Shown piece by piece: positions 1 to 64,000 of a stretch of DNA of 64,000 nucleotides. The notes beneath the pieces are model-generated. The model was not told the origin of the DNA, did not search any database, and saw nothing but the letters and a program-made list of their open reading frames with translations. The position numbers and the translations under genes were made by a program. This DNA is from Arhodomonas aquaeolei DSM 8974 (GTDB lineage Bacteria > Pseudomonadota > Gammaproteobacteria > Nitrococcales > Nitrococcaceae). The stretch lies in assembly GCF_000374645.1 (NCBI RefSeq), contig NZ_KB894802.1:1924-65923 (forward strand), written 5' to 3'. Position 1 is the stretch's first letter. Every line of letters begins with the position of its first letter.

Positions 1-2043
1 GTGTTCCCCGCACCCGCGGGGCTGAACCGAGATCCTGCCTGGTGTGCCGGAGCAGGATATCGTGTTCCCCGCACCCGCGGGGCTGAACCGGTTTATGATT
101 CCCAGCGCGTGCGAGTGGGGCTGTGTTCCCCGCACCCGCGGGGCTGAACCGGTAAACGTGGTTAACGCATACAGGAGATAGAGGTGTTCCCCGCACCCGC
201 GGGGCTGAACCGCGCACCGTGCCGTCGACGCCCACGCGATACGTGTGTTCCCCGCACCCGCGGGGCTGAACCGCAGACCAACCCCCGCACCGGGCGTCCG
301 TACAGGTGTTCCCCGCACCCGCGGGGCTGAACCGCACGGCGAGGCCGCCGCGGTCACGGTGCTCGCGGTGTTCCCCGCACCCGCGGGGCTGAACCGACAT
401 GCTGCCCATGTCCGCAATCGCCCGTTACGTGTTCCCCGCACCCGCGGGGCTGAACCGCGACCTGACCAATGCCGCACGCCAGCAGCAGCGTGTTCCCCGC
501 ACCCGCGGGGCTGAACCGCGGGCCAGCACGTCCTGGCGCTGTTCGAGAAAGTGTTCCCCGCACCCGCGGGGCTGAACCGGCGCCGTCGCCGGAATCGTCA
601 AGCTGCACCAGGTGTTCCCCGCACCCGCGGGGCTGAACCGCGTGCGCAATCGTGAATACCGATATCTGTCGCGTGTTCCCCGCACCCGCGGGGCTGAACC
701 GCTGTGCTCGTGGCGCCGGCGTCTTAGTCGGGCGTGTTCCCCGCACCCGCGGGGCTGAACCGTTAACGGCCCCTCACTGAGCTGGCTGAATCGCGTGTTC
801 CCCGCACCCGCGGGGCTGAACCTGGTGGCCCTGGTGGCCGCTGTGGTGGTGGCTGGTGTTCCCCGCACCCGCGGGGCTGAACCGAGCCGAAACGGGATCA
901 ACGATTTTCTTGTCACGTGTTCCCCGCACCCGCGGGGCTGAACCGCCACCGGCGACAAACAGCACCACACCGAATGTGTGTTCCCCGCACCCGCGGGGCT
1001 GAACCGTGGTGTGCGCCGTCCGGGGTTGGCAACGTGATGTGTTCCCCGCACCCGCGGGGCTGAACCGCGGATCGGTTTCCACAGGCGTCTCCTGCTCAGG
1101 TGTTCCCCGCACCCGCGGGGCTGAACCGCGGACGTTCGCCTCCGCCCACTCGCTCGGCTTGTGTTCCCCGCACCCGCGGGGCTGAACCGCCCCAGCGTCA
1201 GGGCTACAGCTACCAGCCGATGTGTTCCCCGCACCCGCGGGGCTGAACCAGGTCAGGTCGAAACCGGATCATTTGAGGCTGCGTGTTCCCCGCACCCGCG
1301 GGGCTGAACCGCACCGCCGGCGTTTCCTCCAGGGTCCGGGCCTGTGTTCCCCGCACCCGCGGGGCTGAACCGCCGCGACGGTGCGCTACCGGGAATCGCT
1401 CGCCGTGTTCCCCGCACCCGCGGGGCTGAACCGTCCGCCAGCACCAGCTCGCGGTCAGCGAGGTAGTGTTCCCCGCACCCGCGGGGCTGAACCGTATCGC
1501 AGGGGTGTCCCGTATTTCCAGTGGGAGTGTTCCCCGCACCCGCGGGGCTGAACCGAGTCCGTGCGACAAACGTTGCGCGAGCTGGGCGTGTTCCCCGCAC
1601 CCGCGGGGCTGAACCGGCCTCGTTCAAAGCGGGACAGGTTCCCGCGGTGTGTTCCCCGCACCCGCGGGGCTGAACCGTCCTCCTGCATCGACTTTGTCCC
1701 GTCGACGGCGTGTTCCCCGCACCCGCGGGGCTGAACCGATGGCCTGGCGCGTGATGCTGAACAGCCGCCCGTGTTCCCCGCACCCGCGGGGCTGAACCGG
1801 AGACGGCCAGGCGGTCGTGCTGCACGTCCACGTGTTCCCCGCACCCGCGGGGCTGAACCGGTCACGAATCCGCTCGCCATGAGCATCCAGCCGTGTTCCC
1901 CGCACCCGCGGGGCTGAACCGTCTATCGCGAACGAAAAACGGCCGCACTCAGGGTGTTCCCCGCACCCGCGGGGCTGAACCGTGCCGGGCATGAACTGCG
2001 CGATGCCGCGGGCGGTGTTCCCCGCACCCGCGGGGCTGAACCG
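1..2043 (+). CRISPR. Type I-E CRISPR array, 34 repeats and 33 spacers
   Basis: A 29-nt repeat starting GTGTTCCCCGCACCCGCGGG and ending GCTGAACCG recurs every 61 nt. Spacers are 32 nt, except spacer 6 (335-367), which is 33 nt. The repeat has the type I-E form: an internal CCCCGC/GCGGGG hairpin and an 8-nt 3' handle CTGAACCG, like the E. coli ATAAACCG handle. This orientation puts the leader to the left of position 1, outside the window, so spacers near 2043 should be the oldest. All repeats are identical except numbers 14 (795-823, last base T) and 21 (1222-1250, last base A). The first base of the window is the first base of a repeat, so the array may continue leftwards. No cas gene lies in the window, so activity cannot be judged. 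Confidence 0.98.
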
Positions 2044-2310
2044 GATTGCCAACCCGTCGGCTTTTTTTTACGCTCTAAAACTCGGTGTCGTGGTTAGGGC
2101 CGGGCCCCAGCGAGCCACGGCATCCGCCCACCCCGGCCGTGCGGGGTGAGGTCCCATCTACCGATCATTCCCGCCCGGATAAATGAGTATCCCGCGCCTC
2201 CGGTGATTGGCGTAGTTCAGGTTGGACGTCGGGATGAACGTTCACGCCCCCAGCATCCCTCCGTGCTCCTGGGCGATGACGAGCATCGCGCGGCCCTTGT
2301 CGTCCACGCG

Positions 2311-2339
2311 GTGTTCCCCACATCCGCGGGGCTGAACCG
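2311..2339 (+). repeat. Degenerate CRISPR repeat (2 mismatches of 29)
   Basis: It matches the array repeat at 27 of 29 positions, differing at repeat positions 10 (G to A) and 13 (C to T). It is detached from the regular array by about 270 nt and lies in the same orientation. Confidence 0.9.
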
Positions 2340-2550
2340 GCTGGTATGGAGTGACAACCTATCAGGCGGAGGAAGAAGCGCACGTCGAGACGTCCCGGCG
2401 TGGTGTGCGCCTTTTCCGGGGAGGCGAGTAATGACCGGGCCACGGCGCCGTCCCACCGTGGCCGCCCTGCGCGTGGGATTGGAGGTCCGGACGGGGACTG
2501 CCCGCACAATGAGTAATTTTATTATAAGAAAGGCCTCGTAGTGGATGCCA

Positions 2551-2579
2551 GCGTTCCCCTAACCCTCGGCGCTGAACCG
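2551..2579 (+). repeat. Degenerate CRISPR repeat (5 mismatches of 29)
   Basis: It is aligned without gaps to the array repeat, with changes at repeat positions 2, 10, 11, 16 and 20; the GCTGAACCG handle end is intact. It starts 240 nt after the 2311 copy, close to four array units. A GTTCCCT-containing segment at 2612-2640, exactly 61 nt further on, may be a still more decayed copy. Confidence 0.75.
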
Positions 2580-2655
2580 ACCTCGCCTTCAAGTCCGGCG
2601 AGGACACTGGCACGTTCCCTGTCAACGCCGGTTGAAAATCGCACACCTCCCTTGC

Positions 2656-2677
2656 CCCGGTGAGCGCGCTCACCGGG
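2656..2677. terminator. Perfect 22-bp palindrome at the end of istB
   Basis: CCCGGTGAGCG is followed directly by its reverse complement CGCTCACCGGG, spanning the istB stop codon. It may be a hairpin terminator for istB or an end of the inserted element. There is no T-tract on the minus strand, so the terminator role is uncertain. Confidence 0.4.
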
Positions 2678-3254
2678 TATTGACCGATCTCGACGAGCGC
2701 CTCTGGCGCGTGGTGCTGGGCGCCTCGGCCTCGCTGCGCAGTGCTTGCGAGAGAGCGGTGTGCTCACGCATGCGATAGCTGTTACCGCGGATGTTGACCA
2801 GGTGGCGGTGGTGGAGCAGCCGGTCGATGAGCGCGGCGGCCATCACCTCGTCACCGAAGATCTCGCCCCACTCCTCGAAGCCCCTGTTGGAGGTCAGCAC
2901 GGTGGAGGCGCGCTCGTAGCGCCGGGTCATGAGCTGGAAGAAGAGCACCGCACCGGTGTGGGTGACCGGCAGGTAGCCGATCTCATCGACCACCAGCAGT
3001 GAGGGATGGGTGAGCACGGCCAGACGGCGCTTGAGTTGCCCGGCGACCTGGGCTTCCTCCAGCGAGCTGATCAGATCCACGAGGCTGCCGTAGTACACGC
3101 GCTGCCCGTGCTTGGCGGCGATGATGGCGAGGCTGATGGCCAGGTGCGTTTTGCCCACCCCGGGCGGGCCGAGGAAGATCACGTTCTCGCGCCGTGCGAC
3201 AAAGCCGAGCTCGTGCAGGCTCTCGATCTGTTCGCGCTTGATTGAGGGCCGCAA
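2670..3254 (-). pseudogene. istB: Truncated IS21-family helper ATPase IstB
   Basis: This encodes 194 aa of an AAA+ IstB/DnaC-like ATPase, the IS21 transposition helper. Walker A (GPPGVGKTHLA, about residues 30-40), Walker B (LLVVDEIGYLP) and the C-terminal TSNRGF and ALIDRL motifs are present. IstB is usually near 250 aa. Here the N-terminal part is missing: the frame opens at a TTG just before the conserved PSI(K/D)R.QIE segment, and seven codons upstream it is closed by TAG. No istA transposase lies beside it. It sits between degenerate CRISPR repeats at 2551 and 3722, so it apparently inserted into, or recombined with, the decaying array tail. Probably a non-functional remnant. Confidence 0.85.
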
Positions 3255-3375
3255 GGCGACCCTGACGGTCAGCTACAACTGGAAGTAGGATCCATCGGCC
3301 ACGGATGGCCGGCCCCGCCGGGGTAGGCCCGTCGGCGGCACCCGGCGGTAGTCCCGTGCGTCACCCGTCCGTGAA

Positions 3376-3516
3376 GATGTTGGCTGCCGTAAGCGGTTTC
3401 ACAAGACCTGCTGGCTCCGGGAGAACCCCTCTCCCCCGGCCCCTCTCCCGCAAGGGGAGAGGGGTGTGGCACGGCCGTAGGTCGTCTGCTCCTGGCAGCC
3501 GATATTCCCGGTCTCG
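3376..3516. repeat. Dispersed intergenic repeat, copy 1
   Basis: It shares ordered modules with 15462-15669: GATGTTGGCTGCCG at the left end, then TTCCACAAGACC-like and GAGAACCC segments, a CCCCTCTCCC/GGGGAGAGGGG hairpin, GTAGGTCG(T/G)CTGCTC and GGCAGCCGA. The inverted repeats in this copy are less perfect. It looks like a non-coding repeat family. Confidence 0.75.
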
Positions 3517-3721
3517 GAGCCCGTCCGGGCAGCTATCCGCGGGTATCTGCAAAGCCTGGAACGGGGGCCGCTATCCGGCCGCGCTTTTCGAGCAAGGGCG
3601 TGCGGTATATGACGACGGGGCGCTGCGGGCTGGCTTGCTCGATATTGCCAGTGCCGTGAGCGGGGTGGAGGGCGAAGTCCGTGAGTGGTGATGAGGCCTC
3701 TCCGTGGTGGGCATCCCGGCG

Positions 3722-3751
3722 GTGTTCCCTGCGCCCGCGGGGCCGGAACCA
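3722..3751 (+). repeat. Degenerate CRISPR repeat beyond istB
   Basis: GTGTTCCCTGCGCCCGCGGG is followed by GCCGGAACC. Compared with the array repeat there are two substitutions in the first 21 bases and one small insertion in the handle. It is the only clear repeat on the right side of istB, which suggests the array once reached here. Confidence 0.75.
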
Positions 3752-3920
3752 GGGGGATTATCCGCCGTCGTCTTCGCCGGTGCTTGATCGCGCATGCCCT
3801 CGTGTATCAACGTTTCCGTGGTTGCCGGTGAGCGCCGCACGCCCCGTACACAGGGGCGCAGAGGTGGTTTCACGGCGTTGGTAACGGGACTGGGCCGCAC
3901 GCAGCGGTGGAGGACAGGCA

Positions 3921-5342
3921 ATGGCGTCCATGCTGGATCAGGCGAGAGCGCAGGCCCTGGTCGACGAGACCTGGGAGGCGTCCATCCTCCCGGCGCTGAC
4001 GGAGTACATCCGCATTCCGGCGAAGTCGCCGCACTTCGACGGGAAGTGGGCGGCGTCGGGGCATATCGATGCGGCGGTGGCGCTCGCGGAGCGGTGGTGC
4101 CGGGAGCAGCCGGTCGAGGGCATGAGCGTGGAGGTGGTGCGCCTGGAGGGGCGCACGCCGGTACTGCTGCTGGATATCCCCGGCACCGCCGAGGGCACGG
4201 TGCTGCTCTACGGCCACCTGGACAAGCAGCCGGAAATGACCGGCTGGGACGCGGACAAGGGGCCGTGGCAGCCGGTCATGGAGGGCGACCGGCTCTACGG
4301 CCGCGGCGGCGCGGACGATGGCTATGCGGTGTTCGCCTCGCTGACGGCGGTACGCGCGCTGCAGGACCAGGATGTGGCGCATCCACGCTGCGTCGTGTTG
4401 ATCGAGACCTGCGAGGAGAGCGGCAGCTTCGACCTGCCTCACTACATCGATGCCCTGGCCGGGCGCATCGGCGAGCCGGGGCTGGTGATCTGCCTGGATT
4501 CCGGCTGCGGCAACTACGACCAGCTCTGGCTGACCACGTCGCTACGCGGCATGGCGATGGGCGATCTCAGCGTGGAGATCCTCGAGGAGGGCGTGCACTC
4601 CGGGGACGCCGGCGGTGTGGTGCCGGACAGTTTCCGCCTGGCCCGGGGCCTGCTGGAGCGCCTGGAGTCGGCGGCGGACGGGGAGATCCTGCCCGAGGCG
4701 TTCCGCGCCGAGATCCCGGCGGAGCGCCTGGAGCAGGCCGAGGCCGCGGCGTCGGTGCTGGGCGAGGGCGTCTATCGCAAGTTCCCCTTCGTCGGCGGTG
4801 CCGGCCCCGACCGCGACGACCCGATGGAGCTCATCCTGGACCGCACGTGGCGGCCGGCGCTGGCGGTCACCGGCGCCGACGGTCTGCCGCCGCTGGCGAG
4901 CGCGGGCAACGTGCTGCGCCCGCGCACGGTGCTGCGGCTGTCCCTGCGCCTGCCGCCGACGGTGGACGGCGAGGCGGCGACCCGTGCTCTCAAGGACCTG
5001 CTGGAGCGGGACCCGCCCAACGGCGCGCGGGTGCACTTCGACGCGGCCTGGGCGACCACCGGCTGGCATGCACCGCCGCTGGAGTCCTGGCTGTCGGACG
5101 CGGTGAATACCGCCTCGCAGGCGTGGTTCGGCCGGCCGGCGATGGCGATGGGCGAGGGTGGCACGATCCCGTTCATGGGCATGCTCGGCGAGCGCTTTCC
5201 GCAGGCGCAGTTCCTCATCACCGGTGTGCTCGGCCCGCAGTCCAACGCCCACGGGCCCAACGAGTTCCTGCACGTGCCCACGGCGCGGCGGCTAACCGGT
5301 GCCGTGGCCTCGGTGCTGGCGGCCCACGCCGCGCAGGGCTGA
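3921..5342 (+). CDS. M20 family metallopeptidase
   Basis: This is a 473-aa zinc-dependent peptidase of the M20/ArgE/DapE/CPG2 superfamily; substrate unknown. Visible motifs in order are YGHLDKQPE (first metal-ligand His-Asp), the bridging-Asp region YGRGGADDGY, ETCEESGS (catalytic and metal-binding Glu pair), CLDSG (metal Asp), a dimerisation-domain LRG.A..DL.V segment, and NAHGPNEF near the C-terminus (last metal His). No signal peptide is seen, so it is presumably cytosolic. The ATG follows GGACAGGCA. The gene stands alone, with repeats on both sides, so neighbours give no hint of substrate. A dipeptidase or aminoacyl-hydrolase role is most likely. Confidence 0.9.
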   Translation: MASMLDQARAQALVDETWEASILPALTEYIRIPAKSPHFDGKWAASGHIDAAVALAERWCREQPVEGMSVEVVRLEGRTPVLLLDIPGTAEGTVLLYGHLDKQPEMTGWDADKGPWQPVMEGDRLYGRGGADDGYAVFASLTAVRALQDQDVAHPRCVVLIETCEESGSFDLPHYIDALAGRIGEPGLVICLDSGCGNYDQLWLTTSLRGMAMGDLSVEILEEGVHSGDAGGVVPDSFRLARGLLERLESAADGEILPEAFRAEIPAERLEQAEAAASVLGEGVYRKFPFVGGAGPDRDDPMELILDRTWRPALAVTGADGLPPLASAGNVLRPRTVLRLSLRLPPTVDGEAATRALKDLLERDPPNGARVHFDAAWATTGWHAPPLESWLSDAVNTASQAWFGRPAMAMGEGGTIPFMGMLGERFPQAQFLITGVLGPQSNAHGPNEFLHVPTARRLTGAVASVLAAHAAQG

Positions 5343-6017
5343 GTGGCTGGCTGTGACCCTCCGGCAGGTTGTTCACCCGGGAGTTACCCGGAAGACTGGC
5401 GGTGCAAGCCGGGCCTTCCCGCCAGGAGGGCCGGGTGAGCGACCTTGTCTGTTGACCCTGCTCCTGGGTAGGGGATGGCAGTTCGGGTAGTTCAGGTAGG
5501 TCGTGCGCCGCAGGCGTGCGACATTCCGGACCGATCCCGGCCGGAGTCGCAAGCCGAGCCTTCCCGCCAGGAGGGCCGGGTGAGCGACCTTGTCTGTTGA
5601 TCCCGTTCCCGGGTAGAGGATGGAAGTTCCGGGAGGTCGTGCGCCGCAGGCGTGGGACATTCCGGACCGGTACCGGAGCGTCGCACACGGCCTGCGGCCG
5701 TGCCCGACCTACGCGGGCTGAGACCTTCCGGTAGGGTGTTCCCCCGGAAGCCACCCGGACGATTGGAGGTGCGAGCCGGACCACCCCGCCAGGAGGGCCG
5801 GGTGCGCAACGTTGTCTGTCGATCCTGGTCCCGGGTAGAGGATAGGCGTTCAGGTAGGTCGTGCGCCGCAGGCGTGCGACATTCCGGACCGGTCCCGGCG
5901 GCGTCGCACACGGCCTGCGGCCGTGCACGAACTACCCGGGTGGGTGCCCGGGCGCGACGATATCGTCTGGCGCGTGCGGCCGGCCTTGTATCAGTTCGGG
6001 GTTGAGGGGGTGCGCGG
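5343..6017. other. Gene-free stretch filled by tandem-like long repeats
   Basis: No gene is supported. Most of the stretch is three related repeat copies (5354-5928). The remaining 90 bases before the small minus-strand ORF show nothing recognisable. Confidence 0.6.
5354..5928. repeat. Three diverged copies of a long intergenic repeat
   Basis: Copies lie at 5354-5545, 5549-5702 and 5720-5928. All share GCCAGGAGGGCCGGGTG, a TTGTCTGT(T/C)GA segment, GGGTAG(A/G)GGAT, AGGTCGTGCGCCGCAGGCGT and CATTCCGGACCG in that order. Copies 1 and 3 also share a further 50-base module upstream, containing CCGG.AGG.TGTTC.CCCGG. Copies 2 and 3 end in a CACACGGCCTGCGGCCGTG palindrome. No open frame is conserved across copies, so this looks like a non-coding repeat family that has multiplied locally. 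Confidence 0.85.
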
Positions 6018-6272
6018 CTAGCGGCGCCGTGCCGCGAACGGCGTGCCCGCGTGGTAGCGGCGGCTGGTCGGCACGGCGGTCCGTGTCGGCCGGCGCGTGA
6101 GGGCCACGGCCAGCGCGGCGCTGACGTGGCCCGCCAGCCATTCGCGCAGCGCCGGGCTCGGGCGATAGCGCAGTACGGTCGGCGCCGGCGTGCGGTGTCC
6201 CCGTTCGACGACGTCATAGAGCACCGGCGGCCGGGGCCGGCGCCCGGGGGCGGTCGCGATTCCGTGCGACAT
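6018..6272 (-). CDS. Small hypothetical protein, 84 aa
   Basis: Unrecognised. The ATG at 6272 is preceded by GGAAGGATCACAAGC, a good ribosome binding site at normal spacing, which is the main support. The product is arginine- and proline-rich and basic, with a middle part LREWLAGHVSAALAVAL that could form one amphipathic helix. No signal peptide or metal motif is seen. It lies alone between holC and the repeat cluster. It may be a real lineage-specific small protein or a chance frame in GC-rich DNA. Confidence 0.4.
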   Translation of the reverse strand: MSHGIATAPGRRPRPPVLYDVVERGHRTPAPTVLRYRPSPALREWLAGHVSAALAVALTRRPTRTAVPTSRRYHAGTPFAARRR

Positions 6273-6424
6273 GCTTGTGATCCTTCCCGGTGGTCCCGCC
6301 GCGCGCGGCGGCGCGCGGCTTCCATACAGTACAGAGGCCTCATTATGGGTCGCCGCGCCGCGGTGTGTAGGCCTGTGCGACGGTTTCGTGCGGTAGGCCA
6401 CACTCCGGCCGGGCCGGTGTACCG

Positions 6425-6841
6425 CTATAACGTGTGGTTGGTGGGCGTGACGCCCGCGTCGCGATAGCTACGGAACCGCGCCCGGGCCGGCCGGCGGGTC
6501 TCGTCGTCGGCGGTGACGATCTCCGCGACGCGCTCGAAGCCCTGCCAGTCCGGCGGGATGGCGTCGGTGAGGTTCACCAGCACGTCCCGCCGCGGCACGT
6601 CGCTGCCCCAGGCGATGACGACGGCGTCCGTGTCATCCGCCTCGCGGGCGAGGGCGTGGGGCACGAAGCTGCCCTGGCGGAAGCTCCAGAGCATGTCGTC
6701 GAGCTGTGCCGCGGCGGCGCTGTCGCCGGCCAGGATGGTGACGCCGAACGCCCCGCGGTAGGCCTTCTCGGCGAGCCGGCAGGCGAAGTGCGCACGCGCC
6801 TCCGCGCCGGCCTCGCCGAGAATGTAGAAATCGACCTGCAC
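6425..6841 (-). CDS. holC: DNA polymerase III subunit chi
   Basis: This 138-aa HolC is the clamp-loader accessory subunit that links the polymerase III holoenzyme to SSB. The N-terminus VDFYIL and the family pattern (A..LAEKAY..G..V.I, then LDD.LW.F..GSFVPH, and D.LVNL at about residues 86-91) are clear. The start is a GTG at 6841, one base after the pepA stop (TGA-C-GTG), so the two genes are translationally linked. The order pepA-holC is common in gammaproteobacteria. Length is close to the E. coli protein (147 aa). Confidence 0.95.
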   Translation of the reverse strand: MQVDFYILGEAGAEARAHFACRLAEKAYRGAFGVTILAGDSAAAAQLDDMLWSFRQGSFVPHALAREADDTDAVVIAWGSDVPRRDVLVNLTDAIPPDWQGFERVAEIVTADDETRRPARARFRSYRDAGVTPTNHTL

Positions 6842-6842
6842 G

Positions 6843-8333
6843 TCAGCAGCGGTCGATCAGGTAGCGCGTGAGCAGCGGTACCGGCCGGCCGGTGGCGCCC
6901 TTGTTGTCGCCGCTGGTCCATGCGGTGCCGGCGATGTCGAGATGGGCCCAGCGCATCTTGCGGGTGAACCGCGAGAGGAAGCACGCCGCGGTGATGGTGC
7001 CCGCCGGGCGGCCGCCGACGTTGGCCATGTCCGCGAAGTTGCTCTTCAGCGCGTCCTGGTACTCCTCCCACAGCGGCAGCTCCCAGGCGCGGTCGCCGGT
7101 GTCGCGGCCGGCGGTGAGCAGCTCGTTGACCAGCGGGTGGTGGTTGCCGAGCACTGCGTGGGCCTCGTGGCCGAGGGCGATGATGCAGGCGCCGGTGAGG
7201 GTGGCCATGTCCACGACGCTGGTGGGCTCGTGGTAACGCTCGGTGTAGGTGAGCGCGTCGCAGAGCGCGAGCCGTCCCTCCGCGTCGGTGTTGAGGATCT
7301 CCACGGTCTGCCCGGACATGGTGGTGACGATGTCGCCGGGCTTGCTGGCGTTGCCGTCGGGGAGGTTCTCGGTGGCGGCGATCACCCCGACGAGGTTGAG
7401 CGGCAGCTCCAGCTCCAGCGCGGCGCGCACGGCGCCGAATACGCTCGCCGCCCCGCACATGTCGTACTTCATCTCGTCCATGGCCGCCGCGGGCTTCAGG
7501 GAGATGCCGCCGCTGTCGAAGGTCACGCCCTTGCCGACTAGGGCGTGGGGCTTGTCGCCCTTGTTGCCGCCGTCGTAGCGCATCACGATCAGCCGCGGCT
7601 CCTGGCGGCTGCCGCGGGCGACGGACAGCAGGGCGCCCATGCCGTGGGTTTCCATCTCCTTCGGCCCCAGTACCTCGACGGACAGCGCCGGGTACTCGGC
7701 GGCGAGCTGCTCGGCGCGCTCGGCGAGGTAGGTCGGCGTGCACAGGTTGCCGGGCAGGTTGCCCAGGTCGCGGGTGAGGTCCATGCCGTTGGCGATGGCC
7801 TGGCCCTCGCGCGCGGCCGCCTCGCCGGGGGCCAGGTCGCGGCGGCCGGGCACGGTGAGTACGAGCTTGCGCAGCGGCCGGCGCGGGGTATCCTTGCGGC
7901 TCTTGAGCTGGTCGAACCGGTACAGCGTGGTTGCCGTGGTCTGCACCGCCGTGCGCACCCGCCAGGGGTTGTCGCGGCCCTTCACGGGCAGGTCGGTGAG
8001 GTAGCTCACGGCCTCGACGGCGCCGCTGTCCTGCAGTGCGGAGGCCATGGCGGCGACCGCCTTGTTGTAGGCCTGGTCGCCGAACTCGCGCTCGCGGCCG
8101 CAGCCGACCAGCAGCACGCGGTCGCAGAGGGTGTCTGGTACATTGGTGAGCATCAGGGTCTGGCCGAGGCGGCCTTCCATGTCACCGCGGCGCAGCAGCT
8201 GCGTGAGAAAGCCGCCGCTCGCCTCGTCGAGCTGGCCCGCCGCGGCGGAGAGCCGGCGCGACTCGAAAACACCGACGACCACACAGGCTGAGCGCTGTTT
8301 TTCAGGGATGCCGCTCTTGACCGAGTATTCCAT
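6843..8333 (-). CDS. pepA: Leucyl (cytosol) aminopeptidase PepA
   Basis: This 496-aa M17 aminopeptidase releases N-terminal residues from peptides; in E. coli PepA also binds DNA in Xer recombination and carAB control. The family signature NTDAEGRL is present, as are VGKGVTFDSGG (metal-binding and catalytic Lys region) and the MCGAASV segment. The ATG at 8333 is chosen because of AAAGGAG seven bases upstream and because it gives the usual family length; the frame stays open much further upstream, but only across the divergent lptF gene. It is divergent from lptF (132-bp gap) and followed directly by holC. Confidence 0.97.
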   Translation of the reverse strand: MEYSVKSGIPEKQRSACVVVGVFESRRLSAAAGQLDEASGGFLTQLLRRGDMEGRLGQTLMLTNVPDTLCDRVLLVGCGREREFGDQAYNKAVAAMASALQDSGAVEAVSYLTDLPVKGRDNPWRVRTAVQTTATTLYRFDQLKSRKDTPRRPLRKLVLTVPGRRDLAPGEAAAREGQAIANGMDLTRDLGNLPGNLCTPTYLAERAEQLAAEYPALSVEVLGPKEMETHGMGALLSVARGSRQEPRLIVMRYDGGNKGDKPHALVGKGVTFDSGGISLKPAAAMDEMKYDMCGAASVFGAVRAALELELPLNLVGVIAATENLPDGNASKPGDIVTTMSGQTVEILNTDAEGRLALCDALTYTERYHEPTSVVDMATLTGACIIALGHEAHAVLGNHHPLVNELLTAGRDTGDRAWELPLWEEYQDALKSNFADMANVGGRPAGTITAACFLSRFTRKMRWAHLDIAGTAWTSGDNKGATGRPVPLLTRYLIDRC

Positions 8334-8465
8334 CGATTGCTCCTTTGCTGACTGGCGGCCCGCGCCGGCTGCGGATGGCCCGGGCGAAAACCGGATCGTA
8401 ACGCAGATTGAGGCGGTTTTCGCGGTCTGGCCCGTGTTTTCCCATGCCGGCCCCCGGCGTGAGCG

Positions 8466-9554
8466 GTGCTGGCGGGCATGCTGAGGCGGCGGCTCGAACG
8501 CTACCTCGTGCGCGAGACCCTGCTCGCCTGGGGCGGTGTGACGCTGGTGCTGGTGGTGGTGCTGCTCACCAACCGGCTGATCAAGTTCATGGCCGCCGCC
8601 GCCCGCGGCGAGGTGCCCGCGGAGCTGATCTTCGGGCTGCTCGGGCTCAAGGCCCTGGCGAACCTGGGCATGGTGTTGCCGGCGAGCCTGTTCCTCGCCG
8701 TGATCCTGGCCCTGGGGCGGCTTTACCGCGATTCCGAGATGGCGGCGATGACGGCCTGCGGCTTCGGGCCCCGTCATATCCTGAGTGCGCTGATGACCCT
8801 GGCGGTGCCGCTGTCGATCTTCGTGGCGGTGTTCTCGATCTCCCTCGGGCCGCAGGCGGAGGCCACGGCACAGCGGCTGGTGATCGAGTCCAGCCAGCGT
8901 TCGCAGTTCCAGGGGCTGGAGGGCGGGCGCTTCCTCACCCTGGACGGCGGCGGTGCGGTGTACGCCGGCGCCGTCGCCGACGACGGCACGCTCCGCGATG
9001 TCTTCGCCCGCCTGCCCGGCGACGGCGTGGACCGCGTGATCGTCGCCGACAGCGCCTACCGCCGCACCGACCCGGATACCGGCGGGCGCTTCCTCGTGCT
9101 CGTGGACGGCTGGCGCTACGACGGCTCGCCGGGCCTGCTCGCCTGGCGGATGCTCTCGTTCAAGGAGCACGGGATCCGCCTGGACGCCCGGGCGCCGACC
9201 AAAGGTCATCTCGAGCGCGACGCCCGCAGCGTGCCCCGGCTGCTCGCCGGCGGCAGGCGTGCCGACTACGCCGAGCTGCAGTGGCGGCTCGGCATGGCGG
9301 TGAGCGTGTTCACGCTGATGCTCGCGGCGATACCGCTGGCGCGAACCGGCCCGCGGGAAGGGCGCTACGCCAAGCTGGTGGGGGCGGTGCTGCTCTATGT
9401 GGTGTACTTCAACGGCCTCAAGGTCGCGCAGGACTGGTACGAGAGCGGCCTGGCACCCCAGTGGCTTGGGCTGTGGTGGGTCCACGCCGCACTTGGCGTG
9501 TTCGCCGTGGCGATGCTGGTGCGCGAGTACGGCCTGCCACGGAGGCCGTCATGA
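8466..9554 (+). CDS. lptF: LPS export ABC transporter permease LptF
   Basis: Inner-membrane permease of the LptB2FGC complex, which extracts LPS from the inner membrane and drives it to the outer membrane. The 362-aa protein has the YjgP/YjgQ layout: N-terminal helices (LVRETLLAW, LVLVVVLLTNRLI, and LGMVLPASLFLAVILALGRL), a periplasmic beta-rich domain at about 125-255, then three C-terminal helices. The GTG at 8466 is the outer start; an ATG four codons later (8478) is an alternative. The stop overlaps the lptG start as ATGA. Confidence 0.97.
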   Translation: MLAGMLRRRLERYLVRETLLAWGGVTLVLVVVLLTNRLIKFMAAAARGEVPAELIFGLLGLKALANLGMVLPASLFLAVILALGRLYRDSEMAAMTACGFGPRHILSALMTLAVPLSIFVAVFSISLGPQAEATAQRLVIESSQRSQFQGLEGGRFLTLDGGGAVYAGAVADDGTLRDVFARLPGDGVDRVIVADSAYRRTDPDTGGRFLVLVDGWRYDGSPGLLAWRMLSFKEHGIRLDARAPTKGHLERDARSVPRLLAGGRRADYAELQWRLGMAVSVFTLMLAAIPLARTGPREGRYAKLVGAVLLYVVYFNGLKVAQDWYESGLAPQWLGLWWVHAALGVFAVAMLVREYGLPRRPS

Positions 9555-10612
9555 ACCGGCTGTCGCGCTACATCGGCCGTCAGGTCATCCTCGGTGCGCT
9601 CATGGCGCTGCTGGTGATCGTCGCGCTGGACGCGGTGTTCAGCTTCATCAACGAGAGCGGGGACGTGGGCCAGGGCGGCTACACCAGCCTGATGGCGCTG
9701 GTGTACGTGCTGCTGCAGGTGCCCCGCAGCGCCTACGAGATGTTCCCGGTGGCGACGCTGGTGGGGGCGCTGGTCGCCCTGGGCGGGCTCGCCGCGCGCA
9801 GCGAGCTCACGGCGATGCGCGCCGCGGGCCTGTCCATCGGCGGGATTACCCGTGCCGTGGTGATTACGGGGCTGCTGCTCGCGGTGGGCGCGGTGGCGCT
9901 GGGCGAGTGGGCCGCGCCGGCGGCCTCGCGCCTAGGCCAGGACCTGCGTGCGCGCAGCATCGGCGGGGGCAGCGCCGGGATCGGCGATGGCGGCCTGTGG
10001 CTGCGGGACGGCTCACGCTATATCCATGTCGCGCGCGTGCGCGAGCAGACCCAGGTCGAGGGTGTGCGCGTCTACCGCATCGCCAATGGCCGGCTGACCC
10101 GGATCGTCACCGCCGAGCGCGGACGCTACAAGGATGGTCGGTGGTTGCTCTCCGGTGTGGAGGTGACCCGCATCGGCGCGGACGGTGTGCGCGTAAGCCG
10201 TCCGGACGGCCGGGTGCTGGAGGCGGAGCTCAACCCGGAGCTGCTGGGGTTGGTGGCGCTGCCGCCGGAGCTGCTGCCGCTGCCGGAGCTCTACCGCTAT
10301 ATCGACTACCGCACCCGCAACGGCCTGGATACCGTGCGTTACCGTCTGGCCTTCTGGGTGAAGCTCGCCACGCCGCTGGCGACAATGGTGATGTTGCTGC
10401 TCGCGGTGCCGCTGGTGCTCTACGTCCGCCCGCGGGCGGGTTCGGGGCAGCAGATCGTGGTGGGCGTGCTGGTGGGTACCGCGTTCATGCTGCTCAACCG
10501 CCTGCTCAACCAGGCGGGCGTGATCTACGGGTTCCCGCCGGTGCTGAGCGCGATGGCGCCGTCGCTGATCTTCATGGTCCTCGCGGTGGCGGGGCTGCAG
10601 CGGCTGCGCTGA
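9551..10612 (+). CDS. lptG: LPS export ABC transporter permease LptG
   Basis: Partner permease of LptF in the LptB2FGC LPS exporter. The 353-aa protein starts MNRLSRYIGRQV, has an N-terminal hydrophobic hairpin (LGALMALLVIVALDAVFSFI), a third and fourth segment around 70-125, a periplasmic jellyroll-like domain with WLRDGSRYIHV, and C-terminal helices including NRLLNQAGVIYGFPP. Its ATG overlaps the lptF stop by four bases (ATGA), so the two are translationally coupled. Confidence 0.97.
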   Translation: MNRLSRYIGRQVILGALMALLVIVALDAVFSFINESGDVGQGGYTSLMALVYVLLQVPRSAYEMFPVATLVGALVALGGLAARSELTAMRAAGLSIGGITRAVVITGLLLAVGAVALGEWAAPAASRLGQDLRARSIGGGSAGIGDGGLWLRDGSRYIHVARVREQTQVEGVRVYRIANGRLTRIVTAERGRYKDGRWLLSGVEVTRIGADGVRVSRPDGRVLEAELNPELLGLVALPPELLPLPELYRYIDYRTRNGLDTVRYRLAFWVKLATPLATMVMLLLAVPLVLYVRPRAGSGQQIVVGVLVGTAFMLLNRLLNQAGVIYGFPPVLSAMAPSLIFMVLAVAGLQRLR

Positions 10613-10625
10613 CGGCGGCGTGGCC

Positions 10626-11057
10626 TCAGCGTCGCCGCGGGATGACGACGAGCTGGGTGCCCGAGAGGCGGTCGTGCCAGGCGAGGCGGTCGCGGTCCAC
10701 CAGCGACCAGAGGAAGCCGAGGCCCAGGCTCGCCCAGGAGAGCAGGGCGGCGAGGTAGCGCAGCAGCGCGAGGCGCAGATCCACCGGGCCGCCGTCGTCG
10801 CGGCGCACCAGGCACAGCCGCCACGCCTGCATGCCCAGGGTGCGCCCGGCGCGCCACCAGAACCCGCAGAGGAAGACCGCGCCGATCGCGAGCAGTACGA
10901 GCTGGTAGCCGAGGTGGCCGGGCGGGATGGCCTCGCCGTGGTTGAAGGCGACGAGCACGCCGGTGGCGATCATCCACAGTGCAATCAGCAGCAGGCCGTC
11001 GTAGACCATCGCCGCGAGGCGCCGGAACAGGCCGCTGGTGCGTGGGGGCTCGCTCAC
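10626..11057 (-). CDS. RDD family membrane protein
   Basis: A small integral membrane protein of 143 aa with the RDD-family pattern: an N-terminal region with LFRRLAAMVYDGLLLIALW, a second helix around LLAIGAVFLCGFWW, the characteristic GRTLGMQAWRL motif, and a final LSWASLGLGFLWSLVDRDRLAWHDRLSGT segment. Function is unknown for most members; some have been linked to ion homeostasis. The start is a GTG at 11057, which gives MSEPPRTSGLFRRL. It is convergent with lptG (13-bp gap) and downstream of the tRNA-Glu gene. Confidence 0.88.
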   Translation of the reverse strand: MSEPPRTSGLFRRLAAMVYDGLLLIALWMIATGVLVAFNHGEAIPPGHLGYQLVLLAIGAVFLCGFWWRAGRTLGMQAWRLCLVRRDDGGPVDLRLALLRYLAALLSWASLGLGFLWSLVDRDRLAWHDRLSGTQLVVIPRRR

Positions 11058-11094
11058 TGTGCGTATTCCGTTGTACCGCCGGTCGGCCGGAACG

Positions 11095-11120
11095 AAAAAG
11101 GCCGCCCTGAGGCGGCCTTT
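11095..11120 (-). terminator. Rho-independent terminator after tRNA-Glu
   Basis: On the minus strand AAAGGCCGCC-TCAG-GGCGGCCTTT forms a perfect 10-bp stem with a 4-nt loop, followed by further T residues. It starts eight bases beyond the tRNA CCA end. Confidence 0.9.
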
Positions 11121-11127
11121 GCGAAGA

Positions 11128-11202
11128 TGGCGCTCCCACGGGGATTTGAACCCCGGTTTCCGCCTTGAGAGGGCGGCGTCCTTACCGCTAGACGATGGGA
11201 GC
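11128..11202 (-). tRNA. tRNA-Glu (CUC anticodon)
   Basis: A full cloverleaf with encoded CCA: acceptor GCTCCCA/TGGGAGC, anticodon stem CCGCC/GGCGG with loop CTCTCAA (anticodon CTC), and T-arm GGGGTTCAAATCCCC. The CUC anticodon reads GAG, the favoured Glu codon in this GC-rich genome. Confidence 0.98.
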
Positions 11203-11309
11203 GTGTTGTCGCCGGGGCCCTTGAAGAGCCGCCGTCCGCGGTGCACCGCGTCTTGAGGGCTGCTATTATACGGAATCTTTATTCCCGCACAAGAGGCCGG
11301 TTCCAGTCC

Positions 11310-12653
11310 GTGTTTGAACAGCCAGCCCAACACGTCCAGCCCGTCATCGTCCCGCGGTCCGACCACCGGATCTCCCGATCGCAGATCAGCGATAACGCCC
11401 TCAAGGTCCTCTACCGGCTGAAAAACGGCGGCTACGAGGCCTATCTCGTCGGCGGCGGTGTGCGCGATCTCTCGCTGGGTCGTGAACCCAAGGATTTCGA
11501 TATCGCCACGGACGCCACCCCGGAGCAGGTCAACGAGCTGTTCCGCAACTGCCGGCTGATCGGGCGGCGCTTCCGCCTCGCCCACGTGCACTTCGGTCGC
11601 GAGATCATCGAGGTGGCGACCTTCCGCGCCCTCAACAACGGTGGCGAGGAGGACAGCGACGGCGACCACGTCACCGAGGACGGCCTGGTGCTGCGTGACA
11701 ACGTCTACGGCACCATCGAGGAGGACGCGCTGCGGCGCGACTTCACCGTCAACGCGCTCTACTACAACATCGCCGATTTCTCCATCGTCGACTATGCCGG
11801 CGGCATGGCCGACCTGGAGGCCGCGGTGATCCGGCTCATCGGCGACCCGGAGGTGCGCTTCCGCGAGGATCCGGTGCGCATGCTTCGGGCGGTGCGCTTC
11901 GCCGTGAAGCTCGGCTTCCGCATCGACCCGGACGTGGCCGAGGCGATGCCCCGGCTGGCGCCGCTGCTCGCCGACATCCCCGCGGCGCGGCTGTTCGAGG
12001 AGGTGCTGAAGCTGTTCATGGGCGGCCAGGGCGAGGGGACCTTCGAGCTGCTCCGCCGCTTCGGGCTCTACCGCTATCTCTTCCCCGCCACCGATACCCT
12101 CCTGGACGAGGCCGGCGACGACGTGGCCGTGCGCTTCATCGCGCGGGCGCTCGCGAATACCGACCTGCGCATCATGGAGGAGCGCCCGGTCACGCCGGCG
12201 TTCCTGTTCGCCGCGATGCTCTGGCCGGTGGTCGTCGAACGCGCCGCCGAGTGGCAGGACGACGTCGACAGCGACGGCCAGGCGCTGCAGCAGGCGTCTG
12301 CGGCCGTGGTCCAGGAGCAGGTGGCGGTGGTCACCATCCCCAAGCGCTTCGGCGTGCCCATGCGCGAGATCTGGTCGCTGCAGCCGCGTTTCGAGAAGCG
12401 CTCCGGCAAGCGTGCCCAGCGCCTGCTCGGTCACCCGCGCTTCCGTGCCGCCTACGATTTCCTCCTGCTCCGCGCCGAGGTCGGCGATGCCGACCCGGAG
12501 CTGGCGAACTGGTGGACGGAGTTCCAGGACGCCGACCCGGAGCGGCGGCGGGCCATGACCGGCGCCTCCGGCGGCGGGGGCAAGCGCGGCCGCCGCGGGC
12601 GGCGGGGACGGCGCGGTGACGATGGCGACAACGACGGTGACGATGAGGAGTAG
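11310..12653 (+). CDS. pcnB: Polynucleotide adenylyltransferase (poly(A) polymerase I)
   Basis: Adds 3' poly(A) tails to RNA and so promotes decay. The class II nucleotidyltransferase head is clear: LVGGGVRDL followed by PKDFDIATDATPEQV with the DFD metal dyad, then RRFRLAHV and the RRDFTVNALYYN and RFREDPVRMLRAVRFA motifs of PcnB. The tail is unusual: a Gly/Arg run (GKRGRRGRRGRRG), then an acidic end (DDGDNDGDDEE). The GTG at 11310 gives 447 aa and fits a TATTAT -10-like element at 11264; an earlier in-frame GTG at 11241 lies before that element. The 3' end overlaps folK. Confidence 0.95.
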   Translation: MFEQPAQHVQPVIVPRSDHRISRSQISDNALKVLYRLKNGGYEAYLVGGGVRDLSLGREPKDFDIATDATPEQVNELFRNCRLIGRRFRLAHVHFGREIIEVATFRALNNGGEEDSDGDHVTEDGLVLRDNVYGTIEEDALRRDFTVNALYYNIADFSIVDYAGGMADLEAAVIRLIGDPEVRFREDPVRMLRAVRFAVKLGFRIDPDVAEAMPRLAPLLADIPAARLFEEVLKLFMGGQGEGTFELLRRFGLYRYLFPATDTLLDEAGDDVAVRFIARALANTDLRIMEERPVTPAFLFAAMLWPVVVERAAEWQDDVDSDGQALQQASAAVVQEQVAVVTIPKRFGVPMREIWSLQPRFEKRSGKRAQRLLGHPRFRAAYDFLLLRAEVGDADPELANWWTEFQDADPERRRAMTGASGGGGKRGRRGRRGRRGDDGDNDGDDEE

Positions 12654-13131
12654 CCTCCCCGCCTGGGTGGCCGTCGGCAGCAACATCGGCGGCCCGGTCA
12701 CGCAGGTTCGCCAGGCCATGGCGGCGCTGGAGGCGCTGCCGGAGACCCGCCTGGAGGCGTGCTCCTCGCTGTACCGCAACCCGCCGATGGGGCCCCAGGA
12801 CCAGCCGGATTTCGTCAACGCCGTGGTTCGCCTGCGCACGTCGCTGGAGCCGCTGGCGCTGCTCGATGCGCTGCAGGCTATCGAGCGCGCCCAGGGCCGC
12901 GTGCGCCACCGCCGCTGGGGCGAACGTACCCTCGATCTCGACCTCGTGCTCTATGGTGAGCAACGCATCGATCACCCGCGCCTGGTGGTGCCCCATCCGG
13001 GCATCGGCGAGCGCGCGTTCGTCCTCCGCCCGCTGCAGGAGATCGATCCCGGCCTGGATGTGCCGGGGCAGGGAGTGGTTGACGCGCTGCTCGCCCGGGT
13101 CGATGATGCCGCGCTGCAACGTGTGAACTGA
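12643..13131 (+). CDS. folK: HPPK, 2-amino-4-hydroxy-6-hydroxymethyldihydropteridine diphosphokinase
   Basis: Transfers pyrophosphate from ATP to hydroxymethyl-dihydropterin in folate synthesis. The 162-aa product shows VAVGSNIG, the active-site loop YRNPPMGPQDQPDFVNAV, and the signature region GRVRHRRWGERTLDLDLVLYG. The ATG at 12643 gives the usual length and overlaps the pcnB end by 11 bases; an upstream GTG (12616) and ATG (12622) are in frame. Followed by panB, the common gammaproteobacterial order pcnB-folK-panB-panC. Confidence 0.95.
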   Translation: MRSSLPAWVAVGSNIGGPVTQVRQAMAALEALPETRLEACSSLYRNPPMGPQDQPDFVNAVVRLRTSLEPLALLDALQAIERAQGRVRHRRWGERTLDLDLVLYGEQRIDHPRLVVPHPGIGERAFVLRPLQEIDPGLDVPGQGVVDALLARVDDAALQRVN

Positions 13132-13183
13132 ATCGTGCCCCGGCGATGGTCGCCGGCGGTGCGGGCCACACGGGAGTGAGGGT

Positions 13184-14005
13184 ATGTATTCGGGAGAACA
13201 AAAACCCCGTTCGCAGCCGGTGACCGTCGCCCGGCTGCACCGCATGAAGCGTGAAGGCACCCCCATCGCCTGCCTGACCGCTTACGACTTCACCCTGGCC
13301 AGCGCGGAGGACGCCGCGGGCGTCGACGTCATGCTGGTGGGGGATTCCCTGGGCAATGTCATGCAGGGCCGCAAGACCACCCTGCCGGTGACGGTGGACG
13401 AGATCGTCTACCACACCCGGTGCGTGACCGCCGCCTCCCCCGGCGCGCTGGTCATGGCCGACATGCCGTTCATGAGCTATCCCGACGTGCCCACGGCGCT
13501 CCACAACGCCGGCCGCCTGATGAAGGAGGGCGGTGCGCAGATGATCAAGCTCGAGGGCGCCGGTGATCAGGCCGGCGTGGTCGCTGCGCTGGCGGGTGCG
13601 GGCGTGCCGGTGTGCGGCCACCTCGGGCTGCAGCCCCAGCTGGTGCACAAGATCGGCGGCTACCGCGTGCAGGGCCGCGACAGCGAGACCGCCGAGCGCA
13701 TGGTGGAGGACGCCCTGGCGCTGGAGCGTGCCGGCGCCGACATGCTGCTCGTGGAGTGTATCCCGGCGGCGCTGGCCGGGCGGCTGACCCGGGAGCTCAC
13801 CATCCCGCTGATCGGTATCGGCGCGGGCCCGCACTGCGACGGCCAGATGCTCGTCCTCCAGGACATGCTCGGCGTCACCCGGGGCCGGCCGCCGAAGTTC
13901 TCCCGCGACTTCATGCCCGAGGCGGGCAGCATCCCCGCGGCGCTGGCGGCCTACGTCGCCGCGGTCCGCGAGCATCGCTTCCCCACGGACGAGCACAGCT
14001 TCTAG
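13184..14005 (+). CDS. panB: Ketopantoate hydroxymethyltransferase
   Basis: Converts alpha-ketoisovalerate to ketopantoate with methylene-tetrahydrofolate, the first committed step to pantothenate. The 273-aa protein has TAYDFTLA, VGDSLGNVMQG with the Mg-binding Asp, EGAG/VCGHLGLQPQ, and the catalytic Glu region VECIP. It is preceded by GGGAGTGAGGGT before ATG. First of three consecutive pantothenate genes. Confidence 0.98.
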   Translation: MYSGEQKPRSQPVTVARLHRMKREGTPIACLTAYDFTLASAEDAAGVDVMLVGDSLGNVMQGRKTTLPVTVDEIVYHTRCVTAASPGALVMADMPFMSYPDVPTALHNAGRLMKEGGAQMIKLEGAGDQAGVVAALAGAGVPVCGHLGLQPQLVHKIGGYRVQGRDSETAERMVEDALALERAGADMLLVECIPAALAGRLTRELTIPLIGIGAGPHCDGQMLVLQDMLGVTRGRPPKFSRDFMPEAGSIPAALAAYVAAVREHRFPTDEHSF

Positions 14006-14048
14006 CGTTCGCCGGCAGGCGGGCGCCCGACGGAACACGGGGCATCCC

Positions 14049-14897
14049 ATGCACATCATCAACAACGTCACCGAGCTTCGCGCCCAGGTCCGTGCCTGGC
14101 GGGACGCCCGCGAGGAGGTCGGCCTGGTGCCCACCATGGGCAATCTCCACGGCGGGCACATGACCCTCGTGGACGAGGCCCGCGAGCGCAGCGACCGCGT
14201 GGTGGTGAGCATCTTCGTCAATCCGACGCAGTTCGGTCCGGAGGAGGACTTCGACGCCTACCCACGCACCCTGGAGTCGGACTGCGAGCAGCTCGCCGGG
14301 GCCGGCGTGGACGTCGTCTTCGCGCCCACCGTGGAGGAGATGTACCCCGGGGGCGGCGGTCTCTCCACCGTGGTGGACGTCCCGGCGCTGTCCGGCATCC
14401 TCTGCGGCGCGACCCGGCCGGGGCATTTCCAGGGCGTCGCCACCGTGGTGGCGAAGCTGCTCAATGTGGTCGCCCCGGATATGGCGGTGTTCGGGCGCAA
14501 GGACTATCAGCAGCTCATGGTCATCCGCCGCATGGCGCGGGATCTCAACATGCCGGTGCAGATCGTCGGTGCGCCGGTGGCGCGGGAGTCCGACGGCCTC
14601 GCCATGAGCTCGCGTAACGTCTACCTAGGTGAGGACGAGCGTGCCCGCGCGCCGGCGCTCAATCGGGCGCTGCGGGATGCGGCGGCACGGCTCGCCGCCG
14701 GCGAGCGGGACTTTGCCGCGATCGAGGCCGCCGGCAGCGAGGCCATCGCCGAGGCGGGCTTCCGCCCGGACTACTTCAGGATCCGCCGGCCCGGGGATCT
14801 CGGCGACCCCACCGGCTCGGAGGAGGAGCTGATCGTCCTCGGCGCGGGCTGGCTCGGCCGGGCACGGCTCATCGACAATGTCGCCGTCCGGCTCTAG
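14049..14897 (+). CDS. panC: Pantothenate synthetase
   Basis: ATP-dependent condensation of pantoate with beta-alanine. The 282-aa protein shows the nucleotidyl-transferase motifs PTMGNLHGGH (HxGH), SIFVNPTQFGPEEDF, GATRPGHFQGV, FGRKDYQQL and the KMSK-like SDGLAMSSRNVYL. It lies 43 bp after panB. Confidence 0.98.
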   Translation: MHIINNVTELRAQVRAWRDAREEVGLVPTMGNLHGGHMTLVDEARERSDRVVVSIFVNPTQFGPEEDFDAYPRTLESDCEQLAGAGVDVVFAPTVEEMYPGGGGLSTVVDVPALSGILCGATRPGHFQGVATVVAKLLNVVAPDMAVFGRKDYQQLMVIRRMARDLNMPVQIVGAPVARESDGLAMSSRNVYLGEDERARAPALNRALRDAAARLAAGERDFAAIEAAGSEAIAEAGFRPDYFRIRRPGDLGDPTGSEEELIVLGAGWLGRARLIDNVAVRL

Positions 14898-15002
14898 CGT
14901 CCTGACGCGGGTGTTCGCTGCGCCCCAGGTCGCCGGTTCCTGTCAGGGCCGGCCGCGGTCATCAGGCCGGATCGCATCACCCCTTACCCCGGAGGGTTTC
15001 CC

Positions 15003-15383
15003 ATGTATCTGAGCATGCTCAAGTGCAAGCTCCACCAGGCCCGCGTGACCCATACCGAGCTGGAGTACGAGGGCTCCTGCGCGATCGACGCGGACCTCCT
15101 CGACGCCGCGGGGATCCGTGAGAACGAGGAGGTCCACGTCTACAACATCGCCAACGGCGAGCGTTTCTCGACGTACGCTATCCTCGGCGAACGCGGCTCG
15201 CGGATCATCTCGCTCAACGGTGCCGCCGCCCACAAGGCGAACGTCGGCGACCGCGTGATCATCTGCGCCTACGCCCTCATGGACGACGCCGAAGCCGCGG
15301 AGCACGCGCCCACCCTCGTTTACTGCGACGCGGACAACCGTATCGCCGGCACGCGCAACGCGGTCCCCGCCCAGGTCGCCTGA
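15003..15383 (+). CDS. panD: Aspartate 1-decarboxylase proenzyme
   Basis: Makes beta-alanine from aspartate for PanC. The 126-aa proenzyme has the self-cleavage site Gly24-Ser25 (YEGSC), which yields the N-terminal pyruvoyl group of the alpha chain, and the NGAAAHKA motif. The RBS is CCCCGGAGGG upstream of ATG. It completes panB-panC-panD. Confidence 0.98.
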
Positions 15384-15767
15384 GCCGCCGGCAGAACGCG
15401 CGCGCCGGCGTCATCAGGCCGGCTGCGCCCGGCAGTCGACGTTGCCGGCGCCGCGGGACGGGATGTTGGCTGCCGGGAGCAGCCAACCTACACGGCAGTG
15501 CATCCGGCACAGCGATTCCACAAGACCCGCCGTCCCTGGAAGAACCCTCTTCCCCGACCCGTCCACCGCGAGGGGAGAGGGGTATGACGTGGCGGTAGGT
15601 CGGCTGCTCGAAGGCAGCCGACGTCCCCGGTGCCACGGTGCGGGATGTTGGCTGCCGGGAGCAGCCAACCTGCAACGCCGGTTCCCGTCACGGGTATGCC
15701 GCGGCGCGATCCGACCGCGGTTTATGACCTGCCTGGCGGTCGGGGCTGAACCCGGCGGGGCGACCGT
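15384..15767. other. Gene-free stretch with dispersed repeat
   Basis: No gene is supported. The stretch is mostly the hairpin-rich repeat at 15462-15669. Confidence 0.6.
15462..15669. repeat. Dispersed intergenic repeat, copy 2, with three hairpins
   Basis: The same modules as 3376-3516 occur in the same order. This copy holds three perfect 9-bp inverted repeats built on GGCTGC/GCAGCC: GTTGGCTGC-CGGGA-GCAGCCAAC at 15465-15487 and again at 15647-15669, and GTCGGCTGC-TCGAAG-GCAGCCGAC at 15599-15622. A GGGGAGAGGGG segment lies between. It resembles REP/BIME-type mosaics of hairpins. Confidence 0.8.
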
Positions 15768-16094
15768 TCAACCGGGCAGTGTCACCGCCAGCGCCAGCAG
15801 CCGGAAGGACAGGGACTTGCCGTGGCCGTCGAGGTTGAGCGCGCCGTTGACGCCGCCCTGGAGGACCGCGTCGATGACGAGGTTCATCCCCGCGAGCTGC
15901 GGGAGGAGGTGGCGGCGTACCCGCGTGGCGCCGCGATGGGCGAACGTCTCGAGCACGCGCTGCTCGGTGACCTGTGCGACCACGGCGTCGTAGTCCGCGG
16001 GGTCGTAGACGAACAGCGCCAGGTTGAGCCGGTTGCCCTTGTCCCCGGCGCGGGCGTGGGCGATCTCGTGGAGCGTGACGCGGCGCGCCGTCAT
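15768..16094 (-). CDS. AtuA-related C-terminal-type protein
   Basis: This 108-aa protein matches the small domain that is the C-terminal part of, or a separate partner to, AtuA/DUF1446 proteins. Motifs are LHEIAHARAGDKGNRLNLALFVYDP at the N-terminus and ALNLDGHGKSLSFRLL near the end. Biochemical role unknown. Its ATG overlaps the stop of the upstream AtuA gene (ATGA), which suggests the two act as one complex. It is the last gene of the four-gene minus-strand operon. Confidence 0.85.
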   Translation of the reverse strand: MTARRVTLHEIAHARAGDKGNRLNLALFVYDPADYDAVVAQVTEQRVLETFAHRGATRVRRHLLPQLAGMNLVIDAVLQGGVNGALNLDGHGKSLSFRLLALAVTLPG

Positions 16095-17491
16095 CGGCCT
16101 GTCTCCGTATCCGTGGCCGCCTCCCCGGCGGCGTCGAGGGTGTGTACGCGGGTCGGCACCTGGGCACGGGGGACGAGGAATGACACCGTCGCCACCCGCC
16201 GGCGGTGATGGCGGCGCACGCCGCCGCCGCCGGCCGGGCCGGTGCAGTAGAGCGCGAGCAGCTCCTGGGTGGCCGTCTCCACCGCGGCGCGCCCGGTGTG
16301 GGCGACGGCGAGGCGAAGGCGTACCTCCGCCGGCGCGGTCGGCGGCGCTTCGGACTGCAGGGTGCCGTCGTCGTCGCCGAACACGCTCACGTGGCCGATG
16401 TAGTCGAACCGGCAGCGCAGGTCCGCCGGCAGGCGGCGCGCGAAACGCTCGCGCAGGGTCTCTGCCGCGAGCCGTGCGCGGGGGAGGGCGTTGGGCCCGG
16501 CGTAGGTGATCCCGGCCTCGCCCTGCCAGCCGGCGTCGTAGCACACCGTGGTCTTGAGGCGTTCCGGGGCGGGGCGGCCGCGCACGCCGGTGACCGCGAC
16601 CCGGTCCGGTCCCTGCTGGTTTACCTCGACGCCGGAGAGGTCGATCACCACGTCCGGTGTGACGTAGCCGGCGGGGTCATGGATCTCGTAGAGCAGCTGC
16701 TCGCGCACGGTCTGCGTCGTCACCAGGCCGCCGCTGTCGCGGGGCTTGGTGACGACGATGCCGCCGTCGCGATCGACCTCGACGATGGGGTAGCCCAGCA
16801 CCGCCAGGCCCGGGACGTCCTTGTAGCCGGGGTCGGCGAAGTAGCCGCCGGTGACCTGTGCGCCGCACTCCACCAGGTGGCCGGCGAGGGCCCCGGCGGC
16901 GAGGCGGTCCCAGTCGTCCCAGGGCCAGCCGAAGTGGTTCACCAGCGGTGCCAGCGCCAGCGCCGGATCCGCGACTCGGCCGGTCACGACCACGTCGCCT
17001 CCCCGTGCCAGGGCCTCGGCCAGCGGCGGTGCGCCCAGATAGGCGTTCGCCGCGATGATGGCGTCGCGCGCCGGCAGCGATTCGTGCTCGGCGTCCCAGG
17101 GGGCGAGGTCGAGCGTGGCCAGACGCTCGCGGAGGTCGTCACCCTCGACCCGGGCCATGCGGCCCTGCGGGTGGTCCGCGGCGCGCATCAGCGCGGCGAT
17201 GCGCTCGCATGCCGCGCGGGGGTTGGCGGCGCCGAAGTTGCCGAGCACCGGGATGCCGTGATCGAGGCAACGGTCCAGCACCGGCGACAGGTAATCGGCC
17301 AGCAGCGGTTCGTAGCCCGCACCGGGATCGGCGTCCATGGCACGCTGGGCGGCGGCCAGGGTCCGCTCCCCCAGGGTCTCGAATATCAGCGCACAAGGCT
17401 CGCCGCGGCGGACGAGCTCGTCCACCACCGCCTCGGCGGCGTCGGTGCGGTCGCCGGAGAAGCCGGCGCCGCAGCCCACGAGAAACGTCAT
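16091..17491 (-). CDS. Acyclic terpene utilization AtuA family protein (DUF1446)
   Basis: This 466-aa protein shows DUF1446 features: N-terminal GCGAGFSGDR, VLGNFGAANP, VVTGRVADPALALAPL, CGAQVTGGYFADPGYKDVP, YPIVEVDRDGG and the TKPRDSGGLVTTQTVREQLLYEIHDP block. The family is named after Pseudomonas AtuA of citronellol/geraniol catabolism, but none of the acyl-CoA genes of that pathway are nearby, so the substrate here is unknown. The ATG at 17491 overlaps the permease stop by four bases, and the 3' end overlaps the small AtuA partner gene by four bases. Confidence 0.88.
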   Translation of the reverse strand: MTFLVGCGAGFSGDRTDAAEAVVDELVRRGEPCALIFETLGERTLAAAQRAMDADPGAGYEPLLADYLSPVLDRCLDHGIPVLGNFGAANPRAACERIAALMRAADHPQGRMARVEGDDLRERLATLDLAPWDAEHESLPARDAIIAANAYLGAPPLAEALARGGDVVVTGRVADPALALAPLVNHFGWPWDDWDRLAAGALAGHLVECGAQVTGGYFADPGYKDVPGLAVLGYPIVEVDRDGGIVVTKPRDSGGLVTTQTVREQLLYEIHDPAGYVTPDVVIDLSGVEVNQQGPDRVAVTGVRGRPAPERLKTTVCYDAGWQGEAGITYAGPNALPRARLAAETLRERFARRLPADLRCRFDYIGHVSVFGDDDGTLQSEAPPTAPAEVRLRLAVAHTGRAAVETATQELLALYCTGPAGGGGVRRHHRRRVATVSFLVPRAQVPTRVHTLDAAGEAATDTETGR

Positions 17492-19404
17492 CGGCCGTCT
17501 CCTGAGTTGGTGATTTCCGCCATGTCCCCCGGGTGTGCCGGGGTGTTGTCCGGGGTGTCGCGCCGGCGCCGCGCAATTACGAGCAGCGCCGCGAGCAGGG
17601 CCAGTGCGGCGAGGGTGCTCGGCCATCCCGGTGCGAGGGCGAGTGCCACGGCGGCGAGCAGCACTGCCGTGCCCGCGGCCCGGCCCAGAGCCGGGCGGAT
17701 CCCGGAGAGCAGGGTCGCGAAGGCGAGCACGAAGGCCAGGCCCTGGCAGGCGGCCAGGACGACGTCACCGGCGTTGCCGAAGCCGGCCAGCGCCGGGTAG
17801 GCAAGCATCACGAACGGGATGACATACGTAGCCGCGCCGAGGCGCACAGCCTGGCCCGCCGCGGGCAGCCAGTTCGTCCCGGCGATGCCGGAGGCGACGA
17901 ATACCGCCACGCACACCGGCGGCGTGATCACGGAAATCGTGGCGAAGTAGAACACGAACAGATGGGCGACCAGCGGCTGGAACCCGAGCTCGGTGAGCGC
18001 CGGGGCGAGCACCGAGGAGACCAGCACGTAGGCCGCTGTCGTGGGGATGCCCATCCCCATGATCAGGCAGATGGCGGCGACGATGGCCGCCACCAGCAGC
18101 CCGGAGTGACCGGCCAGGTCGACGATCAGCCCGGCCAGGGTGACGCCGATCCCGGTCATGTTGATCATCGCCACCAGGATCTGGGCGCCGGCGAGCAGCA
18201 CGCCGATGATCACCATGCCGCGGCCGGCGTCGGCGATGCCGCTGGTCAGCCGTGCGGCGATGGTCCGCACCGGCATGCCCGCGTGCACCGAGAAGCCCAC
18301 GAAGGTCGCCACCACCGCGACCACGCCGAAGAATGCCGAGGTCTGGATGGAGTGGCCGGTGAGCACGCCGTAGAACAGCCCGCCCAGTGCCGCGGCGATG
18401 GGCATGAGTCGCCCGGGGCGCAGGATGGCTGGCCAGGCGGGCATGTCCGCCTCCGGCACCACCGGCAGGCCGCGGCGCAGCGCCAGCAGGTGGACGGTGA
18501 GGAATACCGCGACGTAGAACAGCACCGCAGGCAGTATCGAGGCGAGCACGATGCGTACGTAGCTCTCGCCGAGCACCTCCGCCATCACGAATGCCGCCGC
18601 CCCGAGGATCGGCGGCGCGATCTGGCCGCCGGTGGAGGCGACGGCCTCGACCGCCGCGGCCAGGGCCGGCGGGTAGCGCAGCCGCTTCATCAGCGGAATG
18701 GTGAAATTGCCCGTCGTCGCCACATTGGCCACGGCGCTGCCGCTGACCATCGCGAACAGGCTCGACGCCACCGTCGCGACCTTGGCCGCGCCGCCGGGGC
18801 TGCGCCCGCCGAGGCGCACGGAGGCGTCGATGAAGGTCTGGCCGCCGCCGGTATGCAGCAGGAGGCTGCCGAAGAGCACGAACGCGGCGATGGTGGTCGC
18901 GGCGACGCCCACGAGCAGCCCCCACACGCCCAGGTCGCCCAGGAACAGCGTCTCGGTGACGAACGCTGGCCCGAAGCCCCGGTGCGCCAGAGCCCCGGGG
19001 AGCAGGTTGCCGAAGAACGCGTATGCCAGGCCGACCACCACCAGCGACGGGAACAGCCAGCCGATGGCGCGCCGGGAGACCTCCAGGATCGCGGCGACCA
19101 GCCCGGCCGTCATCACCATGTCCGTGGGCGTCGCCCAGGGCAGCTCGGTGAGGATGCGCTCGTGGTTGAGCGCCACGTACCCGCAGCCGGCGACCGCCAC
19201 CGCGCCCAGCAGCACGTCGACGGCGAGCGTCGCCGGGCGCAGGCGCGGGCCCGCCGGCAGCGGGTAGACGGCCAGGCCGAGCAGGAGGACCAGGGCCAGG
19301 AACACCGGCCGCTGCACCAGGCTCGGGAACTGGCCGAACGCCGAGGTGTAGAGGATGAAGCCGCCCAGCACGAGGGCCAGGGCGGTCGTGAGTCGCTCGC
19401 GCAT
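17488..19404 (-). CDS. TRAP transporter fused permease (4TM-12TM), TAXI type
   Basis: A 638-aa integral membrane protein with about 16-18 hydrophobic segments, fusing the small DctQ-like and large DctM-like TRAP permease parts. The large-part motifs GSAVANVATTGNFTIPLMKR, ASTGGQIAPPILGAAAF and MGMGIPTTAAYVL are clear. It takes up an organic solute delivered by a periplasmic TAXI binding protein using the Na+ gradient. It lies 27 bp after the binding-protein gene and overlaps atuA by four bases. Confidence 0.95.
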   Translation of the reverse strand: MRERLTTALALVLGGFILYTSAFGQFPSLVQRPVFLALVLLLGLAVYPLPAGPRLRPATLAVDVLLGAVAVAGCGYVALNHERILTELPWATPTDMVMTAGLVAAILEVSRRAIGWLFPSLVVVGLAYAFFGNLLPGALAHRGFGPAFVTETLFLGDLGVWGLLVGVAATTIAAFVLFGSLLLHTGGGQTFIDASVRLGGRSPGGAAKVATVASSLFAMVSGSAVANVATTGNFTIPLMKRLRYPPALAAAVEAVASTGGQIAPPILGAAAFVMAEVLGESYVRIVLASILPAVLFYVAVFLTVHLLALRRGLPVVPEADMPAWPAILRPGRLMPIAAALGGLFYGVLTGHSIQTSAFFGVVAVVATFVGFSVHAGMPVRTIAARLTSGIADAGRGMVIIGVLLAGAQILVAMINMTGIGVTLAGLIVDLAGHSGLLVAAIVAAICLIMGMGIPTTAAYVLVSSVLAPALTELGFQPLVAHLFVFYFATISVITPPVCVAVFVASGIAGTNWLPAAGQAVRLGAATYVIPFVMLAYPALAGFGNAGDVVLAACQGLAFVLAFATLLSGIRPALGRAAGTAVLLAAVALALAPGWPSTLAALALLAALLVIARRRRDTPDNTPAHPGDMAEITNSGDGR

Positions 19405-19431
19405 GGTCGTGCTCCCGGCGTGCGGCCGCGG

Positions 19432-20397
19432 TCAGCGGGGCTGGAGCTGGTCGGGGATGTCCATGCCCTGCTCGCGGTAGTAGCGTGCCGCGCCGGGGTG
19501 CAGGGGGACGGTGCCGTAGTCCATCGTCATCGCCCCGAGGTCGGCGCCCTCCAGCGACTTGAACGCGTTGGCCTGCGGCCCCTGGTGCTCCATCACGGCC
19601 TTGACGATGCGGTAGGCGGCCTCGTCGCTCAGCCCCGGACGGGCGTGCACGGCGACGCCGAAGGCCCAGGTGGCGTAGGCGGGGATGCCTTCCGCGGCCC
19701 CGGCGGGGACGTCCACCACGCCGATGTCCGGCATCTCCTCGCGCAGGGTGCGTTTCTGCGCGCCGGTCAGCGAGAGCACGCGGATGGGGGTGAAGGTGGC
19801 GATGTCCAGTGACGAGCCGTCGAGGCGGTCACCCACCCCGGACTTGACGTAGCCATTGAGGCGGTTGTCCTTGATCGCGCTGACGATGTCGCTGGTGGAG
19901 CCGCGCACGTAGTCCGGCGAGATGCCCAGGGTCCGCATCACCGCCTCGGTGGTCTTCTCGGTGGCCGAGCCGGTGATGCCCGGATTCAGCCGGCGGCCGT
20001 CGAGGCCGGCGAGTGTCTCGATGCCGGCGTCCTTGCGCACGACGACATTCTGCGGCGCGACCGTATAGACCCAGAGTAGCCGGCTGTCGACGGCGTGCCC
20101 GTCGAAGGCACCGGTGCCCTTGTAGGCGTGATAGCCCACATTGGTGGTGACCAGGCCGAGGTCGACCTGCCCGCGGGAGAGCCGCCGGAGGTTGTCCACC
20201 GTGGCGCCGGTCTCCACCACCGAGGCGTTGACGCCCTCGGCGTAGTCGTTGATGACCTGATTGACGGCGACGAAATAGCTGTAGTGGCTGGATGACGTGG
20301 ACGTCGAGCCGATGAGTATCTCGTCGGCGCCCAGCGCGCCCTGGCTCAGGGTGAGCGCGGCCATTGCGGCCGCCGCGGCAGCGGTCAGCTTGCGCAT
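19432..20397 (-). CDS. TAXI family TRAP transporter solute-binding protein
   Basis: This 321-aa periplasmic binding protein has an N-terminal signal peptide (MRKLTAAAAAAMAALTLSQG-ALGA). TAXI-family features are the N-terminal IGSTSTSSSHY segment, LVTTNVGYHAYKG and NPGITGSATEKTTEAVM. The ligand is unknown; TAXI proteins often bind glutamate, glutamine or other organic acids. First gene of the operon, divergent from the LysR-type regulator across an AT-rich 171-bp region. Confidence 0.95.
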   Translation of the reverse strand: MRKLTAAAAAAMAALTLSQGALGADEILIGSTSTSSSHYSYFVAVNQVINDYAEGVNASVVETGATVDNLRRLSRGQVDLGLVTTNVGYHAYKGTGAFDGHAVDSRLLWVYTVAPQNVVVRKDAGIETLAGLDGRRLNPGITGSATEKTTEAVMRTLGISPDYVRGSTSDIVSAIKDNRLNGYVKSGVGDRLDGSSLDIATFTPIRVLSLTGAQKRTLREEMPDIGVVDVPAGAAEGIPAYATWAFGVAVHARPGLSDEAAYRIVKAVMEHQGPQANAFKSLEGADLGAMTMDYGTVPLHPGAARYYREQGMDIPDQLQPR

Positions 20398-20502
20398 GAT
20401 CTCCTCCTCCGCCGGCGCCGTGCGTGTGCGGTGCCGGCCGTTATGGCGTTGGCGGTGTGCCGGTGTGCGGCACGGAGGTATCGTTGCGGCGGGCCGCTAT
20501 AT

Positions 20503-20531
20503 TTGTCTAATTTATTATTTCTGAATAATGT
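20503..20531 (+). promoter_or_regulatory. Putative lysR promoter with overlapping inverted repeat
   Basis: TTGTCT (20503-20508), 17 bp, then TAATGT (20526-20531) reads as a promoter for the LysR gene. It overlaps ATTATT-TCTG-AATAAT (20514-20529). The AT-rich patch stands out in the GC-rich surroundings. Such a site between lysR and its divergent target operon fits the usual LTTR control arrangement. Confidence 0.5.
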
Positions 20532-20568
20532 TTTGTAAAATAAAACAATAAGGCGCGGGGGCGAGGAG

Positions 20569-21465
20569 ATGACACCGACCGTCAAGCAGCTGCGGGCCTT
20601 CGTGGTCTCCGCCCAGTCGGACAGCTTCGCCGAGGCGAGCGAACGGCTGCACCTCTCGCAGCCGGCGCTGAGCCTTGCCATCCGCAAGCTGGAGAGCGGC
20701 GTGGGCGGTGCGCTGTTCGCGCGCTCGGGGCGTCACATGACGCTGACGCCGGAGGGGCAGGCCTTTCTGCCGGTGGCCGTGCGGCTGCTCAACGACTGGA
20801 CCGAGGCGTTCGCGGACCTCACCGAGCTGTTCTCCAAGCAACGGGGCAAGGTCACCGTCGCGGCGCTGCCGACGCTTGCGGCGGGCCTGCTGCCGCCGGT
20901 GATCTCGACGTTCGGGGAGCGCCACCCACGGGTCAATCTCAGCGTGCACGACGTCCTCGCCGACGAGGTGGGGCAGCGCGTGCGTGAAGGGCGGGCGGAC
21001 ATCGGGGTGTCGGTGCCGCCGCTGGACTCGGACGATCTCGCCTTTGAGCCGCTGCTGCTCGACCGCTACGTGGCCGTTTGCCCGGAAGGCCATCCGCTGC
21101 TGGTGGGGGAGACGGTGGCGTGGGCGGCGCTGGCGGGGGTTCCGTTCATCGGCATCAACCGGTTGTCGAGTGCGCGCCAGGCGATCGACCGCGTCATGGC
21201 CGAGGTCGGCGGCACGCTGGATATCCGGTGCGAGGTCAACCAGATCGCCACGGTGGGCCGGATGGTCGCCGCCGGCATGGGGATCAGCGTCCTGCCGGCG
21301 CTCAGTTTCCGGCAGATCGCCGCCGCCGGCCTTGGTCACCGGCCCCTGGTCGAGCCGGTCATCGAACGCCGGCTCGGTATCATTACCCGGCGGCGCCAGC
21401 CCCTGTCCGCCGCGGCATCGGCGCTGCATGCGCTGCTGCGCGAACGCGCCGCCGAGGCCCCATGA
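20569..21465 (+). CDS. LysR-family transcriptional regulator
   Basis: A 298-aa LTTR: an N-terminal winged helix-turn-helix (TVKQLRAFVVSAQSDSFAEA, LHLSQPALSLAIRKLE) followed by a periplasmic-binding-like effector domain from about residue 90. It is divergent from the TAXI/TRAP/AtuA operon and probably controls it in response to a small molecule, perhaps the imported substrate (inference from position). Confidence 0.93.
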   Translation: MTPTVKQLRAFVVSAQSDSFAEASERLHLSQPALSLAIRKLESGVGGALFARSGRHMTLTPEGQAFLPVAVRLLNDWTEAFADLTELFSKQRGKVTVAALPTLAAGLLPPVISTFGERHPRVNLSVHDVLADEVGQRVREGRADIGVSVPPLDSDDLAFEPLLLDRYVAVCPEGHPLLVGETVAWAALAGVPFIGINRLSSARQAIDRVMAEVGGTLDIRCEVNQIATVGRMVAAGMGISVLPALSFRQIAAAGLGHRPLVEPVIERRLGIITRRRQPLSAAASALHALLRERAAEAP

Positions 21466-21489
21466 GCGGTGGTCCGCGCCGGGGAACGG

Positions 21490-22569
21490 CTACGTCTGCG
21501 CCCCCAGCCGTTCCAGCGCCCACTGCACGTGCTCGCGCACCAGTTCCGAGGGGTGGGCGGTGCGCTCGCGCAGGGCGGCGAGCGCCTCATCCGAGGCCGG
21601 ACCGTTGCCCAGGGCGACGGCGATGTTGCGCAGCCAGCGCTCGTGGCCGAGGCGGCGGATGGCCGAGCCCTCCGTGCGCTTGAGGAAGGTGGCCTCGTCC
21701 CAGCGGAACAGGCTGACCAGCGAGGCGTGGTCCAGCCCGTGGCGGGGGTGGAAGTCGGCCTCGTCGGTGGGCTGCGCGTAGCGGTTCCACGGACAGATGC
21801 TCTGGCAGTCGTCGCAGCCGAAGATGCGGTTGCCGATGGCCGGGCGCAGCGCTTCCGGGATGGTGCCGTGGTGCTCGATGGTGAGATACGAGATGCAGCG
21901 CCGGGCGTCGAGCTGGTAGGGCGCCGTGATCGCCCCCGTCGGGCATGCCGTCAGACAGGCCCGGCAGCTGCCGCAGTGCGCCGTGGGCGGCTCGTCCGCC
22001 GGCAGCGGCAGGTCCGTGAACAGCTCCCCGAGGAAGAAGTACGACCCCGCCTCGCGCGAGAGCACCAGGGTGTTCTTGCCGATCCAGCCGAGCCCGGCGT
22101 TGCGCGCGAGCGCCTTCTCCAGCACCGGTGCGGAGTCCACGAAGGCCCGGTAGCCGAACGTGCCGGCGGCGGCCTCGATGCGCCGGGCGAGCTGCTGCAG
22201 GCGCCGGCGCATGAGCTTGTGGTAGTCCCGGCCGAGGGCGTAGCGGGCGACGAAGGCGCGCGCGCCGTCGGCGAGCACCCGGGCGTCGTCCTCGACGTCG
22301 TCGGGGCGGTAGTCCAGGCGGACGCTGATCACGCGCACCGTCCCCGGGTGGAGCACCGACGGACGGGCGCGCTTGACGCCGTGCCGGCCCATGTAGTGCA
22401 TCCCGCCCTGGCGGCCCTCCCGGAGCCAGCGCAGCAGGTGCGCTTCGTCCTGGCTGAGGTCCGGGGCGGCGATGCCGGCGTCGCTGAAGCCGAGCTCCCG
22501 TGCCCAGCGCCGGATGTCTCCGGCGAGATCGGTCATGGACGGGGCGGTGTCGGTCGCGGCGTCGCTCAT
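21490..22569 (-). CDS. queG: Epoxyqueuosine reductase QueG
   Basis: Reduces epoxyqueuosine to queuosine in tRNA with a cobalamin and two 4Fe-4S clusters. The 359-aa protein shows CGSCRACLTACPTGA and CDDCQSICPWN, the two cluster motifs, plus GWIGKNTLVL and the LFRWDEATFL C-terminal region with HEAT-like repeats. It is divergent from nnr, as in E. coli yjeS-yjeF. Confidence 0.97.
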   Translation of the reverse strand: MSDAATDTAPSMTDLAGDIRRWARELGFSDAGIAAPDLSQDEAHLLRWLREGRQGGMHYMGRHGVKRARPSVLHPGTVRVISVRLDYRPDDVEDDARVLADGARAFVARYALGRDYHKLMRRRLQQLARRIEAAAGTFGYRAFVDSAPVLEKALARNAGLGWIGKNTLVLSREAGSYFFLGELFTDLPLPADEPPTAHCGSCRACLTACPTGAITAPYQLDARRCISYLTIEHHGTIPEALRPAIGNRIFGCDDCQSICPWNRYAQPTDEADFHPRHGLDHASLVSLFRWDEATFLKRTEGSAIRRLGHERWLRNIAVALGNGPASDEALAALRERTAHPSELVREHVQWALERLGAQT

Positions 22570-22770
22570 ACGCCTATTTTACTCGTCTTTCCGGCGGGAT
22601 TGTCGTGTCTCTGGGCACCGGAACGGCTCGCGGGCAACGCGTCCGCGCGGCGCTACGGCCCGGCCGACCCAGGAGGGTGCCACGTCGGCCGGGCGGTCCC
22701 GCGTGAGTGTCCCCGCCCCGGCCCGGTATACTGCGGGGCTGTCCTGTGCGGCTGGAGCGCGGAGCGAGCC

Positions 22771-24249
22771 ATGGAAGCGTTACCGACACGACTCTACACC
22801 CCCGAGCAGGTCCGGGAGCTCGACCGCCGGGCCATCGAGGACCACGGCATTCCCGGCGAGCGGCTGATGGAGCAGGCCGGGCGTGCCGCCTACCGGCTGC
22901 TGCGCCGCCACTGGCCGGGGGCGCGGCGGGTCACGGTGCTCTGCGGCGGCGGCAACAACGGCGGTGACGGCTACGTGATCGCCCGGCTGGCCGCCGCGGC
23001 GGGGCTGGAGGTGCGCGTGGTCGCCGTCTCCGACCCGGCCCGCCTGCGCGGTGCCGCGGCGGAGGCGATGGGCCGCTGCCGCGAACTCGTCGCCCCGGAG
23101 CCGTGGGATGCCGGGGCGCTGGACGGCGCGGACGTCGTCGTCGACGCGCTGCTCGGCACCGGCCTGGATCGCGAGGTCGCCGGGGACTATGCCGAGGCCA
23201 TCGGGGCTGCCAATGTGCGCCCCGTCGGCCGGCTCGCCGTGGACGTGCCCTCGGGCATCAGTGCCGCCACCGGCGCCTGTCTCGGTGTCGCCTTCCGCGC
23301 GGACGTCACCCCGACCTTCATAGGCCTCAAGCAGGGGCTGTTCACCGGTGCCGCGCCGGACTATACCGGCACGGTCTGCTACGACGATCTCGACGTGCCC
23401 CCCGCGGTGTTCGAGGGCATGCCGCCCGCCGCCCGGCGGGTGGACGCCGGGGCGGTGGCCGGATGGCTGGCGCCGCGTTCGCCCACGAGTCATAAGGGCC
23501 ATTTCGGCCACGTGCTGGTGATCGGCGGCGACCACGGCTTCGGCGGTGCCGTTCGCCTCGCCGCGGAGGCCGCGGCACGCACGGGGGCCGGGCTCGTGAG
23601 CGTGGCGACCCGCAAGCGCCATATCGCGCCGCTCCTCGCCGCGTGCCCCGAGGCCATGGCCCATGCGGTGGACAGCCCCGCCGCCCTGGAGCCGCTGCTC
23701 GAGCGCGCGAGTGTGGTGGCCATCGGCCCGGGGCTTGGACAGTCGGACTGGGGCCGCGGGATGCTTGCTGCCGTTGGCGGGTTTGACGGGCCGCTGGTCG
23801 CCGACGCCGATGCCCTCAACCTCCTCGCGACGGAGGGGCCGGTGGCGAACCCGCGCCGGGTGATCACCCCGCACCCGGGGGAGGCGGCACGGCTGCTGCG
23901 CCGCGACACCGCCGAGGTGCAGCGCGACCGGTTCGCGGCGGTGGACGAGCTGCTTAGCCGTTTTGGCGGGGCCGCGCTGCTCAAGGGCGCCGGCACGCTG
24001 GTCGGTGCCGGCGAGGAACGCTGGCTGTGCACCGCCGGCAACCCGGGCATGGCGAGCGGCGGCATGGGGGATGTCCTTACCGGCGTGGTCGCCGGGCTGC
24101 TGGCCCAGGGGCTCGGCGTGGGCGAGGCAGCGGCGGTGGCCGCGGCGGTCCACGGCGGCGCCGCCGACCGCGCAGCGGTGCGTACCGGCCCCCGGGCACT
24201 GCTCGCCCGGGACGTGATCGAGGCACTGTCCGAGGTCCTGCCGGCATGA
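22771..24249 (+). CDS. nnr: Bifunctional NAD(P)HX epimerase and dehydratase
   Basis: Repairs hydrated NAD(P)H. The 492-aa protein has an N-terminal YjeF_N epimerase (GGGNNGGDGYVIARL, DALLGTGL, DVPSGI) and a C-terminal ADP-dependent dehydratase (SHKGHFGHVLVIGG, IGPGLGQ, DADALNLL, TPHPGEAARLL, KGAGTLVG, NPGMASGGMGDVLTG). The ATG at 22771 gives the family length and lies 12 bases after GCTGGAG. The frame is open far upstream, but only antisense to queG. Its stop overlaps tsaE as ATGA. Confidence 0.97.
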   Translation: MEALPTRLYTPEQVRELDRRAIEDHGIPGERLMEQAGRAAYRLLRRHWPGARRVTVLCGGGNNGGDGYVIARLAAAAGLEVRVVAVSDPARLRGAAAEAMGRCRELVAPEPWDAGALDGADVVVDALLGTGLDREVAGDYAEAIGAANVRPVGRLAVDVPSGISAATGACLGVAFRADVTPTFIGLKQGLFTGAAPDYTGTVCYDDLDVPPAVFEGMPPAARRVDAGAVAGWLAPRSPTSHKGHFGHVLVIGGDHGFGGAVRLAAEAAARTGAGLVSVATRKRHIAPLLAACPEAMAHAVDSPAALEPLLERASVVAIGPGLGQSDWGRGMLAAVGGFDGPLVADADALNLLATEGPVANPRRVITPHPGEAARLLRRDTAEVQRDRFAAVDELLSRFGGAALLKGAGTLVGAGEERWLCTAGNPGMASGGMGDVLTGVVAGLLAQGLGVGEAAAVAAAVHGGAADRAAVRTGPRALLARDVIEALSEVLPA

Positions 24250-24719
24250 GCGGGCTCACCCGTACCCTCCCGGATGCCGCGGCCACCGAGGCGGTGGGCA
24301 TGGCGCTCGCCGCCTGCCTGCCGGAGGCGCTGACGGTGACCCTCGCCGGCGACCTCGGTGCAGGCAAGACCACCCTCGCGCGCGCCGTGCTCCGTGGGCT
24401 CGGGCACACGGGGGCGGTGCGCAGCCCGACCTATACCCTCATCGAGCCCTATGAATGCGGCGGCCGGCGGGTGTTCCACCTGGACCTCTATCGCCTTGCC
24501 GATCCGGAGGAGCTGGAATTCCTCGGCCTGCGCGATCTCTTCGAGCGGCCTGCGGTGGTGCTCGTGGAGTGGCCGGAGCGCGGGGCGGGCGTGCTTCCGG
24601 CGCCCGACCTGAGGCTTGCCCTCGACGCCGGCGGGACGGGGCGGACACTGACCGTCGAGGCCTGCAGCGAGGCGGGCGAGACAGCGCTCTCCGCGTTGCG
24701 GGCGCACCTTCCGGATTGA
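24246..24719 (+). CDS. tsaE: tRNA threonylcarbamoyladenosine synthesis ATPase TsaE
   Basis: P-loop ATPase of the TsaBDE complex that makes t6A37 in tRNAs reading ANN codons. The 157-aa protein has Walker A AGDLGAGKTTLARAVL, SPTYTLIEPYE, the HLDLYRL segment and VLVEWPERG. It overlaps nnr by four bases. Confidence 0.97.
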   Translation: MSGLTRTLPDAAATEAVGMALAACLPEALTVTLAGDLGAGKTTLARAVLRGLGHTGAVRSPTYTLIEPYECGGRRVFHLDLYRLADPEELEFLGLRDLFERPAVVLVEWPERGAGVLPAPDLRLALDAGGTGRTLTVEACSEAGETALSALRAHLPD

Positions 24720-24838
24720 AGTGATAATCCAGAAACCGCGTCTATCTCTCTGCTCAGTAAGAGAAAAGTGTTGAAATACCCCAGTGTTTGTGCCTAACTG
24801 GCACCTACAGCGTCCCGGAGAAGAACAGGAATCCCTTC

Positions 24839-26131
24839 ATGCGCCTTGTGCTCGCGCTAGTGCTCAGCCTGATCGTCGGCGTGGCGCACGCGGCCCGTAC
24901 GCAGGTCACGGACGTGCGCACGTGGTCGGGTCCGGAGCATACCCGCGTGGTGCTCGATCTCTCCGGCGCTTCGGATTACAAGATGTTCACGCTGGACAAT
25001 CCCAGGCGCGTGGTCGTCGATCTGCCGGAGGCAGGGATCGCGGATACGGCGGTGCGGAGCGACGAGGTCACCGGCGTGCTCAAGGACATCCGCACCGGTG
25101 TGCGCCACGGCCGGGACCTGCGGGTGGTGCTGGATCTGGACGGCGCCGCCAAGGCGAAGGCGTTCACCGTCTCCCCCAACGACACCTACGGCCATCGCCT
25201 GGTGGTCGACCTGGAGAGCCCCAGCAAGCAGGCGGCCAACCGCAAGGCGGAGCGCGAGGTGCGGCGGCAGTCCGAGCGCCAGGGCGACCTGGTGATCGCC
25301 ATCGATGCGGGCCACGGCGGTGAGGACCCGGGTGCCACGGGGGCGCACGGTACCCACGAGAAGGACGTCGTGCTCAAGGTCGCCCGCAAGCTCGCCGCGA
25401 TCCTCGAGAAGACGCCGGGGTTCCGTCCCGTGCTCACCCGCAAGGGCGACTACTACATCGGCCTGCGTGAGCGGACCCGCAAGGCCCGGGCGGTGGGGGC
25501 GGACATGTTCGTCTCCATTCATGCCGACGCCGTGCGCCAGCGCAGCGTGCGCGGCGGCTCCGTCTACATCCTCTCCCGCCGCGGTGCCTCCGGCGAGGTC
25601 GCGCGCATGCTCGCGCGCAACGAGAACGCCGCCGACCGTATCGGCGGTGTGTCCCTGGACGACAAGGACGACATGGTCGCCTCCGTGCTCCTCGACCTCT
25701 CCCGCGCGGCGACCATCGAGGCCAGCACTGGTTTGGCCAACACGCTGATCGGCGAGATGGACAACGTCGGGCGGATGCACAGCCGGGACGTGGGCAAGGC
25801 CGCGTTCGTGGTGCTCAAGTCCCTGGACATGCCCTCGGTGCTGGTGGAGCTGGCGTTCATCTCCAACCCGCAGGAGGAGCGGCTGCTGCGATCCGCCAGT
25901 CACCAGCAGGAGCTGGCCTCGGCGCTGGCCGAGGGTATTACCCGGTATGCCAACGCCCACCGGCCGCGGCTGCGCATGGCGGGCTCGACGTCGCAGGAGT
26001 ACGTGGTCAAACGGGGCGACACCCTGAGCGAGATCGCCTCGAATCATGGCGTGAGCGTCAGCCGCCTGCGCCGCGCCAACGAGATCAACGGTGACACCAT
26101 CGTCGCCGGGACGCGCCTGCGTATCCCGTGA
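24839..26131 (+). CDS. amiB: N-acetylmuramoyl-L-alanine amidase, AmiB type
   Basis: Periplasmic Zn amidase that cleaves septal peptidoglycan during division. The 430-aa product starts with signal peptide MRLVLALVLSLIVGVAHA, then an AMIN domain (about 20-125), an Amidase_3 domain (about 155-365) with IDAGHGGEDPGA, the HEKD zinc Glu, SIHADA and the catalytic Glu in LVELAFISN, and a C-terminal LysM (YVVKRGDTLSEIASNHGVS). Called amiB rather than amiC by its place between tsaE and mutL. Confidence 0.95.
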   Translation: MRLVLALVLSLIVGVAHAARTQVTDVRTWSGPEHTRVVLDLSGASDYKMFTLDNPRRVVVDLPEAGIADTAVRSDEVTGVLKDIRTGVRHGRDLRVVLDLDGAAKAKAFTVSPNDTYGHRLVVDLESPSKQAANRKAEREVRRQSERQGDLVIAIDAGHGGEDPGATGAHGTHEKDVVLKVARKLAAILEKTPGFRPVLTRKGDYYIGLRERTRKARAVGADMFVSIHADAVRQRSVRGGSVYILSRRGASGEVARMLARNENAADRIGGVSLDDKDDMVASVLLDLSRAATIEASTGLANTLIGEMDNVGRMHSRDVGKAAFVVLKSLDMPSVLVELAFISNPQEERLLRSASHQQELASALAEGITRYANAHRPRLRMAGSTSQEYVVKRGDTLSEIASNHGVSVSRLRRANEINGDTIVAGTRLRIP

Positions 26132-26167
26132 ACCGGGCCATGGCCCTGGCCCGGGTGAGCCCCCATA

Positions 26168-28081
26168 ATGGGCGGTATGGGCACCCCCGAGACCGAACCC
26201 CGAATACGTGAGCTGCCGCCCCTGCTGGTCGATCAGATCGCCGCGGGGGAGATCATCGAGCGCCCCGCCTCCGTGGTGAAGGAGCTGCTCGAGAACGCCA
26301 TCGACGCCGGCGCCCGGCGCATCGACATGGCGGTGGAGGCCGGCGGCAAGGGCCTCATCCGGGTGCGTGACGACGGTCAGGGCATGAGCCCGGCGGACCT
26401 CCGCCTGTCCGTCGGCCGCCATGCCACCAGCAAGATCCGTGAGCTCGACGACCTGGAGCACATCGCCAGCCTCGGCTTCCGCGGTGAGGCGCTGCCGAGC
26501 ATCGCCTCGGTATCGCGGCTGTGCATCACCTCCCGTGCCGACGGCGAGGAGCACGCCTGGCGGCTGGAGGTGCACGACGGCGAGGCCGGTGAGCCGGCGC
26601 CCGCGCCGCACCCGGCGGGCACCACCGTCGAGGTCCGCGAGCTCTTCCACCGCACGCCGGCGCGGCGCAAGTTCCTGCGCGCCGAGCGCACCGAGTTCCG
26701 CCACGTCCAGGAGCTCGTGCGGCGCATGGCGATGAGCCATCCCGGCGTGGCCGTGAACCTCGAGCACAACGGCCGCACCGCGATGCAGCTCCCGGCGGCG
26801 GGCAACCGCGCGGCGTGGAGCCAGCGCCTCGCCGAGCTCACCGGCCGGGCCTTCGTGGACCAGTCGCTGTTCCTGGAGACCGAGGCCGCCGGGATGCGCC
26901 TGTGGGGATGGCTGGGCCTGCCCACGGCCTCCCGCGGCCAGGCGGATCTGCAGTACGTCTATCTCAACGGGCGCATGATCCGGGACCGGCTGATCAGCCA
27001 TGCCCTGCGCCGGGCCTATGCCGACCTCCTGTTCAAGGGCCGGCACCCCGCCTATGTCCTCTACCTGGAGATCGACCCCGGGCAGGTGGACGTCAACGTG
27101 CACCCGACCAAGCACGAGGTCCGCTTTCGCGACAGCCGCCTCGTCTACGACTTCCTCCTGCGCCAGGTCCACCATGCCCTGGAGCATTCCGGCGATGCGG
27201 ATGCCCCCGAGCCGGTGGCGCCCGCCGCGGAGCCGGTCGGGGCGGAAAGCACGGGGCATGCAGCACCCGCCGGCGGCGCGGGCGTACCGCCGCGACCGCC
27301 GCAGCAGGCCTCCATGGGCCTGCCGGTGGCGGAGGCCCGGGCACTGTATGGGCCGGAGGAGGGCGGTGCGCCGGCGGCCGGGGCGGAAGAGCGCCCGGTC
27401 ACGGACAACGGCCCGCCGGACGGGCGTGCCGACCGGCCCGTGCCGCCGTCGGCCCACGCGCCGTCCGCCGTGCAGCCGCGGGAGGTCGCCGGCGAGGTGC
27501 CGCCCCTGGGCTTTGCGCTGGCCCAGCTCCACGGCGTGTACGTGCTTGCGCAGGACGACGACGGCCTGATCCTGGTGGACATGCACGCCGCCCACGAGCG
27601 CATCGTCTACGAACGCCTCAAGGACCAGGTGGCGGAGCAGGGCGTGGCCTCGCAGCCGTTGCTGGTGCCGGTGCGGGTGTCGGTCACGCCGCGGCAGGCG
27701 GACATCGCCGAGGAGTATGCCGAGGTCTTCACCCGCCTGGGCTTCGAGGTGGACCGAGGCGGCCCGGATGTCGTCCATCTCCGCCGCCTGCCGGCGCTGC
27801 TGCGCACCGCCGACCCCGAGACGCTGGTCCGCGACGTCCTCGCCGACCTCCAGGCGGAGGGACGCAGCGGCCGGGTGGAGGCCGCGGTGAACCACGTGCT
27901 CGCCACCATGGGCTGTCACGGTTCCGTGCGCGCCAACCGCCGTCTGAGCCTGGATGAGATGAACGCCCTGCTCCGGGAAATGGAGCGCACGCGCAATATC
28001 GGCCAGTGCAACCACGGCCGGCCGACCTGGACACGGCTGACCATGGCCGACCTGGACCGGCTGTTCCTGCGGGGTCAGTAG
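26168..28081 (+). CDS. mutL: DNA mismatch repair protein MutL
   Basis: Matchmaker between MutS and downstream repair steps. The 637-aa protein has GHKL ATPase motifs [16 protein letters not shown] and [12 protein letters not shown], a proline/alanine-rich linker (about 335-430) and a C-terminal dimerisation domain. That domain holds [12 protein letters not shown], matching the endonuclease motif D(Q/M)HAxxExxxxE, and CNHGRP, matching the CPHGRP motif. This points to a nicking MutL like that of Pseudomonas rather than the MutH-dependent E. coli type. ATG 26168 is used; an in-frame ATG at 26177 is an alternative. Separated from miaA by two bases. Confidence 0.96.
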
Positions 28082-28083
28082 CC

Positions 28084-29040
28084 ATGGGCGCGCCGTTGCC
28101 GGTGATCCTCCTCATGGGGCCGACGGCCTCGGGCAAGACCGCCGCCGCCATCGACCTGGTGGAGCGCTTCCCGGTGGACATCGTCAGCGTGGACTCGGCC
28201 CTGGTCTACCGGGGCATGGATATCGGTACCGCCAAGCCGGGGGGCGACGAGCTGGCCCGTGCCCCCCACCGCCTGATCGATATCCTCGATCCCTCGGAGC
28301 GTTACTCGGCGGCGGGCTTCCGCGCGGATGCGCTGGCGGAGATCGCCGCCATCCACCGCGCGGGCCGCATCCCGCTGCTCGTGGGCGGGACCATGCTCTA
28401 CTACCGGGCCCTCACCGAGGGCCTGGCGGACCTGCCGGAGGCGGACGCCGAGCTGCGCGCCGAGCTCGAGGCGCAGGCGCGGCGCGAGGGCTGGCCGGCG
28501 CTGCACCGCCAGCTCGCCGGCGTCGACCCGGCGACCGCGGCGCGGCTGCACCCCAACGACGCCCAGCGCGTGCAGCGGGCGCTGGAGGTCTACCTGCTCA
28601 GCGGGCGCACGCTCACGGAGCTGACCCGTGCGGCGCGCTCGGAACCCCTGCCGTTCAGTGTGGTCAAGTGGGCAGTGGCCCCTGCCGAGCGGCGCATCCT
28701 CCACGAGCGCATCGCCCGGCGTTTCGACGCCATGCTCGAGCAGGGGTTCATCGACGAGGTCGCCGGCCTGAAGGCCCGGGGGGATCTGCATGCGGAGCTG
28801 CCGTCGATGCGTGCGGTGGGCTACCGCCAGGTCTGGGCCTACCTGGACGGTGACTGTGATCGCGAGACCCTGCGCGAGCGGGGTGTCGCTGCGACCCGGC
28901 AGTTCGCCAAGCGCCAGCTCACATGGCTGCGCCGCGAGCCGGATCTGAGGCACTTCGAGGCCACCGATCCGGCGCTGCGGCAACGCCTTAGGGAAGCCAT
29001 GACGGGCGTGTTAGACTCATGCCAAGCGGTTGGGCCCTAG
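28084..29040 (+). CDS. miaA: tRNA dimethylallyltransferase
   Basis: Adds the dimethylallyl group to A37 of tRNAs reading UNN codons. The 318-aa protein has the P-loop [64 protein letters not shown] and AVGYRQVW motifs. Part of mutL-miaA-hfq-hflX. Confidence 0.97.
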
Positions 29041-29147
29041 GGCTTTCGGGCGGCGAGGGAGGCCGCCCGACCGTCGATGAGCAGGCGCGGGTATGGAGGC
29101 TGCCGGCGCATAACAACAAGGGCCGAAGGCACGAAGGAGCATTTGGA

Positions 29148-29399
29148 ATGGCCAAAGGGCAATCACTTCAGGAACCGTTTCTCAACGCCCTGCGCAAGGA
29201 AAAGGTACCGGTCTCCATCTATCTGGTGAATGGCATCAAGCTGCAGGGGCAGATCGAGTCCTTCGACCAGTTCGTGGTGCTGTTGCGCAACAGTGTCAGC
29301 CAGATGGTGTACAAGCACGCTATCTCCACGATCGTGCCCTCGCGCGCGGTCAGAGCCCACCAGCTAGAGGGGTCGGGTGCAGAGGAAAGCGACCAGTAA
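29148..29399 (+). CDS. hfq: RNA chaperone Hfq
   Basis: This 83-aa Sm-like hexamer subunit pairs small RNAs with mRNAs. It starts [18 protein letters not shown]; Sm1 is [20 protein letters not shown] and Sm2 is [13 protein letters not shown], with the YKHA signature intact. It has a shorter C-terminal tail than the E. coli protein (102 aa). A GAAGGAG ribosome binding site precedes it. Its 3' end overlaps the hflX start by 23 bases. Confidence 0.98.
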
Positions 29400-30702
29400 G
29401 CCGGTGACGGAGACCGCGCCGGCCCAGCTATTCGATCGTCCCGAGGGCGGCGAACGCGCCGTGCTGGTGCAGCTCGACGACGGTGGGGCCTCGCTGGACG
29501 AGACCCTGGAGGAATTCTCCGCGCTGGCGGTCTCCGCCGGCGCGGAGATCGTCGACCGGGTCGTGAACCGGCGGGACCGCCCCGACCCCCGTTACTTCCT
29601 CGGTCGCGGCAAGGTCGCCGAACTCGGCGAGCGCATCGCCGCGGCCGGTGCGGATCTGGTGCTGGTGAATCACATGCTGTCGCCGGCCCAGGAGCGCAAC
29701 CTCGAGCGCGAGCTCGGCTGCCGGGTGCTCGACCGTACCGGGCTGATCCTCGACATCTTCGCCCAGCGTGCCCGGACCCACGAGGGTAAGCTCCAGGTGG
29801 AGCTCGCCCAGCTCCGCCACATCGCCAGCCGGCTTGTGCGGGGCTGGAGCCATCTGGAGCGGCAGAAGGGCGGCATCGGCCAGCGCGGCCCGGGCGAGAC
29901 CCAGCTGGAGATGGACCGGCGGATGCTCGGTCATCGCATCAAGCAGCTGGAGAAGCGCCTGGAGCGGGTGCGCCGCCAGCGCAGCCAGGGCCGGCAGGCG
30001 CGGCGCAAGCGCGACCTGCCGGCGGTCTCGCTGGTGGGTTATACCAACGCGGGCAAGTCCACGCTGTTCAACCGGCTCGCCGAGTCCACCGTGTTCACCG
30101 CCGATCAGCTGTTCGCGACGCTGGACACGACCCTCCGGCGGGTGCCGCTCCCGGGTGGCGAATCCGCGGTGTTCGCGGATACCGTCGGCTTCATCAGCGA
30201 TCTCCCCCACCAGCTCGTGGCCGCCTTCCGCTCCACCCTGGAGGAGGTCATCGAGGCCGATCTGCTGCTGCACGTCGTCGACGCGAGCGCCGCGGATCGC
30301 GGCGACCAGGTCACCGAGGTCGAGGGCGTGCTCGGTGAGATCGGGGCCGGCGAGGTGCCGGTGCTCACCGTCTACAACAAGATCGACCGGCTCGGCCAGC
30401 CCGCGCGGGTGGACCGCGACGAGCACGGCACGCCCGTGGCCCTGTGGGTCTCGGCGAAGACCGGCGAGGGGCTGGACCTGCTGCCCGGGGTGGTGGCCGA
30501 GCGCGTCGGCGAGCGCCGTGCCCGCGGGCGGCTGCGCCTGCCGCCCAGCGAGGGGCGGCTGCGGGCACTGGTCTATCAGTCCGGCGAGGTGCTCGAGGAG
30601 CGCATGCTCGACAACGGCGACTGCCTGCTGGAGGTGAGCCTGCCCCAGCGGGAGATGGAGCGTCTTCGCCGTCACGAGGGATTGCCGACCTTTATCGACT
30701 GA
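29377..30702 (+). CDS. hflX: Ribosome-associated GTPase HflX
   Basis: GTPase that splits stalled ribosomes. The 441-aa protein has the HflX N-terminal domain ([40 protein letters not shown]) and the G domain with [14 protein letters not shown] (G1), [20 protein letters not shown] (G3) and YNKIDRL (G4). GTG 29377 overlaps hfq; GTG 29404, five bases past the hfq stop, is an alternative start. Confidence 0.95.
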
Positions 30703-30802
30703 GGCGCGTCCGCCTTGCGGCGGGCGCGCGGGCGTCATTAGAATCCGCCGCTGTGCCTGTGATCGGCCCCGGCGGGCCTGTCCAACTGGGAGTACTTCAA
30801 TC

Positions 30803-32071
30803 ATGGCCTGGAATGAGCCCGGCGGAGACAACCGGGACCCCTGGAGCGGCGGTGGCGGCAACCAGGGACCACCGGATCTCGACGAGGCGCTGCGCCGCGC
30901 GAAGCAGCGGCTGAGTGCCCTGTTCGGCGGCAAGTCCGGCGGTAACGGCGGCGGCTCCGGCCCGGACGGGGGTGGCGGACTGTCCATCGGCCCGACCGGC
31001 ATCGGTGTAATCATCGTCGTGATCGTGCTCGGGTGGCTGGCGTCCGGCATCTACATCGTCGACGCCGGCTGGCGCGGCGTGGAGCTGCGCTTCGGCCAGC
31101 ACGTGGCCACCACCGGCCCCGGTCCGCACTGGCACCTGCCCTATCCCGTGGGCGAGGTGGAGAAGGTGCGCACCTCCGAGCGCCGGCGCATCACCGTGGG
31201 CTACGAGGCGACCACCGCCAACAACACCCGCACGGTGCCTTCCGAGGCGCTGATGCTCACCAAGGACGAGAACATCGTTAACGTCCACCTCGCGGTGCAG
31301 TACGACATCTCGGACCCCGCGAAGTACCTGTTCAATTTCCTCGAGCCGCAGCAGACGCTGAAGTCGGTTACCGAGTCCGCCCTGCGCGAGACCGTGGGCA
31401 AGAACGAGCTGGACTTCATCCTCACCGAGGGGCGCGCCGAGGTCGCGATGCAGACCCGCCAGCGCATCGAGGAGACCCTCAAGGCCTACGACTCCGGGAT
31501 CAACCTCGTCGAGGTCGTGATTCAGGATGTCCAGCCGCCGGAGCAGGTGCAGGACGCCTTCGCCGATGCGATCAAGGCCCGCGAGGACCGCCTGCGCCTG
31601 ATCAACCAGGCGCAGGCGTACCAGAACGAGATCATCCCGCGGGCCCAGGGTCAGGCCGCCCGTATCAGCGAGGAGGCCGAGGCCTATCGCGAGCAGGTGG
31701 TCGCCCAGGCCAATGGCGAGACCGACCGCTTCGCCGCCGTGGCCAAGGAGTACAACATGGCGCCGCAGGTCACGCGGGAGCGGTTGTACATCGAGTCCGT
31801 GGAGGACGTGCTCTCGGCCACCGGCAACATCCTGATCGACTCCGGCAAGGGTAACGGCAGCCAGTCTCTGCTCTACCTGCCGGTCGAGAAGCTTATGGAG
31901 CAGAGCCAGCGCGCCCGCGCCGGTGCCGATAACGGTGATACCGGCAGCATGTCCGGTGCCGGCGGTGGCAGCTCGTCGAGCAGTGCCGGCAGCTCCGCGA
32001 GCTCCGGCAGCCAGAGCAGCTCCGGGGGCAACTGGAGCGAGAGCCGTCTGAGAACCCGGGAGAGCCGCTGA
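30803..32071 (+). CDS. hflK: FtsH-associated membrane protein HflK
   Basis: Stomatin/prohibitin-family partner of HflC; together they form the large cage around FtsH and modulate membrane proteolysis. The 422-aa protein has a Gly-rich N-terminus (GGGGNQGPPDLDE), one transmembrane helix at about 70-90 (GVIIVVIVLGWLASGIYIV), an SPFH domain (GVELRFGQHVATTGPGPHWHLPYPVG) and a coiled region. It ends in a Ser/Gly-rich tail from about residue 385. The stop and the hflC start overlap as TGATG. Confidence 0.96.
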   Translation: MAWNEPGGDNRDPWSGGGGNQGPPDLDEALRRAKQRLSALFGGKSGGNGGGSGPDGGGGLSIGPTGIGVIIVVIVLGWLASGIYIVDAGWRGVELRFGQHVATTGPGPHWHLPYPVGEVEKVRTSERRRITVGYEATTANNTRTVPSEALMLTKDENIVNVHLAVQYDISDPAKYLFNFLEPQQTLKSVTESALRETVGKNELDFILTEGRAEVAMQTRQRIEETLKAYDSGINLVEVVIQDVQPPEQVQDAFADAIKAREDRLRLINQAQAYQNEIIPRAQGQAARISEEAEAYREQVVAQANGETDRFAAVAKEYNMAPQVTRERLYIESVEDVLSATGNILIDSGKGNGSQSLLYLPVEKLMEQSQRARAGADNGDTGSMSGAGGGSSSSSAGSSASSGSQSSSGGNWSESRLRTRESR

Positions 32072-32994
32072 TGAAACGAGGATTGCCCATCGTCGCCGTC
32101 ATCGTCGTCGTGGCGCTGGTGATCGGCTCCATGTCGGTCTACACGGTCCGCGAGACCGAGAAGGCGATCAAGTTCCGTCTCGGTGAGATCGTGGACGCCA
32201 AGGTCGCCCCCGGACTGCACTTCAAGACGCCGTTCGTGAACAACGTGCGCTACTTTGATGCGCGCGTGCAGACCCTGGACCAGGACCCCCAGCGGTTCCT
32301 GACCCAGGAGAAGAAGAACCTCATCGTCGATGCCTTCGTGAAGTGGCGCATCGGTGATGTGCGTGCCTTCTACACCACCGTGCAGGGCTCGGTGCAGGCG
32401 GCGAACACCCGGCTCTCGGAGATCATCCAGGAGGGGCTGCGCAACGAGTTCGGCTCGCGCACCATCCGCGAGATCATTTCCGGCGACCGCGTGCAGATCA
32501 CCCGCATCCTGCAGAAACGCGCCTCCGAGGCGGCCAAGAGCCTGGGCGTCGACGTCGTGGACGTGCGCCTCAAGCGCGTGGATCTGCCGGACAGCGTGAG
32601 CGAGTCCGTTTACCAGCGCATGGCCGCGGAGCGCGAGCGCGTGGCGCGGGAGTTCCGTGCCGAGGGTGCCGAGGCGGCGGAACGTATCCGCGCGTCCGCG
32701 GACCGCCAGCGCACCGTCATCCTCGCCAAGGCGCGGCGCGACGCCGACCGCATCCGCGGTGCCGGCGACGCCGAGGCGGCACGGATCTACGCGGGGACGT
32801 ACTCCGACAATCCGGAGTTCTACGCCTTCTACCGCAGCCTGCAGTCCTACAAGCGCAGCCTTGACGGTCAGGGCGACGTGGTCGTGCTCTCGCCGGATTC
32901 CGAGTACTTCCGCTACTTCCGCCAGCCCGGCGGCGGCGTCCAGTCCAGCGGTGATGCACAGTCCGGCGGCGCGGCTGGCGGTGGCGACGGCTGA
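32071..32994 (+). CDS. hflC: FtsH-associated membrane protein HflC
   Basis: This 307-aa SPFH-domain protein pairs with HflK. It has an N-terminal membrane anchor (LPIVAVIVVVALVIGSMSVY), then VRETEKAIKFRLGEI, the helical region KRASEAAKSLGVDVVDVRLKRVDLP and a C-terminal YRSLQSYKRSL segment typical of HflC. The tail is Gly-rich. One-base overlap with hflK. Confidence 0.96.
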   Translation: MKRGLPIVAVIVVVALVIGSMSVYTVRETEKAIKFRLGEIVDAKVAPGLHFKTPFVNNVRYFDARVQTLDQDPQRFLTQEKKNLIVDAFVKWRIGDVRAFYTTVQGSVQAANTRLSEIIQEGLRNEFGSRTIREIISGDRVQITRILQKRASEAAKSLGVDVVDVRLKRVDLPDSVSESVYQRMAAERERVAREFRAEGAEAAERIRASADRQRTVILAKARRDADRIRGAGDAEAARIYAGTYSDNPEFYAFYRSLQSYKRSLDGQGDVVVLSPDSEYFRYFRQPGGGVQSSGDAQSGGAAGGGDG

Positions 32995-33040
32995 GCGCCG
33001 TCGCCACCCACGCCGCCCGACCCCGGAGGCCTGACATCCC

Positions 33041-33232
33041 ATGATGCTGGAGGACCTGCTGAGCGCGCTCGCGCTGATCCTGGTGATCGAGGGCATCATG
33101 CCCTTCCTCAGCCCGCGCACCATGCGCCGCGTGCTCTTCCAGATCGTCCAGCACAATGACCGGACGTTGCGCTGGACCGGTCTGGCGACCATGATCGCCG
33201 GCGTCATCCTGCTCTACCTGGTGCGCCATTGA
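33041..33232 (+). CDS. yjeT: DUF2065 family small membrane protein (YjeT)
   Basis: A 63-aa protein with two hydrophobic segments (LLSALALILVIEGIMPFL and LATMIAGVILLYLV) around the central RRVLFQIVQHNDRTLRWTG. It sits in the same place as E. coli yjeT, between hflC and purA. Function unknown. Confidence 0.9.
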   Translation: MMLEDLLSALALILVIEGIMPFLSPRTMRRVLFQIVQHNDRTLRWTGLATMIAGVILLYLVRH

Positions 33233-33248
33233 CGGTGCGGAGGCACTC

Positions 33249-35764
<2,516 letters not shown>

Positions 35765-36044
35765 GCAGGCGTGGGCGGGGCGTCATCACCCCGCCCGGCT
35801 GACCCCTGACGGATCGCCGGCGCCCGTCCCGGGCCGCCGGTCGTGCTGGCACCGATCACCGACGTTGTCGGTACCCCCCCTGGCCGCCGCGGATAGCACC
35901 GAAGGCATTGCGGTATTCGGCGTTGCCTGCTGTCGCCGGTGTCACTTCGGCATCAGTCGCACCGGGGAGGCACCGCGGGTGCCGGGGCGGTCGTGTGACG
36001 CGTGGGTGGGGAGCGGCGGTGGCGACCTTCCTGTGGCCGCGCAT
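35765..36044. other. Intergenic region without a recognisable gene
   Basis: Apart from the hairpin directly after purA, nothing is recognised up to the tRNA-Leu terminator. Confidence 0.5.
35773..35796 (+). terminator. Hairpin after purA
   Basis: GGGCGGGG-CGTCATCA-CCCCGCCC forms a perfect 8-bp GC-rich stem starting eight bases after the purA stop. There is no T-tract, so termination may need Rho or be partial. Confidence 0.55.
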
Positions 36045-36071
36045 AAAAAAAGGCGAGCCGTCAGGCCCGCC
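36045..36071 (-). terminator. Rho-independent terminator after tRNA-Leu
   Basis: On the minus strand GGCGGGC-CTGACG-GCTCGCC (7 bp, one G-U pair) is followed by seven T residues. It begins 13 bases past the tRNA CCA end. Confidence 0.85.
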
Positions 36072-36083
36072 TTTTCCGTTGTC

Positions 36084-36171
36084 TGGTGCCGAGGAGAGGA
36101 CTTGAACCTCCACGGGGATTACCCCCACTAGCACCTGAAGCTAGCGCGTCTACCAATTCCGCCACCTCGGC
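36084..36171 (-). tRNA. tRNA-Leu (CAG anticodon)
   Basis: An 88-nt class II tRNA with a long variable arm and encoded CCA. The acceptor is GCCGAGG/CCTCGGC, the anticodon stem CTAGC/GCTAG with loop TTCAGGT (anticodon CAG), and the T-arm GAGGTTCAAGTCCTC. It reads CUG, the main Leu codon of a GC-rich genome. Confidence 0.98.
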
Positions 36172-36311
36172 TTTCCCGTCGACTCGATTGCCTCTCGTCG
36201 ACAAGCGGCGCAGAGATTAACCGGGGTGCGCGGGCCTGTCAATGCCCGGGTGCGATCGCGTATGCTGATTTGATTGACTACAAGCGCCAAGCAACGAGGA
36301 CTACCTGCCGA

Positions 36312-38642
36312 ATGGCGAAAAAACGCAGCGTCGATCCGGACACGGATCCGCATCTTGCCCGTGAGAAGGAAAAATACGGTAACCCGGTTCCCAGCCGCGA
36401 GTTCATCCTGGAACAGCTGGAGGCCGCGGCCCGGCCGCTCTCCCGCCGGGAGCTCGCCGAGCTCTTCGAGCTCGCGGAGGAGGACGACCTCGAAGGCCTG
36501 CGCCGCCGCCTGCGCGCGATGGAGCGCGACGGCCAGCTCGTGCGCAACCGCCGCAACGGGTACGTCGTGGTGGACAACGAGGAGCTCGTCCGCGGCCGGG
36601 TACGATCCGGCCCGGAGGGCTGGGGCATGTTGCACCCCGACCTGCCCGGCGATGATGTACTCCTCTCGCCGCGGGAGATGCGCAACCTCCTGCATGGCGA
36701 TCGCGCGGTGGCACGCATCACCGGCGTCGACCGCCAGGGCCGGACCGAGGGCGAGATCGTGGAGGTGCTCGAGCGCGCCAACCGCTCCATCGCCGGGCGC
36801 TATTTCGAAGAGAGCGGCGTGGGCTTCCTGGTGCCGGACAACAAGCGTCTCCATCAGGACGTGATCATCCCCGCGGATAACCGCGGCGAGGCCCAGAACG
36901 GCGACCTCGTGGTGGTCGAGGTGCTCAGCCAGCCCACCAAGCGCCGCCAGCCCATCGGCCGGGTCACGGAGGTCGTGGGCCGTCATATCCCCGCCGGCAG
37001 CGAGATCGATGTCGCCGCGAGGGTTCACGGCATCCCGGTGGAATGGCCGGCCGAGGTTACCCGCGACGCCGAGGCCTTCGGCGACGAGGTGCCGGGGCCG
37101 GCGAAGCAGGGACGCACGGACCTGCGACAGCTGCCGCTGGTGACCATCGACGGCCCGGACGCCCGGGACTACGACGACGCGGTCTACTGTGAGCCCACGG
37201 ACAGCGGCTGGAAGCTGCTTGTCGCGATCGCGGACGTGGCCCATTACGTCGAGCCCGGCTCAGCCTTGGACCGCGAGGCGGCGGAGCGGGGCAACTCCGT
37301 GTACTTCCCGCGCAGCGTCGTGCCGATGCTGCCGGAGGTTCTCTCCAACGGCCTGTGCTCGCTCAACCCGAAGGTGGACCGCCTGTGCATGGTCTGCGAG
37401 ATGCAGATCAGCCGCGAGGGCAAGCTCCGGCGCTCGCGTTTCTACGAGGGCGTGATGCGCTCCAGCGCCCGGCTGACCTACGACGAGGTCAAGGCCATCC
37501 ACATCGACCGCGACCCGGATGTGCGCCGGCGTTTCCGCGGCGTGCTCAAGCACGTCGACAACCTCTTCTCCGTCTACCGCGCCCTGCGCAAGGATCGCGA
37601 TCGCCGCGGGGCGATCGACTTCGAGACCACCGAGACGGAGATGAGCTTCGACGACCAGGGCCAGATCGCGGGTATCCACCCGACCGAGCGCCACGACGCG
37701 CACAAGCTCATCGAGGAGTGCATGGTGCGCGCCAACGTGGCCGCGGCGCGCTTTCTGCTGCGCCGCCGGATACCCGCGCTGTACCGTGTCCATGAGCGCC
37801 CGGCGGAGGAGCGGCTGACTAACCTGCGCCAGTTCCTCAGCCAGACCGGGTTGCGCCTGGAGGGCGGCGATGCGCCTGAGCCCAAGGATTACGCCCGTCT
37901 GATGCAGCGCGTGCGCAGCCGGCCGGACCGTCACCTCATCGAGACGGTGCTGCTGCGCTCGATGATGGCCGCCGAGTACCGTCCGGACAACGTCGGCCAT
38001 TTCGGCCTGGCGCTGGACGCGTACGCGCACTTCACCTCGCCGATCCGGCGCTACCCGGACCTGGTCGTCCACCGTGCGATCAAGCACGCCATCAACGGCG
38101 GCAAGCCGGCGGACTTCGGCTACCGTCACGACTACCTGGTGACTCTCGGCGAGCACTGCTCCATGACCGACCGGCGCGCCGAGGAGGCGAGCCGCGATGC
38201 GGAGATGACGCTCAAGTGCCGGTACATGTCCCAGCACGTGGGCACCGAGTTCAACGGCGTGATCAGCGGGGTGACGAGCTTCGGGTTGTTCGTGGAGCTC
38301 GACGGCGTCTACGTCGACGGGCTGATCCATATCACCAACCTGGAAAGCGACTTCTTCCACTTCGACCCCATCGGTCACCGGCTGACGGGGCAGCGCACGG
38401 GCAAGGAGTACCGTCTCACCGACCGTATCCGGGTGCTCGTCGCCCGCGTAGACATCGACGAGCGCAAAATCGACTTCCAGCCCGTCGCCCATCCCCTCGG
38501 GCCGGACGGCGAGCCGCTGGAGGAATCCGCCGTGCGCCGGCGCGGTGGTGGCCAGAAGAAGCAGAAGTCCCGCTCCGGCCGTCGCCGCGGTGGCCGCCGC
38601 CGCAGTAGTGGCGGCAGTGGCAGCGGGGGCGGCGGTAGTTGA
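36312..38642 (+). CDS. rnr: Ribonuclease R
   Basis: A 3'-5' exoribonuclease that degrades structured RNA, including rRNA and mRNA. The 776-aa protein has an N-terminal helix-turn-helix/OB region (SREFILEQLEAAARPLSRREL), cold-shock domains, the RNB catalytic core with DGPDARDYDDAVYC (metal-binding Asp cluster), HFTSPIRRYPDL, and a C-terminal S1 domain (GVISGVTSFGLFVELDGVYVDGL). A basic Lys/Arg/Gly/Ser tail follows. The ATG at 36312 gives MAKKRSVDPD and the expected length. It overlaps rlmB by four bases. Confidence 0.97.
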   Translation: MAKKRSVDPDTDPHLAREKEKYGNPVPSREFILEQLEAAARPLSRRELAELFELAEEDDLEGLRRRLRAMERDGQLVRNRRNGYVVVDNEELVRGRVRSGPEGWGMLHPDLPGDDVLLSPREMRNLLHGDRAVARITGVDRQGRTEGEIVEVLERANRSIAGRYFEESGVGFLVPDNKRLHQDVIIPADNRGEAQNGDLVVVEVLSQPTKRRQPIGRVTEVVGRHIPAGSEIDVAARVHGIPVEWPAEVTRDAEAFGDEVPGPAKQGRTDLRQLPLVTIDGPDARDYDDAVYCEPTDSGWKLLVAIADVAHYVEPGSALDREAAERGNSVYFPRSVVPMLPEVLSNGLCSLNPKVDRLCMVCEMQISREGKLRRSRFYEGVMRSSARLTYDEVKAIHIDRDPDVRRRFRGVLKHVDNLFSVYRALRKDRDRRGAIDFETTETEMSFDDQGQIAGIHPTERHDAHKLIEECMVRANVAAARFLLRRRIPALYRVHERPAEERLTNLRQFLSQTGLRLEGGDAPEPKDYARLMQRVRSRPDRHLIETVLLRSMMAAEYRPDNVGHFGLALDAYAHFTSPIRRYPDLVVHRAIKHAINGGKPADFGYRHDYLVTLGEHCSMTDRRAEEASRDAEMTLKCRYMSQHVGTEFNGVISGVTSFGLFVELDGVYVDGLIHITNLESDFFHFDPIGHRLTGQRTGKEYRLTDRIRVLVARVDIDERKIDFQPVAHPLGPDGEPLEESAVRRRGGGQKKQKSRSGRRRGGRRRSSGGSGSGGGGS

Positions 38643-39382
38643 GCGGCAACCTCCAGGTCCTCTTCGGCCAGCACGCGGTACGGGCCGCGCTGCGCTACGA
38701 TCCCACCCGCGTGGTCGAGGCCTGGGTGGACGCGCGCCGCGGCGACGCCCGCGGCCGCCGGCTGCGCGAACAGCTCGAGGGGGTGGGGTGCCCCGTCCAT
38801 ACCGCCGACCGCCGGACCCTGGACCGCCTCGCCGAGGGCGGCGCCCACCAGGGCGTGGTGATCCACTACCGCGGCGAGCGCCCCCGGGGCGAGGACGACC
38901 TGGCGCAGATGCTGGACGGCCTCGACGAGGCGCCCCTGCTGCTGGTGCTCGACCAGGTCCAGGACCCGCACAACCTCGGTGCCTGTCTGCGTACCGCGGA
39001 CGCCGCCGGCGTGCACGGCGTGATCGCGCCCCGGGACCGGGCCGCCGGACTCACACCGGTGGTGCACAAGGTCGCTGCCGGTGCCGCGGCACGGGTGCCG
39101 TTCTTCCAGGTCACCAATCTCGCGCGCACGCTCCGCGGGCTGCGTGAGCGCGGTGTCTGGCTGGTGGGGGCGGCGGACGGCGCCGACGCCGCGCTCTACG
39201 ACGCCGACCTCACCGGGCCGCTGGCGCTGGTGCTCGGCGCCGAAGAGTCCGGAATGCGCCGGCTGACGCGCGAGGCCTGCGATACGCTGGTGCGCATCCC
39301 CATGGCCGGTGCGGTGGAGAGCCTCAACGTCTCCGTGGCCACCGGCGTGGTGCTCTTCGAGGCCGTTCGTCAGCGGCGCTGA
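38639..39382 (+). CDS. rlmB: 23S rRNA (guanosine-2'-O)-methyltransferase RlmB
   Basis: This SPOUT methyltransferase modifies G2251 of 23S rRNA. The 247-aa protein has an N-terminal substrate-binding domain (FGQHAVRAALRYDPTRV) and motifs DQVQDPHNLGACLRTADAAG, LVLGAEESGM and IPMAGAVESLNVSVATG. The only start that keeps the N-terminus is a TTG at 38639, overlapping the rnr stop as TTGA, so it is translationally coupled. Confidence 0.95.
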   Translation: MSGNLQVLFGQHAVRAALRYDPTRVVEAWVDARRGDARGRRLREQLEGVGCPVHTADRRTLDRLAEGGAHQGVVIHYRGERPRGEDDLAQMLDGLDEAPLLLVLDQVQDPHNLGACLRTADAAGVHGVIAPRDRAAGLTPVVHKVAAGAAARVPFFQVTNLARTLRGLRERGVWLVGAADGADAALYDADLTGPLALVLGAEESGMRRLTREACDTLVRIPMAGAVESLNVSVATGVVLFEAVRQRR

Positions 39383-39409
39383 CACGCGGTTTTGCGCCCG
39401 CCGCGTGTC
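39381..39409 (+). terminator. Inverted repeat at the end of rlmB
   Basis: GACACGCGG-TTTTGCGCCCG-CCGCGTGTC is a perfect 9-bp inverted repeat beginning on the rlmB stop codon and lying before rpsF. No T-run follows. It may be a weak terminator or an mRNA-stabilising hairpin. Confidence 0.5.
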
Positions 39410-39517
39410 GGGGTTATCATCCCGCGTTCGCCTGCTTTCGGGCGTCTCCTTGCCGTTCGCATTCGCGGGCGGCTTTCGTGACCCGGCCCATCGGTCAGTC
39501 AACCGCAAGGAGTGACA

Positions 39518-39886
39518 ATGCGACACTACGAAATCGTATTCTTGGTCCACCCGGACCAGAGCGATCAGGTACCCGCCATGATCGAGCGTTACCGCAGCCT
39601 TATCGAGGGCAACAACGGTGCGATCCACCGCCTCGAGGACTGGGGGCGCCGTCAGCTCGCCTACCCGATCAACAAGCTGATCAAGGCGCACTACGTGCTC
39701 ATGAACGTCGAGTGCACCTCCGAGGACCTGGACGAGCTCGTCTCGCTGTTCCGGTTCAACGACGCGGTGATCCGCCACATGACGCTGAGCCGTCAGGAGG
39801 CCGTCACCGAGCCGTCCCCGCTGGCCAAGAACCAGGAGGAGCGGCGCGAGGAGGAGCGCGGCGAGCGGGAGTCCGCCGACGCCTGA
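39518..39886 (+). CDS. rpsF: 30S ribosomal protein bS6
   Basis: A 122-aa ribosomal protein that binds 16S rRNA together with bS18. It starts [33 protein letters not shown] and [12 protein letters not shown] follow, then an acidic tail. The ATG at 39518 is chosen over a GTG two codons earlier because AAGGAG lies at ideal spacing. First gene of rpsF-priB-rpsR-(DUF2232)-rplI. Confidence 0.98.
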
Positions 39887-39896
39887 GCCGCGGCCC

Positions 39897-40226
39897 ATGG
39901 CCGACAACCGTGTGTGCATCACCGGCCGCCTGGTCGATGCCGTCCAGCTGCGGTATTCGCCCGCCGGCGTCCCCATCGCGCGACTGCTCATCGAGCACGA
40001 ATCGCGTCAGGTGGAGGCCGGGGTGGAGCGCCCGATCCGATTCCGGGTCGGCGTGCGCGCCGCCGGCGCGGTCCTGGCCCCGGAGGCCGGGGACTGGCCG
40101 CCGGGCACCGCGGTCACGGTGGAGGGATTCCTCGCCCGGGCGCGTCAGCGTGATGGCGACAGCCGTTTAATCATCAGCGCCGAGCGGATCAGCATTGCCG
40201 CCGGCGACGCAAACCATCGGGAGTGA
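39897..40226 (+). CDS. priB: Primosomal replication protein N (PriB)
   Basis: This 109-aa OB-fold protein binds ssDNA and PriA during replication restart. It shows [31 protein letters not shown] and the second half [26 protein letters not shown]. It lies between rpsF and rpsR as usual in gammaproteobacteria, 10 bp after rpsF. Confidence 0.95.
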
Positions 40227-40233
40227 CGACGAC

Positions 40234-40458
40234 ATGGCACGTTTTTTCCGCCGCAGGAAGTACTGCCGCTTTACCGCCGAGGGCGTGAAGGAGATCGACT
40301 ACAAGGATCTCAACACGCTGCGCAACTACATCACCGAGACCGGCAAGATCGTGCCGAGCCGCATCACCGGCACCAGCGCGCGTTACCAGCGCCAGCTCGC
40401 GCGGGCGATCAAGCGCGCCCGTTACCTCGCGCTGCTGCCGTACACCGACCGGCACTGA
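40234..40458 (+). CDS. rpsR: 30S ribosomal protein bS18
   Basis: This 74-aa bS18 forms a heterodimer with bS6 on the 30S platform. It shows [21 protein letters not shown], the hallmark [34 protein letters not shown] and the final TDRH. GGGAGTGACGAC precedes the ATG. Confidence 0.98.
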
Positions 40459-40459
40459 C

Positions 40460-41326
40460 ATGCGCTCACTGGCAGCGCTGGTCATGCGCGGCCGCATAGC
40501 GGCCATCGCCGTGACGGCGCTGACCGCCGTGGTGCCGCTGCTGCTGTGGATCAGCTCGGCAGTGGTGGCGCTGGTGACCCTGCGCCGCGGTGCCGGTGAG
40601 GGTGTTCTCACCGTTGCTGGTGCCACCGCGGTGCTGGCGGTACTCGCTCAGGCGAGTGTGGGCAGCCCGCTGCCGGCCCTGCAGCTGCCGCTGCAGGTCT
40701 GGCTGCCGATGGTGGCAGTGGCCGCCTGCCTCCGGGTGACGGTCTCACTGCCGCGGGCGCTGGAGGCGGCCGCGGCCCTGGCGGGCGTCGCGGTGATCCT
40801 CTTCCACCTGGTGGTGGGGGACGCCGGCGCCTACTGGCAGGGGATGCTGGAGCAGGCGGCAGGCCTGTTTGCGGACCCGGCCACCCGCGAGGCGCTGAAC
40901 GCACAGGCGGGCCGGCTCGCGACGATGATGACGTCGCTGTGGTTCGGTAACCTGCTGCTGGTGGGTATTGCCAGCCTGCTGCTGGCGCGCTGGTGGCAGG
41001 CGCTGCTGTACAATCCCGGGGGGTTCGGCGCGGAGTTTCACGCCCTGCGTTTCTCCCGCGGGTTCACCTTCGCCTGCCTGGGCGTGCTCGTCGTCGGCTC
41101 TGTCGTCGGGGGCGGCGCGCTCTACGACGTGGCGCTGGTGGTGAGCACGGTGTTCGTCTTCCAGGCCCTGGCGGTTGCCCACGCGCTGGTCGGCGCGAAG
41201 GGGCTGAGCCGGGCCTGGCTGGTCGTGGTCTATGTGAGCCTCGCCCCGTTCGCGCGCATCTATGCCATCGCCGGCATGATGGACGTGTTCGTGGACGTGC
41301 GGCGCCGGGTCACGGAGTCCGCCTGA
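40460..41326 (+). CDS. DUF2232 family membrane protein
   Basis: A 288-aa integral membrane protein with about eight hydrophobic segments, starting one base after the rpsR stop. The gene between rpsR and rplI in many gammaproteobacteria is of this YybS-like DUF2232 type. The C-terminal half, with [16 protein letters not shown] and [26 protein letters not shown], is the most family-like part. Function unknown. It may share the ribosomal-protein transcript. Confidence 0.8.
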
Positions 41327-41372
41327 GACGGCGGGCGTGGATCGATTACTGGACTGGTTCTGGGGATTAGCA

Positions 41373-41822
41373 ATGGAAGTCATTCTGCTTGAGAAGGTCG
41401 ACAATCTCGGGGGGCTCGGCGACCGCGTTAAGGTGCGCGCGGGCTACGGGCGTAACTACCTGCTGCCGCAGGGCAAGGCGCGCATGGCCACCGAGGAGAA
41501 CATCCGCTATTTCGAGGAGCGCCGCGCCGAGCTCGAGCGCCAGGCGGCGGAGCAGCTCGCCGCCGCGCAGCGCCGCGCGGAGCAGCTCGCGGGGCTGACG
41601 GTGACCATCACCGCCAAGGCCGGCGACGAGGGCAAGCTCTTCGGCTCCGTGGGCACCGCCGATATCGCCGATGCGGTGACCGCCGCCGGTGTCGAGGTGG
41701 AGCGCCAGGAGGTGCGTCTGCCCGAGGGGCCGCTGCGTGTGACCGGCGACTACGAGATCGAGCTGCACCTGCACTCGGACGTGGACGCCACCGTGACGGT
41801 CTCGGTCACCGCCGAGGAGTGA
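41373..41822 (+). CDS. rplI: 50S ribosomal protein bL9
   Basis: A 149-aa elongated ribosomal protein. It starts [21 protein letters not shown], then [14 protein letters not shown], the long connecting helix (about 45-75) and the C-terminal [16 protein letters not shown] domain. The ATG at 41373 follows GGGGATTAGCA. Confidence 0.98.
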
Positions 41823-41830
41823 CCGCACCG

Positions 41831-41856
41831 GCATGCCCGCCGGCCGGCGGGCATGC
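41831..41856. terminator. Perfect 26-bp palindrome after rplI
   Basis: GCATGCCCGCCGG is followed by its exact reverse complement CCGGCGGGCATGC, starting eight bases after the rplI stop. As RNA it would form a strong hairpin without a T-tract; as DNA it could also bind a dimeric protein. A terminator role is the simplest reading. Confidence 0.55.
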
Positions 41857-41967
41857 ATCGCGGCCCCGCCCGGGGCCGTGCGGATGGGCAGCGGTGACCG
41901 TGGCGCCCTGCGGTGCCGCGGCCACCGGCAGTGAGCCGGCGCCCGGAGGCGGGCGCGGAGGTTGGAG

Positions 41968-43353
41968 ATGGCCGACGCGCGTGCTGCGCTAACCGAGACG
42001 GAGGCGCTGAAGGTCCCGCCTCACTCCATCGAGGCCGAGCAGGCGGTGCTCGGCGGGCTGATGGTGGACAACGGTGCCTGGGACCAGGTCGCCGACCGGG
42101 TGTCCGAGGCGGATTTCTATCGCCGCGACCACCGGCTGATTTTCCGGGCCATGGAGACCCTGGCCGAGGGCGGCCAGCCCATGGACGCGGTGACCCTGTC
42201 CGAGTGGCTGAAGTCCAACGGCCAGCTCGAGGACGCCGGCGGCCTGCCGTATCTCGGTGCTCTCGCCAAGGATACCCCGAGCTCCGCGAACATCCGCGCC
42301 TACGCGGACATCGTCCGCGAGAAGTCCGTGCTGCGCCAGCTCATCGAGGCGGGCACGGAGGTCGCGAGTGCCGGCTACACGCCGGACGGCCGTGGCAGCG
42401 AGGAGCTGCTCGACTTCGCCGAGCGCACCATCTTCGAGATCGCCGAGCAGTCGCGCCGCGGTGGCCGCGGGTTCATCGGCGTGCGCGACATCCTGCCCAG
42501 CGTCGTCGACCGCATCGACACGCTCTTCCACCAGGACGGCGACGTCACCGGTCTGCCCACCGGCTTCAGCGACTTCGATCGAATGACCTCCGGGATGGAG
42601 GGCGGCGACATGGTGATCGTCGCGGCCCGCCCGTCCATGGGCAAGACCACCTTCGCCATGAACATCGCCGAGAACGTCGCCATGCACGACGGCACGCCGG
42701 TGGCGGTGTTCAGCATGGAGATGCCCGCGGACGCCCTGGCCATGCGCATGCTCTCCTCGCTCGGCCGGGTGGAGCTGCAGAAGATCCGCTCCGGGCGGCT
42801 GGAGGAGGACGACTGGCCGCGGCTGACCAGCACCATGAACCTGCTCTCGCAGGCGAAGCTGTTCATCGACGATACCCCCGGGCTCACGCCCACCGAGATG
42901 CGTGCCCGCGCACGCCGGCTCAAGCGTGAGCACGGCCTCGGGCTGATCCTCATCGACTACCTCCAGCTCATGCAGCTGCCGGGCTTCAAGGAGAACCGCG
43001 CCCAGGAGGTCTCGGAGATCTCGCGTTCGCTCAAGGCCATGGCGAAGGAGCTGGACGTGCCCGTGATCGCGCTCTCCCAGCTTAACCGCAGCCTGGAGCA
43101 GCGCCCGAACAAGCGCCCGGTGATGTCGGACCTGCGCGAATCCGGGGCGATCGAGCAGGACGCCGACGTGATCGTGTTCATCTACCGCGACGAGGTCTAC
43201 AACGACGACAGCCCCGACAAGGGCACCGCGGAGATCATCATCGGCAAGCAGCGTAACGGCCCGGTGGGCACCATGCGCCTGACGTTCCTCGGGCAGTTCA
43301 CGCGCTTCGAGAACTACATCGACGACGTTTACGGGAGCGAGGGCTGGACGTGA
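41968..43353 (+). CDS. dnaB: Replicative DNA helicase DnaB
   Basis: Hexameric helicase that unwinds the chromosomal fork. The 461-aa protein has the N-terminal domain (PHSIEAEQAVLGGLM) and RecA-like domain with Walker A VAARPSMGKTTFAMN, Walker B LGLILIDYLQLM, SRSLKAMAKELDVPVIALSQLNR and SGAIEQDADVIVF. No intein or fusion is visible. The ATG at 41968 follows GGAGGTTGGAG. The last bases overlap alr (GTGA). Confidence 0.98.
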   Translation: MADARAALTETEALKVPPHSIEAEQAVLGGLMVDNGAWDQVADRVSEADFYRRDHRLIFRAMETLAEGGQPMDAVTLSEWLKSNGQLEDAGGLPYLGALAKDTPSSANIRAYADIVREKSVLRQLIEAGTEVASAGYTPDGRGSEELLDFAERTIFEIAEQSRRGGRGFIGVRDILPSVVDRIDTLFHQDGDVTGLPTGFSDFDRMTSGMEGGDMVIVAARPSMGKTTFAMNIAENVAMHDGTPVAVFSMEMPADALAMRMLSSLGRVELQKIRSGRLEEDDWPRLTSTMNLLSQAKLFIDDTPGLTPTEMRARARRLKREHGLGLILIDYLQLMQLPGFKENRAQEVSEISRSLKAMAKELDVPVIALSQLNRSLEQRPNKRPVMSDLRESGAIEQDADVIVFIYRDEVYNDDSPDKGTAEIIIGKQRNGPVGTMRLTFLGQFTRFENYIDDVYGSEGWT

Positions 43354-44420
43354 GCCGCGTGGCCCGGGCGACCATCCACACCGATGCGCTCGTGCACAAC
43401 CTGGGCGTGGTGCGCGAGCGCGCGCCGGGGGCGCGGGCGATCGCCGTGCTCAAGGCGGATGCCTACGGCCACGGCCTGCGCCGCGCCGCCGCCGCGCTGG
43501 CAGGAGCGGACGCCTTCGCGGTGAGCTGCCTCGCCGAGGCGCTGCCCCTGCGCGAGGCCGGGCATGACCACCGCATCGTGCTGCTGGAGGGCTTCTTCGA
43601 CGCCGACGAGATCGAAGACTTCGCCCACCAGCGGCTGGATGCGGTGATTCACGCCCCGTGGCAGGTCGAGTGCCTGGAGCGGGCCGCGCCGTCCCGGCCG
43701 CTGGATGTCTGGATCAAGGTGGACAGCGGCATGCACCGCCTGGGCTTCCGACCGGAGGAAACGGCGGCGGTTTACCGTCGCCTGCGCGACTGCCCCGCGG
43801 TGGGGGAGATCCGCTGGCTCACCCATCTCGCCTGTGCCGACGACCGCCGCGACGACACCACGCCGCGCCAGCTCGAGGCCTTTGCGCGGGCCCGCGAGGC
43901 GGGGCGGGGAGAGGCGTCCATCGCCAATTCCGCGGCGACCCTGGCCTGGCCGTCCGCCCATGCGGACTGGGTGCGTCCGGGCATCTGCCTGTACGGGGCG
44001 TCGCCGTTCATCGATGGCGGCGAGCGCCCGCCGCTGGTCCCGGCGATGACCCTGGAGGCGCGGCTGATCGCCGTGCACCGCCACCATCGCGGTGACCGGG
44101 TGGGCTATGGCGGGACCTTCACCTGCCCGGAGGACATGCCCGTGGGCGTGGTCTCCATCGGTTACGGCGACGGCTATCCGCGCCACGCGCCCAACGGTAC
44201 CCCGGTGCTGGTGGACGGCCGCCGCGCGGCCCTGGCGGGGCGGGTGTCCATGGACATGCTCTGCGTGGACCTGCGCGGGCATCCCGGCGCCGCCGTCGGC
44301 GCGCCGGTGACCCTGTGGGGGCGGGGGCTGCCCGCGGAGGAGGTCGCCGGGCGTTGCGGCACCATCGCCTACGAGCTGTTCTGCCGGCTGACCCCGCGCG
44401 TGACCTTCCGGGAGGAGTGA
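43350..44420 (+). CDS. alr: Alanine racemase
   Basis: PLP enzyme making D-alanine for peptidoglycan. The 356-aa protein has the PLP-lysine motif AVLKADAYGHG (Lys35), the substrate-binding RVGYGGTF segment with the catalytic Tyr, MHRLGF, and the SIGYGDGYPR and GRVSMDMLCVDL motifs. The GTG start overlaps the dnaB stop. Confidence 0.97.
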   Translation: MSRVARATIHTDALVHNLGVVRERAPGARAIAVLKADAYGHGLRRAAAALAGADAFAVSCLAEALPLREAGHDHRIVLLEGFFDADEIEDFAHQRLDAVIHAPWQVECLERAAPSRPLDVWIKVDSGMHRLGFRPEETAAVYRRLRDCPAVGEIRWLTHLACADDRRDDTTPRQLEAFARAREAGRGEASIANSAATLAWPSAHADWVRPGICLYGASPFIDGGERPPLVPAMTLEARLIAVHRHHRGDRVGYGGTFTCPEDMPVGVVSIGYGDGYPRHAPNGTPVLVDGRRAALAGRVSMDMLCVDLRGHPGAAVGAPVTLWGRGLPAEEVAGRCGTIAYELFCRLTPRVTFREE

Positions 44421-44423
44421 CTG

Positions 44424-45800
44424 ATGGCCAGGACGGCGAAGCCCCGGCGTCTGTACGTGTGCAGCGACTGCGGCGGTTCCTCGCCCAAGTGGGCGGGCCA
44501 GTGTCCCGAGTGCGGGGCCTGGAACACCCTGGAGGAGCAGATCGTCGAGGCCACGCCGGCCGCCGGCGGGCGGCCCCGGGGCCAGTACGCCGGCGACCGG
44601 GGGGTGCGCAGCCTTGCGGACGTGCCCTCCGACGAGGAGACCCGCTTCAGCGCCGGCATCGGCGAGCTGGACCGTGTCCTCGGCGGCGGACTGGTCCGCG
44701 GCGGGGTGGTGCTCCTCGGCGGTGATCCGGGCATCGGCAAGTCCACCCTGCTGCTGGAGATGGTGGCCCGGCTGCCCGCCGCGCACAGCGCGCTGTACGT
44801 CACCGGTGAGGAATCGCTGCGCCAGGTGGGCCTGCGCGCCAGCCGGCTGAACGTCGCCGCGGAGGGCCTGCGGCTGCTCGCCGAGACCTCGGTGGAGGCG
44901 GTGCTCGACGCCGCCGCCGCGGAACGTCCCGCCGTGATGGTCATCGACTCGATCCAGACCCTGCATACCGAGGGGCTGAGCTCGGCGCCGGGCTCGGTGG
45001 CCCAGGTGCGCGAGTGCACCGCCCAGCTCGTGCGCTACGCCAAGCAGACCGGCACGGCGCTGTTCCTGGTCGGCCACGTCACCAAGGACGGCCAGCTCGC
45101 CGGCCCGCGGGTGATGGAGCACATGGTCGACACGGTGCTGTATTTCGAGAGCGACGCCGGCAGCCGCTACCGCCTGCTGCGCGCGGTGAAGAACCGCTTC
45201 GGCGCCGCCAACGAGCTCGGGGTCTTCGCCATGCTCGACACCGGGCTGCACGAGGTGAAGAACCCCTCCGCGATCTTCCTCTCGCGCCACGAGCAGCCGG
45301 TGCCGGGCAGCGTGATCATGGTCACCCGCGAGGGCACGCGGCCGCTGCTGGTGGAGGTCCAGGCGCTCGTTTCAGAGAGTCCGCTGGCGAATCCGCGCCG
45401 CGTGGCCCTCGGGCTGGACGGCAACCGCCTGGCCATGCTGCTGGCGGTGCTGCACCGCCACGGCGGCATCAGTACCGCGGGGGAGGACGTCTTCTTCAAT
45501 GTGGTGGGCGGAGTGCGCGTCACCGAGACCGCCAGCGACCTGCCCAGCCTCGTGGCCGTGCTCTCCAGCCTGCGCGACCGCGCCGTGGGCCAGGAATGGG
45601 TGATGTTCGGCGAGGTCGGCCTGGCCGGCGAGATCCGGCCGGTCCCCAACGGCCCGGAGCGCCTCGGCGAGGCCGCCAAGCACGGCTTCCGGCGCGCGCT
45701 GGTGCCGGCCAAGAACCTGCCCCCCAAGGGCCAGCGCCCCGAGGGCCTGGAGATCATCCCCGTCAGCCGTCTCGACGAGGCGCTGGAAGCGGTTTTCTAG
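44424..45800 (+). CDS. radA: DNA repair protein RadA
   Basis: RecA-like branch-migration helicase. The 458-aa protein has the N-terminal C4 zinc finger (CSDCGG...CPECGAW), Walker A GGDPGIGKSTLLLE, the RadA-specific KNRFGAANELGVF motif and a C-terminal Lon-like domain (from about residue 270). It starts three bases after alr. Confidence 0.97.
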   Translation: MARTAKPRRLYVCSDCGGSSPKWAGQCPECGAWNTLEEQIVEATPAAGGRPRGQYAGDRGVRSLADVPSDEETRFSAGIGELDRVLGGGLVRGGVVLLGGDPGIGKSTLLLEMVARLPAAHSALYVTGEESLRQVGLRASRLNVAAEGLRLLAETSVEAVLDAAAAERPAVMVIDSIQTLHTEGLSSAPGSVAQVRECTAQLVRYAKQTGTALFLVGHVTKDGQLAGPRVMEHMVDTVLYFESDAGSRYRLLRAVKNRFGAANELGVFAMLDTGLHEVKNPSAIFLSRHEQPVPGSVIMVTREGTRPLLVEVQALVSESPLANPRRVALGLDGNRLAMLLAVLHRHGGISTAGEDVFFNVVGGVRVTETASDLPSLVAVLSSLRDRAVGQEWVMFGEVGLAGEIRPVPNGPERLGEAAKHGFRRALVPAKNLPPKGQRPEGLEIIPVSRLDEALEAVF

Positions 45801-46008
45801 CTGAACCCCCCGATTCATAAGGCCCCGGGGCGTGGCCGCAGGCTGCCCAGGGTGGAATGCCACAGCCGGTTGGCTGAGTCCCCGGGCACGTCGCCGCCTT
45901 CCATGCGAATCAGAATGAATGGGTGGCCGGGGTCCGATACCTGTCCCTGTGCGACGAAGTTGTAGTCCCGCCCTGATGAAAACCGTGTGTTCGTTCATCC
46001 GGCACGAA

Positions 46009-47133
46009 TCAGAAGGCGTTGGGGCGGGGCTGGAACGTGCGGGTGACGGCATCCCAGAGGCCCGCGGCCTCGGCGTCTGTCAGTGAAGCCTGGTCGATTC
46101 GCGGGTGCGTCCCGTCAGTGACGAACTCCCCCGTGCGAAGGGTGATGTCGACGTAAGGGGTTTCGGGGGAGCCGATCCTGCTGTTGGCCTCGATGTTGAA
46201 ATAATGTCCGCGAACGTCCTCGTCGGTGGTGCCGGTTGTCAGGACCTCCTCGGCCTGCTTTATGCCCTCGAGATCGACCTTACCGTCGCGGAGCATCGAG
46301 TGGTTCGGGTCTCTGGACAGGAGCGCTATTACCCCCGGTTTGCGCTCCAGCAGCGTGGTCTCTGCCGCGATCGTGGTGTTGGTATAGATGTTGAGATAGA
46401 TGTCTTCATGGACGTTATCGACGAAGGTCATCCCGATGGATTCCTCCCGATACGGTAGGGCGGCGCCGGGGATCGTCTCGTCCGCGCCGCCGGCGAGGAA
46501 TCCGTGGCCGAAGCACAGGCCGGGGCGTTCGGGTATCTCGTCGCTCTCGCGCGGGTGCAGGCGCTGCAGCAGGTGCTGCACCTGCTTGAGGCGCTCGGAC
46601 TTGTTGGTTGTCAGGTACGCGCGGTCCGCCTTGTAGCGCTCGTCGGTCAGGTCCGTTGCCTTGAGCTCGACGGAGAACATCGTGAACCCCTCGAATTTGT
46701 ATCCCTCCAGGGTTCTCGATGAGTCATAGGCGCTACGGCTTTCGTTTCTGTCGAAGATGACGAGTCCGGAGTCAGTCTTGATCACGTTCTTGAGATAAGG
46801 GGCATCGTCCTTGTTGACGGTCTCTTGGTTCTCGAACGTGTTTCTCCGTTTCTCGATGAACCGGTCATACATCTGCCGGCTCATCGGCCGGGCGCTGATT
46901 TGCGCCTCGTTCACCGTCAGGCTGCTCGAGCTCAAAGGCATGCGCTCGGGCATCTGTAGCTGAAAGCGCCCCACGCACACGGGGCGCATGGTCTGGGTGT
47001 AGCCCTCGAGCGTGTGTCGTTCCTGCTCGTTCATCGTCGGTACGCCTCGTTCGTATGCCCCGTAGCCCAATACCAGCAGCGCTATGGCCACGCCGATACC
47101 GGCCCGGATCCAGAGTTGTCGGGTCCTCTTCAT
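46009..47133 (-). CDS. T6SS Tli4-type immunity protein
   Basis: This 374-aa protein has an N-terminal membrane anchor (LWIRAGIGVAIALLVLGYGAY, about residues 7-27) and a long soluble part that should face the periplasm. It resembles Tli4-family immunity proteins: an N-terminal block with CVGRFQLQMPE, CFGHGFLAGG in the middle, and a C-terminal region with PYVDITLRTGEFVTDG. It lies 22 bp downstream of the lipase gene, the usual effector-immunity order. Presumably it binds the lipase in the periplasm and protects the producer. Confidence 0.8.
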   Translation of the reverse strand: MKRTRQLWIRAGIGVAIALLVLGYGAYERGVPTMNEQERHTLEGYTQTMRPVCVGRFQLQMPERMPLSSSSLTVNEAQISARPMSRQMYDRFIEKRRNTFENQETVNKDDAPYLKNVIKTDSGLVIFDRNESRSAYDSSRTLEGYKFEGFTMFSVELKATDLTDERYKADRAYLTTNKSERLKQVQHLLQRLHPRESDEIPERPGLCFGHGFLAGGADETIPGAALPYREESIGMTFVDNVHEDIYLNIYTNTTIAAETTLLERKPGVIALLSRDPNHSMLRDGKVDLEGIKQAEEVLTTGTTDEDVRGHYFNIEANSRIGSPETPYVDITLRTGEFVTDGTHPRIDQASLTDAEAAGLWDAVTRTFQPRPNAF

Positions 47134-47155
47134 GGTGTCGTCCTGTGGCGATGAG

Positions 47156-48721
47156 CTACTGCCACTGTTGCGCCATCTCCAGGATGGCGCCGAGCACGAA
47201 CCAGCGGGCCTCGGCGTTGTCGTAGGCGGACTGGTGCTCGGTGGCAACGGCCAGGGTACGCCGGGCATGCTCGGCACCGGCGCGGCCCGAGCGGCTCGGC
47301 ACCGTCCCGTCGCCGGGGTCCTCGGGCTCGCCGATCTCGTAGCGGTAAACGCGCTCGTGACCGTGACGGTCGGTTTCCATGGCCAGGCGATACTGGTTGT
47401 AGTGGGGGCGCGACTGTGCCGCCTTCCAGAGATGACGGCTATATTCCGATTCCCTTCCCTGCCATATCACGGCGCCATAACTCATGTGATCCGGGCTGTC
47501 GGAGTAGAAGAGATAGGTATTGGGATTGAATCGGTTGGCCATGTTTTTGTGAAAACTCTTCACTTTGTCTTTCATTGTCTTTACGTATTTATCCCATTCC
47601 CTCTGGATTTTCTTCTCCCTGTCAGGGGCATGACTCCCTGTCAGCTCCGGATTGGCCAGCGCCGGCTCCAGCATGCCCCACCACTGTTCGCGTTCCAGGT
47701 AGATCGCCGTGTAGGGGTCGTCCCCTTCGGGCAGCGACCGGATCGCCCGGCCGTTGCGGCGGATCTGCAGCCAGTGCCGGCCATAGGCCGGGGTGGGGAC
47801 CAGCTGCAGCGGGCCCGGGGCGCTACCGAGCACGGCCGTGGTCTCGCGCGCCGTCGCGCCCATGATGTGACTGGTGAAGAAACCGCCCTCGGTGCCGCAC
47901 TTCATGCGCCGGTAGAAGACCGGCGCCCCGTTGGTGGGCATCACCCCGTGCACCACGCCCAGCATGCTGGCGTTGCCGCCGTCGACTTCCGAGTAGTAAC
48001 GGGCGACCAGTCCGCCCATGGAGTGGGTGAGCAGGATGACCCTGTCGCAGCCCATCCCGGCCCGGCGGTAGCCGTCGATAATGGCGTCCACCCGCTGTGC
48101 CAGTGCATCGGCCGAGTCGGCGTTGGATTGCAGCCAGTTGTAGCCGCAGGCGTGCACCGGGAAGTGGTAACGCGTGAGTGTCTTCAGCCATCCGTTGACT
48201 GTCGCGTCGAAGTCTTCCGGCAGCGAGACGTCGTCTCTGACCAGCCCCACCAGCTGGGTGATGGGGATCGAGTCGGCCGCCGATATGTCATCGGGCAGGT
48301 TTAACCAGTTCTCCAGCCAGACGAGGAACTCCCCGTAGACCATGCTGCCGAGCTCGCCCCAGCCGCGCGCCTTCATCAGCGCTTCGTTCGGGATCGTCTC
48401 GCCCTCGGCGGTTTTCCAGCTGCGATTCAGCCCGTGAGGGATAGCCCCCTCGGGGTCGACCTCGGTTTCGTCCGGGTTCAGGATCTCCTGGCGTGCTTCG
48501 GGGCTTTTCCAAAGCCACCCCAACAGGCTCCAAACACTATCTACGCGCCACTTTTCCTTGTTCGACGTATTCTTCAGATTGCTCCCCATCACCCCCGGCA
48601 CGAAGACGACGGGGAGCACCCAGTCGCGGCAGCGCACGCGCGTGACGTGCTTTTCTTCGCTGGGGTGGTGGCAGCTGTGTGCCGTGTCGAAGATGTCGTA
48701 GATGTCGTACTCGTCGCTCAT
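47156..48721 (-). CDS. T6SS lipase effector (Tle type, PGAP1-like alpha/beta hydrolase)
   Basis: This 521-aa alpha/beta hydrolase has a proposed catalytic triad of Ser234 in LLTHSMGGLVARY, an Asp near 471 in GDGTVP, and His near 496 in ATEHQSAYDN. VFVPGVMGSNL in the N-terminal part resembles the oxyanion region of PGAP1-like lipases. No signal peptide is present, as expected for T6SS cargo. Its ATG overlaps the vgrG stop and a Tli4-like gene follows, so a Tle4-like phospholipase is the best call. Confidence 0.85.
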   Translation of the reverse strand: MSDEYDIYDIFDTAHSCHHPSEEKHVTRVRCRDWVLPVVFVPGVMGSNLKNTSNKEKWRVDSVWSLLGWLWKSPEARQEILNPDETEVDPEGAIPHGLNRSWKTAEGETIPNEALMKARGWGELGSMVYGEFLVWLENWLNLPDDISAADSIPITQLVGLVRDDVSLPEDFDATVNGWLKTLTRYHFPVHACGYNWLQSNADSADALAQRVDAIIDGYRRAGMGCDRVILLTHSMGGLVARYYSEVDGGNASMLGVVHGVMPTNGAPVFYRRMKCGTEGGFFTSHIMGATARETTAVLGSAPGPLQLVPTPAYGRHWLQIRRNGRAIRSLPEGDDPYTAIYLEREQWWGMLEPALANPELTGSHAPDREKKIQREWDKYVKTMKDKVKSFHKNMANRFNPNTYLFYSDSPDHMSYGAVIWQGRESEYSRHLWKAAQSRPHYNQYRLAMETDRHGHERVYRYEIGEPEDPGDGTVPSRSGRAGAEHARRTLAVATEHQSAYDNAEARWFVLGAILEMAQQWQ

Positions 48722-51447
48722 CCCTGTCCCCGTCGGAGCCGTATGCTCATGCCGTCGATGAATTCGCTTTTCCGGATGCCGGTGTACCCCTCGGCGTCGG
48801 TAATGCCCGTGGTGATGATTTCCTTCCCCTGGCGCAGTTCGAAGTACCGATGGGCGATCGGTGTGCCATCCGTGTCGACGGCCTGATACGTCTCGCTGAA
48901 GCTCGATTCGGGGAACTGGTTGAAGCGGTGGGTCATGCTCACGGGGCCGCCGAACTGCTTCTTCGCGCCCTTGACGTTGACGGCCTTGGGGGCGTGGATC
49001 TCGATGTTGCCGTCGGCGAGGCGGATGTAGGCGTCACCGCTGGTGAGCAGGATCTCCTTCTTGCCGGCGAGGATGACCGCATCGTCCGTGGACGACAGCC
49101 GCATCGCCCGGCGTGACTGCAGCTCCATCTCGTCGTCCTGGGCCTGGATGTCGACACGCCCGCCGGCGGCGATGAGCTTCATGCCGGCGCGATGCACGAA
49201 CAGCGAGAGCCTGTCGGCGATGCTGGCGAGAAGGCTGCGGCCGGCGGCAATGTTGACGTCCTCGCCGGTGGAGACGGTGAGGTGTTCGCCGCTGTGCAGG
49301 TGGGTGCTCTCGGGCGTGGCCGTGGCGATGCCGTCGGGGGCCGCCATGAGGATGAGCGCGTCCTCGAGGCCGGGGACCTCGCCCTGTCCGCCGTTGCGGA
49401 TCGCGTGGTCGGTGTCGCCGCCGCCGTCCGCGAACCGGCGTGCGCCGGTGCCGTCGATGGTGGTGGCGTTGCCGTAGGTGTGCTCGCTGTTGCGGTTGAA
49501 GCGCTCGAGCGGCTCGACCCCGCCCAAGGCCTCGGCGCGGTGGCGCTTGGCGGTCTGTGAGAGCGTGCGGCTGAGCTCGTGGCCCTCACGGAGCTGGCGC
49601 CACGCCTCGCCGGCGTCGAGCTGGCTGCCGGTGCCGCCGGGGCGGCCCCAGCTGGAGAGGTAGAGCCCATTGCGGGCGCGGATCGCGCCGTAGGCGTCGG
49701 TGCGCAGCTCGAAGCCGGTTCCCCGCCGGGCGCCGCGGGTGTTGCCCTGCTGGTCGATGAGATAGCCGAGGTTGAGTTCGGTGGTGGACTCGCTGCTGGC
49801 GAGCTGGGTGCGGAGCTGGCCAGTGGCGTCGTCCATCACCAGCTGGTTATGGCCGCGCCCGCCGATCTCCTTGCTCCTGAGCCCGCTCATCAGTCCGGTG
49901 GAGTGCCACTGGGGGTAGTGGCCGCCGTAGAGCTGGCCGAGAACGACGGGGCGGTCCACGTGGTTGTCCATGAAGCCCACCAGCACCTCTTCGCCCGCCC
50001 GCGGGACGTTGACCGTGCCCCAGTCCGGGCCGCTGCTGTTGTGCATGACGCGCAGCCAGCACGAGCTCAGCCGCTCGTCGCTGGCGAGGCGGTCCCAGTT
50101 GAAGCGGACGTGGATGCGGTTGAGGCGGTCGGTGTAGACCTCGTGTCCGGGCGGGGTGACGACCACCGCGGTCTGCATGCCGACCTCCGGGCGGCGGTGC
50201 TGCTCGGGGCTGCGATAGGGCAGGTCGCGGCGCTGGCATTCAAGGCGGTTGAGGAAGAAGCCGTAGGTGCGCGAGCGCTCGCGCTCATCGGCGGCCTCCG
50301 CCGGGGCATCCATGACACGGTCGCGGAAGGCGCGGATCAGCGGGCCGAGGCTGCCGGGGCGGTCGCGGCGCTCGAAGGCGATCGGCAGGTTGCTCTCGGC
50401 GAATAGCTCGACATCGATGACGATGAACTGCCGTGCGTTCTCGCCCCGGCGCTCGACGAGGGGATGGTCGCGGAGCTCGAACCACTCGCCGGCCTTGAGG
50501 CGGCGTACGCCGCTGACGGCGTGGATGCGCCGGGCTGCGGACTCCTGCGCCTCCATGCGCCCGCGCAGCAGCCGTGCGCCGTCGCCTGTCGTGTTCCAGG
50601 CGTACTGGCCGCGCCAGGCGTAGCGTTCGAGTCCGTCCAGGGTGGTGGCGTCCGGCGTCGTGGGTACGCCGGCCTCGAGCGGGCGGGTATGCGCGCGGTA
50701 ATCGCGGCTGACGTAGTGCGTGCGCTGGCTGTGCAGTGTGTGATTCGGGCGCCATTGCAGGACGCTGTCTTCGTGCTGGGTGGCCGCCTGGGTGTGGAAA
50801 CGGATGGCCGTCGGTTCGCTCGCCGGCAGGGTGTCGACGTCATCGGTGAACACGATCGTGTGCCGGTCGGGCTCGTGCAGCGTGTACCAGTACAGCCCTT
50901 CCTGTTCGAGCCAGCGCTGAACGAAGTTGCTGTCCGGCTCGTTGATCTGGACGACGTAGCTCAGCGCCGGGTAGTCGCGGCGCAGATCGAAGCGGTAGCG
51001 CCCGGCGGCCTCGGGATAGTGGCTGAACACGTCGGTAAGGACGTCGATGATGCTGCGATCCATCCAGATGCGGCAGTCCTCGCGATAGGCCAGCAGCGCG
51101 AACCAGGGGACGAAGACCAGCTGCCAGTCGTGCAGACCGCCGTCGGCGCCGAGGTAGGTCAGTGATTCCACCAGGCCGTGGCGACAGGTTTCGCTGCCGT
51201 CCTCCAGGCGGATGGCGAGCGTGACGGGCTTGCCGATCAGCGCCTGGGGGTCGATGTCGGCATCGAGGCTGATCGTGTCGACGCGCCAGGCGGGGATGCG
51301 GCCGAGTCGCTCGTGGCCATGAAAGCGGTGGGCGAGCAGGCGGTCCTTGCCCAGGGGGGTGGTCAGGCGCAGCAGACGCTCCCGCTGGGTCATCTCGGCC
51401 CAGTCGCGGAGCGGGTCGAGCAGGCGCTCGCCGGTGTCGTCGCTCAT
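48718..51447 (-). CDS. vgrG: Type VI secretion spike protein VgrG
   Basis: This 909-aa protein forms the trimeric puncturing tip of the T6SS. The N-terminal gp27-like part covers about 1-430 (RLLRLTTPLGKDRLLAHRFHG, LEQEGLYWYTLHEPDRHTIVF); a gp5-like OB segment follows (TDRLNRIHVRFNWDR, SCWLRVMHNSSGPDWG, GEEVLVGFMDNHVDRPVVLG). Next come a beta-helix and a DUF2345-like region with repeated short strands. The last 57 residues (VDTDGTPIAHRYFELRQGKE, then TDAEGYTG) look like a transthyretin-like domain of the type that carries Tle effectors. It overlaps both neighbours by four bases. Confidence 0.97.
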   Translation of the reverse strand: MSDDTGERLLDPLRDWAEMTQRERLLRLTTPLGKDRLLAHRFHGHERLGRIPAWRVDTISLDADIDPQALIGKPVTLAIRLEDGSETCRHGLVESLTYLGADGGLHDWQLVFVPWFALLAYREDCRIWMDRSIIDVLTDVFSHYPEAAGRYRFDLRRDYPALSYVVQINEPDSNFVQRWLEQEGLYWYTLHEPDRHTIVFTDDVDTLPASEPTAIRFHTQAATQHEDSVLQWRPNHTLHSQRTHYVSRDYRAHTRPLEAGVPTTPDATTLDGLERYAWRGQYAWNTTGDGARLLRGRMEAQESAARRIHAVSGVRRLKAGEWFELRDHPLVERRGENARQFIVIDVELFAESNLPIAFERRDRPGSLGPLIRAFRDRVMDAPAEAADERERSRTYGFFLNRLECQRRDLPYRSPEQHRRPEVGMQTAVVVTPPGHEVYTDRLNRIHVRFNWDRLASDERLSSCWLRVMHNSSGPDWGTVNVPRAGEEVLVGFMDNHVDRPVVLGQLYGGHYPQWHSTGLMSGLRSKEIGGRGHNQLVMDDATGQLRTQLASSESTTELNLGYLIDQQGNTRGARRGTGFELRTDAYGAIRARNGLYLSSWGRPGGTGSQLDAGEAWRQLREGHELSRTLSQTAKRHRAEALGGVEPLERFNRNSEHTYGNATTIDGTGARRFADGGGDTDHAIRNGGQGEVPGLEDALILMAAPDGIATATPESTHLHSGEHLTVSTGEDVNIAAGRSLLASIADRLSLFVHRAGMKLIAAGGRVDIQAQDDEMELQSRRAMRLSSTDDAVILAGKKEILLTSGDAYIRLADGNIEIHAPKAVNVKGAKKQFGGPVSMTHRFNQFPESSFSETYQAVDTDGTPIAHRYFELRQGKEIITTGITDAEGYTGIRKSEFIDGMSIRLRRGQG

Positions 51448-52583
51448 GAGGGGGCTCCCGTCGTCCGTGTGCTGGGAGGTAAAGACCTGCCGCCGCGCTC
51501 CGGCGGCGGGTTGGTGGCGGTTTCCGCACAGGCCAGGTGCATGGCCACAGTGGTGTCGTCGCCGCGGCAGTCCAGGACCAGAGTGTTCCCCGCCCGCTGC
51601 TCCGCCAGCCTCAGGGCGACGGCGAACTGATAGGGGGTGGTATCGGTGTCCATCGATCCGCACAGGCCCTGTAGGGACCACACGTCGGTATCCCAGTGCA
51701 GATGGGGGAAATCGCGCTGCAGCAGTGCCGTGAGCTGATCGAGCCGGTTGCCGCCGGTGACGCCGGCCCAGACCAGTGCGCCGATGGCCTGTCGGGCGTC
51801 GTCCTGCGGGAGGGCCGTGGCGACGGCGCGTTCAAGCAGGGCGGGGTCGTCCCGCCGTGTCAGGTGTCTTGGGGGGTGTTCGTGGCGCCCGGGCAGGGAG
51901 AGCCGGCAGTGCGCGGTATGCGGTGTGTTCGCGCCGGGAGCGTGCTCCTTCGTCGGCCGCCTCAGCCACAGTGACGCGAGGGCTTCGCCGTTCGGGTGGC
52001 CCGTCCGGATGGGGCGGAGTCCGAGCGGTGTGACGGCGATGAACTGATAGCACTCGATCGTTCCCTCGGAGGCGGCGAGGGTCTCACGCAACCACTGATC
52101 GAAGGTCAGGGCGGTGACGTGCATCCCGTGCCTGGGCTGCAGTCGGGCCGGCCAGAGCGCGAGCACGGTATCCAGCCATGCCTGCGGATCGGTGCCGGCG
52201 GGGTGCTGCAGCACGATCTGGCCTTCCCCCCATGCCTGACGGTCCCCCCGCGCGAGGAGTCCGGGCAGGGCGTATTCGAGGAGCTGCCGGGCCCTTGCGC
52301 CGGGGGCGAGCTCGGCCGGACGGCCGGTCCCGATTCGGTACACGCCCATGAACTCGTCGGCGGCGTTGCGCACGCGCTCGTCGAACGTGTAGTCACAGCC
52401 GGCCGGGGCCGGCATCCCGGGCACCAGTTCATCGGTATCGCCAAAACCGCCCAGCAGCCAGGCGTGTGCCACGGCCATGGACTGGGTGTCGAAGTGCCGC
52501 GGTGCCGGCGGCGCCTTGTCCTGCCGGGCCGCCGTTCTCTTCTGCAGGCGGTCGTAGATGGAGGGGCGCCGGTGCCCGGACAT
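51444..52583 (-). CDS. T6SS-associated protein of unknown function, 379 aa
   Basis: I do not recognise this family with confidence. It has no signal peptide or membrane helix. It starts SGHRRPSIYDRLQKR, has a central YQFIAVTPLGLRPI segment and a C-terminal block, IGALVWAGVTGGNRL to TPYQFAVALRLAEQRAGNTLVLDC. The alternating strand and small-residue pattern recalls the halves of a degenerate thiolase/ketosynthase fold, without an evident catalytic triad. Its place between PAAR and VgrG, with overlaps on both sides, suggests an adaptor or chaperone that loads the lipase or spike. Confidence 0.8.
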   Translation of the reverse strand: MSGHRRPSIYDRLQKRTAARQDKAPPAPRHFDTQSMAVAHAWLLGGFGDTDELVPGMPAPAGCDYTFDERVRNAADEFMGVYRIGTGRPAELAPGARARQLLEYALPGLLARGDRQAWGEGQIVLQHPAGTDPQAWLDTVLALWPARLQPRHGMHVTALTFDQWLRETLAASEGTIECYQFIAVTPLGLRPIRTGHPNGEALASLWLRRPTKEHAPGANTPHTAHCRLSLPGRHEHPPRHLTRRDDPALLERAVATALPQDDARQAIGALVWAGVTGGNRLDQLTALLQRDFPHLHWDTDVWSLQGLCGSMDTDTTPYQFAVALRLAEQRAGNTLVLDCRGDDTTVAMHLACAETATNPPPERGGRSLPPSTRTTGAPS

Positions 52584-52846
52584 CAGAGCGTCCCCGTGTC
52601 TGCGACGGAGGCGATGAGCGTCGCGCCGCAGGCGCACTTGTCGCCCTCTCTGGCGAGGGGGCGGCCGTCGACGAGGGCCGTGGGGTCGCCGGTCACGATC
52701 ACCGACGGGGTGTGGCCGTCCCTGGGGCAGCTCACGCGGTCGCCGACCCGCGCGACCCGACGTTCCCGAACGAAAGTGCTGTCCGCGCCCTCCAGCACGA
52801 TGCCGCCGTGGGAGGTGCGGTCTCCCATCAGGATGACCGGCCTCAT
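52583..52846 (-). CDS. PAAR domain protein (T6SS spike tip)
   Basis: An 87-aa PAAR protein that caps the VgrG trimer. The family layout is visible: RPVILMGDRTSHGG, VARVGDRVSCPRDGH, VIVTGDPTALVDGRPLAREGDKCACGATLI. Cys and His residues for the tip metal site are present. There is no C-terminal toxin extension, so it serves as spike tip only. The stop overlaps the next gene as TGATG. Confidence 0.95.
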   Translation of the reverse strand: MRPVILMGDRTSHGGIVLEGADSTFVRERRVARVGDRVSCPRDGHTPSVIVTGDPTALVDGRPLAREGDKCACGATLIASVADTGTL

Positions 52847-53040
52847 CGGTGCCGTTCCCCGCGACGTGCGCGTGCTGTCGGCGTGTCCGCGGCCGGGGGC
52901 GATGACGGCCGGCCGGAGGGAGCGGTCGCACGACCGGCGATGGCGGAGGCAGTGGACGGGGAGGTCCCCGGTGAGGACGTGCCGGCCTGTACGCGTAGGG
53001 GGGACGCGCGGTACGGCGATGCAAAGGCGATGCCTGTCAT
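52843..53040 (-). CDS. Small ORF at the head of the T6SS operon, 65 aa
   Basis: Unrecognised. Support comes from context: GGAAGGTGCTC directly before the ATG, a stop that overlaps the PAAR start as ATGA, and a near-consensus promoter 100 bases upstream. It begins MTGIAFASPYRASPL and continues as a Ser/Pro/Ala/Thr-rich, disordered-looking basic tail ending RARRGERHR. No helix or metal motif is evident. It could be a leader peptide coupling translation to PAAR, or a small effector or tip-associated protein. A longer in-frame start at 53103 exists but has a weaker ribosome binding site. Confidence 0.45.
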   Translation of the reverse strand: MTGIAFASPYRASPLRVQAGTSSPGTSPSTASAIAGRATAPSGRPSSPPAADTPTARARRGERHR

Positions 53041-53370
53041 GAGCACCTTCCGTGGTCTCCAGGTCAATGACAGAGGGTTTTTGCCCGCCTCCCTGGCGGG
53101 CATGCGGCCGGTGGGTATCTCCGACCGGCGTTCGCCGCTATCTAGGCCTAAAAGATAAGGGATGTCAACGGCGGGCGGCGGTCACTGAGACGTCGGTCGC
53201 GGTCGAGCGTGGGAAGCGTGGTGGCTGACTTCAGCGGGTGGTGACACGGCGGAATCGGGGCCTTGCGGCGGTGCGTGATATCCCCCGGGTACGCCGTTCG
53301 TGCAGCGCTCCCATCGTGGTCTCGGGGGCCGTGTCGTGCGGCGTGCTGTGAGGGCCGGATGACGGCAGGC
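53041..53370. other. Intergenic region with T6SS operon promoter, otherwise no gene
   Basis: It holds the minus-strand promoter (53139-53168) and a GCCCGCC-TCCCT-GGCGGGC hairpin (53083-53101) in the 5' leader. Nothing recognisable lies between 53169 and 53370. Confidence 0.5.
53139..53168 (-). promoter_or_regulatory. Sigma-70-like promoter of the T6SS vgrG operon
   Basis: On the minus strand a perfect -35 TTGACA (53168-53163) is followed, after 17 or 18 bp, by CTAGAT/TAGATA (53145-53139) as -10. It points towards the small ORF and PAAR, and would give a leader of about 90 nt. Confidence 0.65.
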
Positions 53371-53748
53371 TCAGTCCGTGCGGTCGCCGAGCCCGGCGAG
53401 GGCCTCCAGCTCGCGCTCCAGCAGCTCGGGGTCGCCGAGGTTGAGCTCCACCAGGCGGCGGAGGTGGCCGGCGCTCTCTACCGGCAGGTCGTCGCAGCGC
53501 AGGCCGACGAAGCCCGCCTCACGGTGCATGGGCGTGACGTGCATGCGGATGACCGCCTCGTCGCCGAGGGGGATCGTGAGGGTGGCGGGGGTATCCGCGA
53601 TGGCCGCCTCGGCCTCGGGTCGGACCAGGGCGCCGTGCAGGCTGATGTCGATCACCCGCACGGGGATGCCGGCGCCGTCCGCCTCGAGCCGGGCCGGCTG
53701 ATCCATGTCGATGCGGCTGAAGCGCCGGCGCTCGTCGCTGTCGCTCAT
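53371..53748 (-). CDS. PilZ domain protein
   Basis: A 125-aa protein with the cyclic-di-GMP-binding PilZ motifs: RRRFSRID at residues 7-14 (RxxxR) and DISLHGALV (D/NxSxxG) about 25 residues later. It would respond to c-di-GMP; the target process cannot be told from the context. The ATG at 53748 has GGAGAGGGGAGC upstream. No partner gene lies next to it. Confidence 0.88.
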   Translation of the reverse strand: MSDSDERRRFSRIDMDQPARLEADGAGIPVRVIDISLHGALVRPEAEAAIADTPATLTIPLGDEAVIRMHVTPMHREAGFVGLRCDDLPVESAGHLRRLVELNLGDPELLERELEALAGLGDRTD

Positions 53749-53824
53749 GCTCCCCTCTCCGTGTTCCGGCTGCCTGCCGCCAGCGTAGTCCTTCCCGGAC
53801 GTCGCGCACAGTCCCGGCGGCGGT

Positions 53825-54649
53825 TCACGGGCCGTCCGGGGCATGGCCGCCCAGGCGGGCGGTGATCTCACGGGCGGTGCGCGAGACCGCCGCGCCGAGC
53901 TCGTGCATGAGGCTGTCGGTGATCCGCGCCCTCGGGCCGGAGACCGAGATTGCCGCGAGTGCCGCGCCGGTCTCGTCGTGCAGGGTCGCGGCGACGCAGC
54001 GCAGGCCGATGGCGTGTTCCTCGTAGTCGCAGGCGTAGCCGCGCTCGCGGATCTCGGCGAGGTTGGCGTGCAGCCGCGCCGGGGTGTCCAGGGTGTTCTC
54101 GGTGACCCGCGAGAGCCCCCGGCGCTGGAGGATGCGCTCGACCTCCGCCTCGGTCATGCCGGCGAGCAGCGCCTTGCCCACGCCGGAGGCATGCAGCGGT
54201 GCGCGGCTGCCGAGCCTGACGATCATGCGCATCATCTCCTGGGACTCCACTTGGGCGAGGAACACGGCGTAGCCCTCGTCCTGCACGGCGAGGTTGGCGG
54301 TCTCGCCGGTCTCCTCCATGAGCCGGTGGAGGTACGGGCGGGCGACGGCGACGTAGTCGCGGGCGCTGATGAAGCCGTTGCCGACGATGAAGGCGCGCAC
54401 GCCCACGTGCCACAGCCCGAGCTCCTCGTCCTGCTGGACGAACTGCATCTGCTCCAGGGTGTGGAGCAGGCGATGGGTGGTGGAGGGCGCCAGCCCGGCC
54501 ATCTGCGAGACCTCGGAGAGCGTCAGCCCGTGGCCGGCGCCGGAGAGGGCTTCGAGGATGCTCAGGCCGCGGGTCAGGGACTGGCTCTGTGCGGCGCTTC
54601 GCCCGCTGGTGCGTGGCCGGCCGGTGGATCGTGTCTGTCGTTCCGCCAA
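53825..54649 (-). CDS. IclR-family transcriptional regulator
   Basis: A 274-aa regulator: an N-terminal winged HTH (SLTRGLSILEALSG, LTLSEVSQMAGLAPSTTHRLLHTLE) and an effector domain with VRLGSRAPLHASGVGKALLAG and a C-terminal AISVSGPRARITD. It resembles AllR/KdgR-type members. The TTG at 54649 with GGGGAACGACG upstream is the likely start; a TTG ten codons earlier lies inside the operator-like repeat at 54661. Target unknown; its relation to the purine genes 4-8 kb away is speculative. Confidence 0.88.
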   Translation of the reverse strand: MAERQTRSTGRPRTSGRSAAQSQSLTRGLSILEALSGAGHGLTLSEVSQMAGLAPSTTHRLLHTLEQMQFVQQDEELGLWHVGVRAFIVGNGFISARDYVAVARPYLHRLMEETGETANLAVQDEGYAVFLAQVESQEMMRMIVRLGSRAPLHASGVGKALLAGMTEAEVERILQRRGLSRVTENTLDTPARLHANLAEIRERGYACDYEEHAIGLRCVAATLHDETGAALAAISVSGPRARITDSLMHELGAAVSRTAREITARLGGHAPDGP

Positions 54650-54660
54650 CGTCGTTCCCC

Positions 54661-54677
54661 GTGGAAGGATTTTCCAC
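54661..54677. promoter_or_regulatory. Operator-like inverted repeat upstream of iclR
   Basis: GTGGAA-GGATT-TTCCAC has perfect 6-bp arms and resembles the TGGAA/TTCCA palindromes bound by IclR-family proteins. It ends 11 bases before the proposed TTG start, fitting autoregulation. Confidence 0.55.
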
Positions 54678-54712
54678 AATTGTATGCCATCGGGATGGCG
54701 GTGTGGGAGGCG

Positions 54713-54738
54713 GCGGCCGCCCCGGCGGGGGCGGCCGC
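54713..54738 (-). terminator. Strong hairpin after thiC
   Basis: GCGGCCGCCCC-GGCG-GGGGCGGCCGC gives a perfect 11-bp stem with a 4-nt loop, just past the thiC stop. There is no T-tract on the minus strand. Confidence 0.6.
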
Positions 54739-54745
54739 ACAGCGG

Positions 54746-56857
<2,112 letters not shown>

Positions 56858-56976
56858 TCACCGAGACTAGAACCGGCGTGTCTGCCGGTCAAATGCGGGT
56901 TTGATCTGGATCAATGCCCCTGTCGCCCCGTTGCGATGTGATCGTGCGGTCATGTTTTGAACGAGCGGAGGCAGTC

Positions 56977-57216
56977 ATGGCCGTAGTCACGAACCAGTCC
57001 TGGGATCACCTCGAGTGCCCGGCATGCGCGGCGTGGCAGGTGGTGCCCCGTGGCGCGGCGGTGTCGCTGGAATGCCGCTGCGGCCGGCCGGATCCGGCGG
57101 CGCATCTGCGCCGGCCCGCGACCGGCTACGAGGTAATGCTTGCGAGTCAGCGCCGGTCGCTGTTGACCGTCCACGAGCCCGTGCCCGCGGGCGAGGGCCT
57201 GCGCGAGGCGGCCTGA
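56977..57216 (+). CDS. Small putative zinc-ribbon protein, 79 aa
   Basis: I do not recognise a named family. ATG 56977 follows CGGAGGCAGTC, a good ribosome binding site. The N-terminal half has CPAC (HLECPACAAW) and then CRCG (SLECRCGRP), a plausible four-cysteine zinc site spaced as in zinc ribbons. The C-terminal half is short and charged. It lies upstream of hyi in the same direction (68-bp gap). It could be a small regulator or an RNA/DNA-binding adaptor. Confidence 0.6.
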   Translation: MAVVTNQSWDHLECPACAAWQVVPRGAAVSLECRCGRPDPAAHLRRPATGYEVMLASQRRSLLTVHEPVPAGEGLREAA

Positions 57217-57284
57217 CCCGTTACCCGGTCCGGCGGGACCCTGCGCTACACTGGCGGTCCATTGCGGACCGCCGGTGAGTTCCC

Positions 57285-58067
57285 ATGCCCCGTTTCGCCG
57301 CCAATCTGTCGATGCTGTTCACGGAGCGCCCATTCCCGGCGCGTTTCGAGGCTGCCGCCGCCGCGGGGTTCCGTGGTGTCGAGTGCCATTTCCCCTACGA
57401 CTATCCGGCGCCGGTGCTCGCCGGCGCCCTGGCGGACAGCGGTCTGAGCCAGGTGCTGTTCAATCTGCCCGCCGGGGACTGGGCCGCCGGCGAGCGCGGG
57501 ATCGCCTGCCATCCGGACCGCCGGGATGAGTTCCGGGCCGGCGTGGATACCGCGATCCACTACGCTCGCGCGCTGGCGTGCCCGCGGGTGAACTGCCTCG
57601 CCGGGCGGCTCCCCGGGGACGTCTCTGCGGAGTGCGCGCGGGAGTGCCTGGTCGACAACCTGCGCTATGCCGCGCCGAGGCTTGCCGACGCCGGCGTGCA
57701 GCTGCTCGTCGAGCCGATCAACACCCGCGACGTGCCGGGCTTCTTCCTCTGCCGCTCCGACCAGGCCCTCGGAGTGATGGACGATGCCGGCGTCGCCAAT
57801 CTCGCGTTGCAGTACGACGTCTACCACATGCAGGTGATGGAGGGGGACCTGGTGCGGCATATCGAGTCCGCGTTCTCCCGCATCGGCCACGTCCAGGTCG
57901 CGGACAACCCGGGCCGCCACGAGCCGGGCACCGGGGAGATACATTACCCCTTCGTGTTCGAGCGACTGGACGCGCTCGGCTACGACGGCTGGGTCAGCGC
58001 CGAGTACGTGCCCCGCAGCGGTACCGCGGCCGGACTCGGCTGGCTGATGCCCTACCTCCGGGGGTAG
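57285..58067 (+). CDS. hyi: Hydroxypyruvate isomerase
   Basis: TIM-barrel isomerase interconverting hydroxypyruvate and tartronate semialdehyde in glyoxylate metabolism. The 260-aa protein shows RFAANLSMLF at the N-terminus, GVECHFPYDY, LVEPINTRDVPGFFL, LQYDVYHMQVMEGDL with metal-binding Asp/His, and HVQVADNPGRHEPGTGEI. The length is typical. Next to purine-degradation genes, it would handle glyoxylate-derived carbon. Related sugar isomerases of the same fold are an alternative. Confidence 0.9.
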   Translation: MPRFAANLSMLFTERPFPARFEAAAAAGFRGVECHFPYDYPAPVLAGALADSGLSQVLFNLPAGDWAAGERGIACHPDRRDEFRAGVDTAIHYARALACPRVNCLAGRLPGDVSAECARECLVDNLRYAAPRLADAGVQLLVEPINTRDVPGFFLCRSDQALGVMDDAGVANLALQYDVYHMQVMEGDLVRHIESAFSRIGHVQVADNPGRHEPGTGEIHYPFVFERLDALGYDGWVSAEYVPRSGTAAGLGWLMPYLRG

Positions 58068-58076
58068 GGCGGCGGG

Positions 58077-58808
58077 TCAGCGCCGGAGGATCTCGGCGAG
58101 GTCCACCGGGCGCTCCTCGTCGCTGAGCGCGAGCCGGGATTCCAGGGTGGAGAGGTGCTGGCGCACCAGCGTGGCCGCCTCGTCGCCGCGGCCCTCGGCC
58201 AGGCAGCGCACCAGCTCCTGGTGGTCGTCACCGAGGTAGCAGGCGCTCATCCCGGGGGCCTTGTACAGCGCGATCACGATGGAGGTGCGGATCACCAGCT
58301 CCCGGAGCATGCGGCCGAGCACCTCGTTGGGCGCGTTGTCCGCCAGGCACAGGTGGAAGGCCATGGAGTGGTGGACCCGGTCCTCCTGGCGGTCGCCGGT
58401 GTGGGCGGCGTGCTCGTCGCGGATGATGTGCTCGAGCCGCTCCCGGGCATCGCCGCTGAGCCGGCCGGCAAGCTGGCGGGCGACCTCGCCCTCCACCAGG
58501 CGCCGGGCATCGAAGATCTGGCGGGTCTCCTCGACGCTCGGGTGGGCAACCAGCGCCATCTGGTTGGGCCGACGCGTGATGATCTGGTCGGCCGTCAGGC
58601 GCGAGAGGGCCTTGCGGACCACGGAGCGGCTGACACCGAACAGCTCGCCGAGAGTGATCTCGGGTAGCCGCGTGCCGGGAGGCAGCCGCTGGGTCAGTAC
58701 CGCCTCGTAGATGGCGTCGTAGATGGCGTCGTCGGATGCGCGACGCCCGCGTCCGGGCGTTTCGAGGCCCGCCTGCTCCAGCGGTCGTGGCTCGCGTTGC
58801 TGCGCCAT
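58077..58808 (-). CDS. GntR-family regulator (FCD domain)
   Basis: A 243-aa protein with an N-terminal winged HTH (IYEAVLTQRLPPGTRLPEITLGELFGVSRSVVRKALSRL) and a C-terminal all-helical FCD effector domain (FDARRLVEGEVARQL, HHSMAFHLCLADNAPNEVLGRML). It lies between hyi and the 8-oxoguanine deaminase gene, so it probably controls the purine-degradation genes. A 37-bp imperfect inverted repeat lies just upstream. Confidence 0.93.
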   Translation of the reverse strand: MAQQREPRPLEQAGLETPGRGRRASDDAIYDAIYEAVLTQRLPPGTRLPEITLGELFGVSRSVVRKALSRLTADQIITRRPNQMALVAHPSVEETRQIFDARRLVEGEVARQLAGRLSGDARERLEHIIRDEHAAHTGDRQEDRVHHSMAFHLCLADNAPNEVLGRMLRELVIRTSIVIALYKAPGMSACYLGDDHQELVRCLAEGRGDEAATLVRQHLSTLESRLALSDEERPVDLAEILRR

Positions 58809-58834
58809 GGTCTCCTGCCGCGTCGGGATGTCTA

Positions 58835-58871
58835 GGGGTTACGGATACCGCTCGAATGTATCGGTTACCCC
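58835..58871. promoter_or_regulatory. Imperfect 37-bp inverted repeat upstream of gntR
   Basis: GGGGTTACGGATAC, nine bases, then GTATCGGTTACCCC: the 14-base arms match at 12 positions. It is placed 26 bases upstream of the GntR start and 25 bases past the deaminase stop. It could be the autoregulatory operator, or a hairpin at the end of the deaminase transcript. Confidence 0.5.
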
Positions 58872-58896
58872 CGGGCCTCGCAAACGGCGGCGGCGC

Positions 58897-60258
58897 TCAC
58901 GCGCGCGCCGCGATCCGCCGGGCGATGTCGTTGTGCCGACGAACCAGTGCGGGGAGGTCCACGTCCGTGAGCGCGCCGTCGCGGACCCGGAGGCGCCCGT
59001 TGATCAGGCTGAGTGCGACCTGCGGTGGGCGGCAGAACACGAGCGCGGCGAGCGGGTCGTGGACCGCGCCGCCGGCGAGCGGCAGGGTGTCGAGCCGGTA
59101 GCCGACGATATCCGCGGCCATGCCGGGGGCCAGGTGGCCGATGTCATTGCGGCCGAGCACCGCGGCCCCGCCGCGGGTGGCGAGGCTCAGTGTCTCCACG
59201 GCGCCCATGGCGTCGGGGCCGTCCACGAGGCGGTGCAGCAGCATCGCCTGGCGTGCCTCGCCGAGCATGTCCGAGCCGTCGTTGGATGCGGAGCCGTCCA
59301 CCCCCAGGCCGACGCGGGCGCCGGCCCGGCGGAGCGCGCGCACCGGGGCGACGCCCGAGCCCAGGCGCATGTTGGAGCTCGGGCAGTGCGCCACGCCGCA
59401 GCGGTGTGCGCCGAGGCGGCGGATTTCGTCGTCTTCCGGGTGCACCATGTGCGCGAACCAGACGTCCTCGCCGCACCAGCCCAGGTCCTCGGCGTACTCC
59501 ACCGGGGTGCGGCCGAAGCGCTCGCGGCAGTAGGCCGTCTCGTCGCGGGTTTCGGCGAGGTGGGTGTGGCAGTGCACGCCGTAGTGTCGGGCCACCTCCA
59601 GACTCTCGCGCATCAGCGTCTGCGATACGGAGAAGGGGGAGCACGGTGCCAGGGCGATGCGGGTCATCGCGTAGTCCGCGTCGTCGTGGTGGGTCTCGAT
59701 CACCCGCTGGCTGTCGGCGAGGATCGCGGTCTCCGACTCGACCACGGCGTCCGGCGGCAGGCCGCCGTCCGACTCGCCCACCGACATGGACCCGCGCCCG
59801 GCGTGGAAGCGCAGGCCCATCTCCCGGGCGGCGTGGATCTGGTCGTCCAGGCGGGCGCCGTTGGGCCAGAGGTAGGTGTGGTCGGCGGCGGTGGTGCAGC
59901 CGGAGAGCATGAGCTCGGCGGCGGCGATCCGCGTGCTCACGTCCATGGCCTCCGGATCGAGGCGTGCCCACACCGGGTAGTGGCTCACCAGCCAGTTGAA
60001 CAGCCCCGCGTCCTGCCCCGCCGGCAGGTTCCGGGTCAGGGTCTGGTAGAAGTGGTGATGGGTGTTCACCAGCCCGGGGATGAGGATGTGTCCGCGGGCG
60101 TCGATCACCCGGTCGGCATCGGTGCCGATGCGCGCCGCGGGTCCCACCGCGGCGATGCGGTTGTCCTCGATACGGATGCTGGCGTCGTGGAGCACGCCGC
60201 CGTCGTCGCCCTCCATGGTCGCGACGGCCGCGGCGTTGTCGAGGATCAGGCTCGTCAT
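58897..60258 (-). CDS. 8-oxoguanine deaminase
   Basis: Amidohydrolase converting 8-oxoguanine to urate. The 453-aa protein has the metal motif HILIPGLVNTHHHFYQT, HCHTHLAET, WFAHMVHPEDDEI, VAHCPSSNMRLGSG and the Asp in GLGVDGSASNDGSDML, all features of the 8-oxoguanine deaminase group near TrzA/AtzA. It is followed by gntR and preceded by puuD (7-bp gap), so its urate product feeds the next enzymes. Confidence 0.9.
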   Translation of the reverse strand: MTSLILDNAAAVATMEGDDGGVLHDASIRIEDNRIAAVGPAARIGTDADRVIDARGHILIPGLVNTHHHFYQTLTRNLPAGQDAGLFNWLVSHYPVWARLDPEAMDVSTRIAAAELMLSGCTTAADHTYLWPNGARLDDQIHAAREMGLRFHAGRGSMSVGESDGGLPPDAVVESETAILADSQRVIETHHDDADYAMTRIALAPCSPFSVSQTLMRESLEVARHYGVHCHTHLAETRDETAYCRERFGRTPVEYAEDLGWCGEDVWFAHMVHPEDDEIRRLGAHRCGVAHCPSSNMRLGSGVAPVRALRRAGARVGLGVDGSASNDGSDMLGEARQAMLLHRLVDGPDAMGAVETLSLATRGGAAVLGRNDIGHLAPGMAADIVGYRLDTLPLAGGAVHDPLAALVFCRPPQVALSLINGRLRVRDGALTDVDLPALVRRHNDIARRIAARA

Positions 60259-60265
60259 GCCGCTG

Positions 60266-61462
60266 TCACTCCTTGTTTCGCTCGATCCACGCGCCGAGGG
60301 CGGCACGCTCCTCGTCGGTGATGCCGGTGATGTTGCCGAGCGGCATGTAGTGGCTGTCGACGGCGACGCGCTTGATATCCGCGCGGTGTTTGCGGATCTG
60401 TGCGGCGGTCTCCAGCACGATGCCGGCGGGCGGGCTGGCGTATCCCGAGAATGAGGGCTCCGGGGCGTGGCAGGTGGTGCAGCGTTCGTCGATGATCGTG
60501 TGCACCTGCTCGAAGCTGACCTCGCTCACTGTCTCGCCGGTGCCGTCGCCCGCCAGCATCGAGCGGACCGGCGGGCTCAGCACCGCGACCACCGCGGCGA
60601 AGGCCAGCGCACTCGCGGGCAGTATCAGCCGCTTCACCGCACCGGGCCGGTGGCGGATGTTGAAGTAGTGGCGCACGGCGACGCTGATGATCGACACGGC
60701 CGCGAGGATCGCCCAGTTCCACGCCGCCGCGTAGGTGCCGGGGAAGTGGTTGCTGATCATGATGAACAGCACCGGCAGGGTGAGGTAGTTGTTGTGGCGG
60801 CTGCGCAGCAGGCCGTTCTTGCCGTAGCGCGGATCCGGCGAGCGGCCCTCCTCCATGGCCCGCACCAGCTCCTTCTGCGAGGGGATGATGACGAAGAACA
60901 CGTTCGCCACCATGCACGTGCCGATCGCCGCGCCCACGTGGATGTAGGCGGCGCGGCCGCTGAACACGGTGCTCAGTCCCCACGCCAGGAGCACGATGAG
61001 TACGGTGATCAGCGCCGCGAGCAGCCGCGGGCGCTCGCCCAGCCAGCGGCAGAGGCCGTCGTAGACAAGCCAGGCGGCCACCAGCGTGGCGATGCCAATG
61101 GCCACCGCCTGCCAGGGCTGGAGGGCGGCGACCGCCGGATTGACCATCATCGTCTGCGCGTTGAGGTAGTAGACGATGATCAGCAGGGTGAAACCGCTGA
61201 TCCAGGTGAAGTAGGCCTCCCACTTGAACCAGTGCAGGGTCTCGGGCAGCTGCGGCGGTGCCACCGCGTACTTCTCGACGAAGTAGAAGCCGCCGCCGTG
61301 CACGGCCCAGAGATTGCCGGCGATCCCCGCGGGCTTGCCCGTGCGTTCGAGGTTGTTCTCCAGCCAGTTGAAGTAGAACGACGCCCCGATCCAGGCGATG
61401 CCCACGATCAGGTGGATCCAGCGAACCAGCAGGTTCGCCCACTCCATCAGATGCGCTTCCAT
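60266..61462 (-). CDS. puuD: Membrane-bound urate hydroxylase PuuD
   Basis: Oxidises urate to 5-hydroxyisourate and passes electrons to the respiratory chain. The 398-aa protein has about eight N-terminal transmembrane segments (DUF989 region: WIHLIVGIAWIGASFYFNWLEN, AVHGGGFYFVEKY) and a C-terminal cytochrome c domain with the haem motif CTTCH near residue 328 and a distal Met in YMPLGN. This fused form is the bacterial PuuD type. Confidence 0.95.
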   Translation of the reverse strand: MEAHLMEWANLLVRWIHLIVGIAWIGASFYFNWLENNLERTGKPAGIAGNLWAVHGGGFYFVEKYAVAPPQLPETLHWFKWEAYFTWISGFTLLIIVYYLNAQTMMVNPAVAALQPWQAVAIGIATLVAAWLVYDGLCRWLGERPRLLAALITVLIVLLAWGLSTVFSGRAAYIHVGAAIGTCMVANVFFVIIPSQKELVRAMEEGRSPDPRYGKNGLLRSRHNNYLTLPVLFIMISNHFPGTYAAAWNWAILAAVSIISVAVRHYFNIRHRPGAVKRLILPASALAFAAVVAVLSPPVRSMLAGDGTGETVSEVSFEQVHTIIDERCTTCHAPEPSFSGYASPPAGIVLETAAQIRKHRADIKRVAVDSHYMPLGNITGITDEERAALGAWIERNKE

Positions 61463-61501
61463 ATCCGAGGGTCCCCGTGAGTCTCGTGCGGCCGGCGGTC
61501 T

Positions 61502-61855
61502 TTAACTGCCCCGGTAGGTGGTGTAGCTGTAGGGTGAGATGAGCAGCGGCACGTGATAGTGCTCGTCGGCATGGGCGATGCCGAAACGCACCACCACTTC
61601 GTCGAGGAAGCGGGGCGCGTCGCCGGGCAGGCCCAGCCGGTCGAAGTACTCGCCGACCTGGAAGACGAGCTGGTACTGCCCGGCCCGGAAGGCGTCGCCT
61701 TCGAGCAGGGGGCCATCCACGCGGCCGTCGTCGTTGCTCACGGCGTCGGTCAGCGGGGTCAGCACGTTGTCCTCGACCCGTGCCAGCGCGATGCGGATCC
61801 CGGAGCCGGGGCGGCCGTGGGCGGTATCCAGTATATGGGTGGTGAGTCGGCCCAT
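61502..61855 (-). CDS. uraH: 5-hydroxyisourate hydrolase
   Basis: This 117-aa transthyretin-like enzyme hydrolyses 5-hydroxyisourate to OHCU. It shows LTTHILDTAHGRPGSGI at the N-terminus (catalytic His) and the C-terminal hallmark YRGS with PLLISPYSYTTYRGS. First gene of the minus-strand set uraH-puuD-deaminase, divergent from uraD. Confidence 0.97.
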   Translation of the reverse strand: MGRLTTHILDTAHGRPGSGIRIALARVEDNVLTPLTDAVSNDDGRVDGPLLEGDAFRAGQYQLVFQVGEYFDRLGLPGDAPRFLDEVVVRFGIAHADEHYHVPLLISPYSYTTYRGS

Positions 61856-61938
61856 GGCACTCTCCTCCTCGTTATTCGCTCGTCAGCGGGTGGGTGACGG
61901 TGGTCCCGGTGGCCGTCCGTTGGGAGGTATAAAACACG

Positions 61939-61969
61939 TTGTCGACAAACGCAAACAAAAGTGTATACA
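61939..61969 (+). promoter_or_regulatory. uraD promoter overlapped by two palindromes
   Basis: TTGTCG (61939-61944), 17 bp, then TGTATA (61962-61967) reads as a promoter for uraD. The palindrome TTGTCGACAA (61939-61948) covers the -35 and TGTATACA (61962-61969) covers the -10. Both resemble FadR/GntR-type operator cores (GTnnAC), so repression by the adjacent GntR protein is likely. The same region lies upstream of the divergent uraH. Confidence 0.55.
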
Positions 61970-62006
61970 TTTTTGGCCGGCTGGTGATGCCAGCCGGAAA
62001 TGAGTT

Positions 62007-62543
62007 ATGGGGGAAGTCATGGCGGAAGGCGTACTGGAACCGAGACCGAGTCAGCTCAACGAAGACGATTTCGTCGCCCATTACGGCGACGTCTACGAGC
62101 ACTCGCCGTGGATTGCCCGGCAGGCGTACCGGCGCGGCCTGAGCGTCACCGAGGACACCCCGGATTCGCTCGCGGCGACGATGGCGGCGGTGCTCAATGC
62201 TGCCTCCGCGGAGGACCAGCTCGAGGTAATCCGCGCCCACCCGGACCTCGCGGGCAAGGCGGCGGTGCAGGGCGGGCTGACCGACGACTCCGCCCGGGAG
62301 CAGGCCGGGGCGGGCCTGGATCAGTGCACGCAGGAGGAGTACGAACGCTTCCAGCGGCTCAACCGGGAGTACTGGGAGCGGTTCAACATGCCCTTCGTGA
62401 TGGCGGTCAAGGGCCATGACCGCGGGACGATCCTGGAGTCCTTCGGGCGCCGCCTGGAGAACGGCCCGGACGAGGAGCGGCGCACCGCCGTGGCGGAGAT
62501 CAACCGCATCGCGCGGCTGCGCCTGCTCGACCGGGTGACGTGA
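62007..62543 (+). CDS. uraD: OHCU decarboxylase
   Basis: 2-oxo-4-hydroxy-4-carboxy-5-ureidoimidazoline decarboxylase, completing the path from urate to (S)-allantoin. The 178-aa protein shows VYEHSPWIARQAY (catalytic His), IRAHPDLAGKAA, LTDDSAREQAGAGLDQCTQEE and FNMPFVMAVKGHDRGTIL. ATG 62019, with GGGGGAAG just upstream, is an equally good start. Divergent from uraH across the promoter region; convergent with folD without a gap. Confidence 0.95.
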   Translation: MGEVMAEGVLEPRPSQLNEDDFVAHYGDVYEHSPWIARQAYRRGLSVTEDTPDSLAATMAAVLNAASAEDQLEVIRAHPDLAGKAAVQGGLTDDSAREQAGAGLDQCTQEEYERFQRLNREYWERFNMPFVMAVKGHDRGTILESFGRRLENGPDEERRTAVAEINRIARLRLLDRVT

Positions 62544-63398
62544 TCAGCGGGCGCGGGCGTCGGCGGCCTCGAGCGTGTTCTCCAGCAGGGTGGCGCGGGT
62601 CATCGGGCCCACGCCGCCCGGGACCGGCGTGATCCAGGCCGCATGCTCCGCGGCCGCGGCGTAGTCGACGTCGCCCACCATGCGGCCTTCCTCGTCGCGG
62701 TTGATGCCGACGTCGATCACCACCGCGCCGGGCTTGATCCAGTCGCCGGCGACGAAGCCCGGGCGGCCGACGGCGGCGACCACCACGTCCGCGGCACGGA
62801 CCTTCTCCGCGAGGTTGCGGGTGCGGCTGTGGCAGATGGTCACGGTGCAGCGCGCGTTCAGCAGCTCCAGCGCCATGGGCCGGCCCACGATGTTGGACTG
62901 CCCGATGACGATCGCGTCCAGGCCGGTGAGATCGACGCCGGTGCGCTCGAGCAGGGTCATCACGCCGTGGGGCGTGCACGAGCGCAGGCCCGGCAGGCGC
63001 AGGGTCAGGCGCCCGACGTTCACCGGGTGGAAGCCGTCCACGTCCTTGGCGGGGTCGATGGTCTCGATCACCTTCTGGGCGTCCATGTGCCCGGGCAGCG
63101 GGAGCTGGACGAGGATCCCGTCGACCTCGTCGTCGGCGTTGAGCCGCTCGACCAGGGCGAGCAGGTCCGCCTCCGGGAGGTCGGCCGGGAGGTCGTGGTC
63201 GATGGAGCGGATGCCCACCTCGGCGCAGTCGCGGCGCTTCATGCGCACGTAGACCTGCGAGGCGGGGTCGTCGCCGACCCGGATCACCGCCAGTCCCGGG
63301 GGCCGCCGCCCCTGGTCGCCGCGCTCCGCCACGTCCCCTGCGATGCGCTTTCGCAGCGCTGCGGCGATCCCCTTGCCGTCGATGATGCGCGCGTTCAT
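62544..63398 (-). CDS. folD: Methylenetetrahydrofolate dehydrogenase/cyclohydrolase
   Basis: Bifunctional enzyme of one-carbon metabolism. The 284-aa protein has [14 protein letters not shown] (the active-site Lys is in this segment), [29 protein letters not shown], the NADP-binding [15 protein letters not shown] and [11 protein letters not shown]. The ATG at 63398 gives the standard length. Confidence 0.98.
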
Positions 63399-63569
63399 GT
63401 GCTATAACCTCCGGGTGGACAGTGACCGGCGAGTAAGGCGCCGAATTCTCGCACTTGGGCGCCGGCCGCTCAACTCGAACGCTTGACGGCGGCGGGGGCT
63501 CTGCGTAGTATTCCGCCGTCTGCAGCGACGGCTGTAAGGCCTGCCCGGCGTGACCCGGCACGAGAAGCA

Positions 63570-63646
63570 CGGGGTGTAGCGCAGTCTGGTAGCGCGCCTG
63601 CTTTGGGGGCAGGATGTCGGGGGTTCAAATCCCTCCACCCCGACCA
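63570..63646 (+). tRNA. tRNA-Pro (UGG anticodon)
   Basis: A 77-nt cloverleaf with encoded CCA. The acceptor is CGGGGTG/CACCCCG; the anticodon stem CCTGC/GCAGG carries loop TTTGGGG (anticodon TGG); the T-arm is GGGGGTTCAAATCCCTC. First of a four-tRNA cluster. Confidence 0.98.
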
Positions 63647-63709
63647 GTACCGTCGCCGCACTGGCCAGGCGACCCGGCGGGTGTGCCGACGCTTGGGGCT
63701 GTGGGTCAA

Positions 63710-63786
63710 GCGCCCGTAGCTCAACCGGACAGAGCATCGGCCTTCTAAGCCGAGGGTTGCGGGTTCGAATCCCGCCGGGCGCGCCA
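63710..63786 (+). tRNA. tRNA-Arg (UCU anticodon)
   Basis: A 77-nt cloverleaf with encoded CCA. The anticodon stem TCGGC/GCCGA carries loop CTTCTAA (anticodon TCT); the T-arm is GCGGGTTCGAATCCCGC. It reads AGA/AGG. Confidence 0.98.
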
Positions 63787-63814
63787 GATTCGAGGGATTG
63801 GCCGATTCGACAAT

Positions 63815-63891
63815 GGTGGGCGTAGCTCAGTTGGTAGAGCACCGGATTGTGGCTCCGGAGGTCGTGGGTTCAAGCCCCATCGCTCACCCCA
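63815..63891 (+). tRNA. tRNA-His (GUG anticodon)
   Basis: The anticodon stem CCGGA/TCCGG carries loop TTGTGGC (anticodon GTG). An extra 5' G (63815, the G-1 of tRNA-His) pairs with the C before the encoded CCA, as required for HisRS recognition. Confidence 0.98.
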
Positions 63892-63899
63892 AACAATAC

Positions 63900-63975
<76 letters not shown>

Positions 63976-64000
63976 TACCGCTGAAAGGGGCAGGCCCACG

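Follow-up and report, generated by a model that had tools for sequence, protein, structure and literature searches.

Several described systems contain proteins of the AtuA family. In acyclic terpene utilisation, AtuA itself was tentatively proposed, in the part of PMC4847356 available to us, to be an acetate-releasing lyase that acts on a 3-hydroxy-3-substituted glutaryl skeleton, and the available part of PMC4097962 names LiuE, not AtuA, as the enzyme that performs the lyase step on isohexenylglutaryl-CoA. In anaerobic naphthalene degradation, ThnQ and ThnS together cleave a tertiary alcohol, according to unpublished results quoted in an excerpt of PMC12016498. These are two genes, each annotated as an AtuA-like lyase, and by this description they resemble the pair considered here; however, the same excerpt describes their substrate as CoA-bound and cyclic, and their genes as lying inside a long beta-oxidation-like cluster. 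Finally, the citramalate lyase CmlAB (PDB 9erq, 9evf) combines an AtuA-family large subunit, CmlA, with a small subunit, CmlB (105 aa, DUF4387). Its reaction is known here from the PDB names alone, and the title of 9evf mentions ADP and pyruvate. A literature search that included the available part of PMC8473912 found no paper on the CmlAB structures, and none naming DUF4387 or PF07287 was found in the literature searched.

In this work, we analysed a locus in a stretch of 64,000 nucleotides (hereafter the window) of Arhodomonas aquaeolei DSM 8974, which contains the following features.

20569..21465, plus strand: divergent LysR-type regulator, 298 aa (PF00126 69.5 bits, PF03466 176.1 bits)
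20398..20568, no strand: divergent intergenic region, 171 bp, with an A+T-rich stretch (partial conservation), candidate promoters and a candidate LysR site
19432..20397, minus strand: TAXI-family TRAP solute-binding protein, 321 aa (TIGR02122 165.5 bits, PF16868 172.8 bits)
17488..19404, minus strand: fused TRAP permease, 638 aa (TIGR02123 479.3 bits, PF06808 259.7 bits)
16091..17491, minus strand: large subunit of the AtuA family, 466 aa, putative catalytic subunit of a C-C lyase (PF07287 450 bits)
15768..16094, minus strand: AtuA_ferredoxin partner, 108 aa, putative small subunit (PF23544 102.3 bits)

The original prediction described a minus-strand set of four genes with a divergent LysR gene, and the open reading frames lie as it described, from 20397 to 15768, with their families above the profile cut-offs (84.35 for TIGR02122, 320.65 for TIGR02123, 22.8 for PF07287 and 27 for PF23544). 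The PF07287 match spans residues 5-450 of AtuA, whose start was set at 17491 rather than at the longer open reading frame's start at 17626 because the alignments of its relatives begin at 17491. The last three genes had been said to overlap by four bases each, which is correct: there are two 4-nt ATGA overlaps, permease/AtuA at 17488-17491 and AtuA/partner at 16091-16094, and the binding-protein gene stands outside them, separated from the permease gene by 27 nt (19405-19431). Acyl-CoA, carboxylase and terpene genes had been reported absent from the immediate surroundings; indeed, none was seen adjoining the four-gene unit among the open reading frames and family profiles, and the flanks carry panD (PF02261), accompanied by genes that by eye resemble panB and panC, on one side and queG (PF08331) on the other.

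The terpene-pathway AtuA shares both families, PF07287 and PF23544, with the window pair. However, its long forms (about 600 aa) carry both domains in one chain and act on a CoA ester, whereas AtuA and its partner in the window are encoded separately, by genes of 466 and 108 codons. The one-chain form was recognised by Pfam for one long protein (L037), by BLAST for another (L038) and by length for the others. In a quick tree with SH-aLRT support only, in which 57 of the 95 rows fall outside the named groups, the window AtuA lies outside a group of eight long AtuA proteins (support 100). Moreover, 21 positions that hardly vary in the split form are found rarely or not at all in these eight proteins, so that the substrate or the chemistry may have shifted. 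The two long forms whose surroundings were inspected differ from the window in having terpene or acyl-CoA genes nearby: a linalool dehydratase/isomerase-like gene at L037, and acyl-CoA dehydrogenase and AMP-binding genes at L038. A transporter gene lies near each of the two as well, and an importer beside AtuA is therefore not in itself a mark of the split form. A terpene role for the split form was dropped in view of the separate genes, the separate clade and the lack of such neighbours at the window locus. The suggestion that the unit may have a role beyond terpene catabolism thus gains support from homology and context, in which the split form stands apart from the eight long proteins.

CmlAB is likewise a two-subunit system. 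The AlphaFold model of AtuA (pLDDT 90.9) has a single PDB match at a Foldseek E-value of 0.001 or less, namely chain A of citramalate lyase, 9evf_A (E 4.3e-25; VIA Z 33.1, 421 residues aligned, rmsd 3.6). The likeness is remote in sequence, with 18% identity in the structure alignment and a profile E-value of 1.2e-6, but 19 of the 74 family core positions, including GRxxD, EC, YExxxP and K313, are kept in CmlA and two CmlA-like proteins; 9erq_A by itself is identical at 25 of the 74 core positions versus 56 of the 392 others. (The AtuA alignment omitted L112, and one family scan omitted L109 and L102, which have a stop in the stretch.) Note that a common fold is not proof of a common reaction.

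The partner, which carries GDKG and D-x-x-GK motifs, points to the same system; a candidate pocket of AtuA comprises R172, D175 and E208. The partner's model (pLDDT 90.7) also has one PDB match at E 0.001 or less, 9evf_B, that is, CmlB (Foldseek E 6.9e-4; VIA Z 11.6 over 100 of 105 residues, with the next row at Z 8.0; 17% identity). This link came solely from the fold comparison and a profile pair: hhalign of the partner with DUF4387 gave E-values of 1.3e-4 and 6.8e-5 with uncalibrated probabilities of 54 and 63% over 94 and 78 columns, and PDB searches by sequence gave nothing useful either with the partner as a single query (best E 0.19) or with its profile (best E 0.93). At E 0.001, the partner belongs to PF23544 alone and not to DUF4387 (PF14330), for which the window genome as a whole has no match. 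Strict membership in CmlAB was dropped on account of this different small-subunit family.

Since both subunits match the CmlAB chains, and since the terpene-pathway AtuA (tentatively) and ThnQ/ThnS (from unpublished work) have been called lyases acting at tertiary alcohols, the substrate of AtuA and its partner is most likely a beta-hydroxy di- or tricarboxylate that is imported and then split to give acetate and a keto acid. On balance, we lean towards a self-contained uptake-and-cleavage unit of importer, CmlAB-like C-C lyase and LysR regulator, with a 3-hydroxy-3-substituted glutarate as the likeliest type of substrate. In this scheme, the TAXI protein and the fused TRAP permease would bring in a small beta-hydroxy di- or tricarboxylate, and AtuA and its partner, as a heteromeric lyase, would detach the carboxymethyl group from the carbinol carbon by retro-aldol cleavage, yielding acetate and a keto acid. 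The keto acid could be taken up by general metabolism, so that no dedicated CoA pathway would be needed alongside, and LysR would control the unit.

The survey of the gene order suggested by the original prediction was carried out on named relatives and covers the best 80 of the 580 stretches that were confirmed. The order is not unique to the window: it occurs exactly in 12 of these 80, and since the layout recurs in other genera it is no chance line-up. The partner adjoins AtuA in 79 of the best 80, and the importers differ. At L109, a separate look at the locus reveals the partner. A further locus, L165, lacks it, and the AtuA match there stops 80 bases before the contig end. AtuA and its partner are thus the steady part of the unit and the importer is the variable part. 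More broadly, an AtuA-family match is present in 98 of 275 Halomonadaceae genomes (of the 30 loci taken from this family, at least 5 belong to genomes that the named set already includes) and in 74 of 398 genomes sampled from the phylum, long and CmlA-like forms counted.

Which other enzymes accompany the pair bears on its substrate. Within 5.5 kb of AtuA, gene groups found in at least 10 of the best 80 of 580 loci are LysR, TctC, the partner, the permease, TAXI and two more; an abhydrolase group (PF20091 in one member tested) occurs in 12 of these 80 and a group mixing, by eye, dehydrogenase-like and ABC-binding-protein-like genes in 10. These counts are lower bounds, because the gene-calling script overlooks genes. 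Within this distance, no dedicated second enzyme was prominent in these best 80 loci, and there are loci in which only an importer and a regulator surround the pair. Such loci, together with the homology to CmlAB, favour the earlier proposal that AtuA and its partner may carry out a complete reaction. Five sister operons do add one or two enzymes, and the interpretation in the original prediction is, overall, partly supported. All five (L051, L052, L207, L208, L210) contain a 3-hydroxyacid dehydrogenase, and all except L051 also contain a beta-keto acid cleavage enzyme (BKACE). The dehydrogenase, BKACE and AtuA genes are joined by 4-nt overlaps in L207 and L208, as are BKACE and AtuA in L210. 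These overlaps, and the residues peculiar to the split form, would also fit a hydratase, dehydratase or other non-cleaving enzyme acting on a free acid, which in a sister operon would make the 3-hydroxy acid for the dehydrogenase and BKACE; we regard this as improbable, as the family members with a stated reaction are all called lyases (PDB names and the available parts of PMC4847356 and PMC12016498).

For the preferred lyase, CoA-transferase and thiolase genes are a further clue. They lie within about 5 kb in 3 of 102 loci (L035, L110 and L205; a raw count in a set with at least two duplicates, L033 being the same as L042 and L193 the same as L094) and at about 8 kb in L098; 22 further loci were chosen by hand, many for being without TctC or TAXI. 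Taken with the dehydrogenase and BKACE, these neighbours suggest, by inference only, substrates like 3-hydroxy-3-methylglutarate, and our best guess at a single reaction is its cleavage into acetoacetate and acetate. The window genome has one acetoacetyl-CoA synthetase above the cut-off and three BKACEs, and no TIGR02428 CoA-transferase was found in it. HMG has been reported in bacterial extracts and culture media, with no uptake route given in the available parts of the sources (PMC4213383, PMC6630823). A more specific version is possible but doubtful: a hitherto undescribed module for free 3-hydroxy-3-substituted glutarates, widespread in Pseudomonadota, in which AtuA and the PF23544 partner would form a CoA-independent 3-hydroxy-3-methylglutarate acetate-lyase yielding acetoacetate and acetate, served by a dedicated but interchangeable importer, and of which a halophile sister form would reach other beta-keto acids through the 3-hydroxyacid dehydrogenase and BKACE. 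Next to a few of the relatives there are genes for an HpaI-type aldolase, a histidinol-dehydrogenase-family protein or a TPP enzyme, a mixture that does not match one single substrate.

The same chemistry on citramalate, giving acetate and pyruvate, would make the pair a further type of citramalate lyase, equipped with a dedicated importer. Among pairs of solved structure, CmlAB is the closest, and its products need no extra enzyme, which suits the loci where the pair has only an importer and a regulator around it. However, the window pair lies in a different branch of the tree from CmlA and has a different small-subunit family, and the CoA-transferase/thiolase and BKACE neighbours do not match pyruvate; we therefore consider this reading unlikely.

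The importers beside AtuA and its partner are TAXI-TRAP, TctC, CitMHS or ABC, depending on the locus: among the best 80 of 580 named loci, TctC (PF03401 in one tested) directly follows the pair in 41 and neither TAXI nor TctC was seen in 13, and the CitMHS protein of L205 scores 416.6 bits with TIGR00784 (cut-off 259.7). The tricarboxylate names of TctC and CitMHS raise the alternative of a CoA-independent citrate lyase releasing oxaloacetate and acetate, or of cleavage of another tricarboxylate. In addition, L252, the only close TAXI relative without AtuA, lies near the tricarballylate genes TcuA and TcuB, but an opposite-strand regulator-like gene separates them from its importer genes, so that the tie is one of proximity only. 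The family name of an importer does not determine what it binds, and citrate is in any case usable by cells that run a citric acid cycle; this alternative has little probability.

The window importer is a TAXI-TRAP transporter like those described, with the TIGR02122 binding protein and the TIGR02123 fused permease both above their cut-offs. The nearest PDB sequence to its binding protein is 1us4 (E 6.2e-31), named a putative GluR0 ligand binding core, which presumably binds glutamate. The unit might accordingly import glutamate, glutamine or a similar amino acid, with AtuA incidental. This seems very unlikely, however, since 57 signature positions are common to the window protein and 23 other AtuA-linked TAXI proteins, mostly closely related to each other, and are present in at most one of six comparison proteins (four others from the same genome, 1us4 and 9oz4); the residues that set this group apart include R71, R72 and K185. 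Moreover, six of the seven TAXI proteins with at least 56% identity in the 398-genome sample, the window's own counted and up to five candidates scored per genome, are AtuA-linked.

The LysR gene keeps the same divergent place in L039-L052, with 57-73% identity. An A+T-rich intergenic stretch is partly conserved at the corresponding position of 19 loci (from 18 genomes, as L033 is L042), the window copy being among the more divergent. The region 20398..20568 may hold promoters and a LysR site.

AtuA-family genes are common, yet the family takes its name from the use of terpenes. With the split form linked to the citramalate lyase structure, which was released recently, this default label gives way to a class of carboxylate lyases that can be tested on a short list of substrates. 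To our knowledge, few TAXI transporters have known ligands; if the lyase reading is true, it would provide a ligand class for a group of them.

The original prediction placed a TAXI binding protein, a fused TRAP permease, AtuA (PF07287) and a small partner (PF23544) on the minus strand between 20397 and 15768, and ORF and family checks bear out all four genes at these positions and in these families. The 4-nt overlaps claimed for the last three genes are present at the permease/AtuA and AtuA/partner junctions, both as ATGA, and 27 nt separate the binding-protein and permease genes. The LysR gene is on the opposite strand and starts 171 bp beyond the operon. The flanking genes are queG and panD with panB- and panC-like genes (the latter two recognized by eye). 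The pan genes (13184-15383, plus strand; panD by PF02261) lie just past the operon end and are convergent with it, and towards the window's right-hand end (58897-62543) there are purine/ureide-catabolism-like genes, also recognized by eye.

AlphaFold models of AtuA (pLDDT 90.9) and of the partner (pLDDT 90.7) were set against the PDB. The AtuA model matches the large subunit of citramalate lyase CmlAB, 9evf_A (entry title 'Citramalate lyase - ADP - pyruvate complex'), with E 4.3e-25 and Z 33.1 (421 residues aligned, rmsd 3.6, 18% identity), the next PDB row having Z 11.2 over 90 residues. The partner model matches the small subunit, 9evf_B, with E 6.9e-4 and Z 11.6 (100 residues aligned, rmsd 2.5, 17% identity), followed by a row at Z 8.0; chain B of 9erq, also CmlAB, bears the double PDB name 'DUF4387 domain-containing protein' and 'Citramalate lyase, subunit B (cmlB)'. 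Sequence comparison supports this fold match weakly: the AtuA profile finds 9erq_A with E 1.2e-6, a 174-residue stretch of CmlA finds PF07287 with E 2.4e-13, and hhalign of the partner with a DUF4387 set gives E 1.3e-4 (probability 54%, 94 columns) and 6.8e-5 (63%, 78 columns). At one locus (L028:314-1018, minus strand), a DUF4387 (CmlB-like) domain directly after a CmlA-like gene is fused to a glyoxalase-type domain.

Among 74 AtuA core positions, 19 are unchanged in CmlA and two CmlA-like proteins, including G171, R172, D175, E208, C209, Y268, E269, P273 and K313; 9erq_A alone is identical to AtuA at 25/74 core and 56/392 other positions. A further set of 21 positions is (near-)invariant in the split form, in which AtuA and partner are separate genes, and rare or missing in eight long AtuA proteins, which hold both domains in one chain. 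Nine of the 21 are charged (R15, E38, R43, K224, E325, R338, D363, R391 and R393) and, judging from one alignment, would be consistent with a small substrate carrying several charges. CmlAB, on the strength of its PDB name, cleaves citramalate, and the theme shared across the AtuA/CmlA family is that a beta-hydroxy acid is split at a tertiary carbinol. The AtuA family was formerly called DUF1446. According to PMC4682846, in Enterobacteriaceae that possess glutamate mutase a DUF1446 gene comes after the one encoding methylaspartate ammonia-lyase.

A survey of the four-gene order across genomes had been proposed as a check, and the order is found to recur. A named-genome scan confirmed 580 stretches, of which the best 80 serve as named loci; 12 of these best 80 have the exact order divergent LysR, TAXI, permease, AtuA, partner (L039-L050, from Halomonas, Vreelandella and Aquisalimonas), and L051 and L052 retain it with inserted genes. 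In 79 of the best 80 the partner comes right after AtuA, and L109 has it in a separate view. TAXI is present in 17 of the best 80, and an opposite-strand LysR-like gene lies anywhere upstream in 57; in 38 it is no more than 500 bp from AtuA. Among 275 Halomonadaceae genomes, 98 carry an AtuA match; the best 30 loci, in which at least five genomes overlap with the named-genome set, have the permease upstream in 30 and the partner in 29, the remaining locus being truncated where its contig stops. In a sample of 398 genomes from the phylum, a match to the L052 AtuA occurs in 74, other AtuA forms counted in; the best 30 loci (window included) have the partner in 30, the permease in 6, TctC in 10 and LysR in 14, within about 1.5 kb. 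The taxonomic order of the window genome has a match in 8 of 54 genomes, G027 being the sole close one (69%) besides the window.

The importer beside the pair varies. A TctC-like protein (PF03401 in the single copy tested) directly follows the pair in 41 of the best 80 named loci; TAXI or TctC is within the stretch in 67 and neither is in 13, one of which (L110) has an ABC-type binding protein. A CitMHS-like symporter (TIGR00784 for L205; PF03600 for L205 and L035) occurs in 9 of 22 further loci, which were picked by hand. The four-gene type forms one group (support 94) in a tree built from 95 AtuA proteins and a type with dehydrogenase and beta-keto acid cleavage enzyme (BKACE) genes another (support 100), the two are joined with support 100, and eight long and three CmlA-like proteins are separate; the CitMHS label requires three changes and the other TAXI-linked rows four. 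Since importer families differ around AtuA and partner and these labels change on the tree, it is the pair that is kept and the uptake system that is exchanged. A nearby importer is not exclusive to the split form: the long AtuA genes of L037 and L038 are close to a dicarboxylate symporter-like gene and a DctP-type TRAP gene. Separately, the AtuA-partner-TctC unit is followed in L065, L069, L089 and L106, among others, by a large alpha/beta hydrolase (its L069 copy matching PF20091) that might free the acid from an ester; its group occurs in 12 of the best 80. One genome, G922, has two AtuA genes, C14:31079-32425 of the dehydrogenase/BKACE type and C1:214367-215710, 64% identical to the window AtuA.

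In the reciprocal direction, the window TAXI protein matches seven places in the 398-genome sample with no less than 56% identity, its own included, of which six are directly upstream of AtuA; the next best TAXI match is at 39%. The seventh (L252 in genome G365) is not upstream of AtuA and has a dehydrogenase-like gene (HIBADH-type models best, below cut-off), an aldehyde dehydrogenase-like gene and, beyond an opposite-strand regulator-like gene, TcuA and TcuB (tricarballylate use) above cut-offs. Fifty-seven positions, R71, R72 and K185 among them, are common to at least 95% of 24 AtuA-linked TAXI proteins and occur in at most 1 of 6 other proteins compared; because most of the 24 are close kin, this partly reflects shared descent. 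The AtuA-linked residues may line the pocket.

Neighbouring genes give clues to the substrate. A 3-hydroxyacid dehydrogenase (PF02737/PF00725 in L051; best NCBIfam models carnitine dehydrogenases, below cut-off) lies between permease and AtuA in L051, L052, L207, L208 and L210, accompanied in all of these except L051 by a BKACE (PF05853 for L052). L205 has the order CitMHS, AtuA, partner, CoA-transferase alpha and beta subunits, thiolase, the alpha subunit scoring 388.3 with NF007394 acetate CoA-transferase (cut-off 315). CoA-transferase and thiolase genes are within about 5 kb on the opposite strand in L035 and L110, and about 8 kb off in L098; the L205, L035 and L110 cases are few, 3 of 102 loci (at most 100 distinct). 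Both kinds of neighbour would fit a beta-keto acid product. Cleavage of 3-hydroxy-3-methylglutarate (HMG), for example, would yield acetoacetate and acetate, and PMC6630823 reports that HMG was detected in rhizobial culture media and counts it with the compounds later consumed or transformed. The window genome has one AtuA match, five TAXI proteins above cut-off, three BKACEs away from the operon and one acetoacetyl-CoA synthetase above cut-off; a TIGR02428 CoA-transferase was sought there and none was found. In L210 (3728-5751, plus strand), on the opposite strand beyond the dehydrogenase-BKACE-AtuA operon, there are LeuC-/LeuD-type genes above cut-off and, by eye, TctA/TctB-like genes.

Other AtuA relatives are accompanied by HpaI-type aldolases (L053 and L087, below cut-offs), by TPP enzymes (L062 and L094) or by histidinol-dehydrogenase-family genes, and these neighbours suggest that the AtuA subfamily probably has more than one substrate. 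The histidinol-dehydrogenase-family genes (PF00815), beside AtuA and partner in L081 and L087, occur with SDR-type, D-2-hydroxyacid-dehydrogenase-type or HpaI-type genes, a set that is possibly a variant for a different substrate.

The proposal that AtuA and its partner act on their own as an enzyme whose role goes beyond terpenes is thus supported, as a putative function, by homology, gene order and distribution. Two-subunit lyases of the AtuA/CmlA type were already known; what is new is the split form with a dedicated importer.
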